Origin: a virus
Virus record (IMG/VR): IMGVR_UViG_3300010938_000092
Span: 1 to 35,055 of that record
Length of the DNA stretch: 35,055 nucleotides
Strand: one strand, 5' to 3'
The notes under the pieces are model-generated. The model made no database searches. It was not told where the DNA came from and saw nothing but the letters and a program-made list of their open reading frames with translations. This document shows, piece by piece, positions 1 to 35,055 of the stretch (position 1 is its first letter; each line of letters opens with the position of its first letter). The position numbers and the translations under genes were made by a program.

Positions 1-2
1 AT

Positions 3-992
3 TTACCATATAATGAACAGAGAACATATAATGAGAATAGCGGTGAAAGTATTGGTGTTTCTGCTTTGTATCCAATATCACAATCGGAAAACGATGTTAA
101 ATTAGAGACAATAACACAAAGTTTAACTATAGACATTTTAGATTCGCAGATAATCAACGAGGCTATCAATATTAGTAATTTATTATCTTTATTAGAACAA
201 GAATTAAAACTAGAGAATTTATCTCTTTCTTCTAATGTCTCTGTAACAGAAATTAAACAAGAGCTTGAGTCGGTATTATTGAATTTAAGTTTGGATATTT
301 TAGAGCAAAAAACAGAAACAGAAACGCTTTATCTATCGGCATTAGTTGGTATTATAGATAACAAAGTGGATAATGAATCAATTAGTATAAATAAAATTTT
401 GGATATTATTGAAAATCTTACTAATCAAGAAATTTTAAGTATAATTGTGTCTGTAATACTATCTACAGAAACTAAACAAGATATTGAGTCGGTTTTAATA
501 TCTCCAAATATTTCTTTAATAGAACAAAAAGAAGATGTTGAATCAACACTAATACACAAGATGTTTGAAATGTTTGATGAGTTAACTGACGAGGAAATTA
601 TCAATGTTAGTAAGATAATGAATGCTGTAAATATTCTAGAAGACTTTTCTTATCAAGAACTTTTAAGTGTTTTGAAAATGTTAAATATTGATGAAACTAT
701 TGTTTTCACTGAAGATGTTTTAACAAAGTTTAAGGAGTTCCTTATTAAAGCTTTTGTGAGAAGAATTACTAAATATCCACAAATATTGTTGCCAAATGTT
801 AGGGCAGATATTTCTTCAATATCAATGCCAACTCTATTATTCTCAACACCCTACAACGAAAATCTTCCTTATAATGATAGCAATGATGGATATAATGGAT
901 TATACGAATATCACAAATTACAATCAGACACAGTTATTAAGAGTCAGAAAATAAGACCATTTGTAAAAACACAAAAAGTCTCTTATAATTAA
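3..992 (+). CDS. Repeat-rich tail fibre protein, C-terminal part (5' end continues from the right end of the window)
   Basis: The frame is open from base 3, so the TTG at 66 is probably not the true start. The first residues (LPYNEQRTYNE) continue the repeat of the gene that runs off the right end, and joining base 35055 to base 1 keeps frame, giving a 436-residue protein. From about residue 30 to 220 the chain is made of roughly ten copies of an 18-19-residue unit with a hydrophobic core and a recurring Q-K-x-E-x-E-S element. The C-terminus repeats a YNxNLPYN motif seen in the N-terminal part. There is no signal peptide or membrane segment. Position next to adaptor and hub genes suggests a virion fibre; the function is inferred from context and repeat architecture, not from a recognised family. 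Confidence 0.6.
   Translation, partial: LPYNEQRTYNENSGESIGVSALYPISQSENDVKLETITQSLTIDILDSQIINEAINISNLLSLLEQELKLENLSLSSNVSVTEIKQELESVLLNLSLDILEQKTETETLYLSALVGIIDNKVDNESISINKILDIIENLTNQEILSIIVSVILSTETKQDIESVLISPNISLIEQKEDVESTLIHKMFEMFDELTDEEIINVSKIMNAVNILEDFSYQELLSVLKMLNIDETIVFTEDVLTKFKEFLIKAFVRRITKYPQILLPNVRADISSISMPTLLFSTPYNENLPYNDSNDGYNGLYEYHKLQSDTVIKSQKIRPFVKTQKVSYN
961..989 (+). promoter_or_regulatory. Candidate promoter with predicted leaderless start for the adaptor gene
   Basis: TTGTAA (961-966), a 17-base spacer and TATAAT (984-989) are followed by only 6 bases before the ATG at 996. The predicted +1 falls on the A of the start codon. It overlaps the end of the preceding fibre gene, where AT-rich codons could produce the match by chance. 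Confidence 0.4.
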
Positions 993-995
993 GTT

Positions 996-2105
996 ATGCA
1001 GAAGATTTATATAAGACATCCTGAAATATCAAGAAATGAGGAAACGAGATTTACTGCAGATTCTACGGCTGGTGCAACAACATTAAATGTAGAAAACACT
1101 TCTGGTCTTTCTGCAAACGATTTAATTCTTCTTGAAAAACTTGGTCAAGAAAAAGCTGAAATAGTTTCTGTCTCATCTATCACTAATAAGACTACTTTGG
1201 TGTGTTCTGCAACCTCATTTGCTCATTCTGCAGGAACAAAGATTTACAAAATAGATTTTGACAAGATTAAGATATATCGTTCTACCACTGGAATAAACGG
1301 AACATATACTCTGTATGAAACCATAAATATAGCGGTTGACCAAGATATTACAGAATTTACTGATACTTCTGGAGATACAACAACTTATTATAAGTTTTCA
1401 TTTTATAATTCAGTAATATCAAGTGAAACAGATTTAAGCGACCCAATATCAGCTGGTGGTTTTGTTTTTCACTCTCTGGGAACAATGGTTGATAGAGTAT
1501 TATCATTATTTGGAGACACAAGAGAAGAGTTTGTTTCATTTGATGAGGTAAAAGACTGGATTAACGAATTTCTGCTAGAAGCGTATTCAATTCTTTCTAC
1601 TCACACAAAGAGATTTAATATATCAACCACAACCATAGCTCTTGATTCATCAACAGATACTTATAATCTACCATCTGATTTTCTGGTTGAAAAAGCTGTT
1701 AAATTATCAAGAGATGGTGGCGAAACTTTTCCAACATCAGTCCCGATGCAATCATTAGATAGTCAGGGAAGTGTTTTTCAGGATAATGTTATATATACCT
1801 ATATCGTTTATAACAACAATCTTGTGTTAGATAGAAAACCGCAAGGAAACGAGGTTCTAAAAATCTGGTATATTGCTCAACCAAATTCACTTAACAATCC
1901 AACAGATACTTTGTCTTCTCCATTTCAAAACCACTCACATTTATTTGTCAGATATGCTCTTGCACTTTGTTACCTTAAGGCAAAGAAATTTGATGAGTAT
2001 AAAGACCTAAAGAAGGAGGCGTTTGATGGACTTGAAAGACATATTAACTTTATCAAGAAAGTATCTAATTTACATCCACAATATTCTGAGGTAGTTTCAC
2101 CATGA
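996..2105 (+). CDS. Head-tail adaptor protein with N-terminal Ig/FnIII-like region
   Basis: A protein of 369 residues in two parts. Residues 1 to about 150 are beta-rich (a GATTLNVENTSGL stretch, then an ITEFTDTSGDTTTYYKF stretch) and look like a fibronectin-type or Ig-like virion domain. Residues from about 165 to the end resemble podovirus gp6-type adaptor proteins: an alpha-helical start (EVKDWINEFLLEAYSIL), a beta segment ending in YNLPSDFLVEKAVKLS, a W-Y strand, then helices (LFVRYALALCYLKAKKFDEY). It would sit under the portal and form the connector ring. The stop overlaps the next start by four bases (ATGA), indicating translational coupling. The family call is by pattern only. The adaptor fused to a surface-type domain is notable. 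Confidence 0.5.
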   Translation: MQKIYIRHPEISRNEETRFTADSTAGATTLNVENTSGLSANDLILLEKLGQEKAEIVSVSSITNKTTLVCSATSFAHSAGTKIYKIDFDKIKIYRSTTGINGTYTLYETINIAVDQDITEFTDTSGDTTTYYKFSFYNSVISSETDLSDPISAGGFVFHSLGTMVDRVLSLFGDTREEFVSFDEVKDWINEFLLEAYSILSTHTKRFNISTTTIALDSSTDTYNLPSDFLVEKAVKLSRDGGETFPTSVPMQSLDSQGSVFQDNVIYTYIVYNNNLVLDRKPQGNEVLKIWYIAQPNSLNNPTDTLSSPFQNHSHLFVRYALALCYLKAKKFDEYKDLKKEAFDGLERHINFIKKVSNLHPQYSEVVSP

Positions 2106-3607
2106 TTTCAGACAAAAAATATCCCTACTTTTACTGGGGAAAAGTTAACCGAGTGACTAATCCTTATTTAATGAAAGATGAGGAGTTATATGATTTGGTT
2201 AATTTTTATACAACAGAACTTGGCAGTAAAAAAGTAAGACCAGGTTTAACTCCATATCTTAATCAAGCGGACACATCAAAAGTTGTCCATCTTTCTTATA
2301 GCAAGTTGGCTGATGCTGGAAAAAAGTTATTAAGGTTTTCTGGTAATAAAGTATATGCAGTTGACCCAACATCGGCATCGTCTTGGGGAAGTTCAATTTA
2401 TACAAATTCTGTTAACTGGGACAGACCAGAAAGTGTGGCTTTTGCCTCAAAGGTTCACATTGTTGACCAACACACTTCATCTGGTCAATATCTTGAATAT
2501 AATGGCTCAAGTATTACTGAAAGAACCACAACTAGTGGAACAGATACAGTAGTGCCTTATAAAGGAAAAACAATAGTTGTTTATCATGGAAGAGTATATG
2601 TGGCAAATTCTTATTATTCGCAATTCTATCGTTCTTATGTTTCTTTTTCATCAGTAGATTATGTAGATAAAGGAACTAGTCCATCTTCACCATGGACAAC
2701 ATTATCAGATGACCCTGCTTCTGCAAATTATTTTCCTGTTGATATTGATTACAAGGGTAGCATCTTGAAGCTTACTAATATAAACGACAGACTCAATATC
2801 TACAAAGAAGAGGGTGTTTACAGATTTAATGAAGAAAGTTTGTTTGCAGTTTTTGGTGTTGCACCAATTGATAACACAATTTCTACCATGGAAGAAACAC
2901 GAGAAGATTATTTCTTGACATCGGAAGGATTTTATAAAAGCGATGGCAATACGGTATCCCCAGTAGGAGAGGGTTGGTATCTTATTATCAAAGAAATTCT
3001 AAAGAACGGAATTGATACTTCAAAGGTATTTTCTGGTTCTGCTAATTACAATTATTATTGTTATCTTGGAAATGTTACTTATGATGGTCAAACTTTAGCT
3101 AATGCTTGTTTTGTTTATAATGCAAGATATGATGAAATGTGGCTTTGGAGTTTTGGACAAGAGCTATCTTGTTTTGGTTATTACATAGATAATAATGGAA
3201 GAAAAGTAACGCTGTTTGGTTCTGCTTCTGGTAAGGTTTATAAACTTGACGAGGACGCAACAACCGATGATGGAACACCAATCTTCGCCTACTTTAGAAG
3301 TAAATACTATTACTTTGATGACTTAACTTTGTGGAACTATCTTTCAGAAATTTATCCATATACCAGACAGAACACATCTGGTGTTAAAATACTCGTTGAT
3401 AGAGATTTTCAGAATGATTATCAAGAATTAAATGTTGACTTTGATAGAAAGGATAGTAGTAAAATAGACTATGATAGCATTGGAAGATTTAAGTCTCTAT
3501 CAATAAAAGTTGCCTATGATGGTAAAGGAAAACAACCAGTGATAGATGGATTTGTTTTTGATGTTAAAGAATTTGGAGAACCAAAGGTTACTGAAGGTAA
3601 ATCATAA
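2102..3607 (+). CDS. Tail hub / DNA-stabilisation-like protein (putative beta-propeller)
   Basis: A protein of 501 residues that is almost wholly beta-rich, with many aromatic residues. It has an N-terminal segment of the type found in podovirus tubular tail and DNA-stabilisation proteins: VNFYTTELGSKKVRPGLTPY at about residues 36-56, comparable to the K-R-P-G motif of P22 gp10-type and T7 gp12-type proteins. Repeated blade-like segments follow (for example LLRFSGNKVYAVDP, YKGKTIVVYHGRVYVANS, VTLFGSASGKVYKLDED). It probably closes the portal channel below the adaptor. It directly follows and overlaps the adaptor gene, which supports the role. No enzymatic motif is seen. A tail-fibre or receptor-binding role is the main alternative. 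Confidence 0.45.
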   Translation: MISDKKYPYFYWGKVNRVTNPYLMKDEELYDLVNFYTTELGSKKVRPGLTPYLNQADTSKVVHLSYSKLADAGKKLLRFSGNKVYAVDPTSASSWGSSIYTNSVNWDRPESVAFASKVHIVDQHTSSGQYLEYNGSSITERTTTSGTDTVVPYKGKTIVVYHGRVYVANSYYSQFYRSYVSFSSVDYVDKGTSPSSPWTTLSDDPASANYFPVDIDYKGSILKLTNINDRLNIYKEEGVYRFNEESLFAVFGVAPIDNTISTMEETREDYFLTSEGFYKSDGNTVSPVGEGWYLIIKEILKNGIDTSKVFSGSANYNYYCYLGNVTYDGQTLANACFVYNARYDEMWLWSFGQELSCFGYYIDNNGRKVTLFGSASGKVYKLDEDATTDDGTPIFAYFRSKYYYFDDLTLWNYLSEIYPYTRQNTSGVKILVDRDFQNDYQELNVDFDRKDSSKIDYDSIGRFKSLSIKVAYDGKGKQPVIDGFVFDVKEFGEPKVTEGKS

Positions 3608-3608
3608 T

Positions 3609-4196
3609 ATGGCAGATAAAAAGTATAATCAACCAACAAAAATAACTAATAAAGATTTTCTTCATACGATTGCTAGCCTAATAGGAGCTGGTTTATCTGC
3701 TCTTACTGGTCTTATACCATCAGGTAGTGCTACTGCACAACAACCAATTGAAACCGTTGCACCAACACCTACACCCACACCGACACCAACACCACCATTG
3801 TATGGTCGTAATCCTCAGTTTGAAACATTTGCCCAAAAAAATCCTAGTGATTATCAAGAAATATCGTCTGCTGTTAGTCAAGCAGTTCCAGATAATAATA
3901 ATTTATTAAGACAACTAATGCTTGATATTGCTTTAGAAGAAAGTGGATTAAAAACAAAAAGCAAAAACCCAAATTCTAGTGCTACTGGTCCTTGGCAGAT
4001 AACAGAGGGAACTGCTAAATATACAAAACTACCACTAGAAGATAGAGAAAGTGCAACTGAATCTGCAAAGGTTGTTAAAGACCTTTTAGAGAAAGGATTT
4101 TTGCGTTGGTGGGAAACTTATAAGAGGGGTGGTGCAACTAAGACACCAATAAAAAAATTGTATACACCAGAAGAACTAAGTAAATTTTTGAGATGA
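3609..4196 (+). CDS. Virion-associated lytic transglycosylase (SLT-like) with N-terminal hydrophobic segment
   Basis: The chosen start (ATG 3609, two bases after the previous stop) gives 195 residues. Residues about 17-37 are hydrophobic and small-residue rich (a membrane segment or membrane-active helix). Residues 51-63 are a Thr-Pro repeat linker. The rest is a lysozyme-like domain: ALEESGLKTKSKNPNSSATG followed by PWQITEGTA matches the ESG...A.G..Q....TA signature of soluble lytic transglycosylases, with E111 the likely catalytic acid. It would cut peptidoglycan glycan strands during DNA entry. Placement among tail genes rather than the lysis cassette supports a virion role. An upstream in-frame ATG at 3546 lies inside the hub gene and is less likely. 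Confidence 0.65.
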   Translation: MADKKYNQPTKITNKDFLHTIASLIGAGLSALTGLIPSGSATAQQPIETVAPTPTPTPTPTPPLYGRNPQFETFAQKNPSDYQEISSAVSQAVPDNNNLLRQLMLDIALEESGLKTKSKNPNSSATGPWQITEGTAKYTKLPLEDRESATESAKVVKDLLEKGFLRWWETYKRGGATKTPIKKLYTPEELSKFLR

Positions 4197-4507
4197 TAAT
4201 ACCAACTTGGGACAACTATACAGATAAAATTTTAAAAGATATGGCTGTCGCACCATATCAGTCTTCTATTGCTATTGATAGTGGTTTTGAAGAAGGTTCG
4301 TTTCAGGGAGTAAAGTTGGCTGATGGAAGTATAAGCTATAAAAAAATAAGTAATATACTAGCTAATCAAATACTAACCTCAACCCTCACTGCACAAGTAA
4401 ATGTTGGAACAGCAAGCGGGAATGCTTATGTTAAACTTGATGGAGAGAACAACAGAATTATTATTCATGATGGTAGTTATCCAAGAATAGTAATAGGCAA
4501 CATATAA
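4193..4507 (+). CDS. Small virion/fibre-associated protein
   Basis: A protein of 104 residues. Its start overlaps the transglycosylase stop by four bases. The C-terminal half (NVGTASGNAYVKLDGENNRI followed by IIHDGSYPRIVIG) is a pattern seen at the ends of phage tail-tip and fibre proteins, where an AYVKLDG...I.I.DG hairpin is common. There is no membrane segment or catalytic motif. It lies in the fibre cluster just ahead of three paralogous genes. A structural role is inferred from position and beta content. Confidence 0.4.
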   Translation: MIIPTWDNYTDKILKDMAVAPYQSSIAIDSGFEEGSFQGVKLADGSISYKKISNILANQILTSTLTAQVNVGTASGNAYVKLDGENNRIIIHDGSYPRIVIGNI

Positions 4508-4509
4508 GT

Positions 4510-4905
4510 ATGGCGTATGAACTCAAAATTACTAAATCTGGCTATAATGTTTTAACAGAAACAAATCCAAAGAATTTTATATTTGATAGTTCGCTTAATC
4601 ACTTAAAAACAGTTTCTTATGGTAGTTTCCAACAAACAGTTTCTGCATGGGGAAATAGTGTGGTTTCGATTTATCACGGTTTAGGTTATAAGCCACTTGC
4701 CATGGCATATTTTAGAAATACCTTAAACAATAATTATTTTATAACTATGGGACAGGTAAATCCAGAAACTGATAGTAGGGTGGGTATTAGTTACAATGTT
4801 GAATTGTATTTGACAGATAATTATTTATACTTTGGATTATATAATTTTACTAGTGGTTCTATAACTTTTGAAGTTAAATACGAGATATTTTATGAAGGGA
4901 TTTAG
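4510..4905 (+). CDS. Fibre-like paralogue 1 of 3
   Basis: A protein of 131 residues that shares a layout with the next two genes: an N-terminal K-I-T-K-S-G-Y-N-V-L-T motif (residues 6-16), an F-x-S element near residue 26, then SIYHGLGYKPLA around residues 54-65 and a beta-rich C-terminus ending in an aromatic strand. It is likely a small virion appendage or receptor-contact protein, inferred from its place in the fibre cluster. No SD sequence precedes the ATG; the gap to the previous stop is two bases, so reinitiation is likely. The divergent C-terminal halves suggest variation for binding. Confidence 0.45.
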   Translation: MAYELKITKSGYNVLTETNPKNFIFDSSLNHLKTVSYGSFQQTVSAWGNSVVSIYHGLGYKPLAMAYFRNTLNNNYFITMGQVNPETDSRVGISYNVELYLTDNYLYFGLYNFTSGSITFEVKYEIFYEGI

Positions 4906-4908
4906 CTT

Positions 4909-5304
4909 ATGGCTATAAAAATGCTTGTATCAAAACCTGGAAAAGATGTCTTGACATCTAATTCTCCAGATGATTTTTATCTCCACTCCGATTATCCACT
5001 GTTAAAAATTCATTCATATGGCACATTTTCATTTAATGTTGCTGTTGGTCAGGTTACTATTTATCATTATTTGGGTTATAGACCATATGCTTTAGTGTTT
5101 TCACAAGCAGTTTTGGATGATAGTGGAAATGTAAGTAGTGAATATTATCAACATGATTGGACTATTTGTGGAGCGACTGTTATATGGTGGGGTGAAACAA
5201 GGATATATACTGATAGAATTGTTATAAGAGTAGAAGAAAGTAACGCAGCTAGAGGAGGAACTGTTTATGGTTTTTATTATATTTTTAAAGATGAGGTAAC
5301 ATGA
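4909..5304 (+). CDS. Fibre-like paralogue 2 of 3
   Basis: A protein of 131 residues with the same architecture as its neighbours: VSKPGKDVLTSN at residues 7-18, LKIHSYGTFSF in the middle and VTIYHYLGYRPYALVF at about residues 47-62. The C-terminal half differs most from paralogue 1 (Trp-rich, DWTICGATVIWWGE). It starts three bases after the previous stop without an SD sequence and overlaps the next gene by four bases. Function unknown; a tandem-duplicated virion appendage is the best inference. Confidence 0.45.
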   Translation: MAIKMLVSKPGKDVLTSNSPDDFYLHSDYPLLKIHSYGTFSFNVAVGQVTIYHYLGYRPYALVFSQAVLDDSGNVSSEYYQHDWTICGATVIWWGETRIYTDRIVIRVEESNAARGGTVYGFYYIFKDEVT

Positions 5305-5660
5305 TAGGATTAAAAATTTCAAAACAGGGATATAATGTTTTAACTACTGGTAATGTTAATTTGACATTCAACTCAGAAATTGCCACACATTCAATATACA
5401 ATATTATTCAATCTTCAATAACAAATGGTAATAGTAGTGTAACTATAAATCATAATCTTGGATATATTCCAAAAGTATGGATATTTGTTGTTCTTAACGA
5501 CGGCTCTAATGATTATTTTGCTAGAATTCCCAGAATTGATGATTCTTTCAATGGATTTGATTACTATATAACATCAACGACTATTGTTATACAAAGAAAT
5601 TTTACTAGTGGAACATCCTATTTTCGTGTTATAATATTTACTAGAGCACCAACTCTATAG
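5301..5660 (+). CDS. Fibre-like paralogue 3 of 3
   Basis: A protein of 119 residues, the shortest copy. The shared elements are LKISKQGYNVLTTGN (residues 4-18), LTFNSE and VTINHNLGYIPKVWIF (residues 48-63). The C-terminus is a different beta-rich sequence (YYITSTTIVIQRNFTSGTS). Translation is coupled to paralogue 2 through an ATGA overlap. The three copies form a conserved N-terminal base with variable tips, as expected of host-contact proteins. That role is inference. Confidence 0.45.
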   Translation: MIGLKISKQGYNVLTTGNVNLTFNSEIATHSIYNIIQSSITNGNSSVTINHNLGYIPKVWIFVVLNDGSNDYFARIPRIDDSFNGFDYYITSTTIVIQRNFTSGTSYFRVIIFTRAPTL

Positions 5661-5664
5661 TAAT

Positions 5665-5982
5665 ATGATTATCTTTTACAACAAAAAAACTGGTGATATA
5701 GTTGGAACAATAGGTGGAAGGATTAACTCTCCAGAGGAAATGAACATGTGGATTGGTGATAAAAATGAGAATGATATGATTGTTATTACTTGGAAACCAG
5801 TAAGATGGTATAACGAAAAAGGAGAATTGGTTGATGAAAGCTCTCCCGATGTTTTTACATCAGATTTTGAACCAGACCATCCACAAAAAGATTTATTCAT
5901 TGAGATAGATAAAAATCGCGATGAAATCTTTAACTATAAAGTTGATATAAAAAGCAAAAAACTAATAAGGTTGAAAAAGTAA
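5665..5982 (+). CDS. Hypothetical small protein in the fibre cluster
   Basis: A protein of 105 residues that is highly charged, with no membrane segment and no cysteines. The start (MIIFYNKKTGDIVGTIGGR) looks like a beta-hairpin domain of the kind found in small phage structural proteins whose function is not established. The C-terminus is lysine-rich. It lies four bases after the third fibre-like paralogue. The -35 element of the promoter for the next gene lies within its last codons. I do not recognise a family with confidence. Confidence 0.45.
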   Translation: MIIFYNKKTGDIVGTIGGRINSPEEMNMWIGDKNENDMIVITWKPVRWYNEKGELVDESSPDVFTSDFEPDHPQKDLFIEIDKNRDEIFNYKVDIKSKKLIRLKK

Positions 5983-5999
5983 AATTATTGTCGTATGAT
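5971..5999 (+). promoter_or_regulatory. Candidate sigma70 promoter, predicted leaderless, for the LysM gene
   Basis: TTGAAA (5971-5976), a 17-base spacer and TATGAT (5994-5999), then 8 bases to the ATG at 6008. The predicted +1 is about 6006, which leaves a leader of about two bases. No SD sequence is possible in that space. The ideal spacer and placement at one of the few intergenic gaps in the late region support it. Confidence 0.55.
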
Positions 6000-6007
6000 T
6001 TAAATAT

Positions 6008-7051
6008 ATGGCAACTTACACAGTTAAATCGGGTGATACTCTTTCTAAGATTGCTAAGCAATTTGGTATTGATTGGAGAAAAATTACTGGTTATCGTTCT
6101 GGCAATCCCAATCTTATATATCCAGGTGAAGTTCTAACTATTCCAACTGATACAACGCAACAAAACACTCAATCAACGCAAACCAACCAAACAACAGGAA
6201 CCCCAACTATTCAACAAACAGCATCTGATTGGCAAACTGCTTTACAGAAAGCAAATGAAATGAAACCAGATTTTTCAGATATTTATAAAACTTACGCAGA
6301 TTTATCTGCTCGGTTAAAGACAATTGGGGAGGAGGCTGCTAGGAGAAAAGAAGAACAAATACCAATGGTTACGAATATTTACTCAAAATTAGCAGAATCA
6401 TTATCACAACAGGAAACAGAAGAAAAAGAAACAAAACAGAAAGAAAAAACAATGGATATTGGAACTCGAGCAGCAAGAGCAGCTGCAGCAGGATTTTCTA
6501 CCGTTGAAGGATTTAAAGCAGATGAATTAAGGAATCTAGCAGCTGATTACGATAAACAAGTTGCAAAGATTGCAGATAAATATAAGTTAGACAGAGAAAC
6601 ATTAGCAGCACAAGAAGAAAAAGACATAAAAGATTTACAATCCGAAGCAGAACAATTAAGAGCAAATGGTTTAACTGGAGCTGCTACATTAACTGAAAAG
6701 ATTGCTAATCTAAAGCTTCAAGAACAAGATTTAGTTTCAAGAGCAGCACAAGCAATTATGAACTCACAAGATAAGTCTGAAGCAAACTACTGGAAGAGTC
6801 TATATCAAGATGCACTTTTGGGAGTTAAGGAACAACAACTTGCTTTGCAAGCACAAAAGATTTCATCTGCTAAACAATATGCTCTTTTGCCAGTATATGA
6901 TAGTTTAAATAAAGAAAAAGTCGTTGGGTATTTTAATCCAGCCACTGGTGAAACCAAATATTATGAAACACCACAGACAAATCAGACAACTAATCGAGGT
7001 AGTGGTTTTAATATTGTTAATTTTATAAAATTCCTTTTGGGTATAAAATGA
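6008..7051 (+). CDS. LysM-domain coiled-coil virion protein
   Basis: A protein of 347 residues. Residues 2-47 are a clear LysM peptidoglycan-binding domain (YTVKSGDTLSKIAKQFGI, later NPNLIYPGEVLTIP). A Gln/Thr-rich linker (about 49-72) follows, then a long charged alpha-helical, coiled-coil-like stretch to about residue 290 and a short hydrophobic C-terminus (FNIVNFIKFLLGIK). It is probably a virion protein that contacts the cell wall or forms part of the ejected core, because it sits directly before the giant putative ejection protein and overlaps it by four bases. No hydrolase domain accompanies the LysM. It has its own candidate promoter. Confidence 0.65.
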   Translation: MATYTVKSGDTLSKIAKQFGIDWRKITGYRSGNPNLIYPGEVLTIPTDTTQQNTQSTQTNQTTGTPTIQQTASDWQTALQKANEMKPDFSDIYKTYADLSARLKTIGEEAARRKEEQIPMVTNIYSKLAESLSQQETEEKETKQKEKTMDIGTRAARAAAAGFSTVEGFKADELRNLAADYDKQVAKIADKYKLDRETLAAQEEKDIKDLQSEAEQLRANGLTGAATLTEKIANLKLQEQDLVSRAAQAIMNSQDKSEANYWKSLYQDALLGVKEQQLALQAQKISSAKQYALLPVYDSLNKEKVVGYFNPATGETKYYETPQTNQTTNRGSGFNIVNFIKFLLGIK

Positions 7052-10000
7052 ATGATAACGACAAATCTTATCAAAATGACGAATCTTATCAAGCTGCACA
7101 GGCTGTAAGAGAATTTATTTCTAAAATAAGAAGTGGTATTGTTAGTGGAGCAAAAGAAATAGCTACACACCCAGTTACATCTTTCATTTCAACTGCAAGG
7201 GGGGTTGCTGGTGGAACCGCAAAAGGACTCTCAAATTTATTTAACATATTTTCAGCACCATATAGAATGTTGCCAGTGTTGTCGCCATCCCAAAAAGAAG
7301 AATTTAAAAAAATTGGTTCATCTATGTATAAAATAGGTGAAAAAATTGAAGGACAACCTGAAACACCAACACAAAAGTTTTTAACAAGTGGTGGAGAAAT
7401 TTTACCAACACTTATACCCTCTGCAGGAGCTACAGAAGCAACAACCGCATTTGGTAGTAGAATTCCATTGCTCAGAAAGCTTTTGTCTTCTGGAGCAAGT
7501 AGAGCAGGATTTGATTTAGCATTTGCAGACCAACTTCTATTAGACCCTTATTCTACAGAAGAAGGAAGGGAAAAAATAAACAGAATACAAAAGTTTAAAA
7601 ATGACTATCTTGGTGGTGTTCTTGGTTATATTACTTTAGGAGCTACTGGAAAAGTTCTGGGTAAAGTTGGAGAACCAATTGCAAAAGCAGTAAGAATTCC
7701 AATAGAAAAAGTTTTTACATCAATTCAGAAAGGGATAACAGAAGATTACTTTAAAACTTTATCGCCAATAATGCCCGATATTCTTAAAAGAACAGATATT
7801 TTAACTACAGCTTTAGATAGCATGGCTAAAAAAATTGCTAAGGAGGGGGGAACAATGGACCAATATGAACTTCAATCAATAGCTTCTAGAGATTTTCTTG
7901 ATATCCTTCAAGGCAAAAAATCTGTAACACCAATATTTAATACTGATTTTTGGAAAGAGGTTGCTAAAAAATATGGACTTTCTGAGGAAAACTATCCAGT
8001 CGAAATAACATTGCCAGTTAAAAAAGTTGATACAGAAGCAATTAAAAGTGGTGTTGCTGGTTTATTAAAATCACCACCAGAACTTGTAAATGAATTTAAA
8101 GATTTCTTAATTCAGACAGCAAAAGAACAGGCATTAGTTAATGATAATGCATTTGCAGAAAACCTGCCTGTTATAAAAATGATGACAGAAGATTTGGAAA
8201 AGAAAGGTTATTCTGTTAATCAATCTCAGGTAATTAACTTTATAGATAGAGCAACCCAGTTCTTAAGAGAAGATAAAAGATTTAAGAATAGTGTGTCTAG
8301 TAGAGACATTCTCATCTCTGCATATGATGAGATTAAAGATAGATTGCAAGACCACTTTACTGATTTGCAACGGCTAAAACTTTATATTGGTAGATTTGGT
8401 GAGGAAGGGGGATATAAAGCATGGGAGACATACCTTCGTCGTAGGGGTGTTGGTGCTGATGTTGTGTTTGATGAATTAAGGAGAGCTGGTCTTGCTGGTG
8501 AAGATGAGTTATTATCTCCGTCAAGAATAATAGAAATTGCAAATTTTATACCCACGAAAAGCAATATACCAAAAGTAATTCCACCAGAACCATTTAACCT
8601 TGAAGAGGAGATAAAAAAGCTTTTGATACCAAAAGAAAAAATTGTAGAAACTCCATATGTTGTTCCAAAAAGTGTTGCTGAAAAGACTGAACTTCAATCA
8701 TTGTTAGAGAAGAAAAAGACAATTACTGAAAATGCAACCGACAATATCATTTCAAGTTTGCCTGTTGATAAACAGATAGAATATAAAACTGTAAAAGGAA
8801 TAATTGAACAAGCTCCAATTCCTGAAGAAGATAAGATAAGTATTTCTAAATTTTATGATAATCTTTATTTGGTTTCTAGTGTTGATTCTAAAGATGTTCC
8901 ACAACTTCTAAATACTTTTGATGCAATTAAATCTCAATCAAGAGTTTGGATAGATGAAATCAAAACCATAGCTAATTATGATCTAGATAATGGTTCTAAG
9001 AAGACCACCAGTATTGCTAGTGTTATAGAAGGATTAAAAGATTTTCTTTCAGGAAAACCGCTTTTAAGAGATTTAGTTTCTACTCAAAATAAACTTACAT
9101 CGGCAAAACTTGGCAAGCCAGCTGTCTATCTTAACTTTATGTATTCCAGTGTTAATCCAATCCGATTCCTTTCTGAAAAAACAAGAGACGCAGTTATAAA
9201 TTTAATTCCAAAGGAAGAAAGAAGTATTTTTGCTAAAGCATATGAAGAAGGCAAGATAGATACTTTATCTGAAGGTTCTAAAAAAGCAGCACAAATTTGG
9301 AAAGCATATAGCGACACAATACTAGATATAATTAACGATTTAAGACTTGAATTGGGTAAAGACCCAATACCCAAAATTGATAGGTATTTTCCAAGACAAC
9401 TAACACAAGTTTTGGTTGATGCAATGAATGATGCGGTTAAGAAAGATACATTATTTACTCCAGAAGGAACTAATCATCTTCTTTCTAGGACACTTGATTC
9501 TTTGGGACAACTACATTCAAATAATCCAGAGATAGCACTAAAAGAATATGTAAGACAAACCAATTTTCATATAGATTATCTTTTAAAAGAATTGATAAAC
9601 AGAGAAACCAGACATTGGGATGAAGAATTAAAAGAACAATTACTCCATGGATTGCGTTCTAATACACCAACATTAACTGGAAAAGAATTAGATGTATTTG
9701 TAGCGGATATCTTTGAAAAACCAGCAAAAGCTATAGAGAATGCCCTTAATAAATCTGGAATAATTCATACAATTGAGAGAGTTCCTATTAGTGATGAGCT
9801 TAAAGAAGCAATTTCAGCTTCTCCAGATTTGTCTAGTAACCCTGGTATTAAGGCTTTATTAGATAAAGGGTATTGGGATTTGCGAGCAGTTAATAAAGAG
9901 AGTGTTTACAATACAATAAGAAAAGGAATGGTTTTACCATCTCTTGCTAAGTTGATGTTAAACACATCTTTCACTCTTGTTAATATGACACAAACAGCAC

Positions 10001-11451
10001 AAGAGGTATTTAAGATGGGTGGTGGTTCATCTGTGATAGACATTTTAAAGGGATATACTAAAGGATATGTTGCCTATCCACTTAGGGGAATAATTAAATT
10101 CGTTGCACCAGAATTTGTAGAAGACCTAGAAAGAACAGCTTCTTTGGGAAGAGCACTTGGATATATTGAGGGTAGATTTGGTGTCTATGGAGAAGGTATG
10201 TCATTGCTTGACCACTTTGGAAAAATAGGAAGACTTTTGTCAGCCAACATTAAGCTAACTGAATTGGGTAATAGAATATCGTCGCATTATGCTTTCTTGT
10301 CAAGAATTCAAAGAAAGATGCCAGATTTATCACCAGAAGAAGCCAGAGTATTGGCTTCTAACTTATCAGCTTTTGTTAATTTTGTTAGTGGTAGATATAT
10401 GAGTCCTAGTATTAAAAAAGGGATTGGTGGCTCTTCTATCTATCAGTTTATGCAGTTCCCAGTTTCTGATGGTTATATTACTTTAGCCAACTGGCAAAAT
10501 ATTCTATCTAAAGATAAACCACTAGCAGAAGTGTATAAAAATATTTTCCTTTCTGTTGGAGATAAAGATTTAATGAATAAAGCTTTAGCTCAAGTCGATA
10601 AACTAACTCCTGGTCAACTAGATTCATTGGTTGGTTTAATGTTTTCTGGTTTGACGGTTGCTACATCAATCGTTGCAACATTTAATATCTTTAATATTAT
10701 TCATTCTCTAATTACTGATTCGGAGCCATATATCTCAACAACAAGAGCCAAACAAGAAGCAATACAAACAATGATACCATTTGCACAACTACAAGGTAAG
10801 TTTGCCACTGGTGGAACACCGACATATGCATCGACGCCAAAAACAGACGTTTCTTTACCGTTACAATCACCTACCATTTCTTTTATTGCTTCTATTGGTA
10901 ACATGCTTAAAGGGTTATCTATTGCTACCGAAGGAATTTTTGAAGGTGACCCACAAAAAGCTTCTGATGGTTATGATTATTTCTGGCTTTCTACTTATCA
11001 AGCTGCACCAACTTTTATTCAAAGGATACAAGATTGGTATGACTTAGTCACGACTGGTGGCATTCCTCAAAGAGAAATTGGTTCTGAGAAAGTGCAATAT
11101 AAACTTGAAAAAGGAGAAAGTCCTTTAACTTTATTATTCTTCGGTAGAGGAACAACATCTGGTTACGAAAAACTTGAAAAATCCAGAGAAGAAGAATTAA
11201 AAGCTAAAGCACTTAATGATGAGGCTGCAAGAGCTTTTATGGCTGCACTAGAGGAAACAGACCCAATAAAGAAGGAACAAAAGTTTAATATATATAAAAG
11301 GTTAGTTAATAAAGGGGCTGCACCAATGACAAGACAGGGTTTGAGGCAAAGATTAGAATATCGTCGGCTTACTGCACCAGAACGCAGACTACAATCTTTA
11401 CCAAAAGCACAAAGATATCGTATACTAGAAGAAATAAATGGTGGAGAGTAG
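7048..11451 (+). CDS. Giant internal virion / DNA-ejection protein
   Basis: A protein of 1467 residues, the longest gene in the window. It is mainly alpha-helical and charged. Small-residue-rich segments lie near the N-terminus (about 22-140, with alternating Gly/Ala/Ser), and there is one strongly hydrophobic span at about residues 1191-1222 (LVGLMFSGLTVATSIVATFN). The C-terminus is very basic and helical (APERRLQSLPKAQRYRILEE). Length, single copy, helical content and place between tail and lysis genes match the large ejected core proteins of podoviruses (T7 gp16-like in role, not visibly in sequence). No transglycosylase or nuclease motif is evident; the neighbouring SLT and LysM proteins may supply that function separately. 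An RNA-polymerase or protease function cannot be excluded by eye. Confidence 0.55.
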   Translation: MNDNDKSYQNDESYQAAQAVREFISKIRSGIVSGAKEIATHPVTSFISTARGVAGGTAKGLSNLFNIFSAPYRMLPVLSPSQKEEFKKIGSSMYKIGEKIEGQPETPTQKFLTSGGEILPTLIPSAGATEATTAFGSRIPLLRKLLSSGASRAGFDLAFADQLLLDPYSTEEGREKINRIQKFKNDYLGGVLGYITLGATGKVLGKVGEPIAKAVRIPIEKVFTSIQKGITEDYFKTLSPIMPDILKRTDILTTALDSMAKKIAKEGGTMDQYELQSIASRDFLDILQGKKSVTPIFNTDFWKEVAKKYGLSEENYPVEITLPVKKVDTEAIKSGVAGLLKSPPELVNEFKDFLIQTAKEQALVNDNAFAENLPVIKMMTEDLEKKGYSVNQSQVINFIDRATQFLREDKRFKNSVSSRDILISAYDEIKDRLQDHFTDLQRLKLYIGRFGEEGGYKAWETYLRRRGVGADVVFDELRRAGLAGEDELLSPSRIIEIANFIPTKSNIPKVIPPEPFNLEEEIKKLLIPKEKIVETPYVVPKSVAEKTELQSLLEKKKTITENATDNIISSLPVDKQIEYKTVKGIIEQAPIPEEDKISISKFYDNLYLVSSVDSKDVPQLLNTFDAIKSQSRVWIDEIKTIANYDLDNGSKKTTSIASVIEGLKDFLSGKPLLRDLVSTQNKLTSAKLGKPAVYLNFMYSSVNPIRFLSEKTRDAVINLIPKEERSIFAKAYEEGKIDTLSEGSKKAAQIWKAYSDTILDIINDLRLELGKDPIPKIDRYFPRQLTQVLVDAMNDAVKKDTLFTPEGTNHLLSRTLDSLGQLHSNNPEIALKEYVRQTNFHIDYLLKELINRETRHWDEELKEQLLHGLRSNTPTLTGKELDVFVADIFEKPAKAIENALNKSGIIHTIERVPISDELKEAISASPDLSSNPGIKALLDKGYWDLRAVNKESVYNTIRKGMVLPSLAKLMLNTSFTLVNMTQTAQEVFKMGGGSSVIDILKGYTKGYVAYPLRGIIKFVAPEFVEDLERTASLGRALGYIEGRFGVYGEGMSLLDHFGKIGRLLSANIKLTELGNRISSHYAFLSRIQRKMPDLSPEEARVLASNLSAFVNFVSGRYMSPSIKKGIGGSSIYQFMQFPVSDGYITLANWQNILSKDKPLAEVYKNIFLSVGDKDLMNKALAQVDKLTPGQLDSLVGLMFSGLTVATSIVATFNIFNIIHSLITDSEPYISTTRAKQEAIQTMIPFAQLQGKFATGGTPTYASTPKTDVSLPLQSPTISFIASIGNMLKGLSIATEGIFEGDPQKASDGYDYFWLSTYQAAPTFIQRIQDWYDLVTTGGIPQREIGSEKVQYKLEKGESPLTLLFFGRGTTSGYEKLEKSREEELKAKALNDEAARAFMAALEETDPIKKEQKFNIYKRLVNKGAAPMTRQGLRQRLEYRRLTAPERRLQSLPKAQRYRILEEINGGE

Positions 11452-11454
11452 GAT

Positions 11455-11676
11455 ATGACAAAACCTAGTAATTACGACATATTGCTCGAAGTCCAAAAAT
11501 CCTTAAACAGGATTGAGGACAAACTCGATGAAAAGATTTCTAAAGTAGATAACAGAGTTGATGGAATTGATTCAAGATTATCAAACCTTGAGGGTAAGGC
11601 TAGTCTTTTGGGTGCACTATCGGGAGCTATTGCGGGTGTGATATATAACTTATTTGAGAGTATAATACGAAAATAG
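11455..11676 (+). CDS. XhlA-like holin-associated membrane protein
   Basis: A protein of 73 residues. Residues 1-46 form a heptad coiled coil (LLEVQKSLNRIEDKLDEKI, VDNRVDGIDSRLSNLEGK) and residues 48-68 form one transmembrane helix (ASLLGALSGAIAGVIYNLFE). This is the layout of haemolysin XhlA-type proteins, which act with holins. A purine-rich AGTAGGAT precedes the ATG. It lies immediately before the endolysin, which fits a lysis cassette. Confidence 0.6.
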   Translation: MTKPSNYDILLEVQKSLNRIEDKLDEKISKVDNRVDGIDSRLSNLEGKASLLGALSGAIAGVIYNLFESIIRK

Positions 11677-11679
11677 AAT

Positions 11680-12540
11680 ATGACTCTTGACGATTTTGTT
11701 AAGAAATACGACGGGAAGGGAATTGACTTTGATGGCAAGTTCTCAACTCAGTGCGTTGACCTATACAGACAATATGTAAAGGAAGTCTTAGGCTTTCCTC
11801 AAAGTCCGCCAGTTGAGGGAGCTAAAGACATTTGGGATACATACCTGCCAGATTATTACAAGAGAATTGAGAACACACCATATGGAGTGCCAGAAAAAGG
11901 AGACATTGTAATTTGGGGAACAAAAATAGGCAAGTATGGACACGTTGCTATCTTTTTAGAAGGAGATACAAAAAAATTTAGGAGCTTTGACCAGAACTAC
12001 CCAACAGGAACACTATGTCATATACAGGAGCATACCTATACAGGAGTTTTGGGCTGGCTCAGACCAATTGTTAAGTCTATGGAAATGCCCGAATGGTTCA
12101 AAACATTACTTCAAGAGCGAGGTCTATCTTTAGACCGAGAAGGGGAATTTAGGGCTTTTTGGGAAAAAGCGATTAAATACGACGACGATATAAGACAGCT
12201 TCAAGAACAGATAAAAACCGCAAATGAGGTCTTGTCTCAAAAAACCATAGAGGTTTCAATGCAACTAGACAAAATTCAGCAACTTCAAAACAAGGTTGAT
12301 GAGTTAAACGAACTTTATAACAAAACAAAGCAAGAGAGAGACGACTTTGAGTGGCAGGCAAGAAACGCCTTAAGCAATCTAGACAATCTTCAGGACCAAC
12401 TCCAAAAGCAAGAAGTGGAATTACAAGAAGCAAAAGAAGAAATTAAAAAGCTAAAAGATGATGATGTAGCCGTCTTAGATAAGATACCACCCATTCAATT
12501 GATTATACGAGGTTTGATGGGACTCATTAGAAGGGGGTGA
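11680..12540 (+). CDS. CHAP-domain endolysin with coiled-coil tail
   Basis: A protein of 286 residues. Residues 1-130 are a CHAP amidase/endopeptidase domain: STQCVDLYRQY with catalytic C25, GKYGHVAIF with H88, and FDQN (D104/N106) as the third catalytic position. It cleaves the peptide part of peptidoglycan. Residues about 150-265 are a long coiled coil (heptads of L, I and Q/E), and the end is hydrophobic-basic (IPPIQLIIRGLMGLIRRG). No recognised cell-wall-binding domain is present, so the coiled coil may mediate oligomerisation or wall targeting. It sits between an XhlA-like gene and holin-like peptides. The absence of a signal peptide implies release by a holin. Confidence 0.8.
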   Translation: MTLDDFVKKYDGKGIDFDGKFSTQCVDLYRQYVKEVLGFPQSPPVEGAKDIWDTYLPDYYKRIENTPYGVPEKGDIVIWGTKIGKYGHVAIFLEGDTKKFRSFDQNYPTGTLCHIQEHTYTGVLGWLRPIVKSMEMPEWFKTLLQERGLSLDREGEFRAFWEKAIKYDDDIRQLQEQIKTANEVLSQKTIEVSMQLDKIQQLQNKVDELNELYNKTKQERDDFEWQARNALSNLDNLQDQLQKQEVELQEAKEEIKKLKDDDVAVLDKIPPIQLIIRGLMGLIRRG

Positions 12541-12545
12541 TTTTT

Positions 12546-12698
12546 ATGATGTCGGTTTGGAACTGGCTTGATGGTAAAAAGACTTTTATTATTGGTATAG
12601 CTGGAATAATTTGGGGATTATATACAAAAGATGATAAAGTTATCTTTGCGTCTCTTGCCTTGATGGGATTAAGAGATGCTATAAGAAAACTAGAATAA
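12546..12698 (+). CDS. Holin-like small membrane protein
   Basis: A protein of 50 residues. WNWLDGKKTFIIGIAGIIWG followed by LYTKDDKVIFASLALMG gives one or two membrane helices of the kind found in phage holins that begin with a D-G-K-K-T motif. It starts five bases after the endolysin stop; the end of the endolysin gene (AGAAGGGGGTGA) provides a strong SD sequence. A holin role is inferred from size, hydrophobicity and location. Confidence 0.5.
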   Translation: MMSVWNWLDGKKTFIIGIAGIIWGLYTKDDKVIFASLALMGLRDAIRKLE

Positions 12699-12702
12699 GT
12701 CT

Positions 12703-12852
12703 ATGTTCAGGCTACTGCTCAGCATTGTGGGAACATTTATTCTACTGTGTTTTTTTGTTAATCTGATTGTGGACGAGCAGATGCTTGAGGACATTTTGAA
12801 AGATGGAAAGGGACACCAAAAGCACACACTTAGAAAAAGACGAAATTCTTGA
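12703..12852 (+). CDS. Small membrane peptide, possible lysis accessory
   Basis: A protein of 49 residues with one N-terminal membrane helix (LLLSIVGTFILLCFFVNLIV), then a charged tail ending in a basic cluster (HTLRKRRNS). It begins four bases after the holin-like gene and overlaps the next gene by 50 bases in another frame. It could be a second holin, an antiholin or a spanin-like element. No lipobox is seen. Confidence 0.4.
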   Translation: MFRLLLSIVGTFILLCFFVNLIVDEQMLEDILKDGKGHQKHTLRKRRNS

Positions 12853-13045
12853 AGACTTATATGAGAAATTATCCGATTTGTTTGAGATGGAGGAAAAAGG
12901 CTGGCGTGTTGACTCGGCAATTAAGGAGGTTCAGGAACAGATTAGTTCATTGGTTAATCAATCAAAAGAAGAAAGGCTTGAAGAACTTAGGCAAGAGCTT
13001 AAGGATTTAAATGAGAGAGAGGGAATGTCAAGCACCAATTCATAG
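12803..13045 (+). CDS. Hypothetical acidic coiled-coil protein
   Basis: A protein of 80 residues that is highly charged and helical throughout (DEILEDLYEKLSDLFEMEEK, then RLEELRQELKDLNERE), a predicted coiled coil with no membrane segment or cysteine. Its start lies inside the preceding membrane-peptide gene and its end overlaps the HNH gene by 35 bases, so this tract is compressed. Function unknown. Confidence 0.45.
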   Translation: MERDTKSTHLEKDEILEDLYEKLSDLFEMEEKGWRVDSAIKEVQEQISSLVNQSKEERLEELRQELKDLNEREGMSSTNS

Positions 13046-13313
13046 TCAAGATTGTCCCTGTCAGAAATGCCAGAGGGTAAGTTGCGGAAACTGTCGTCTC
13101 ACAAACATTGACCACTTTACTCCTAGAAGTATTGCCAAAAAAGTTTTGGGGTGGACACCAAAACAAATCAATTCTCCAGAAAATCTTCAATATCTATCCT
13201 ACCAATGCCACAGAGATAAAGACTCAACTACGCCAGATAGATTGAGGCTTGGACTTGCACAAAAAAGAGGAAGGTTTGTCGGTTTAGATGATTACCTAGA
13301 TATAATAAAATGA
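13011..13313 (+). CDS. HNH endonuclease-family protein
   Basis: A protein of 100 residues. The cysteine pairs C15-C17/C20 and C25/C28 form a zinc-binding knuckle. NIDHFTPRS holds the D34-H35 pair of an HNH motif, and NLQYLSYQCHRDKD supplies N57 and C65-H66. This is a compact HNH nuclease layout without extra domains. In many phages a free-standing HNH protein near the packaging genes helps terminase cleavage; here it lies next to the lysis module, so a homing or recombination role is also possible. It is coupled to the next gene by a four-base overlap. Confidence 0.65.
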   Translation: MRERECQAPIHSQDCPCQKCQRVSCGNCRLTNIDHFTPRSIAKKVLGWTPKQINSPENLQYLSYQCHRDKDSTTPDRLRLGLAQKRGRFVGLDDYLDIIK

Positions 13314-13576
13314 GTCCAGAAATTAAAGTAGCCGTATCAAAAGAAATACCTCAAGGAGCTTGTGTTGTTGGCAAAGAAGTAAGTCAAGGCAAATACGAAC
13401 CAATAGCAATATCAGACTCAACTTCTACAGATTTATTCATTGACGGCATTGTGAGAAAAGAACTAAAAAATGGTGGTGATATTGTTATCTTGTTTGGAAG
13501 CGAGGACGAAATGGTAGATAATTATGAACACATAGCTAATGCTTTTGGAGATTTATTAGGAAATAACGATGAGTAA
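13310..13576 (+). CDS. Hypothetical protein
   Basis: A protein of 88 residues, acidic, with a beta-rich N-terminal half (KVAVSKEIPQGACVVGKE) and a helical acidic end (EHIANAFGDLLGNNDE). No known motif is seen. It overlaps both neighbours (four bases with the HNH gene, eight with the phosphoesterase gene), so it belongs to the same coupled operon and may act with them. Confidence 0.4.
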   Translation: MSPEIKVAVSKEIPQGACVVGKEVSQGKYEPIAISDSTSTDLFIDGIVRKELKNGGDIVILFGSEDEMVDNYEHIANAFGDLLGNNDE

Positions 13577-14519
13577 AGAAATGGGACTTTTCTATCCAGA
13601 TGGAACTTTTAAGCCTGATGATGAAATCAGGCGTGACACTATTCGTCCTCAAGTAAACAAACCGCAACCAAATCAACCTACAACTTTTAATCAAGAATTA
13701 GAACGAATGAAAGAAATTCAAAGACAAAGAGAATCTTTAAGATTGTGGAAAGATGAAGTAACTATCAGAGCAGATATGGGAAAATTACCATATTTCTTTT
13801 TAATGCCTTTATCGGATTTACATATGGGCTCGGAACACACAGATTACCACCAACTTGAAAGGTATCTTAAGGCGATAGACAGATATCCTATCTATACTGT
13901 GCTACTTGGTGATTTAGGAGATTTCTTCGGACCATTCAAACACCCTGCAGGAATGGCAGAAGATGTAGTCAACGCCGATGCTCAACTTATGACTTTGCGT
14001 AAGTTTTTCTTGCAATACAAAGAAAAAATTCTTTGTGCTGTAACTGGCAACCACGACGATTGGATTTATAAAACTGCTGGAGTTGAACCTTATAGATGGC
14101 TGGCAGAAGATTTAGATATTTCTCTTCTCAATTCAGGTGGAATGCTTAACTTGGAAGTCAATGGAGTCAATTACAAAATACTTCTTTATCACTCAATTTC
14201 AAGATATAATTCAAGCTTTAACCCGACTCACGCAGGCAAGAGGATGCTTGAATTGCATCGTGATGCAGATATTGTTATTAGTGGGGATAAACATAGGTTT
14301 GGAATGGAAAAACTAACCCATCGAGATAAAAAACCTTATGTTATTCAACTTGGGACTTTCAAGACCGAAGATAGTTTTGGTAGAAGAAGCTACGGCATAG
14401 CACCTCAACCACAAGTTGGCTTCCCTGTTCTTTTTTTGTCAGCTGGTGAAAAGAATGTTGAGGCTATAGAAGATTTAGAAACTGCAAAGCACTTTGTAGA
14501 TATGGCTAGTAGATTTTGA
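13569..14519 (+). CDS. Calcineurin-like metallophosphoesterase
   Basis: A protein of 316 residues. The metal-ligand motifs appear in canonical order: SDLH (D83, H85), GDLGD (D115, D118), GNHDD (N161, H162, D163), LYHS (H208) and GDKH (H241). The fold is that of the Mre11/calcineurin phosphoesterase superfamily, dimetal hydrolases of phosphomono- or diesters including nucleic acids. Residues 1-70 are an extra charged extension (RPQVNKPQPNQPTTFNQELE). No Rad50/SbcC partner gene is present. In a phage it may be a nuclease in recombination or DNA processing, or a phosphatase; the substrate cannot be told from the motifs. It closes the operon that starts with the lysis genes. Confidence 0.75.
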   Translation: MSKEMGLFYPDGTFKPDDEIRRDTIRPQVNKPQPNQPTTFNQELERMKEIQRQRESLRLWKDEVTIRADMGKLPYFFLMPLSDLHMGSEHTDYHQLERYLKAIDRYPIYTVLLGDLGDFFGPFKHPAGMAEDVVNADAQLMTLRKFFLQYKEKILCAVTGNHDDWIYKTAGVEPYRWLAEDLDISLLNSGGMLNLEVNGVNYKILLYHSISRYNSSFNPTHAGKRMLELHRDADIVISGDKHRFGMEKLTHRDKKPYVIQLGTFKTEDSFGRRSYGIAPQPQVGFPVLFLSAGEKNVEAIEDLETAKHFVDMASRF

Positions 14520-14534
14520 TACATTAAGATATAC

Positions 14535-14561
14535 TTGACAAAATAGAGATATTGTTATAAA
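14535..14561 (+). promoter_or_regulatory. Candidate sigma70 promoter for the 14580 operon
   Basis: A perfect TTGACA (14535-14540), a 15-base spacer and TATAAA (14556-14561), in the only gap between the phosphoesterase and the next gene. The predicted leader is about 12 bases and contains no SD sequence. The spacer is shorter than ideal. Confidence 0.5.
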
Positions 14562-14579
14562 GTTATTTATATTAAGAAA

Positions 14580-14837
14580 ATGAAAATAAACGGCGACGAA
14601 AAAGACATCCAAATATTTAAGCATCTACAAAAACTTATAAACATCTTCCAAATGGTAAATCAGTTGTCTTGGACTGTTGACCAAACACGCAAAAGATATC
14701 CCCTACCTGAAGCAATGACCGTAGAAGAGCTAGAAATGATGATAAAACTTTATATGTCTTATGGCAACGACCTTGAGCTGATTTACAACGAATTTATTAA
14801 AGAAAAAAACAGTATCTTAAAAGAATCTGGTGATTAA
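14580..14837 (+). CDS. Hypothetical helical protein, first gene of the nucleic-acid operon
   Basis: A protein of 85 residues that is alpha-helical and charged, with KHLQKLINIFQMVNQLSWTV near the N-terminus and EELEMMIKLYMSYGNDLELI in the second half. No recognised motif is seen. It starts just downstream of a candidate promoter without an SD sequence and overlaps the next gene by eight bases, so the two are probably coupled. Function unknown. Confidence 0.45.
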   Translation: MKINGDEKDIQIFKHLQKLINIFQMVNQLSWTVDQTRKRYPLPEAMTVEELEMMIKLYMSYGNDLELIYNEFIKEKNSILKESGD

Positions 14838-15270
14838 AATTGAAATGCAACAAGATTTATTAACTATACACAAAGACCAAAAGTATCAACTTCTTGTTGA
14901 TGAAATAAAAGCTACTATAACTGAATCTGTATTTAACAGTCGCTGGGCTCTAATTGAGGGTTATTGGAATGTAGGAAAACTTATACGAGAAACATTTGGT
15001 AAAGGAGAACTTACTAAATTACTGACAGAGCTGGCAGTAGATACTGGGATATCCGAGAGAACATTATGGAGAGCCCTAGCTGCTTATGACAAATACCCCG
15101 ACATTAACAAAATCCCCGAAGGTAAAAATATAACATGGAACAAACTTATAACACAATATCTTCCTGATAAAAAAGAAGAGGAAAAAGAATGCGAACATGT
15201 ATGGGTTACTAAATGCAAAAAATGTGGAATTCTAAAAGAGAATGCCAAGGGGAACTTAGATGGTGAGTGA
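14830..15270 (+). CDS. DUF1016-N/YhcG-like protein with C-terminal zinc knuckle
   Basis: A protein of about 146 residues. The middle (FNSRWALIEGYWNVGKLIRE, then LTKLLTELAVDTGISERTLW) resembles the N-terminal helical domain of DUF1016/YhcG proteins, with the W-x-V-G-K-x-I motif and a helix-turn-helix-like segment (AVDTGISERTLWRALAAYDK). The PDDEXK nuclease domain of full YhcG proteins is absent. The C-terminus has H-V-W-V-T-K-C-K-K-C-G preceded by a cysteine, a CxH...CxxC knuckle. It may be a DNA-binding factor. The GTG at 14830 or the ATG at 14845 could be the start. The strongly structured non-coding stretch follows directly. Confidence 0.45.
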   Translation: MIKIEMQQDLLTIHKDQKYQLLVDEIKATITESVFNSRWALIEGYWNVGKLIRETFGKGELTKLLTELAVDTGISERTLWRALAAYDKYPDINKIPEGKNITWNKLITQYLPDKKEEEKECEHVWVTKCKKCGILKENAKGNLDGE

Positions 15271-15295
15271 GGCGTTAAAAAATCTCACCAAGTCA

Positions 15296-15446
15296 TTCAT
15301 CCGACCGACCGACGGGGATGAAAAAGGCTACATGCACCTTAGGACGATAGGAGGGAGTAGCCCCCGAATTTGAAAAAGTAATTCGGCTGAAGCAATCGTT
15401 CATTAAACCCTATGGGGGGAAAGGGGGGGAACTGTATTTTCCTCCC
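15296..15446 (+). ncRNA. Structured non-coding element: four tandem hairpins (RNA or origin candidate)
   Basis: The 212-base gap 15271-15482 has no gene but holds four adjacent stem-loops: TTCATCC/GGATGAA (15296-15302 with 15316-15322, loop containing three CCGA repeats); GGCTAC/GTAGCC (15326-15331 with 15357-15362); CCGAATT/AATTCGG (15364-15370 with 15380-15386); and a G-run/pyrimidine stem (15423-15431 with 15438-15446, two G-U pairs, loop of six). The first three stems are perfect, with gaps of three bases and one base between them. GGAGGGAG (15350-15357) can alternatively pair with CTCCCTCC (15442-15449), a possible switch. The strand is not certain; a replication origin or packaging site is an alternative. 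Confidence 0.45.
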
Positions 15447-15482
15447 TCCCTCTGGGGATAATCATTATAGATATATACTTAT

Positions 15483-15629
15483 ATGACTAGAGAAGAAGCT
15501 AAGGAATATGTTAAGGGTGTTCTTAAGACTGCTGATGGTAAAAGAATTGCTTTTGTCTTAAGAAGATACTTTGAAAAATTCGGCAAGCAGTCAACCATTG
15601 AGACTGCTAAAAGAATCTTTAGTCAATGA
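15483..15629 (+). CDS. Small basic helical protein
   Basis: A protein of 48 residues, lysine- and arginine-rich and helical (EEAKEYVKGVLKTADGKR, then IAFVLRRYFEKFGKQ). It starts just after the hairpin-rich element with no SD sequence, and its TGA overlaps the ATG of the NinG-like gene. A small nucleic-acid-binding accessory is plausible but not shown. Confidence 0.45.
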   Translation: MTREEAKEYVKGVLKTADGKRIAFVLRRYFEKFGKQSTIETAKRIFSQ

Positions 15630-16132
15630 AAAAGTGTGCCTACTGCCTTAATAGAATTACTGGAAAACCATACAAGAAAGGCAAGAGATACTTTTGTAGT
15701 AAAGAACACAAAGATTTATTTTTTGATAACCACATTCCGACTTTACTAGATGAGATTCAAGTTGAGTTTAATAGATTAGTTGCTAAAGACCAACCCTGTG
15801 CTGTGTGTGGTAAGATATTTGAGACAATGCAGTGTTCTCATATTTGGGGTGTTAAAGCTTACCCTTCTATTAGATTTGATATTCTTAATGCTTTACCCAT
15901 GTGTGGTCATTGCCATAATTTTTGGTGGCATTTAAATCCTATGGACGCACACGATTGGTTTGTTAAAAATTATCCTGAAAGAAATGACTATCTTGATTTT
16001 GCCAAACAACAAAGTAAACCATGGACGGCAGATGAATTACACAAAATAAGGCAGGCTATAAGAGATAAAGATTTTAAGTCTCTTATTAGGTTTTATGATG
16101 AGTATAAGAAAATTCAATTACAAAAGGATTAA
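15626..16132 (+). CDS. NinG/Rap-like HNH recombination protein
   Basis: A protein of 168 residues. The N-terminal zinc finger has C4/C7 and C24/H28. A second metal site with an HNH-type core follows: CAVC (C58, C61), MQCSHIWG (C70, H72), then YPSIRFDILNALPMCGHCHN (C93, C96, H97). The order CxxC, C-S-H, Y-P-S-x-R-F-D, C..C matches lambda NinG (Rap), a DNA-branch-specific endonuclease in phage recombination. It would resolve branched DNA during replication or packaging. It is coupled to the small gene before it. Placement near the single-strand DNA-binding protein fits a recombination module. Confidence 0.65.
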   Translation: MKKCAYCLNRITGKPYKKGKRYFCSKEHKDLFFDNHIPTLLDEIQVEFNRLVAKDQPCAVCGKIFETMQCSHIWGVKAYPSIRFDILNALPMCGHCHNFWWHLNPMDAHDWFVKNYPERNDYLDFAKQQSKPWTADELHKIRQAIRDKDFKSLIRFYDEYKKIQLQKD

Positions 16133-16346
16133 AGAGTTGCACAAGAGGTTGGAAAATATTCCTGAAGAATATATTCCTACTGCTCCTAGTGGTAAGATTC
16201 CCTTTAAAGAAGAGTGGGTTGACAAAAGCGACAAGCTGTATTATAATACAACTATATGGATAAACCAAAAACCATTAACGAAGTTGCTGCGATGGGTGGC
16301 AAGACCATTCTTGAGAAGTATGGTAAAGAATATTTCCAAGAATTAG
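16095..16346 (+). CDS. Hypothetical basic protein overlapping NinG-like and KGG-like genes
   Basis: A protein of 83 residues that is strongly basic (FNYKRIKELHKRLENIPEEY; last part LLRWVARPFLRSMVKNISKN). The first 55 residues lie in the gap between the NinG-like stop and the next gene and look like genuine coding sequence. The last 30 overlap the KGG-like gene in another frame. ATG 16095 or 16098 may be used. No family recognised. Confidence 0.4.
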   Translation: MMSIRKFNYKRIKELHKRLENIPEEYIPTAPSGKIPFKEEWVDKSDKLYYNTTIWINQKPLTKLLRWVARPFLRSMVKNISKN

Positions 16347-16435
16347 GTAGGAGAGGTGGCGGCTCATTAAAGTCAAAATATGGTGAGGACTACTTCAAGA
16401 GAATTCGCCGAGGAGAAAAAATAAAAAACTTTTAA
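16256..16435 (+). CDS. KGG-repeat-like small protein
   Basis: A protein of 59 residues. GGKTILEKYGKEYFQELGRR, then GGG and KSKYGEDYFKRIRRG, gives two degenerate copies of the G-G-x-x-x-x-x-K-Y-G-x-x-Y-F-x-x-I/L-G-R-x-G-G unit typical of the KGG stress-associated repeat family. Such proteins are small, hydrophilic and of uncertain function (stress protection or nucleic-acid association). It overlaps the preceding gene by 91 bases. The repeat identity supports this frame as real. Confidence 0.5.
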   Translation: MDKPKTINEVAAMGGKTILEKYGKEYFQELGRRGGGSLKSKYGEDYFKRIRRGEKIKNF

Positions 16436-16454
16436 TAGCTTCAAAAATTGCCTC

Positions 16455-16483
16455 TTGACAAATTGCAAGCCATATGTTATACT
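16455..16483 (+). promoter_or_regulatory. Strong sigma70 promoter with predicted leaderless start
   Basis: A perfect TTGACA (16455-16460), an exact 17-base spacer and TATACT (16478-16483), with 9 bases before the ATG at 16493. The predicted +1 is about 16490, a leader of three bases. This is among the best promoter matches in the window. It drives the small gene, the zinc-ribbon gene and probably the single-strand DNA-binding protein gene. Confidence 0.75.
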
Positions 16484-16492
16484 TTGGCTAGT

Positions 16493-16684
16493 ATGAAAGA
16501 TAAAGATATTTTTACAGCACTGTCCACAACTAATTACTTACTAGGCAAAATTATTGGGGCTTTATATGTAATTGAAGTTCTTTTACAGAACTCAAAAGAC
16601 TTGTTTGAATCTGACCCACTTGAAGCTAAGAAATATCTTGAAGATGCGTTAGCAAAAATTAAGAAAATTAGAAAGGAAATTTAA
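16493..16684 (+). CDS. Hypothetical helical protein from a leaderless promoter
   Basis: A protein of 63 residues that is helical (LSTTNYLLGKIIGALYVIEV, then LEAKKYLEDALAKIKKIRKE). The start is set at 16493, because a longer frame from a TTG at 16448 would run through the promoter. No SD sequence is possible between +1 and ATG. The partly hydrophobic middle helix may be buried rather than membrane-spanning. It is first in a short operon with the zinc-ribbon peptide and the DNA-binding protein, which suggests an early expression class. Function unknown. Confidence 0.5.
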   Translation: MKDKDIFTALSTTNYLLGKIIGALYVIEVLLQNSKDLFESDPLEAKKYLEDALAKIKKIRKEI

Positions 16685-16687
16685 AAA

Positions 16688-16840
16688 ATGAATAAAATAA
16701 TTTTATTTCTTAAAAGATTGTTTGGCAAAAGGATTATATGTCCAACCTGTCATCAGGAATTGACAAACAAAGCTGACATTGAATGGTTCAATCAGTTCGG
16801 TGAATGCTTGCTTTGTGACCACATTGCAAGCGATAAATAG
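16688..16840 (+). CDS. Small zinc-ribbon protein
   Basis: A protein of 50 residues. A basic N-terminus (MNKIILFLKRLFGKR) is followed by a zinc-ribbon pattern, CPTC near residue 18 and CLLC near residue 40. It starts three bases after the previous stop and lies 14 bases before the single-strand DNA-binding protein gene. It is probably a nucleic-acid- or protein-binding accessory factor. Family unknown. Confidence 0.5.
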   Translation: MNKIILFLKRLFGKRIICPTCHQELTNKADIEWFNQFGECLLCDHIASDK

Positions 16841-16854
16841 AAAGGATTAAAAAT

Positions 16855-17490
16855 ATGCCAACACTTACTTTTGGACAAGAACTAAATTTTGGTAACGAAA
16901 ATGAAATTGTGAGATTAAAGTCTAAGGGAGATAAAATTCAATTCCGCCTTGCTGGTAATGGATACTACGAGGGCGTGCATTTTGTAAAAGATGAGAAGGG
17001 TGCTACTAACATTACCTATTGTCCACGCATTATGCAGACTGGGGAGTGCGAGTTGTGCAAGAAATTTTTTGAGGAGACAAAGAAAGCTAAGTTGATTGAA
17101 GACGAAGCAAAAAGGAACAAGGCATTAAAAGCTGCTAAAGATAGTTATGGTGTATCTATTAAGTTTTACTACCCAATTTTAGATAGAGGAACAGGCAAGG
17201 CTAAAATCTTGCAGACAACATTATCAGTCCGAAAAAAGATAGAGGCTCTGGTTGTAGCTGGTATAGATGTTCTTGCGTCTGAGTTTGAGATCGGAAGAAC
17301 CGAACAGCCTGGCTCTGATTATTATCAGCTTATCAGGGTTGACTCGTCTGAAGTAAAAAAGTTAACCGAAGAAGAGAATAAGGAGTTGGAACGAGCTAGG
17401 GAATTTGATTTAGAAAAAATTTTAAACAGGGAAACTAAAAAAAGTGATTTAGATTTAGAAGATATAAAAGACATCTTTGAAGAAAAATGA
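16855..17490 (+). CDS. Single-stranded DNA-binding protein, gp32-like
   Basis: A protein of 211 residues. A zinc-binding set H42, C56, C65, C68 (HFVKDEKG, then YCPRIMQTGECELC) lies in an OB-fold-like beta region, as in T4 gp32-type proteins. The C-terminal tail is acidic and ends DLDLEDIKDIFEEK, the partner-docking tail usual in these proteins. It coats single-stranded DNA during replication and recombination. AGAAAGGA upstream provides an SD sequence, in contrast to its leaderless operon start. No phage polymerase or helicase is seen for it to work with, so host proteins are the likely partners. Confidence 0.65.
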   Translation: MPTLTFGQELNFGNENEIVRLKSKGDKIQFRLAGNGYYEGVHFVKDEKGATNITYCPRIMQTGECELCKKFFEETKKAKLIEDEAKRNKALKAAKDSYGVSIKFYYPILDRGTGKAKILQTTLSVRKKIEALVVAGIDVLASEFEIGRTEQPGSDYYQLIRVDSSEVKKLTEEENKELERAREFDLEKILNRETKKSDLDLEDIKDIFEEK

Positions 17491-17504
17491 TTGTCTCTTG
17501 GGAA

Positions 17505-17541
17505 GGCGGGGTGGTAGTAAGCGAGGACTCACTGCCCCGTC
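17505..17541 (+). promoter_or_regulatory. Two mutually exclusive hairpins before the 17554 gene
   Basis: GGCGGGG (17505-17511) pairs with CCCCGTC (17535-17541, one G-U). A competing stem GAGGAC/GTCCTC (17523-17528 with 17539-17544) uses the same 3' bases. GAGGAG at 17546-17551 follows, just before the ATG. No U-run follows, so this is a possible translational or attenuation switch rather than a simple terminator. Confidence 0.35.
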
Positions 17542-17553
17542 CTCCGAGGAGAT

Positions 17554-17892
17554 ATGAAAAACATAATCAAAAAAATCAAATTACTTTATATTTATCTGAA
17601 AAACAGGAAAGAGATAAGAGACCTTTATGGTTATACCCTTAAGCATTATGGTGGTAATGAAGAAGCTGATTGGCTTTATATGACTGAATGGTGGCTAAGG
17701 GTATTTTATGGGAATAATACAATGAAAAAACAAAATAAAACAGCAACAGAAGTAATGCTTCAAGAAGAAGTCATCTATCTGGCTAAAATGAATTATTTAT
17801 TGGCTAAAGCACTTTTAACTGGAAAGATTAATAGCAATATAGTTCGTTGGGCAGAAGAGATTGTTGCTCTTTACAAGAAAACTTTAGAATAA
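17554..17892 (+). CDS. Hypothetical protein containing an internal MKKQNK cassette
   Basis: A protein of 112 residues. Residues 1-56 are basic then aromatic (IKLLYIYLKNRKEIRDLYGY, then ADWLYMTEWWLRVFYGN). At residue 57 the exact 18-base start cassette (17722-17739, MKKQNK) appears in frame, followed by a helical region (EVMLQEEVIYLAKMNYLLAK). Either the gene is a fusion of two small genes joined at the cassette or a second protein of 56 residues starts at 17722. A purine-rich GAGGAG lies two bases before the first ATG, closer than usual. No family recognised. Confidence 0.4.
   Translation: MKNIIKKIKLLYIYLKNRKEIRDLYGYTLKHYGGNEEADWLYMTEWWLRVFYGNNTMKKQNKTATEVMLQEEVIYLAKMNYLLAKALLTGKINSNIVRWAEEIVALYKKTLE
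17722..17739 (+). repeat. MKKQNK start-cassette repeat, copy 1
   Basis: ATGAAAAAACAAAATAAA, exact. Identical copies lie at 17895-17912, 19162-19179, 19425-19442 and 19700-19717. One-base variants occur at 18825-18842 (+) and 22784-22801 (minus strand, AAC for AAT). Looser forms are at 19012, 20110, 22478 (minus) and 33839. Confidence 0.85.
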
Positions 17893-17894
17893 AA

Positions 17895-18200
17895 ATGAAA
17901 AAACAAAATAAAGATTGGGAAGAAGATATAAAAATTTTAGGAATGATGAGATTAGATGATGATAATTTTAGGTTATACGAAACTAAAAAGTTAATAAAAT
18001 TTGTTGGGGCTTTAATTAAGGAAAAAGAAAAAGGAATAAAAATATCTCTTTTTAACAGTCTTATCAACTGGGCTAAAAAAGAGAGGCAAGATTATTTATG
18101 GGTTGGCGAAAAGGGATGTGATATGAGTTATGCATATAATCTAGCTTTAGAAGAACTTATTATGTATCTTAAAAAGAAACTAAAGGAGACAAAAAAATGA
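17895..18200 (+). CDS. Hypothetical protein with MKKQNK start
   Basis: A protein of 101 residues. The start is placed at the cassette ATG (17895), two bases after the previous stop, rather than the in-frame upstream codon at 17847. It is helical and basic (FRLYETKKLIKFVGALIKEK, then AYNLALEELIMYLKKKLKET). No motif recognised. It overlaps the next gene by four bases; AAAGGAGA in its last codons forms that gene's SD sequence. Confidence 0.45.
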   Translation: MKKQNKDWEEDIKILGMMRLDDDNFRLYETKKLIKFVGALIKEKEKGIKISLFNSLINWAKKERQDYLWVGEKGCDMSYAYNLALEELIMYLKKKLKETKK

Positions 18201-18448
18201 AAATTACAAAAGTAAAAATATATAAAGAATTCAAAAGAGGATTACCAAACTACTCTAATATCACTGTAGGTATGGGTCTGGAGTTTGATGTAGAGGAAGG
18301 AGAAAAACCAGACTACGATACAGCTTGGGACATTGTTAACCAGCAATTGACTGCCCAGTCTGATAATCTTGACCCCTCTTGGATTAACAGTTCTGAGACT
18401 AAAGAAGCTTACAAGTTAACAATTAAAGTTCCTAAAAACGAAATATGA
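18197..18448 (+). CDS. Hypothetical small phage protein
   Basis: A protein of 83 residues. ITVGMGLEFDVEEGEKPDYD followed by TAWDIVNQQL forms a beta-strand pair then a helix, a layout common in small phage accessory proteins whose role is unknown. An SD sequence (AAAGGAG) precedes the ATG. The C-terminus is a beta strand (YKLTIKVPKNEI). It is coupled to both neighbours by four-base overlaps. Confidence 0.45.
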   Translation: MKITKVKIYKEFKRGLPNYSNITVGMGLEFDVEEGEKPDYDTAWDIVNQQLTAQSDNLDPSWINSSETKEAYKLTIKVPKNEI

Positions 18449-18762
18449 TAATCAAAATTAGAATACCAAAAAACAAGAATGATAAATGGAGAGTAAGCTT
18501 TAGGGGTCGTCGTATTAGAAGAAGAACGGCACTGCCAATTTTTAATGCAATTACCCATTTCCTCCAGCTTCAGAAAATGAAAGAAAAAGTGGGGATTGGG
18601 GTTGAGGAATACATTGATGGGGGTTGGAAATTAGTTAATAAATCTGTAGCCTCAAAAGACAAAGATTATTTATTTTATATAACTGCTTTATTTTTAGAAG
18701 ATTATTTACCCAAATCAACTGTTAGAAAAGCAAGTGGGGTTTGGGAAAAGAAATACTTGTAA
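18445..18762 (+). CDS. Hypothetical protein, possible paralogue of the 19943 gene
   Basis: A protein of 105 residues with a very basic N-terminus (KWRVSFRGRRIRRRTALPIF). The middle (VEEYIDGGWKLVNKSVASKD, then DYLFYITALFLEDYL) follows the same order as the 56-residue protein at 19943 (IEERVEGGWSIIYSDKW... then a helix ending FDFL), which suggests a shared domain. Function unknown; a nucleic-acid-binding accessory is possible given the charge. Confidence 0.4.
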   Translation: MIIKIRIPKNKNDKWRVSFRGRRIRRRTALPIFNAITHFLQLQKMKEKVGIGVEEYIDGGWKLVNKSVASKDKDYLFYITALFLEDYLPKSTVRKASGVWEKKYL

Positions 18763-18779
18763 AAATAAAAATAAAAATT

Positions 18780-18799
18780 CCCCGCTACAAAGAGCGGGG
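18780..18799 (-). terminator. GC-rich hairpin, terminator-like on the minus strand
   Basis: CCCCGCT (18780-18786) pairs perfectly with AGCGGGG (18793-18799), loop of six. Read on the minus strand the stem is followed by AATTTTTATTTTTATTTTT, a good intrinsic-terminator tail. On the plus strand no U-run follows. It may stop leftward read-through, or act as a hairpin before the MTKQNK start at 18825. Confidence 0.45.
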
Positions 18800-18824
18800 C
18801 GTGATTAAAGGTATTATACCAAAA

Positions 18825-19028
18825 ATGACAAAACAAAATAAAGAAAAAAATAGGAAATTACAAAGACAAATTATTAAAATTCTAAATGATAATGAGTATT
18901 ACACACCTGAAATGATAATAGAGGAGGTAAAACCTTTCTTTTGGAGGATGTCCCGTCGCTGGGTTAAAGACAAGGCTGAAAGAATAGTAGATTTAATTGT
19001 TGATGTCCAAAATGAAAAAAACAAATAA
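18825..19028 (+). CDS. Hypothetical winged-helix-like protein with MTKQNK start
   Basis: A protein of 67 residues from the cassette-type ATG at 18825. A longer frame from 18741 would read through the GC hairpin and is less likely. LQRQIIKILNDNEYYTPEMI followed by IEEVKPFFWRMSRRWVKDKA is a helix, turn and helix pattern reminiscent of small winged-helix DNA-binding proteins. The C-terminal codons overlap the next start by 17 bases. Family not confirmed. Confidence 0.4.
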   Translation: MTKQNKEKNRKLQRQIIKILNDNEYYTPEMIIEEVKPFFWRMSRRWVKDKAERIVDLIVDVQNEKNK

Positions 19029-19428
19029 AATTAAAGAAGTAAACATAAGGACTACTTATTATTTTGATAAAAAGAGAGGTGATTTAATTGAACTAAAAGA
19101 GGAGTGGCAGGATTTATTTGGAAATTGGCACAAAATAGTTGATGAAAGGTTAAGCAAAAAAATGAAAAAACAAAATAAAATAGATTTTGACAAAAAAAGT
19201 CCGCTTCAAAGCTACGCTTATGAGTGGCTAAAAAGTCGTGGATTGTTTGATGAAGATGCTGATTATGGTGGAATGTTAGGAGATGCAATTTTGGAATTGA
19301 TTAAAGTATTCTCAAGGCAAGGGCATTCTGGTTTCTCGGCTGGGCTAACTAAAGAAATGTTTTATCGGCTGTTATCTGATTTTGAAAGTGGAGCAGATGC
19401 TGATTATAGAAAGCCAAAATCAAAATGA
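19012..19428 (+). CDS. Hypothetical protein, apparent fusion at an internal MKKQNK cassette
   Basis: A protein of 138 residues from MKKTNK at 19012. Residues 1-50 (TTYYFDKKRGDLIELKEEWQ, then DLFGNWHKIV) form one small domain. Residue 51 begins an exact MKKQNK cassette (19162), followed by a different helical domain (SPLQSYAYEWLKSRGLFDED, then ELIKVFSRQGHSGFSAGLTK). The second part may also be made alone as an 88-residue protein. Two small genes joined in frame at the cassette is the simplest reading. No function recognised. Confidence 0.4.
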   Translation: MKKTNKIKEVNIRTTYYFDKKRGDLIELKEEWQDLFGNWHKIVDERLSKKMKKQNKIDFDKKSPLQSYAYEWLKSRGLFDEDADYGGMLGDAILELIKVFSRQGHSGFSAGLTKEMFYRLLSDFESGADADYRKPKSK

Positions 19429-19454
19429 AAAAACAAAATAAAAAGAATTTGTAG
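19425..19454 (+). other. Orphan MKKQNK cassette with a nine-codon frame
   Basis: An exact cassette copy overlaps the previous stop (ATGA) but opens only nine codons (MKKQNKKNL) before TAG. It looks like a start cassette whose gene has been lost or replaced; the promoter of the structured RNA follows 16 bases later. Expression of such a peptide is uncertain. Confidence 0.4.
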
Positions 19455-19469
19455 AAAGTGTTTACTGAC

Positions 19470-19478
19470 TGTTATACT
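19470..19478 (+). promoter_or_regulatory. Extended -10 promoter for the structured RNA
   Basis: TGT directly precedes TATACT (19473-19478), an extended -10 element; the -35 region is weak (TTGTAG, 19449-19454). The predicted +1, 19485, is exactly the first base of the outer stem of the RNA described next. Confidence 0.5.
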
Positions 19479-19484
19479 AATATG

Positions 19485-19690
19485 GTGGAGCTACTGGGTT
19501 ACGTATCCTGCGACTAATGTCGCACGGGGCATTGACCCAGAGCCCAGAGCTCCACTAAGACAAAAAGGGGGTGCCAAATTATATTGAAATTAACGAGCTG
19601 TGGTTAATTTTAATATAAAATAAAGAGTATCGTATCTGCGTTAATCTCTTGGTTAAATGTTCCGAAGACCGATTAAGGAACAGCCCCCAA
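19485..19690 (+). ncRNA. Candidate structured RNA or 5' leader (multi-stem)
   Basis: The 245-base gap has no gene. From the predicted +1: an outer 8-bp stem GTGGAGCT/AGCTCCAC (19485-19492 with 19548-19555), continued after one bulged A by CTGGG/CCCAG (19494-19498 with 19543-19547), enclosing a perfect TGCGAC/GTCGCA hairpin (19509-19514 with 19519-19524). Next is a 15-bp AU hairpin (19579-19593 with 19604-19618, one G-U). Then TGTTCC/GGAACA (19658-19663 with 19677-19682). GGGGGT (19567-19572) can pair with GCCCCC (19683-19688) to close both. It is not a tRNA: no D-arm or T-arm consensus. It may be a separate RNA or a leader of the gene at 19700. Confidence 0.5.
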
Positions 19691-19699
19691 AATAACAAA

Positions 19700-19894
19700 A
19701 TGAAAAAACAAAATAAAACGATTTACAAAAATAAGATTTTAACTTTTAAAAAAATAGAGGCTAATTCAAAGGAAGAGATAAAAATAACGGGGAAATGTAA
19801 AAGATATTATCGTCGTGGATGGTATAAAGTTTGGACACTTGAAACCCCAAATGGGGTGGTGCGGGTTACAAATGCCGATTGGGATTTGTTTTAA
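19700..19894 (+). CDS. Hypothetical basic protein with MKKQNK start
   Basis: A protein of 64 residues that starts at an exact cassette copy, right after the structured stretch. The body is basic and beta-rich (ITGKCKRYYRRGWYKVWTLE, then TPNGVVRVTNADWDLF) and could be a small SH3-like or nucleic-acid-binding barrel. An in-frame upstream codon at 19649 lies inside the hairpin region and is unlikely as a start. Function unknown. Confidence 0.45.
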   Translation: MKKQNKTIYKNKILTFKKIEANSKEEIKITGKCKRYYRRGWYKVWTLETPNGVVRVTNADWDLF

Positions 19895-19942
19895 CTTATT
19901 AAGTTTATAGGTTAAAAATGAAAAATAAAGGAGGTGAGAAAA

Positions 19943-20113
19943 ATGAAGATAAAGATTGAGGAACGTGTAGAAGGGGGTTGGTCTATTATCTATTCAGATA
20001 AGTGGGTAAAGAAAACAGAATATATTGCTAAGACCAAAGAAGAATTGATCTATGAAGTGAATAGGTTGATATTTGATTTTTTATCTGTTGAGCGTGTTCC
20101 CGAAATAAAATGA
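19943..20113 (+). CDS. Hypothetical protein with a classic ribosome-binding site
   Basis: A protein of 56 residues. The start is fixed by AAAGGAGGTGAGAAAA just before the ATG, a perfect SD sequence unlike most plus-strand genes here. IEERVEGGWSIIYSDKW is a beta hairpin, followed by a helix (EELIYEVNRLIFDFL). The middle resembles part of the protein at 18445. The stop overlaps the next start (ATGA). Function unknown. Confidence 0.5.
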   Translation: MKIKIEERVEGGWSIIYSDKWVKKTEYIAKTKEELIYEVNRLIFDFLSVERVPEIK

Positions 20114-20211
20114 CAAAACCAAATAAAATCTTACTAGCTTTATGGCTTGACGCCCTTGCTCTATCCTTTTTATTAGGAAGGATGGCGGGGGTTGTTTGGT
20201 ATAATAAATAG
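20110..20211 (+). CDS. Small membrane peptide
   Basis: A protein of 33 residues. MTKPNK (a relaxed form of the MKKQNK cassette) is followed by one hydrophobic helix (ILLALWLDALALSFLLGRMA) and a short tail. It is coupled to the preceding gene. The promoter of the glycosyltransferase lies over its last codons. A membrane-acting accessory peptide is plausible; function unknown. Confidence 0.4.
   Translation: MTKPNKILLALWLDALALSFLLGRMAGVVWYNK
20197..20205 (+). promoter_or_regulatory. Extended -10 promoter for the glycosyltransferase gene
   Basis: TGG directly followed by TATAAT (20200-20205) is an extended -10 element. The predicted +1 is about 20212, nine bases before the ATG at 20221. No clear -35 and no SD sequence. 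Confidence 0.45.
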
Positions 20212-20220
20212 TCTTAAAAT

Positions 20221-21411
20221 ATGAGAATTTTATTTTGGGGTGATAGCCCTGCGGTAGCTACAGGATTGGGTAATGTCTCAAAGAATGTTTGTGATGTTCT
20301 TTCTAAAGAACACGATATAACAGTTATTGGGGTTAATGATAGAGGAGGTTATAAAGACCCTAAGCTTTATCCATATCCGATTTATCCTGCTATCTACAAT
20401 AACTATACCGATGTTTGGGGTGCAGTAAGATTATTCAACGCCTTAAATAAACAAGACCCAGAAATTCCTAAACAGGATTTTGATATGCTATTTGTGAACC
20501 TTGACTTTTTTCTGTTTAATGAGATAACTATTAGCGGTAAACCACTCTTTGACTTAATTGAAAATGTTAAGATTAAGAAAGTTTTATACACTCCGATTGA
20601 TAATGAAACTTTCTATCCGCACTGGCTTTTAACTTTTAAATTTTTTGATTTGATTATTGTTCCTTCAGAATGGGCCAAAGAGGTCTTAGTGAAAGCATTA
20701 CCAGAATTGAAAGATAGGGTTGAGGTCGTTTATTATCCTCTTGATACCAATAATTTCTTTAAGCAGAAGCCAAAAGACAAACCAAAAAATTCTTTTATTA
20801 TTGGCTATGTGGGCAGAAACCAATGGAGAAAAGCACTAGATAAACTAGTTTTTGCTTTTGTAAAATTTAAGGAAAGGCATCCCAATTCCTTCTTGTATAT
20901 TCACTCTAACCCAGAAGCTACCAGTGATTATGGTTGGAATTTTTGTGATTTGCTTTCTCACTTTAATCTATATTTAGGTCGTGATTATTTTTACCCAGTT
21001 GGTGTAAACGAGAACAAAGGAATTGAAAGAAAATCAATGAGAGACATTTACAATTATATGGATGTTTTCTTTTCTGCTTCAACTGGTGAAGGCTTTGGAT
21101 TACCATATGCTGAAGCCTCGTTGTGTGAAGTGCCTGTTATCATTCCAGATAATACGGTTGCTAAAGAATTTCCGCTGATTACTTACTGCTCTTTACCCCA
21201 GCCCCATAGCTTTGGCTTTATTGATTATAATAGAGTCCGCCATTTACCTGATATTGAAGATGGACTTAAAAGATTAGAATGGGTATATAATCACCGACAA
21301 GAGGCTAAAGAAAAAGCCAAACAGGCAAGAAAATTTTTCCTTCAGTTTGATAAAGAAAAACAAGGAAAACTTATTCACGATTTGATAACCACATTAAAAA
21401 ATAAACAATAA
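20221..21411 (+). CDS. Glycosyltransferase, GT-B fold, GT4-like
   Basis: A protein of 396 residues. The N-terminal Rossmann half begins MRILFWGDSPAVATGLGNVS, a GT-B acceptor-side glycine loop. The C-terminal donor half starts IIGYVGRNQWRKALDKLVFA. The donor-site motif TGEGFGLPYAEAS carries the E-x7-E pair (E290, E298) of retaining GT4-type enzymes. It would transfer a sugar from a nucleotide-sugar donor. The acceptor is unknown: host surface glycan (superinfection exclusion), phage DNA bases or virion protein are possible. It has its own promoter and ends the rightward accessory block; leftward genes follow. No sugar-nucleotide or modified-base synthesis gene is seen nearby. Confidence 0.7.
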   Translation: MRILFWGDSPAVATGLGNVSKNVCDVLSKEHDITVIGVNDRGGYKDPKLYPYPIYPAIYNNYTDVWGAVRLFNALNKQDPEIPKQDFDMLFVNLDFFLFNEITISGKPLFDLIENVKIKKVLYTPIDNETFYPHWLLTFKFFDLIIVPSEWAKEVLVKALPELKDRVEVVYYPLDTNNFFKQKPKDKPKNSFIIGYVGRNQWRKALDKLVFAFVKFKERHPNSFLYIHSNPEATSDYGWNFCDLLSHFNLYLGRDYFYPVGVNENKGIERKSMRDIYNYMDVFFSASTGEGFGLPYAEASLCEVPVIIPDNTVAKEFPLITYCSLPQPHSFGFIDYNRVRHLPDIEDGLKRLEWVYNHRQEAKEKAKQARKFFLQFDKEKQGKLIHDLITTLKNKQ

Positions 21412-21510
21412 ATACAGCTATTATAAAAACATCTTTGTCTTTCATAAATTTAATTTAAGAGCATTTGTGTGTCTCGCCAAGAGCCATATAGGATTGACGA
21501 GGCTTGAAAA

Positions 21511-21798
21511 CTAAAAGCAATAGTAGCTCACATATCCGCTATTTTTGATATCTCCCCATTCAATATCTTTCTGTAATTGCTTGATTACCTCGTTATCAAG
21601 CTCTAACCTTTTGGCTTGTTTTACGGCTTTCTTTAGAATTGAGGTTGGAATTTCAAAGATACCGCTTCCCTCGTTTAGGTTGTCAAAAATGCCATACTCA
21701 TCTTGTAAAAATTCGGTCAATTTTGTATTATGCCAAAGATTAAAGCTCTCGTTTTGGCAATAGTCAATTCTTTTAATTCTATATGCTCTTACACTCAT
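21511..21798 (-). CDS. Hypothetical protein, last gene of the leftward block
   Basis: A protein of 95 residues. The start at 21798 is set by AAAGGAGGTGAAAAAA just upstream; an in-frame codon at 21858 would read through this site. The sequence (YRIKRIDYCQNESFNLWHNT, then IFEIPTSILKKAVKQAKRLE) suggests a mixed alpha/beta fold with no known motif. It ends about 100 bases from the glycosyltransferase stop, facing it. The gap 21412-21510 shows no convincing terminator. Confidence 0.45.
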   Translation of the reverse strand: MSVRAYRIKRIDYCQNESFNLWHNTKLTEFLQDEYGIFDNLNEGSGIFEIPTSILKKAVKQAKRLELDNEVIKQLQKDIEWGDIKNSGYVSYYCF

Positions 21799-21884
21799 TT
21801 TTTTCACCTCCTTTCTGTTCTTGCGGCTTATCCCCATTCGCGATGTAGGATAAGCCACCCCACGAATGGGGTTGAGTAAAGCTG

Positions 21885-22307
21885 TTAGTCATCGTCTTCC
21901 CGCTCGCCAGTAATCCATCCCCAGTATTTTCTATAGAGTTCCTCAGTAGTGTAAACTGAGTGGGGAGGGAATTTTTGTTTCTTGTATTCTTTGAGCAACA
22001 CTTTTTTGACTGTTTTGGAATTTGTAATTTCGCCGTTATTATCAAAGTGTGCTGTGGTCTCCATAACATAGCGAGCCGCAGAATTCTGAATGTGAGAACT
22101 CCACCATATCTCAGACAATGCGTCATTTGCACACTCTTCGTGCACTAGAGCCCCATATATCACATCTTGGTCGTTTTCAGGATTTATCACATCGCCGTAG
22201 GTAAGATTATCTCCCTTGCTCAAAGGCAAATAGCACGCGTCGCAAGTGGTGCCATCGTCTATATATTCTGGCTTTTCGTCTATGAATACTTTAATTTTTT
22301 CTTCCAT
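21885..22307 (-). CDS. Zinc-binding hypothetical protein
   Basis: A protein of 140 residues from the ATG at 22307, preceded by AAAGGGGGTGAGAAAA. TTCDACYLPLSKGDNLTYGD has a CxxC pair and YGALVHEECAN gives HxxC, together a likely treble-clef or zinc-ribbon site (about residues 21-60). The C-terminal half is charged. It lies within a leftward accessory block, so an early host-interaction role is possible. Family not recognised. Confidence 0.5.
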   Translation of the reverse strand: MEEKIKVFIDEKPEYIDDGTTCDACYLPLSKGDNLTYGDVINPENDQDVIYGALVHEECANDALSEIWWSSHIQNSAARYVMETTAHFDNNGEITNSKTVKKVLLKEYKKQKFPPHSVYTTEELYRKYWGWITGEREDDD

Positions 22308-22322
22308 TTTTCTCACCCCCTT

Positions 22323-22478
22323 TCAAGCTTCATAAATCCATTTTTTATTTTCTCTTTTGATAAGTCTCCCATCTCTAAGCGTTGCGGTATTGTCGGCGTG
22401 TATTTTTGCAATGCTTCCCTTAAACCATATATCAGTAATGCCATTTTTAAGCTTTAGATAAATTTTTTGTTTTTTCAT
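22323..22478 (-). CDS. Small hypothetical protein with MKKQ start
   Basis: A protein of 51 residues, basic and beta-rich (IYLKLKNGITDIWFKGSIAK, then TLRDGRLIKRENKKWIYE), resembling a small barrel of the kind found in accessory phage proteins. Its first four codons match the MKKQNK cassette. It ends 16 bases before the zinc-binding gene and starts 12 bases after the stop of the preceding leftward gene. Confidence 0.4.
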   Translation of the reverse strand: MKKQKIYLKLKNGITDIWFKGSIAKIHADNTATLRDGRLIKRENKKWIYEA

Positions 22479-22489
22479 TGACAATCTTT

Positions 22490-22801
22490 CTAAATCTTAA
22501 TCTTTCCTGCCTCTTCTTGGGGTGCTTCTATAATTTTGCCTGTCAATTTATCAATTTTTCCTCCTCTATTGAGAGCATTTAACCAATCCTCTGCCTCTTT
22601 GAGAGTGTCAAACTCTTGCCATTTTCCGTATCCCAATTCAACTGCTGTATATTTTCCTTTGCTTCTTGATTGTATTTCTAAACTTTTATCTCCTATTTTT
22701 CCTGAAAAATAAACTTCAGCCGTCCAATTTTTACCAATCGATTGACTTGGTAATTTAATTGTTCCTGCTAGTTGTTTTGGCGTTTTGTTTTGTTTTTTCA
22801 T
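22490..22801 (-). CDS. Hypothetical protein with MKKQNK start (minus strand)
   Basis: A protein of 103 residues. The start carries the cassette with one silent change (AAC for AAT), showing that the cassette occurs on both strands. The body is beta-rich (NWTAEVYFSGKIGDKSLEIQ, then YTAVELGYGKWQEFDTLKEA), ending in a lysine- and glutamate-rich tail. A very A-rich stretch, not an SD sequence, precedes it. Function unknown. Confidence 0.45.
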   Translation of the reverse strand: MKKQNKTPKQLAGTIKLPSQSIGKNWTAEVYFSGKIGDKSLEIQSRSKGKYTAVELGYGKWQEFDTLKEAEDWLNALNRGGKIDKLTGKIIEAPQEEAGKIKI

Positions 22802-22836
22802 TTTTTGTTTTTGTTTTTTGTGTTAGCTTCTTTATT

Positions 22837-22869
22837 CCCTAGTCTGAGATTTTTGGTCAAAGACTAGGG
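22837..22869 (-). promoter_or_regulatory. Perfect 9-bp hairpin between two leftward genes
   Basis: CCCTAGTCT (22837-22845) pairs with AGACTAGGG (22861-22869), loop of 15. No U-run follows on either strand, so it may be a processing site or partial attenuator between the genes at 22880 and 22801. Confidence 0.4.
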
Positions 22870-22879
22870 TGTAAAAAAG

Positions 22880-23164
22880 TTAACCAATGCAAACACCGCT
22901 AGTATATAATCCCGTGCTTGCTTCTTTTTTAGATTTAACCAGATAAAGAGTTGCACCTCTAGGGTCTCCCTGATGATAGGCGTGCAGCCTAAATATCCTT
23001 TTTGCTATCTCTTCGGCTTCGGCTTCTAGTTTTTCGGCTCTTTTTTCTTGCCTTTTGGTAAGTCCATAATTACAAAAATGCACATCTAAGCGGTGCAATT
23101 GCTTTGCTATTTTTTTGAGCTCTTCGTAGGCGTCAAAAAATCTTTGCAGTCTGATTGTATTCAT
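22880..23164 (-). CDS. Hypothetical basic helical protein
   Basis: A protein of 94 residues with a strong SD sequence (GGAGGAGGTGAAAAAAT) before its ATG. Residues 1-65 are helical and charged (RLQRFFDAYEELKKIAKQLH, then KRQEKRAEKLEAEAEEIAKR). The end is a short beta region with GATLYLVKSKKEASTGLY. No recognised family. The gene follows the first, basic gene of the leftward operon, whose last codons encode this SD sequence. Confidence 0.5.
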   Translation of the reverse strand: MNTIRLQRFFDAYEELKKIAKQLHRLDVHFCNYGLTKRQEKRAEKLEAEAEEIAKRIFRLHAYHQGDPRGATLYLVKSKKEASTGLYTSGVCIG

Positions 23165-23170
23165 ATTTTT

Positions 23171-23290
23171 TCACCTCCTCCCATTTTGTCTTTTAATGGC
23201 TTGCTTGCAGATTAACTCAATTGATTTGCGGCGTCTAAGTAGTCTTTTTAAAAGTCTTTTAATCTTTGTTAGTTTTCTTTTCATATTCAT
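23171..23290 (-). CDS. Small very basic protein, first gene of the leftward operon
   Basis: A protein of 39 residues, about 40 percent Lys/Arg (KRKLTKIKRLLKRLLRRRKS), probably a nucleic-acid-binding peptide. The ATG at 23290 lies nine bases from the -10 box, so the message would have a leader of about three bases; the ATG at 23284 is an alternative start. Its last codons, GGGAGGAGGTGA, are the ribosome site of the next gene, giving translational coupling. Confidence 0.5.
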   Translation of the reverse strand: MNMKRKLTKIKRLLKRLLRRRKSIELICKQAIKRQNGRR

Positions 23291-23299
23291 ACTAAGATT

Positions 23300-23328
23300 A
23301 TAATAACACCCATTAAGCCGTTTGTCAA
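23300..23328 (-). promoter_or_regulatory. Strong leftward sigma70 promoter, predicted leaderless
   Basis: On the minus strand: a perfect TTGACA (23328-23323), an exact 17-base spacer and TATTAT (23305-23300). The predicted +1 is about 23293, three bases before the ATG at 23290. It drives the whole leftward block and has the same geometry as the promoter at 16455. Confidence 0.75.
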
Positions 23329-23331
23329 GTA

Positions 23332-23341
23332 TCAGATCTGA
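23332..23341. promoter_or_regulatory. Candidate operator palindrome
   Basis: TCAGATCTGA is a perfect 10-bp palindrome three bases upstream of the -35 box of the leftward promoter, in the divergent control region. This is a typical site for a dimeric regulator, but short palindromes also arise by chance. Confidence 0.3.
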
Positions 23342-23370
23342 GGCTAAATCCAGATAAAAATATTGTATTT

Positions 23371-23460
23371 ATGGCAAGAAAGTATATTTTCAAGGCTAAA
23401 TCTAAAGGTGCCCAAAAAAACAAGGTCTATATTAAGAGTAATAATAATAGATTAGGATAG
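23371..23460 (+). CDS. Possible small basic peptide
   Basis: A frame of 29 residues (ARKYIFKAKSKGAQKNKVYI, then KSNNNRLG), rich in Lys and Asn, in the divergent control region. No SD sequence and no clear promoter at the spacing used elsewhere. It could be real given the many small genes here, or chance. Confidence 0.3.
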   Translation: MARKYIFKAKSKGAQKNKVYIKSNNNRLG

Positions 23461-23481
23461 TAATAGAGAAGTAAAAGACTA

Positions 23482-23527
23482 GGGAGAATAAGGAATATAT
23501 GAGGGTAGGTATTATTTATTCTCTCCC
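23482..23527. promoter_or_regulatory. Inverted repeat in the divergent control region
   Basis: AGAATAA (23485-23491) pairs with TTATTCT (23516-23522), extended by GGG/CCC across a two-base bulge; the loop is 24 bases. It has no U-run. Apart from this and the uncertain small frames on each side, I see no other element in 23461-23744. Confidence 0.3.
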
Positions 23528-23544
23528 ATCACTCATTCCAGACA

Positions 23545-23742
23545 CTAAAAAACATTATCACTTTTTCTAATGCCTTTTAAAAAGATAATATTATTATTAT
23601 GCCATATATAGCCTATAGGTTTATGGGTAGAGGTAATGGGGGGAAATGAGAGGGAAAAATGGTTTAGTATCATCTCTAGCATTTTTCTTCCAAAAGTTAT
23701 CTTTAGCAATTTTCTCTTAAAAGCTATTCTTTTGTTATTCAT
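23545..23742 (-). CDS. Possible small basic protein, divergent to the 23759 gene
   Basis: A frame of 65 residues that begins MNNKRIAFKRKLLKITFGRK and ends in a hydrophobic and basic stretch. A weak -10-like TGTTAT lies nine bases upstream. It would be a divergent partner of the 23759 gene, 16 bases away. Composition is plausible, but no homologous feature or SD sequence supports it. Confidence 0.3.
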   Translation of the reverse strand: MNNKRIAFKRKLLKITFGRKMLEMILNHFSLSFPPITSTHKPIGYIWHNNNIIFLKGIRKSDNVF

Positions 23743-23744
23743 AG

Positions 23745-23750
23745 TATAAT
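23745..23750 (+). promoter_or_regulatory. -10 box of the rightward late-region promoter, predicted leaderless
   Basis: A perfect TATAAT is followed by eight bases and then the ATG at 23759, so the predicted leader is about two bases. No good -35 box is present, so an activator may be needed. This is where the structural operon begins. Confidence 0.45.
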
Positions 23751-23758
23751 AATAACAT

Positions 23759-24481
23759 ATGAGAAAAGAAGTAAAAAGAATGGTTCAATGGAACGAGAAG
23801 AGACTTAAGAACCCTAATACCAAAAGAAAGAATTATCCGTTTCATAAAAAGGATTTAAGGATTACAACTACAGAAGCAACTATTATTCTTAATAAGCTAT
23901 TTAAAACAAATACTACTCTTTTTATTGCCTTTCTTATTTATAGGCTAAGAATGGATTTAGGATTTACTGTATCCGAGGTTTGTAATTTTATTGGACTTAC
24001 ACCTAAACAGGTTGCTAGATTTATTGGTATTACACAGAACTTGCTTTACCTCAAGGTTTTTGATATTCTTGAAAACGAGGATATACAGAAAGAAATCCTT
24101 GAATTTCAGAGAAAAAGGCATGGCACAGGAAGTGTAGGGTGGTATAACAAAAGGATTAGTAAATATAGAAAGAAGCTTGGATTTGTTGGGGTATTTTATA
24201 AGGTAAAGAAGATGGGTAAATGGGATTTCTTTCATAATAATACTTATGAACACTTTAAACGCTGGCTCGGAGAATGGAACAAATACATCTCAAGTAGTAG
24301 CTCTTCCGAAGATACAGAAAGCAATACAAGCGGGGAGGAAAGCACAAAGTCTTTACAAGAAGCCACTCAGACTCAAACAGTTATTAGCAACGAAGGAGAT
24401 GAAGGAAGCCGTTGGGGATTTGATAGAAACATCGTCACTCAACCGAATTCAGAAGAAATATCTCAAGTATCTACTAGTTGA
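23759..24481 (+). CDS. Putative DNA-binding protein upstream of terminase
   Basis: A protein of 240 residues. A basic N-terminus (KRLKNPNTKRKNYPFHKKDL) is followed by a helical core with a helix-turn-helix-like stretch (FTVSEVCNFIGLTPKQVARF) at about residues 72-91, and a basic/aromatic segment (ISKYRKKLGFVGVFYKVKKM). The last 65 residues are low complexity (six serines, then acidic and Gln/Thr-rich) and overlap the next gene in another frame. It has its own leaderless promoter at the head of the packaging operon, so a late regulator or packaging-site recognition factor is plausible. A frameshifted fusion with the next gene is the alternative. Confidence 0.45.
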   Translation: MRKEVKRMVQWNEKRLKNPNTKRKNYPFHKKDLRITTTEATIILNKLFKTNTTLFIAFLIYRLRMDLGFTVSEVCNFIGLTPKQVARFIGITQNLLYLKVFDILENEDIQKEILEFQRKRHGTGSVGWYNKRISKYRKKLGFVGVFYKVKKMGKWDFFHNNTYEHFKRWLGEWNKYISSSSSSEDTESNTSGEESTKSLQEATQTQTVISNEGDEGSRWGFDRNIVTQPNSEEISQVSTS

Positions 24482-24830
24482 TAATCTTTCAAAAACAAAA
24501 GCATTTAAAAAAGCCACTGGTCTTGAAGAAGGTTTTGATACTTTTGTTTTAGGAGAAGAAATTGTTAAGCAGGAAGATATAAAGAATTTCCTTGACCTTA
24601 TTAGACAAATATATGTTCAGATAGTTCCGCTTGCTGTTGTTAAAGAGGTTGATTTACTTTTAAACCCAAATACTTCAGACGATGTTAAATTAAGAGCGGC
24701 ACAAGACATACAGAATAGGGCTGGTATATCAGAAGACACAACTTCAAACCTTCCTGTTAAACTGATTATCAATGCACCACAAGGTGGAGACCAGGCTGTT
24801 CAGATTAACATAGGAGACAAAAATGAGTAA
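24246..24830 (+). CDS. Terminase small subunit (probable)
   Basis: Up to 194 residues. RIQKKYLKYLLVDNLSKTKA followed by FKKATG resembles the helix-turn-helix DNA-recognition domain of small terminases; VDLLLNPNTSDDVKLRAAQD then IQNRAGI is the C-terminal helical pattern common in this family. It would bind the packaging site and recruit the large subunit, whose start overlaps its end by eight bases. The first 51 residues overlap the previous gene in a different frame; the ATG at 24399 would give 143 residues with much less overlap. The start is therefore uncertain; the identification rests on position and pattern. Confidence 0.6.
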   Translation: MNTLNAGSENGTNTSQVVALPKIQKAIQAGRKAQSLYKKPLRLKQLLATKEMKEAVGDLIETSSLNRIQKKYLKYLLVDNLSKTKAFKKATGLEEGFDTFVLGEEIVKQEDIKNFLDLIRQIYVQIVPLAVVKEVDLLLNPNTSDDVKLRAAQDIQNRAGISEDTTSNLPVKLIINAPQGGDQAVQINIGDKNE

Positions 24831-26103
24831 TGAGGTTGTATTTAATGCACATCCAGGTCAATATAAAGTTTTAACTTCACCGAAGAGGTTTATCTTCGCA
24901 ATTGCGGGAAAGCAGTCGGGTAAGACATCTGCTGGCATTCTTTGGTCTCAATTAAAAATACAAAAATACCCAGAAGGTGTTGGTCTTATCTGTGGTTTGA
25001 CACACGATATGATAAATAATGTTATTCTTGATAAATTCTTTCAGATGTTTCCACAATACAGACCATTTTACAATAAACAGGTAAAGACATTGAGACTTCC
25101 TACTGGTGGAAGGGTTTTCTTCAGACCACTAGAAGACCCAAAATATGTTGAGGGTATAACTGCTAATTGGGCTTGGATTGACGAAGCAGATATTACTTCT
25201 TACAAGGGTTATCTGACTGTCCGTGGAAGGATTACATCAACTAAAGGAGAAATGCTTCTTACATCTTCTTTAACAGAGGGTGGTTGGATAGAAGATTATG
25301 TCGAAAGAATTGGCGAAGAAAATACTGAAGTTGTTAGATGGGCTTCGATTGACAATCCAGGTTTTTCTAAAGAAGAATACGAAGCTCTTAAAAGAGAACT
25401 AGACCCAATAATATTCCAAAGAGAATACATGGGTATAGGAACTAAACTTACTGGAAGAGTTTATAACAACTTTGACATAACAGTGCATGTAAAAGAAATG
25501 GATGATGATGAAAAAGAAGTTAAATCTATTGTCGGGTTTGATTGGGGTTCTACAGACCCAACAGCAATTTTAGTCTTCACAATTACAAACAAAAATAATT
25601 TTTATGTTACAGAAGACTTTTCTCTTTCAAATATAGGCATAAACACCATTGCTGACATTTTTTCTGAGTTCAAGAAAAGGCACAAGATAGTTGCATGTTA
25701 TGGAGATGGTCAGGCAAAACAATTTATGAGAGAAGTCTCTCTTGCAATTAGATTTGATATCCATCCAGCAATAAAGGAATTGCCTGGTGGTATAGCTAAA
25801 GTAAAGAATCTATTACACCAAAAGAGGTTATTTGTCCTACCAAAATGCTCTAATATAATCAGGGAATTTAAATTGTATAAATATCTTGAGACTGTTACTG
25901 GATTGTCAAATGTTCCGAAAGATGAAAATAATCATTTATTAGATGCTTTGAGGTATGTTGTCTTGTCTTATCCATTGCCAACACCAAAGGTTAATGTGAT
26001 AAAGAAAACAGAAATACCAGCTTTTTGGTTGCGGAGAACAGTTGCTTACAAAAGGGAGAAAAATAAAGAAGAAATGTTGTATAATGATAATATAATTTTA
26101 TAG
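24823..26103 (+). CDS. terL: Terminase large subunit (packaging ATPase-nuclease)
   Basis: A protein of 426 residues. The ATPase domain has Walker A AGKQSGKT (residues 28-35) and Walker B WAWIDEAD (D120-E121), with a probable coupling motif LLTSSL near residue 145-150. The RNase-H-like nuclease domain starts VGFDWGSTDP (D240) and continues with CYGDGQAK and NNHLLDALRYV, which supply the further acidic residues. It translocates DNA into the procapsid through the portal and cuts the concatemer. Length is normal for the family. It is coupled to the small subunit and followed by a membrane peptide and the portal. Confidence 0.9.
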   Translation: MSNEVVFNAHPGQYKVLTSPKRFIFAIAGKQSGKTSAGILWSQLKIQKYPEGVGLICGLTHDMINNVILDKFFQMFPQYRPFYNKQVKTLRLPTGGRVFFRPLEDPKYVEGITANWAWIDEADITSYKGYLTVRGRITSTKGEMLLTSSLTEGGWIEDYVERIGEENTEVVRWASIDNPGFSKEEYEALKRELDPIIFQREYMGIGTKLTGRVYNNFDITVHVKEMDDDEKEVKSIVGFDWGSTDPTAILVFTITNKNNFYVTEDFSLSNIGINTIADIFSEFKKRHKIVACYGDGQAKQFMREVSLAIRFDIHPAIKELPGGIAKVKNLLHQKRLFVLPKCSNIIREFKLYKYLETVTGLSNVPKDENNHLLDALRYVVLSYPLPTPKVNVIKKTEIPAFWLRRTVAYKREKNKEEMLYNDNIIL

Positions 26104-26105
26104 CC

Positions 26106-26321
26106 ATGATTAAAGATGCCCTGCTACTTTTAATAGTTCTTGTTAACAACATCTTTCTTATAATTTTGGTGTTTTCTCTTTTACCCAAAAGAGTAAGAAG
26201 AAATTTTCCACAGAAGCCAAGAATCAAACTTCCAGTATTGAAAAAATCAAAAAGCAAGGATTATAATTTCCTTGAGGAAATTCCAGTAAACGAGCTAAAC
26301 AAAAACCTATTTAAGAAATAA
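26106..26321 (+). CDS. Small membrane protein between terminase and portal
   Basis: A protein of 71 residues. One strong N-terminal membrane helix (ALLLLIVLVNNIFLIILVFS) is followed by a basic and then acidic cytoplasmic tail (KRVRRNFPQKPRIKLPVLKK). A TATAAT lies nine bases before the ATG (26091-26096) but has no -35 box. It overlaps the portal start by one base. A membrane protein in the packaging operon is unusual; function unknown. Confidence 0.45.
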   Translation: MIKDALLLLIVLVNNIFLIILVFSLLPKRVRRNFPQKPRIKLPVLKKSKSKDYNFLEEIPVNELNKNLFKK

Positions 26322-28081
26322 TGGAAAAAGATTTACTAGAAACAATTTATTATCTTAAAAAGCAAAGGGAAAACTATGAACCAATATTCTATCTTTCTCG
26401 TAAGGCTTATGATGGTAAATACTTTGTAGTATGGAATAGGGTATCAAAACAAATTGAAGATAAACCTATTGTAAACAAGCTTTATGGGCTTCAGGAGTTG
26501 CCAGAGGTAGCTAAACAGGCAGATGATGTTGAAAACTTTTTAATATCATCTTCTTATATTTTTACTGTAATTCCCAAACTTTTATCTCGAGGAGATGATG
26601 TCAAACAAACAATCTATCTTTCATTACTTGCTAAGGAATTATATGAAAGATTTAAACTGTCTCAGCAAATATCGGTTATGGTTAAAAACGCCTTGTTTGA
26701 TAACACATCCTTTGTTGAGGTGGCAGTCAACGATGATGAAAACTTTGTTGAACTTAGGACATATGATGCTTTTGATATTCTGTTTGATTACAAAAAACAA
26801 AATTGGGACGATGTTAAATTTGTGGTCAAAGTTATTAAGAAAAGAATTAAAGATATTAAAAATAGTAACTTATATACCTTACCCGAAAATGTTTCATCTG
26901 GTGACCCAACATTCTTTGGTTGGAAAGATATCTATTATCAGGAAAAATATCTTTCATTTACGCCACTTGAAAAAGATGAGATTATACTTTTTGAGACATA
27001 TTCTACCGAAGAAGGATTCTTGCGTATAAAAACAATAGACGGTAAGGGTAATGTTCTAAGAAACGACGAATATCCAAACATGAAGAGAATACCCATTATT
27101 CCGTTTAGATTTTATTCTGGTGATTGGTATCAAAAATCTTTTGTATTCAGACTACTACCAGTAGCAAGAACATTGTCTCTTATAGCTTCAAGAATGGATG
27201 ACTTAATTCTTAAGCTTGCCAAAGGTGGTTGGGTGGTTCAAGAAAACGAGGACATCAATGGAGAATTAAATGAACAGGTTGGTCAAATAATCAGGTATGC
27301 TGCAACAAAACCAGAACAGATACAAATACCAGTTATACCATCTTGGATTTCAAATTGGTTTGCTACACTTCTTAATATCGGAGAAAGATATGGAAGACCA
27401 AATATAATGGCTGGTGCACTTCCACAAAAGTCTTCTGGTCTTAGAGCAAACAAAATGCTTGAGAGTTTAACATCTAATGTTATGCAGGCTAATAGTTCTG
27501 TTCTTGATAGTCTTCGAATGTCAGTAAAAGAAATACTTGAAGTATCATTTATGTTCTTATATGAGATTTGGAAGCTCCCACAACCAAATATTGTTACTGC
27601 GGTTTCAAAAGACCACGGAGAAATATCATTTGTTTCAGAAAAGTATGCTTCTGAAAATTCCAATGCTATTAAAATACCAGCAGAGTTTTCAAGATTTAGT
27701 GTAGAGATAGATAATGCAATGGGTTACACTCTTGAGGCTAAGAAACAAAATGCTATCATGCTATTTAAGCTTGGCATTATTGGCAAAGAAACACTTAAGA
27801 GAATTTTCAATCTTGGTTCTACGGCTTATCTTCTAGAAGCTGAACAAAAGCCAATGTATGAGACTGAAGATTTCCAGAAACTTATATCTCTTGCTCCAAC
27901 GCTTCCACCAGATAAAAAGCAAGCTGTGGTTGATGTGCTTAATTTGCTAGCACAATTGAATCAAGGAAAATCTGATGGACAATTAAATCCACAGATTATG
28001 GCAGGCAATAATTTATCAAATATTGGTGGAGAGGAGGTGACAGGCAATGCCACTAACCAAGGAGGGCAGGAAAGTTCTTAA
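26321..28081 (+). CDS. Portal protein
   Basis: A protein of 586 residues, a normal length for podovirus portals. Helical N-terminus, then the wing/stem pattern: SQQISVMVKNALFDNTSFVE, YDAFDILFDYKKQNWDDVKF, and a C-terminal helical crown/barrel with SSGLRANKMLESLTSNVMQA and PPDKKQAVVDVLNLLAQLNQ. A dodecameric portal forms the DNA channel and docks terminase and adaptor. The identification rests on its place after terminase and before scaffold and capsid, plus length and pattern. The C-terminus is Gly/Asn/Gln-rich and overlaps the next small gene, whose SD sequence (GAGGAGGTGA) lies within portal codons. Confidence 0.75.
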   Translation: MEKDLLETIYYLKKQRENYEPIFYLSRKAYDGKYFVVWNRVSKQIEDKPIVNKLYGLQELPEVAKQADDVENFLISSSYIFTVIPKLLSRGDDVKQTIYLSLLAKELYERFKLSQQISVMVKNALFDNTSFVEVAVNDDENFVELRTYDAFDILFDYKKQNWDDVKFVVKVIKKRIKDIKNSNLYTLPENVSSGDPTFFGWKDIYYQEKYLSFTPLEKDEIILFETYSTEEGFLRIKTIDGKGNVLRNDEYPNMKRIPIIPFRFYSGDWYQKSFVFRLLPVARTLSLIASRMDDLILKLAKGGWVVQENEDINGELNEQVGQIIRYAATKPEQIQIPVIPSWISNWFATLLNIGERYGRPNIMAGALPQKSSGLRANKMLESLTSNVMQANSSVLDSLRMSVKEILEVSFMFLYEIWKLPQPNIVTAVSKDHGEISFVSEKYASENSNAIKIPAEFSRFSVEIDNAMGYTLEAKKQNAIMLFKLGIIGKETLKRIFNLGSTAYLLEAEQKPMYETEDFQKLISLAPTLPPDKKQAVVDVLNLLAQLNQGKSDGQLNPQIMAGNNLSNIGGEEVTGNATNQGGQESS

Positions 28082-28205
28082 AAAATTCAAAGAGGAATAT
28101 GGAGAAGAGAAGGGGAAAGAATATTTTTATAGATATATGAACAAAAATCCCGAGAAAGCTAAAAAGTTACATAAGACAAGACCTGCTTATACCAAGAAAA
28201 TATGA
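28047..28205 (+). CDS. Small conserved phage protein after portal
   Basis: A protein of 52 residues, strongly basic (TKEGRKVLKKFKEEYGEEKG, then KEYFYRYMNKNPEKAKK). The pattern K-V-L-K-x-[FM]-K-x-x-Y-G-x-x-K-G-x-x-x-F-Y is common in small phage proteins encoded next to portal and capsid genes. GAGGAGGTGACAGGCA supplies a strong SD sequence. Its role is not established; a minor head or packaging accessory is plausible. Confidence 0.55.
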   Translation: MPLTKEGRKVLKKFKEEYGEEKGKEYFYRYMNKNPEKAKKLHKTRPAYTKKI

Positions 28206-28324
28206 TTGACTTTGAGAAAATGCAACCAGTTTTAAAGAAAAAAATTGTAAAGAAACCTAGAAGGAAAAAGGTTTATAACATTGGTTTTGATTATAAGTCT
28301 ATTCTTAAAACCAAGACAATATGA
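28202..28324 (+). CDS. Small basic peptide
   Basis: A protein of 40 residues, very basic (LKKKIVKKPRRKKVYNIGFD). It is linked to both neighbours by four-base ATGA overlaps, so it is part of a tightly coupled run of three genes between portal and scaffold. It could bind DNA or the acidic scaffold; this is speculative. Confidence 0.45.
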   Translation: MIDFEKMQPVLKKKIVKKPRRKKVYNIGFDYKSILKTKTI

Positions 28325-29640
28325 GAACATTTCTTTTGGTAAATATTTCTGGGGATTTTCTCTCTATTGCTCAAAGATTAAAAGAGGAAGGAGAGAAAAT
28401 TCTGTTTTGGCGTTCTGGAAAACCTTTAAAAGGTGGTTCGGATGTTGGTAAGGGAATTATTGATGAAGATGAATTTGTAGAAGATTACTATGAAGTCTTA
28501 AAAAAGGTCCCCAAAAATGATTTGTATATATTAGTTGATGATAATTGTCGTGGAGATGAATTTGATTTTATTAGAAGAGCGGGATACAAAGTTATTGGAG
28601 CTAGTGGTTTTGGTGACAAAATAGAATATGATAGGACTTATGGAACTGAGTTAATGGAAAAGATTGGTTTACCAACTCCAAAAACTTTTTCTTTTGATAA
28701 TATAGAAGAGGCAATAAGACTAGCATATTCTATTGGAAAAAAGAACCCAGAACAGAGATTGGTTTTTAAACCACACGGAGAGGAATTTGCTGGTTCGGCT
28801 AGGACTTATACTGCCAAAAATATGAATGATTTAATAGATTATCTTGAATGGACCCAAGACGACATTAAAAGAAATAGATATGAAATAGAGAGATTTGAAT
28901 TACAAGAATTTATAGATGGCTACGAAGTTGACTTTTCTGCCTACTTTAATGGTGTTGATTTCATGCCTGGCTCTGTTGCTATTGATATAGAAGAGAAAAA
29001 ATCTGGTGATGGTAATAAAGGTCAAGCAACTGGTTGCATGGGAAATGTTATTCTTTTTGTCGAAAAATCAAGATATTTTGATAAGTATATTAGAAGATTA
29101 AGGAAGCTACTTCAATCTGTTGGATATGTCGGACAGATAAGTATCAATAATATATTTGCCAAAAAAGATGGTATGCCGTATGGATTAGAATTCACACCAA
29201 GGTTTGGGTGGGACGCTCAATTAACAGAATGTTCAATTTTTAAAGAGGCAGGATTAAAATTAGCTGATTTTTATGCAGCAATTGCCGACAAGAAAGATTT
29301 TCCCTTTTCACACGACTTAGTTGGTTGTGGAGTAAGAGTTTATTGTGAAACGCCTGGTGTTCCGAAAGATGAAATCATTGGTAGAAGATTTGGTTTTGAT
29401 AAAGAAATAGAAAATAATTTGTGGTTTTATTCAGTATCAAAGGAAAAGGATAATTATATAGTTGAAGGAAATGAAGTATTGGTTGCAAACGCCGTTGATA
29501 AAAAACTTCAGAAAGCAATAGATAAAGTTTACAATGATATTCTACAAAAAGTTTATATATCAGATATTTATTACAGAATGGAGATTGGTAAGAGAGCGAA
29601 AGAGGCATTAAAGTTTTTGCTTGACAATAAATGGATTTAA
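28321..29640 (+). CDS. ATP-grasp ligase, PurD (GARS)-like
   Basis: A protein of 439 residues. The layout follows phosphoribosylamine-glycine ligase and related ATP-grasp enzymes: a Rossmann-like N-domain (MRTFLLVNISGDFLSIAQRL), a DRTYGTELMEKIGLPTPKTF segment comparable to the K-D-F-M-x-x-x-x-I-P-T-A region of PurD, the ATP-lid RLVFKPHGEEFAGSARTY, an ELQEFIDGYEVDFSAYFNG strand, and GLEFTPRFGWDAQ in place of the L-E-x-N-x-R-F-G-D-P-E-x-Q metal/substrate motif. The usual Asn is Thr and the Asp-Pro is Trp-Asp, so substrate use has probably changed. No other purine genes are present. It lies between portal and scaffold, coupled to the small gene before it. A peptide- or amide-forming modification of a virion or host component is possible. 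Confidence 0.65.
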   Translation: MRTFLLVNISGDFLSIAQRLKEEGEKILFWRSGKPLKGGSDVGKGIIDEDEFVEDYYEVLKKVPKNDLYILVDDNCRGDEFDFIRRAGYKVIGASGFGDKIEYDRTYGTELMEKIGLPTPKTFSFDNIEEAIRLAYSIGKKNPEQRLVFKPHGEEFAGSARTYTAKNMNDLIDYLEWTQDDIKRNRYEIERFELQEFIDGYEVDFSAYFNGVDFMPGSVAIDIEEKKSGDGNKGQATGCMGNVILFVEKSRYFDKYIRRLRKLLQSVGYVGQISINNIFAKKDGMPYGLEFTPRFGWDAQLTECSIFKEAGLKLADFYAAIADKKDFPFSHDLVGCGVRVYCETPGVPKDEIIGRRFGFDKEIENNLWFYSVSKEKDNYIVEGNEVLVANAVDKKLQKAIDKVYNDILQKVYISDIYYRMEIGKRAKEALKFLLDNKWI

Positions 29641-29683
29641 TGATATTTTTTAAATGCAATGAGAAAGGGGGTGAAAAACATAA

Positions 29684-30412
29684 ATGAGTGACAAAAAATC
29701 TCTCGAGGAGTTGTTAGAGGACGAGTTGAGTGGGGAGGAAAAGAATGATAACGAGACTCAGAATCAAACAACCAACCAAGAGAAAAAGGAGGAATCCCCT
29801 ACCTCGCCTACATTCAAAGTCGGTAATCGTGATTTGACACCCGACCAATTGTTTGAGGAATATCAAAAGCTTCAATCAGAGTTCACAAGGCGTTCCCAGC
29901 GTCTTTCTGAACTTGAAAAAGCTAAAGAATCTGATACAGAAACATCTTCAAATCAACAGTCTTTATCACCTCAGGACCAAGAAGTTCTGAAAGAACTCAG
30001 GCGTCTAGGTGTTGTTACTAAAGATGAGGCGATTACAAAAGACGAAGTTGATGGATTGAAAGAGGAGCTTTTGACTTCAGCGGTCACCACTTCTTCTAAG
30101 ATGTCTGAACTCAGGCAAGCATTAGACGAGCTTGAGGAAGATTTCGACGGAACGGATGGTAAACCAAAGGTTGATAGACAAAAGATTTTGGACTTTATTG
30201 TTCAAAATCCTAATACCAACCTTACACCGCTACAGATTGCCAAAGCTGTCTATTATGATGACTTTGTCAAATATGAGGCTTCAAAAATTTCTTCAAACGG
30301 AGTTCCGAAAACCGAAACTCACGGATTGGGAAATGTTACGGAGCCTCCAAAAGCAAAATACTCTTTCAAGGATGGTTCTGTTGAAAGAGCAGTCTTAGAA
30401 CAATTGGGGTAA
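29684..30412 (+). CDS. Capsid scaffolding protein
   Basis: A protein of 242 residues, very acidic and Gln/Ser/Thr-rich, helical (SLEELLEDELSGEEKNDNET; later LKELRRLGVVTKDEAITKDE), ending in a basic-tinged tail (KAKYSFKDGSVERAVLEQLG) that could touch the capsid protein. Directly precedes the major capsid gene, the usual place for a scaffold. GAAAGGGGGTGAAAAAC upstream gives a strong SD sequence, as expected for a highly made protein. No protease motif is seen, so it is probably a removable rather than self-cleaving scaffold. Confidence 0.65.
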   Translation: MSDKKSLEELLEDELSGEEKNDNETQNQTTNQEKKEESPTSPTFKVGNRDLTPDQLFEEYQKLQSEFTRRSQRLSELEKAKESDTETSSNQQSLSPQDQEVLKELRRLGVVTKDEAITKDEVDGLKEELLTSAVTTSSKMSELRQALDELEEDFDGTDGKPKVDRQKILDFIVQNPNTNLTPLQIAKAVYYDDFVKYEASKISSNGVPKTETHGLGNVTEPPKAKYSFKDGSVERAVLEQLG

Positions 30413-30436
30413 GAATCACTCTAAAAAAGGACTAAC

Positions 30437-31657
30437 ATGGTAGATTTCACAGTTCTCTCAGCTGTTTTAAATAAGGTTATCCTTCCAGCTGTTACATCGC
30501 AAATGTATCAAAAAGCTCCTATGTGGCAACTTATCGGTGGTTGGTCCGCCGAAAAGCAATCCGCAGAAAGAGCTAATGTGCATGTCACCAAATTTGATGT
30601 AGATAAAATCTACATCCCTGTCCGAGCAAGTTATCATTCCAACATTGTTGGAATTGGCACTGGTGAGAAATACAACTATGGTGATGCCAAGCTAAAAGAG
30701 ACTTATCAGTCTATTAAAACTCTTGTTGGTTCATTCCTCATTCCCAAACAAATGTTGAATGTTACCGATAAGGGAGCTATAGTTAAACCATTAGTTTTCT
30801 CTACCCAAAATCTTGCTAACGATTTGGCAATGGATGCCAATCGTCAGGTCTATGGTGATGGAAGCGGTGTAGTGGCAACAACGGCTACCTCTGGTTCCTC
30901 TTCAACAACTGTTACTTTAGAACCGTCAGTTAATGGAGATATAGATTATGCTAGGTATTTACCACCTGGAACCTATATCAAGATTGGCTCAAGTGCTATT
31001 ACTACAGTTGCTGACCAGACTGGCGAAAATCAGATTACTATTTCTGATGCTAGGTCTTGGAATGCTGGAGATAGCATTGTTAAGGTAACTGGAAGTAACA
31101 CCACTTCTTCAGAACTTTCAGGTCTTAAGTCTTTGGTTGCGTCTTCTGGTTCTTATCAGAACCTTGATGCTTCCTCTGCTTATATCTGGAAGTCTTATGT
31201 GGAAAGCACATCAGAGACTATTACACCTACTAATATAGAGAACAAGATGCATTCAGCCTACTTCAAAGCCAATAAGATTGGCAAGGTGGACTGGATTGTG
31301 ATGAATGCAAAAGCATTCCAGACTTATGGTAATGCTCTTGCCTCACAAAAGAGGTTCACTGAACCAAAAGAGGTTTTGAGTGGTGGTTGGATTGGTCTTG
31401 ACTATATGGGTGGCAATGCTAAAGTTCTCTTGGATTATGACTGTCCAGATGATAGGATTTACTTCCTTTCATCAGAGGATTTGGTGTTCGCCCAGTTCCA
31501 GCCACTGGAATGGGAGAAGGGAACAGACGGAACACTGCTAAAAATCGCACAGGAGTTGGATTACGAGGTTACTGCATCTTGGATGGGTAACATCGGAACA
31601 GTTGCTCGTGCAGCTCACGCTGCTCTTGCTAACAAAACATTCACCCCCTCTGCCTAA
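30437..31657 (+). CDS. Major capsid protein (HK97-fold)
   Basis: A protein of 406 residues. An N-terminal arm (VLNKVILPAVTSQMYQKAPM), an extended beta region with VTKFDVDKIYIPVRAS, a central helix (LVFSTQNLANDLAMDANRQV), an inserted beta region (about residues 150-230, Ser/Thr-rich) and a P/A-domain core (KVDWIVMNAKAFQTYGNALA, then DDRIYFLSSEDLVF) fit the HK97 fold. It follows the scaffold and is the most C/G-balanced coding sequence in its surroundings, typical of high expression. AAAAAAGGACTAAC provides an SD sequence. A strong hairpin follows the stop. Confidence 0.8.
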   Translation: MVDFTVLSAVLNKVILPAVTSQMYQKAPMWQLIGGWSAEKQSAERANVHVTKFDVDKIYIPVRASYHSNIVGIGTGEKYNYGDAKLKETYQSIKTLVGSFLIPKQMLNVTDKGAIVKPLVFSTQNLANDLAMDANRQVYGDGSGVVATTATSGSSSTTVTLEPSVNGDIDYARYLPPGTYIKIGSSAITTVADQTGENQITISDARSWNAGDSIVKVTGSNTTSSELSGLKSLVASSGSYQNLDASSAYIWKSYVESTSETITPTNIENKMHSAYFKANKIGKVDWIVMNAKAFQTYGNALASQKRFTEPKEVLSGGWIGLDYMGGNAKVLLDYDCPDDRIYFLSSEDLVFAQFQPLEWEKGTDGTLLKIAQELDYEVTASWMGNIGTVARAAHAALANKTFTPSA

Positions 31658-31684
31658 TTTGGTAGTGGTTTGTTTCCATATCCA

Positions 31685-31709
31685 CTGGGTAGGAATAACT
31701 CCTACCCAG
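31685..31709 (+). terminator. Hairpin after the capsid gene (attenuator or processing stem)
   Basis: CTGGGTAGGA (31685-31694) pairs perfectly over 10 bp with TCCTACCCAG (31700-31709), loop ATAAC. No U-run follows, and the next ATG is at 31714, four bases from the stem. It probably dampens read-through or blocks ribosome access, keeping downstream products below the capsid level. Confidence 0.5.
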
Positions 31710-31713
31710 AAAT

Positions 31714-31920
31714 ATGGGAACAGACACGGAAGAATTTAACAAAATAATGTCTATACAAAAAGCACTTGACAAAAGTAGAAAAATAAAAGAAAATATAACA
31801 AATAGATATTCTAACGAAGTATCAACTGTTATTAAGGATGCTTTGTCTTATGCAGAAAAGAGAAGCAATCCACAAAAAGCAGTTGAAGAAGTTAAAAAAT
31901 ATTGGAGAGTAAGATGGTAA
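31714..31920 (+). CDS. Hypothetical helical protein after capsid
   Basis: A protein of 68 residues, charged and helical (IMSIQKALDKSRKIKENITN, then AVEEVKKYWRVRW). Its ATG lies four bases after a strong hairpin, with no room for a separate SD sequence, so its translation is probably low. Function unknown; position suggests a minor head component. Confidence 0.45.
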   Translation: MGTDTEEFNKIMSIQKALDKSRKIKENITNRYSNEVSTVIKDALSYAEKRSNPQKAVEEVKKYWRVRW

Positions 31921-32057
31921 ATAAAGACAAAAGTAAAAAGGAGGAAATTATAGAAGTCGTTGACCCCAATACTGGCGTTGTGTCCCAATACAGGAAAAAA
32001 GATTTAGAAGAAGAAATTAAAAGACTCGAAGAATTAAAAAAGAAGGCTGGAATGTAA
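31914..32057 (+). CDS. Small charged protein
   Basis: A protein of 47 residues: KDKSKKEEIIEVVDPNTGVV followed by a coiled-coil-like helix (LEEEIKRLEELKKKAGM). It overlaps the previous gene by seven bases and ends one base before the next ATG. Function unknown; a minor virion or assembly role is inferred from the operon. Confidence 0.4.
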   Translation: MVNKDKSKKEEIIEVVDPNTGVVSQYRKKDLEEEIKRLEELKKKAGM

Positions 32058-32058
32058 T

Positions 32059-32556
32059 ATGGACGCGAAAACATTAGAAAAAATTACAAGTTCAAGAAAA
32101 TGGAAAATAGAAAAATACCTCAATAGAAAAGACTATGAGAAGGGTAAACCATATGAAGTAAGTGAATTTGAGGGAAATATTATTCTTGATGAGGGTGCTA
32201 ATGCCATGTGGACTTTGATTGCTGGTGGTTCAGAAACCGCTTTCAATGCTACAAATTCTTATCTTGGTGTCGGTGATAGTAATGCTGCAGAATCATCTTC
32301 ACAAACTGGACTTCAGGCAACTACAAATAAACTTTATAAAGGAATGAATTCTGGTTATCCACAATATGGGACTGCTAGAAAAATAGTTTTTAAGAGCGAT
32401 TTTACAGAAAATGAAGCGAATTTTGCTTGGAATGAATTTACAGTAGCTAATGGCAATTCCGATAGTGCCAAAAACTTAAACAGAAAAGTATCTGCTCAAG
32501 GGACAAAAACACCTGGTCAAATATGGACTTTGACCTTAACTATACAAACACAATGA
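32059..32556 (+). CDS. Virion structural protein (head or tail decoration-like)
   Basis: A protein of 165 residues. A conserved-looking run with NIILDEGANAMWTLIAGGSE, then YLGVGDSNAA, an Arg/Lys-Ile-Val-Phe strand and ANFAWNEFTVANG, ending with QIWTLTLTIQTQ. This set of motifs recurs in many tailed-phage structural modules between capsid and fibre genes, but the exact role is not settled. It is beta-rich with no catalytic motif and starts one base after the previous stop without an SD sequence. Confidence 0.5.
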   Translation: MDAKTLEKITSSRKWKIEKYLNRKDYEKGKPYEVSEFEGNIILDEGANAMWTLIAGGSETAFNATNSYLGVGDSNAAESSSQTGLQATTNKLYKGMNSGYPQYGTARKIVFKSDFTENEANFAWNEFTVANGNSDSAKNLNRKVSAQGTKTPGQIWTLTLTIQTQ

Positions 32557-32557
32557 T

Positions 32558-33256
32558 ATGTCAATTATTGATAATCAATTATTCACCCAAACAAATCCTT
32601 CTGGGTCAAGTTTAAGGACAGACCACGCAGAGCAACACACTGGTTTAAATAATGAAGTTAATTCCATAGAAGATACTTTAGTTCAGGGATATGTAAGAGA
32701 ATCAGCAACTGTAACTTATGTTTCTGCTTCTTCGTTTACTGTTTCTGGTAATGTAACTGCAACCTATACAGTTGGAAGAATAGTTAGGTTTTCTGATGAT
32801 TCAACTGCTGTTGTTACATCTTCCTCTTATTCCAATCCCAATACAACTGTCAATATAACAGACGGAACTGTTCCGAGTTCATTATCTTATGTTGATATTT
32901 CTTTACAACCAAAGAGTGGAACTAAAAAAGTTTTACTTACACCAATAGTAGAAGGTGTATATGACAATGGCAATTTGACTGGCAGTGTAACCATAAATGC
33001 ATCTAATGGAACAAGGCAAAAAGGGACTTTGACTGGGAATGTTACTATTACTCTTTCAAATCCTGTTGAGGGTAGGACTTTGGAGTTATTCCTTTTGCAA
33101 GACGCAACTGGTGGAAGGACAATATCTTTTAGCACAACCATTGTTTGGCAAGACAATACCACCCCCACTTGGACAACTACAGCCTCAAAAATGAATTCAA
33201 TTGCATTGAGATATGTAGGTTCTACTTGGTATGGTGTAGGAGCGAAGTTTGGATAA
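32558..33256 (+). CDS. Fibre or baseplate-like virion protein
   Basis: A protein of 232 residues, beta-rich with Thr/Ser repeats. The N-terminus contains RTDHAEQHTGLNNEVNSIED, a helical docking segment typical of phage fibre proteins. The C-terminal part (VTITLSNPVEGRTLELFLLQ, then GGRTISFSTTIVW) looks like a beta-sandwich tip. It starts one base after the previous stop without an SD sequence. It is probably a short tail fibre or head fibre. Confidence 0.5.
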   Translation: MSIIDNQLFTQTNPSGSSLRTDHAEQHTGLNNEVNSIEDTLVQGYVRESATVTYVSASSFTVSGNVTATYTVGRIVRFSDDSTAVVTSSSYSNPNTTVNITDGTVPSSLSYVDISLQPKSGTKKVLLTPIVEGVYDNGNLTGSVTINASNGTRQKGTLTGNVTITLSNPVEGRTLELFLLQDATGGRTISFSTTIVWQDNTTPTWTTTASKMNSIALRYVGSTWYGVGAKFG

Positions 33257-33262
33257 AATGAT

Positions 33263-33790
33263 ATGGCTGAACGAACTATCATATTGAGACCAAATGGGGC
33301 TGGGGCAGAAACTACTATACCACAACAAGTGCCATCCTCTGGCTATCATTGGGATAAAGTAGATGAAGAAACGGCAGATGATGCAACTACATACATCAGA
33401 ACACAGGGTTCAAATACTCAAAATTGGTACAGGGATTTATTTACTATTCAAACACCATCATCATATTCTGGTGCAATATCTAAGATTGTTGTTTATGCGA
33501 GAGCTGGAAATACTGCAAGTAACCAAATAGGGATTTTTAACATATCAATAAGAACCAATAATACAACAGTAGATAGTGCAGATGTGCCCATTACATATGG
33601 ATGGAGAGACGAAAGTTATACTTGGACCATTAACCCAGTAACTTCCCAAAACTGGACTTGGGACAATATTTTATCATTGCAAATTGGTTGCAAAATGAAA
33701 GATTTTTCTGGTTTTGTGGTTCAGTGCACACAGATGTATGTAGTTGTATATTATAATGTTTCAGACATATTTTTTCACAATTTCCTATAA
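33263..33790 (+). CDS. Virion protein, beta-sandwich
   Basis: A protein of 175 residues. It begins RTIILRPNGAGAETTIPQ and continues YHWDKVDEETADDATTYI, a pattern seen in virion surface proteins of metagenomic phages, followed by a jelly-roll-like region (SKIVVYARAGNTASNQIGIF). No catalytic motif. It lies in the fibre cluster; receptor or decoration function is inferred from context. Confidence 0.45.
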   Translation: MAERTIILRPNGAGAETTIPQQVPSSGYHWDKVDEETADDATTYIRTQGSNTQNWYRDLFTIQTPSSYSGAISKIVVYARAGNTASNQIGIFNISIRTNNTTVDSADVPITYGWRDESYTWTINPVTSQNWTWDNILSLQIGCKMKDFSGFVVQCTQMYVVVYYNVSDIFFHNFL

Positions 33791-33797
33791 AAAAAAT

Positions 33798-33854
33798 ATG
33801 ACCAAAGACCAACTAATTGAAAAATTCATAGACTTAAATGAAAAAACAAATTAG
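33798..33854 (+). CDS. Possible tiny peptide
   Basis: A frame of 18 residues (TKDQLIEKFIDLNEKTN) between two fibre genes. A second tiny frame, MKKQISVFCVV (33839-33874), overlaps its end and starts with most of the MKKQ cassette. Neither has an SD sequence; either may be chance. Confidence 0.2.
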   Translation: MTKDQLIEKFIDLNEKTN

Positions 33855-33868
33855 TGTGTTTTGTGTTG

Positions 33869-33874
33869 TATAAT
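33869..33874 (+). promoter_or_regulatory. -10 box with predicted leaderless start for the lectin-like fibre gene
   Basis: A perfect TATAAT lies eight bases before the ATG at 33883, so the predicted leader is two bases. No good -35 box is seen. The geometry equals that at 23745, which suggests co-regulation. Confidence 0.45.
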
Positions 33875-33882
33875 AACTATGT

Positions 33883-34710
33883 ATGACAGACTTAAAAATT
33901 TCCGAACTTACGGAACTGACAACAATACATGATACAGATTTAGGTTTAGCAGTAGATAATTCAGTTGGCGGTGGTGTAACAAAAAAATTTCAATTTACGA
34001 CCCTTGATGCTCGCTACCTTACCTCCGATAGGTTCAAATTAGACAGAACTAAGCCTTTTTATTATACAGATTTTTTGGGAGCTGCTGGTGCGGCAACTGT
34101 TGAAGCCGCCTATCCATTTGATTTGGCACTTATAAGCTCTGGAACACAAGCAAAAATAGCTGGGGAGGCAAATCACCCTGGCATTTTAAGAATATCATCT
34201 TCAAACACGGCTAATAGTGGTGGCTATATTTTAACAGACACAACTGCTTTTCTTTTAGGTGGTGGGGAAATTTTTGAGGTTATTTTCCAACCACGAGTTG
34301 CAAGCAACACAAACACAACCATCCGTATGGGGTTTTTGGATACAACAACCTACGCCGATGCCACAGATGGAGCATATTTTGAATTGCCTGCCAATTCTTT
34401 GGGTATTGTGGTAAAGACGGCAAATAATGGCACAATAACTACCTCATCAGCCCTAGCAACCTTGACAGTTAATACTTGGTATAGGTGTAGGCTTGAGGTA
34501 AATAGCAACGCTACACAGGTTGATTTTTATGTTTATAATGATAGTGGAACACAGCTTGGTTCGCAAAGCATTACTACCAACATTCCCACAACGACTGGAG
34601 GGGAGACTGGTGCTGGCGTTATTGCAACAAATTCTGGAACAACCGCAACACTTTTGGCTTATTTTGACTATATGGCAGTTGGAATTATAAATAGAAATCT
34701 TACAAGATAA
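33883..34710 (+). CDS. Tail fibre with lectin-like beta-sandwich domain
   Basis: A protein of 275 residues. The N-terminus (TDLKISELTELTTIHDTDLG, then LAVDNSVGGGVTKKF) is a virion-attachment segment seen in many phage fibres (K-I-S-E-L-T...D-T-D-L). Residues about 60-270 form a concanavalin/LamG-like jelly roll (EVIFQPRVASNTNTTIRMGF, YFELPANSLGIVVKT, TWYRCRLEVNSNATQVDFYV), a fold that binds glycans. It is likely a receptor-binding fibre. Its own leaderless-type promoter lies upstream. Confidence 0.6.
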   Translation: MTDLKISELTELTTIHDTDLGLAVDNSVGGGVTKKFQFTTLDARYLTSDRFKLDRTKPFYYTDFLGAAGAATVEAAYPFDLALISSGTQAKIAGEANHPGILRISSSNTANSGGYILTDTTAFLLGGGEIFEVIFQPRVASNTNTTIRMGFLDTTTYADATDGAYFELPANSLGIVVKTANNGTITTSSALATLTVNTWYRCRLEVNSNATQVDFYVYNDSGTQLGSQSITTNIPTTTGGETGAGVIATNSGTTATLLAYFDYMAVGIINRNLTR

Positions 34711-34736
34711 CTTTAAAAACTAAAATAGATGTTAGA

Positions 34737-35055
34737 ATGGCAGGCTCAATATATTTATCTAAAGAAGACGGTTATCACATACTCCAAGAGGATGGTTCTC
34801 TAATTATTTTAGATGGAAGATTGGATATTTCGTTGTCAGATTATGAAATAATTACCGACCCATACAATAGTAATCTTCCTTATAATGAACAGAGAACATA
34901 TAATGAGGATAGTGGAGAAAGTGTTTTAGTTCGATATCCAATAACTATTGGAGTTTCTGATTATAATCTAATAGTTGACCCATATAATAGTAATTTACCA
35001 TATAATGAACAGAGAACATATAATGAGGATAGTGGAGAAAGTGTTTTAGTTCGAT
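34737..35055 (+). CDS. Repeat-rich tail fibre protein, N-terminal part (runs off the window)
   Basis: Open from the ATG at 34737 to the window end, 106 complete codons. After a short head (SIYLSKEDGYHILQEDGSLI) come two 40-residue repeats (DPYNSNLPYNEQRTYNEDSG, then ESVLVRYPITIGVSDY), nearly identical at DNA level. The start of the window continues the same repeat in the same frame, so this is most likely the 5' part of the gene ending at 992. It probably encodes an elongated fibre. The number of repeats may be underestimated if assembly collapsed them. Confidence 0.6.
   Translation, partial: MAGSIYLSKEDGYHILQEDGSLIILDGRLDISLSDYEIITDPYNSNLPYNEQRTYNEDSGESVLVRYPITIGVSDYNLIVDPYNSNLPYNEQRTYNEDSGESVLVR
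34857..35055 (+). repeat. 120-base tandem repeat in the fibre gene, window edge
   Basis: The GACCCATA-type unit starts at 34857 and again at 34977, period 120 bases. The run TTATAATGAACAGAGAAC and what follows is identical in both. Bases 34993-35027 match bases 1-35 of the window exactly, after which the copies diverge. Confidence 0.8.

Follow-up and report, generated by a model that had tools for sequence, protein, structure and literature searches.

Why should one short coding sequence open a series of unrelated small genes in a single virus? The question is raised by the window, meaning the whole stretch of DNA analysed (35,055 nucleotides, IMGVR_UViG_3300010938_000092), which is a complete IMG/VR virus record and not a fragment of one. 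A sequence-only reading had pointed to an 18-base start, ATGAAAAAACAAAATAAA, coding for MKKQNK, and had offered two explanations: a recombination seam at which small genes are swapped, or a selected initiation enhancer and N-terminal tag. The observation is real and non-random, and comparison of related contigs indicates a recombination seam. The repeat lies between small accessory genes, probably as a connector, and homologous blocks of relatives begin or end there.

Copies of the repeat in the window

The five exact copies reported within 2 kb on the plus strand (17722, 17895, 19162, 19425, and 19700) were all recovered, as were the one-mismatch copies at 18825 (plus strand) and 22784-22801 (minus strand). 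Two extra copies with two mismatches each, at 19012 and 20110 (plus strand), had been overlooked; both are at gene starts. The density in the window reaches 8 copies in 2.4 kb. The expected number of copies with at most two mismatches is 0.08 per shuffled window, and none of 100 shuffles reached 9. The copies are as follows.

17722-17739, plus strand: cassette copy 1, exact; in frame inside ORF 17554-17892 (fusion)
17895-17912, plus strand: cassette copy 2, exact; starts a 101-aa gene; the upstream gene stops 5 nt earlier
18825-18842, plus strand: cassette copy 3, 1 mismatch, MTKQNK; starts a 67-aa gene
19012-19029, plus strand: cassette copy 4, 2 mismatches, MKKTNK; the upstream gene terminates inside it as ..NEKNK (stop at +14)
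19162-19179, plus strand: cassette copy 5, exact; begins the Tad3-like module; the frame opened at 19012 reads through it
19425-19442, plus strand: cassette copy 6, exact; orphan 9-aa ORF; the upstream gene stops at its TGA; structured non-coding DNA follows
19700-19717, plus strand: cassette copy 7, exact; start of a 64-aa gene
20110-20127, plus strand: cassette copy 8, 2 mismatches, MTKPNK; the upstream gene stops at its TGA
22784-22801, minus strand: cassette copy with 1 mismatch; starts the 103-aa gene 22490-22801

Two copies had been described as lying in frame inside longer genes and one as an orphan. These descriptions hold: 17722 is inside ORF 17554-17892, 19162 is inside ORF 19012-19428, and the orphan at 19425 reads MKKQNKKNL and then stops (9 aa). 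Simple duplication would have left homologous gene bodies. The bodies 3' of the cassette are mutually unrelated within the window, except that 19012 matches 19162 because the two ORFs are fused, the former containing the latter.

Distribution among related phages

An exact scan of viral contigs for the 18-mer matched at least 119 contigs. Among the matches listed, 116 stretches carry a single copy; protein similarity shows each of the three multi-copy stretches (L049, L071, and L096) to be related to the window. The same scan gave a further relative, L086 (G002), and the contig of L028 was tied in as relative G007 by an exonuclease search. Five relatives (G001, G002, G003, G004, and G007) were read at full length; single matches in unrelated phages, and also those in G005 and G006, were treated as ordinary A-rich starts. 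Each of the five has 3 to 9 copies on a single strand, in a single island 5' of the terminase genes. In the six related contigs, every copy with at most two mismatches lies in the one island on the plus strand, the minus-strand copy of the window being the sole exception. An 18-mer equally frequent away from start codons had been named as an argument against a special role; in these six contigs the copies are confined to the island and to gene junctions. The multi-copy cassette is common to the members of a small phage lineage, namely the window and five IMG/VR contigs, which together have about 37-41 sites.

Relatives sought in IMG/VR with the terminase and with the 16855-17490 protein gave none; an anchor-gene search found no additional relatives, and a local pattern search for closely spaced cassette pairs found no match. 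Among known phages, there was no DNA match to the window and no match to the 16855-17490 protein; at the protein level, only distant exonuclease and capsid matches were seen. In the host search, the exonuclease was without a match in the genome collection, and TerS had one match (43%) in an Omnitrophota MAG contig.

The phage genes of the window also include a glycosyltransferase and an ATP-grasp (GARS-like) gene (20221-21411 and 28321-29640). The peptide NLPYNEQRTYNEDSGES is repeated at both window ends (1-992 and 34737-35055). The record stops within a repeat, as its last 55 bp are also found at 34881.

Accessory genes of the island

The modules next to the copies in the window are listed below.

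17554-17892, plus strand: 112-aa fusion ORF holding copy 1
17895-18200, plus strand: 101-aa module gene, MKKQNKDWEED..
18825-19028, plus strand: 67-aa module gene, terminating inside copy 4
19012-19428, plus strand: 138-aa fusion ORF (copies 4 and 5), ending at the TGA of copy 6
19162-19428, plus strand: 88-aa homologue of Tad3, a type I Thoeris inhibitor (PF25185, 45.9 bits, cut-off 27)
19480-19560, plus strand: folding non-coding stretch 1 (z -5.9), in the slot after orphan copy 6
19565-19695, plus strand: folding non-coding stretch 2 (z -4.7), ending just before copy 7
19700-19894, plus strand: 64-aa module gene
20110-20211, plus strand: 33-aa module gene
22490-22801, minus strand: 103-aa gene begun by the minus-strand copy

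Within one phage, the bodies after the cassette belong to different families, and some families recur in other phages beside other neighbours. The cassette with a DWE/NWE start, as in the 17895-18200 gene, is also present in G002, G003, and G004. YopX genes with a cassette start were found in G001, G002, and G007, the G007 gene being assigned by similarity to the other two. The Tad3 homologue is a stand-alone gene in G001, whereas in the window it is fused in frame to the preceding small ORF. Its MKKQNK stretch looks like an addition, because a Rhizobium phage relative begins a few residues before the conserved part. Since one module is an anti-Thoeris homologue, its neighbours in the array are candidate counter-defence genes, and the repeat offers a handle for mining accessory modules.

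Some cassettes precede no obvious gene of their own. Behind the orphan at 19425, the slot probably holds a non-coding module, since two strong folds lie between this copy and the next cassette. Rfam gave no match for either folding stretch, and a 25-mer from 19480-19560 had no exact match in viral contigs. In G001, G002, and G003, the gene that follows an orphan cassette has an SD and an ATG of its own. A similar GC-rich hairpin was noted 5' of cassette 18825 (window 18768-18822) and of G001:35314 (L126 15264-15310); sites in relatives are given as contig and position.

Homology of related contigs at the repeat

The comparison took in every pair of cassettes for which a 100-nt flank is homologous, with ORF starts outside the islands as the control. 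In this test, of the kind that the sequence-only reading had proposed, gene content in the related phage contigs changes exactly at the cassette. The homology is one-sided and switches at the cassette in 29 of the 30 pairs; the only two-sided pair is a near-duplicate inside one contig. The control ORF starts gave 85 two-sided and 89 one-sided pairs, which differs from the cassettes with Fisher p = 4e-7, although the pairs are not independent, and one-sided homology is frequent at ordinary ORF starts too (89/174). A BLAST block ends at the cassette in both sequences in 12 of 41 cases; random placement gave a mean of 0.17 and a maximum of 4 in 5000 trials. Among the homology blocks inspected by eye, none crosses a cassette with at least 40 nt on each side.

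Single sites display the same switch. The window and G001 have the module of the Tad3 homologue in common, in a 292-bp block (84% identity) that runs from cassette to next cassette between unrelated flanks. G003:9441 is a hybrid, resembling G001:33442 upstream (182/200) and G001:34799 downstream (196/200, 98%). It looks like the expected product of recombination between the direct-repeat cassettes 33442 and 34799, or the reverse. Seven further sites likewise combine two different partners. A lysozyme-like gene (88-91%) lies upstream in common of G001:33442, G002:33555, and G003:9441, and three different modules lie downstream. G003:11266 and G007:16902 share 141/151 positions upstream and nothing downstream. 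The hairpin flank upstream of 18825 is shared with G001:35314, and their downstream sequences are unrelated.

The final 127 bp of G002 are an exact repeat of its own positions 893-1019, and divergence begins 4 nt before a cassette. Exact overlaps of 127 bp typically arise where a k-mer assembly branches, so two island versions likely coexisted in the G002 sample. The ends of this contig (L127/L128; 1-1019 and 33525-34930) seem to be alternative versions of the accessory island. Some junctions lie off the cassette, including the left joint of the alternative G002 versions and the block end at G001:35016.

Reading frames of the repeat and translation

Alignment of 37 copies showed a conserved core from about -3 to +18 relative to the start, with sharp edges. 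This core of about 21 bp is AAA-ATGAAAAAACAAAATAAA, and its non-A positions C10 and T15 are conserved nearly as well as the A's. The core AAAATGAAAAAACAAAATAAA contains no inverted repeat; it is asymmetric and A-rich, and has no palindromic core sites. Frame 0 is open and reads MKKQNK; nucleotides 2-4 are a TGA in frame +1; in frame +2, xEKTK is followed by a TAA at nucleotides 15-17 (TAA/TAG at +14). A module joined at the cassette gains a start, and the preceding gene is stopped in two of the three frames; in the remaining one it is read on into the module, which yields the fusions seen. The upstream gene ends inside the cassette at 20 of 36 sites (10 at the TGA, 10 at the TAA/TAG), and 2 of 36 are fused in frame; at the remainder it ends earlier or none is clear. 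In-frame joints are below the one third level (2/22, p = 0.009), as expected if fusions are usually harmful.

Translation without an SD had been suggested. This is a tendency only: an SD-like motif precedes 4 of the 24 cassette-started ORFs of at least 50 aa, compared with 51 of the 141 long ORFs that start otherwise (p = 0.065). The stop-start overlap makes translational coupling plausible. An initiation enhancer with an N-terminal tag is weakly disfavoured as the main cause, because several copies persist that open no long translated sequence and the coding copies have 14 amino-acid-changing versus 5 silent changes. All possible single changes number 40 versus 5; no strong peptide constraint is visible, and the counts are too few to decide on selection of a peptide tag.

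Selection on the translation start might still act without any recombination at the repeat. An A-rich, SD-poor start would be selected, the joins would be illegitimate, and only those with a good start would survive. An SD-like motif is indeed present at only 6 of 36 cassette starts, at 10 sites the upstream gene overlaps the start as ATGA, and the exact 18-mer begins ORFs in many unrelated phages (among the matches listed, 90 of 126 open an ORF of at least 40 aa). However, such selection does not predict the conserved C10 and T15, the exact length, and the sharp edges, nor homology that extends to the cassette edge in many pairs. Among 89 unrelated, A-rich phage loci chosen for holding the 18-mer, none has at least three near-identical ORF starts. 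Initiation selection alone accounts neither for the retained orphans, which are followed by a non-coding stretch or by genes that have an SD and a start of their own, nor for one exact start repeated in one lineage. We regard this explanation as unlikely.

A translational operator is less probable still. Here a RegA-like phage RNA-binding regulator would bind the AUG region and jointly control the accessory genes. The repeat spans the start codon of many genes on the same strand, and its conservation is at the nucleotide rather than the peptide level, both of which fit an operator. But no RegA-like protein was recognised among the genes scanned (part of the gene set), orphan copies have no obvious controlled gene, and an operator alone leaves the homology breaks at the repeat unexplained.

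Proposed mechanism

On the sequence evidence, the repeat of about 21 bp is probably a boundary sequence, itself coding, that supplies the homology for shuffling modules in the accessory island. The evidence for this seam is comparative: six contigs carry the array, and the cassette-site pairs are not independent. Whole modules would be swapped when the short repeats recombine homologously or anneal, through functions of the phage or the host. Within one genome, units between direct repeats could be gained or lost; between co-infecting relatives, whole modules could be exchanged. The A-rich start is probably also adequate for initiation, helped in part by its overlap with the stop of the upstream gene. 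A recombination seam readily accounts for the in-frame fusions and the orphan. Recombination-type genes are present: a NinG-like nuclease and an SbcD-type metallophosphoesterase exonuclease in the window, and an exonuclease of RecE/Cas4-like type in G002. Among the genes scanned, none was recognised as encoding a phage annealing protein.

A site-specific system, in which a recombinase inserts and excises modules with the repeat as attachment site as in integrons, would also produce an array of units with a single directional repeat, hybrid junctions, and a module conserved from cassette to next cassette. It is very improbable, given an asymmetric A-rich repeat without palindromic core sites, several junctions outside the repeat, and a scan of part of the gene set that recognised neither an integrase nor a site-specific recombinase. 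A bolder form of module shuffling is conceivable but doubtful: a universal 21-bp coding connector, by which the lineage trades anti-defence and accessory modules, including non-coding RNAs, through specialised, integron-like recombination. If true, such a plug-in system would do for phages what integrons do for bacteria. The shuffles and the relatives rule out both chance and the mere duplication of a single gene start in an AT-rich genome: the sequence is very A-rich and common as a single start in other phages, but the expected copy number is far below that observed, the bodies are unrelated, and among the matches listed it is multi-copy in the five related contigs and not in others.

Comparison with known systems

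Mosaic joints at gene boundaries have been explained by two models, targeted recombination at boundary sequences and random joining followed by selection (PMC3233612). In the boundary-sequence model, homologous recombination takes place at short conserved sequences between genes (PMC3233612). The present repeat is likewise a short conserved sequence between genes, and the homology of relatives switches at it. It differs in spanning the start codon, in coding the first six residues, and in ending the previous gene in two frames.

The SAS of cluster K mycobacteriophages (13 bp, GGGATAGGAGCCC) precedes the start by 3-7 bp and includes AGGAG; it is mostly found in intergenic gaps of more than 50 bp, some SAS hold the upstream stop codon, and its authors suggested a recombination role (PMC3203893). 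Both elements are short, directional, and repeated at starts of unrelated non-structural genes. However, the cassette core runs from -3 to +18 across the start, is coding, and has no SD core; the SAS consensus is absent from the cassette and from its 16-nt upstream consensus.

An integron cassette array has imperfect palindromic attC sites, which are absent here; the present repeat is asymmetric. In the ninR region of lambda, small accessory genes form an interlinked chain with ATGA overlaps. The island resembles it in its small accessory genes with stop-start overlaps, and a NinG-like gene is present here too. We know of no repeat of comparable length and exactness in ninR.

The T4-type PeSL (Arbiol 2010, Comeau 2014), as outlined in PMC4503421 and PMC3950731, is a cassette of a promoter and a stem-loop, proposed as a module shuffler; according to the same outlines, haloarchaeal HGTV-1 has motifs resembling PeSL that are thought to drive shuffling. 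Both PeSL and the present repeat are cassettes between small accessory genes with a proposed shuffling role. Set against the element so outlined, the present repeat is without a stem and without promoter-like content; of the sites inspected, just 18825 and G001:35314 have a hairpin in front of them.

The sequence-only reading had known of no such system. Its recombination seam agrees with the switches of gene content in relatives, but the claim of novelty was too strong, as similar ideas have been published. The principle is already known from boundary sequences, SAS, and PeSL. What appears new is a start-codon-spanning repeat with stops in both other frames, of which a partial literature search found no description. 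Between the two models of mosaic joints, this lineage offers an unusually clear case for boundary-sequence targeting, with an element that is defined, short, and testable.
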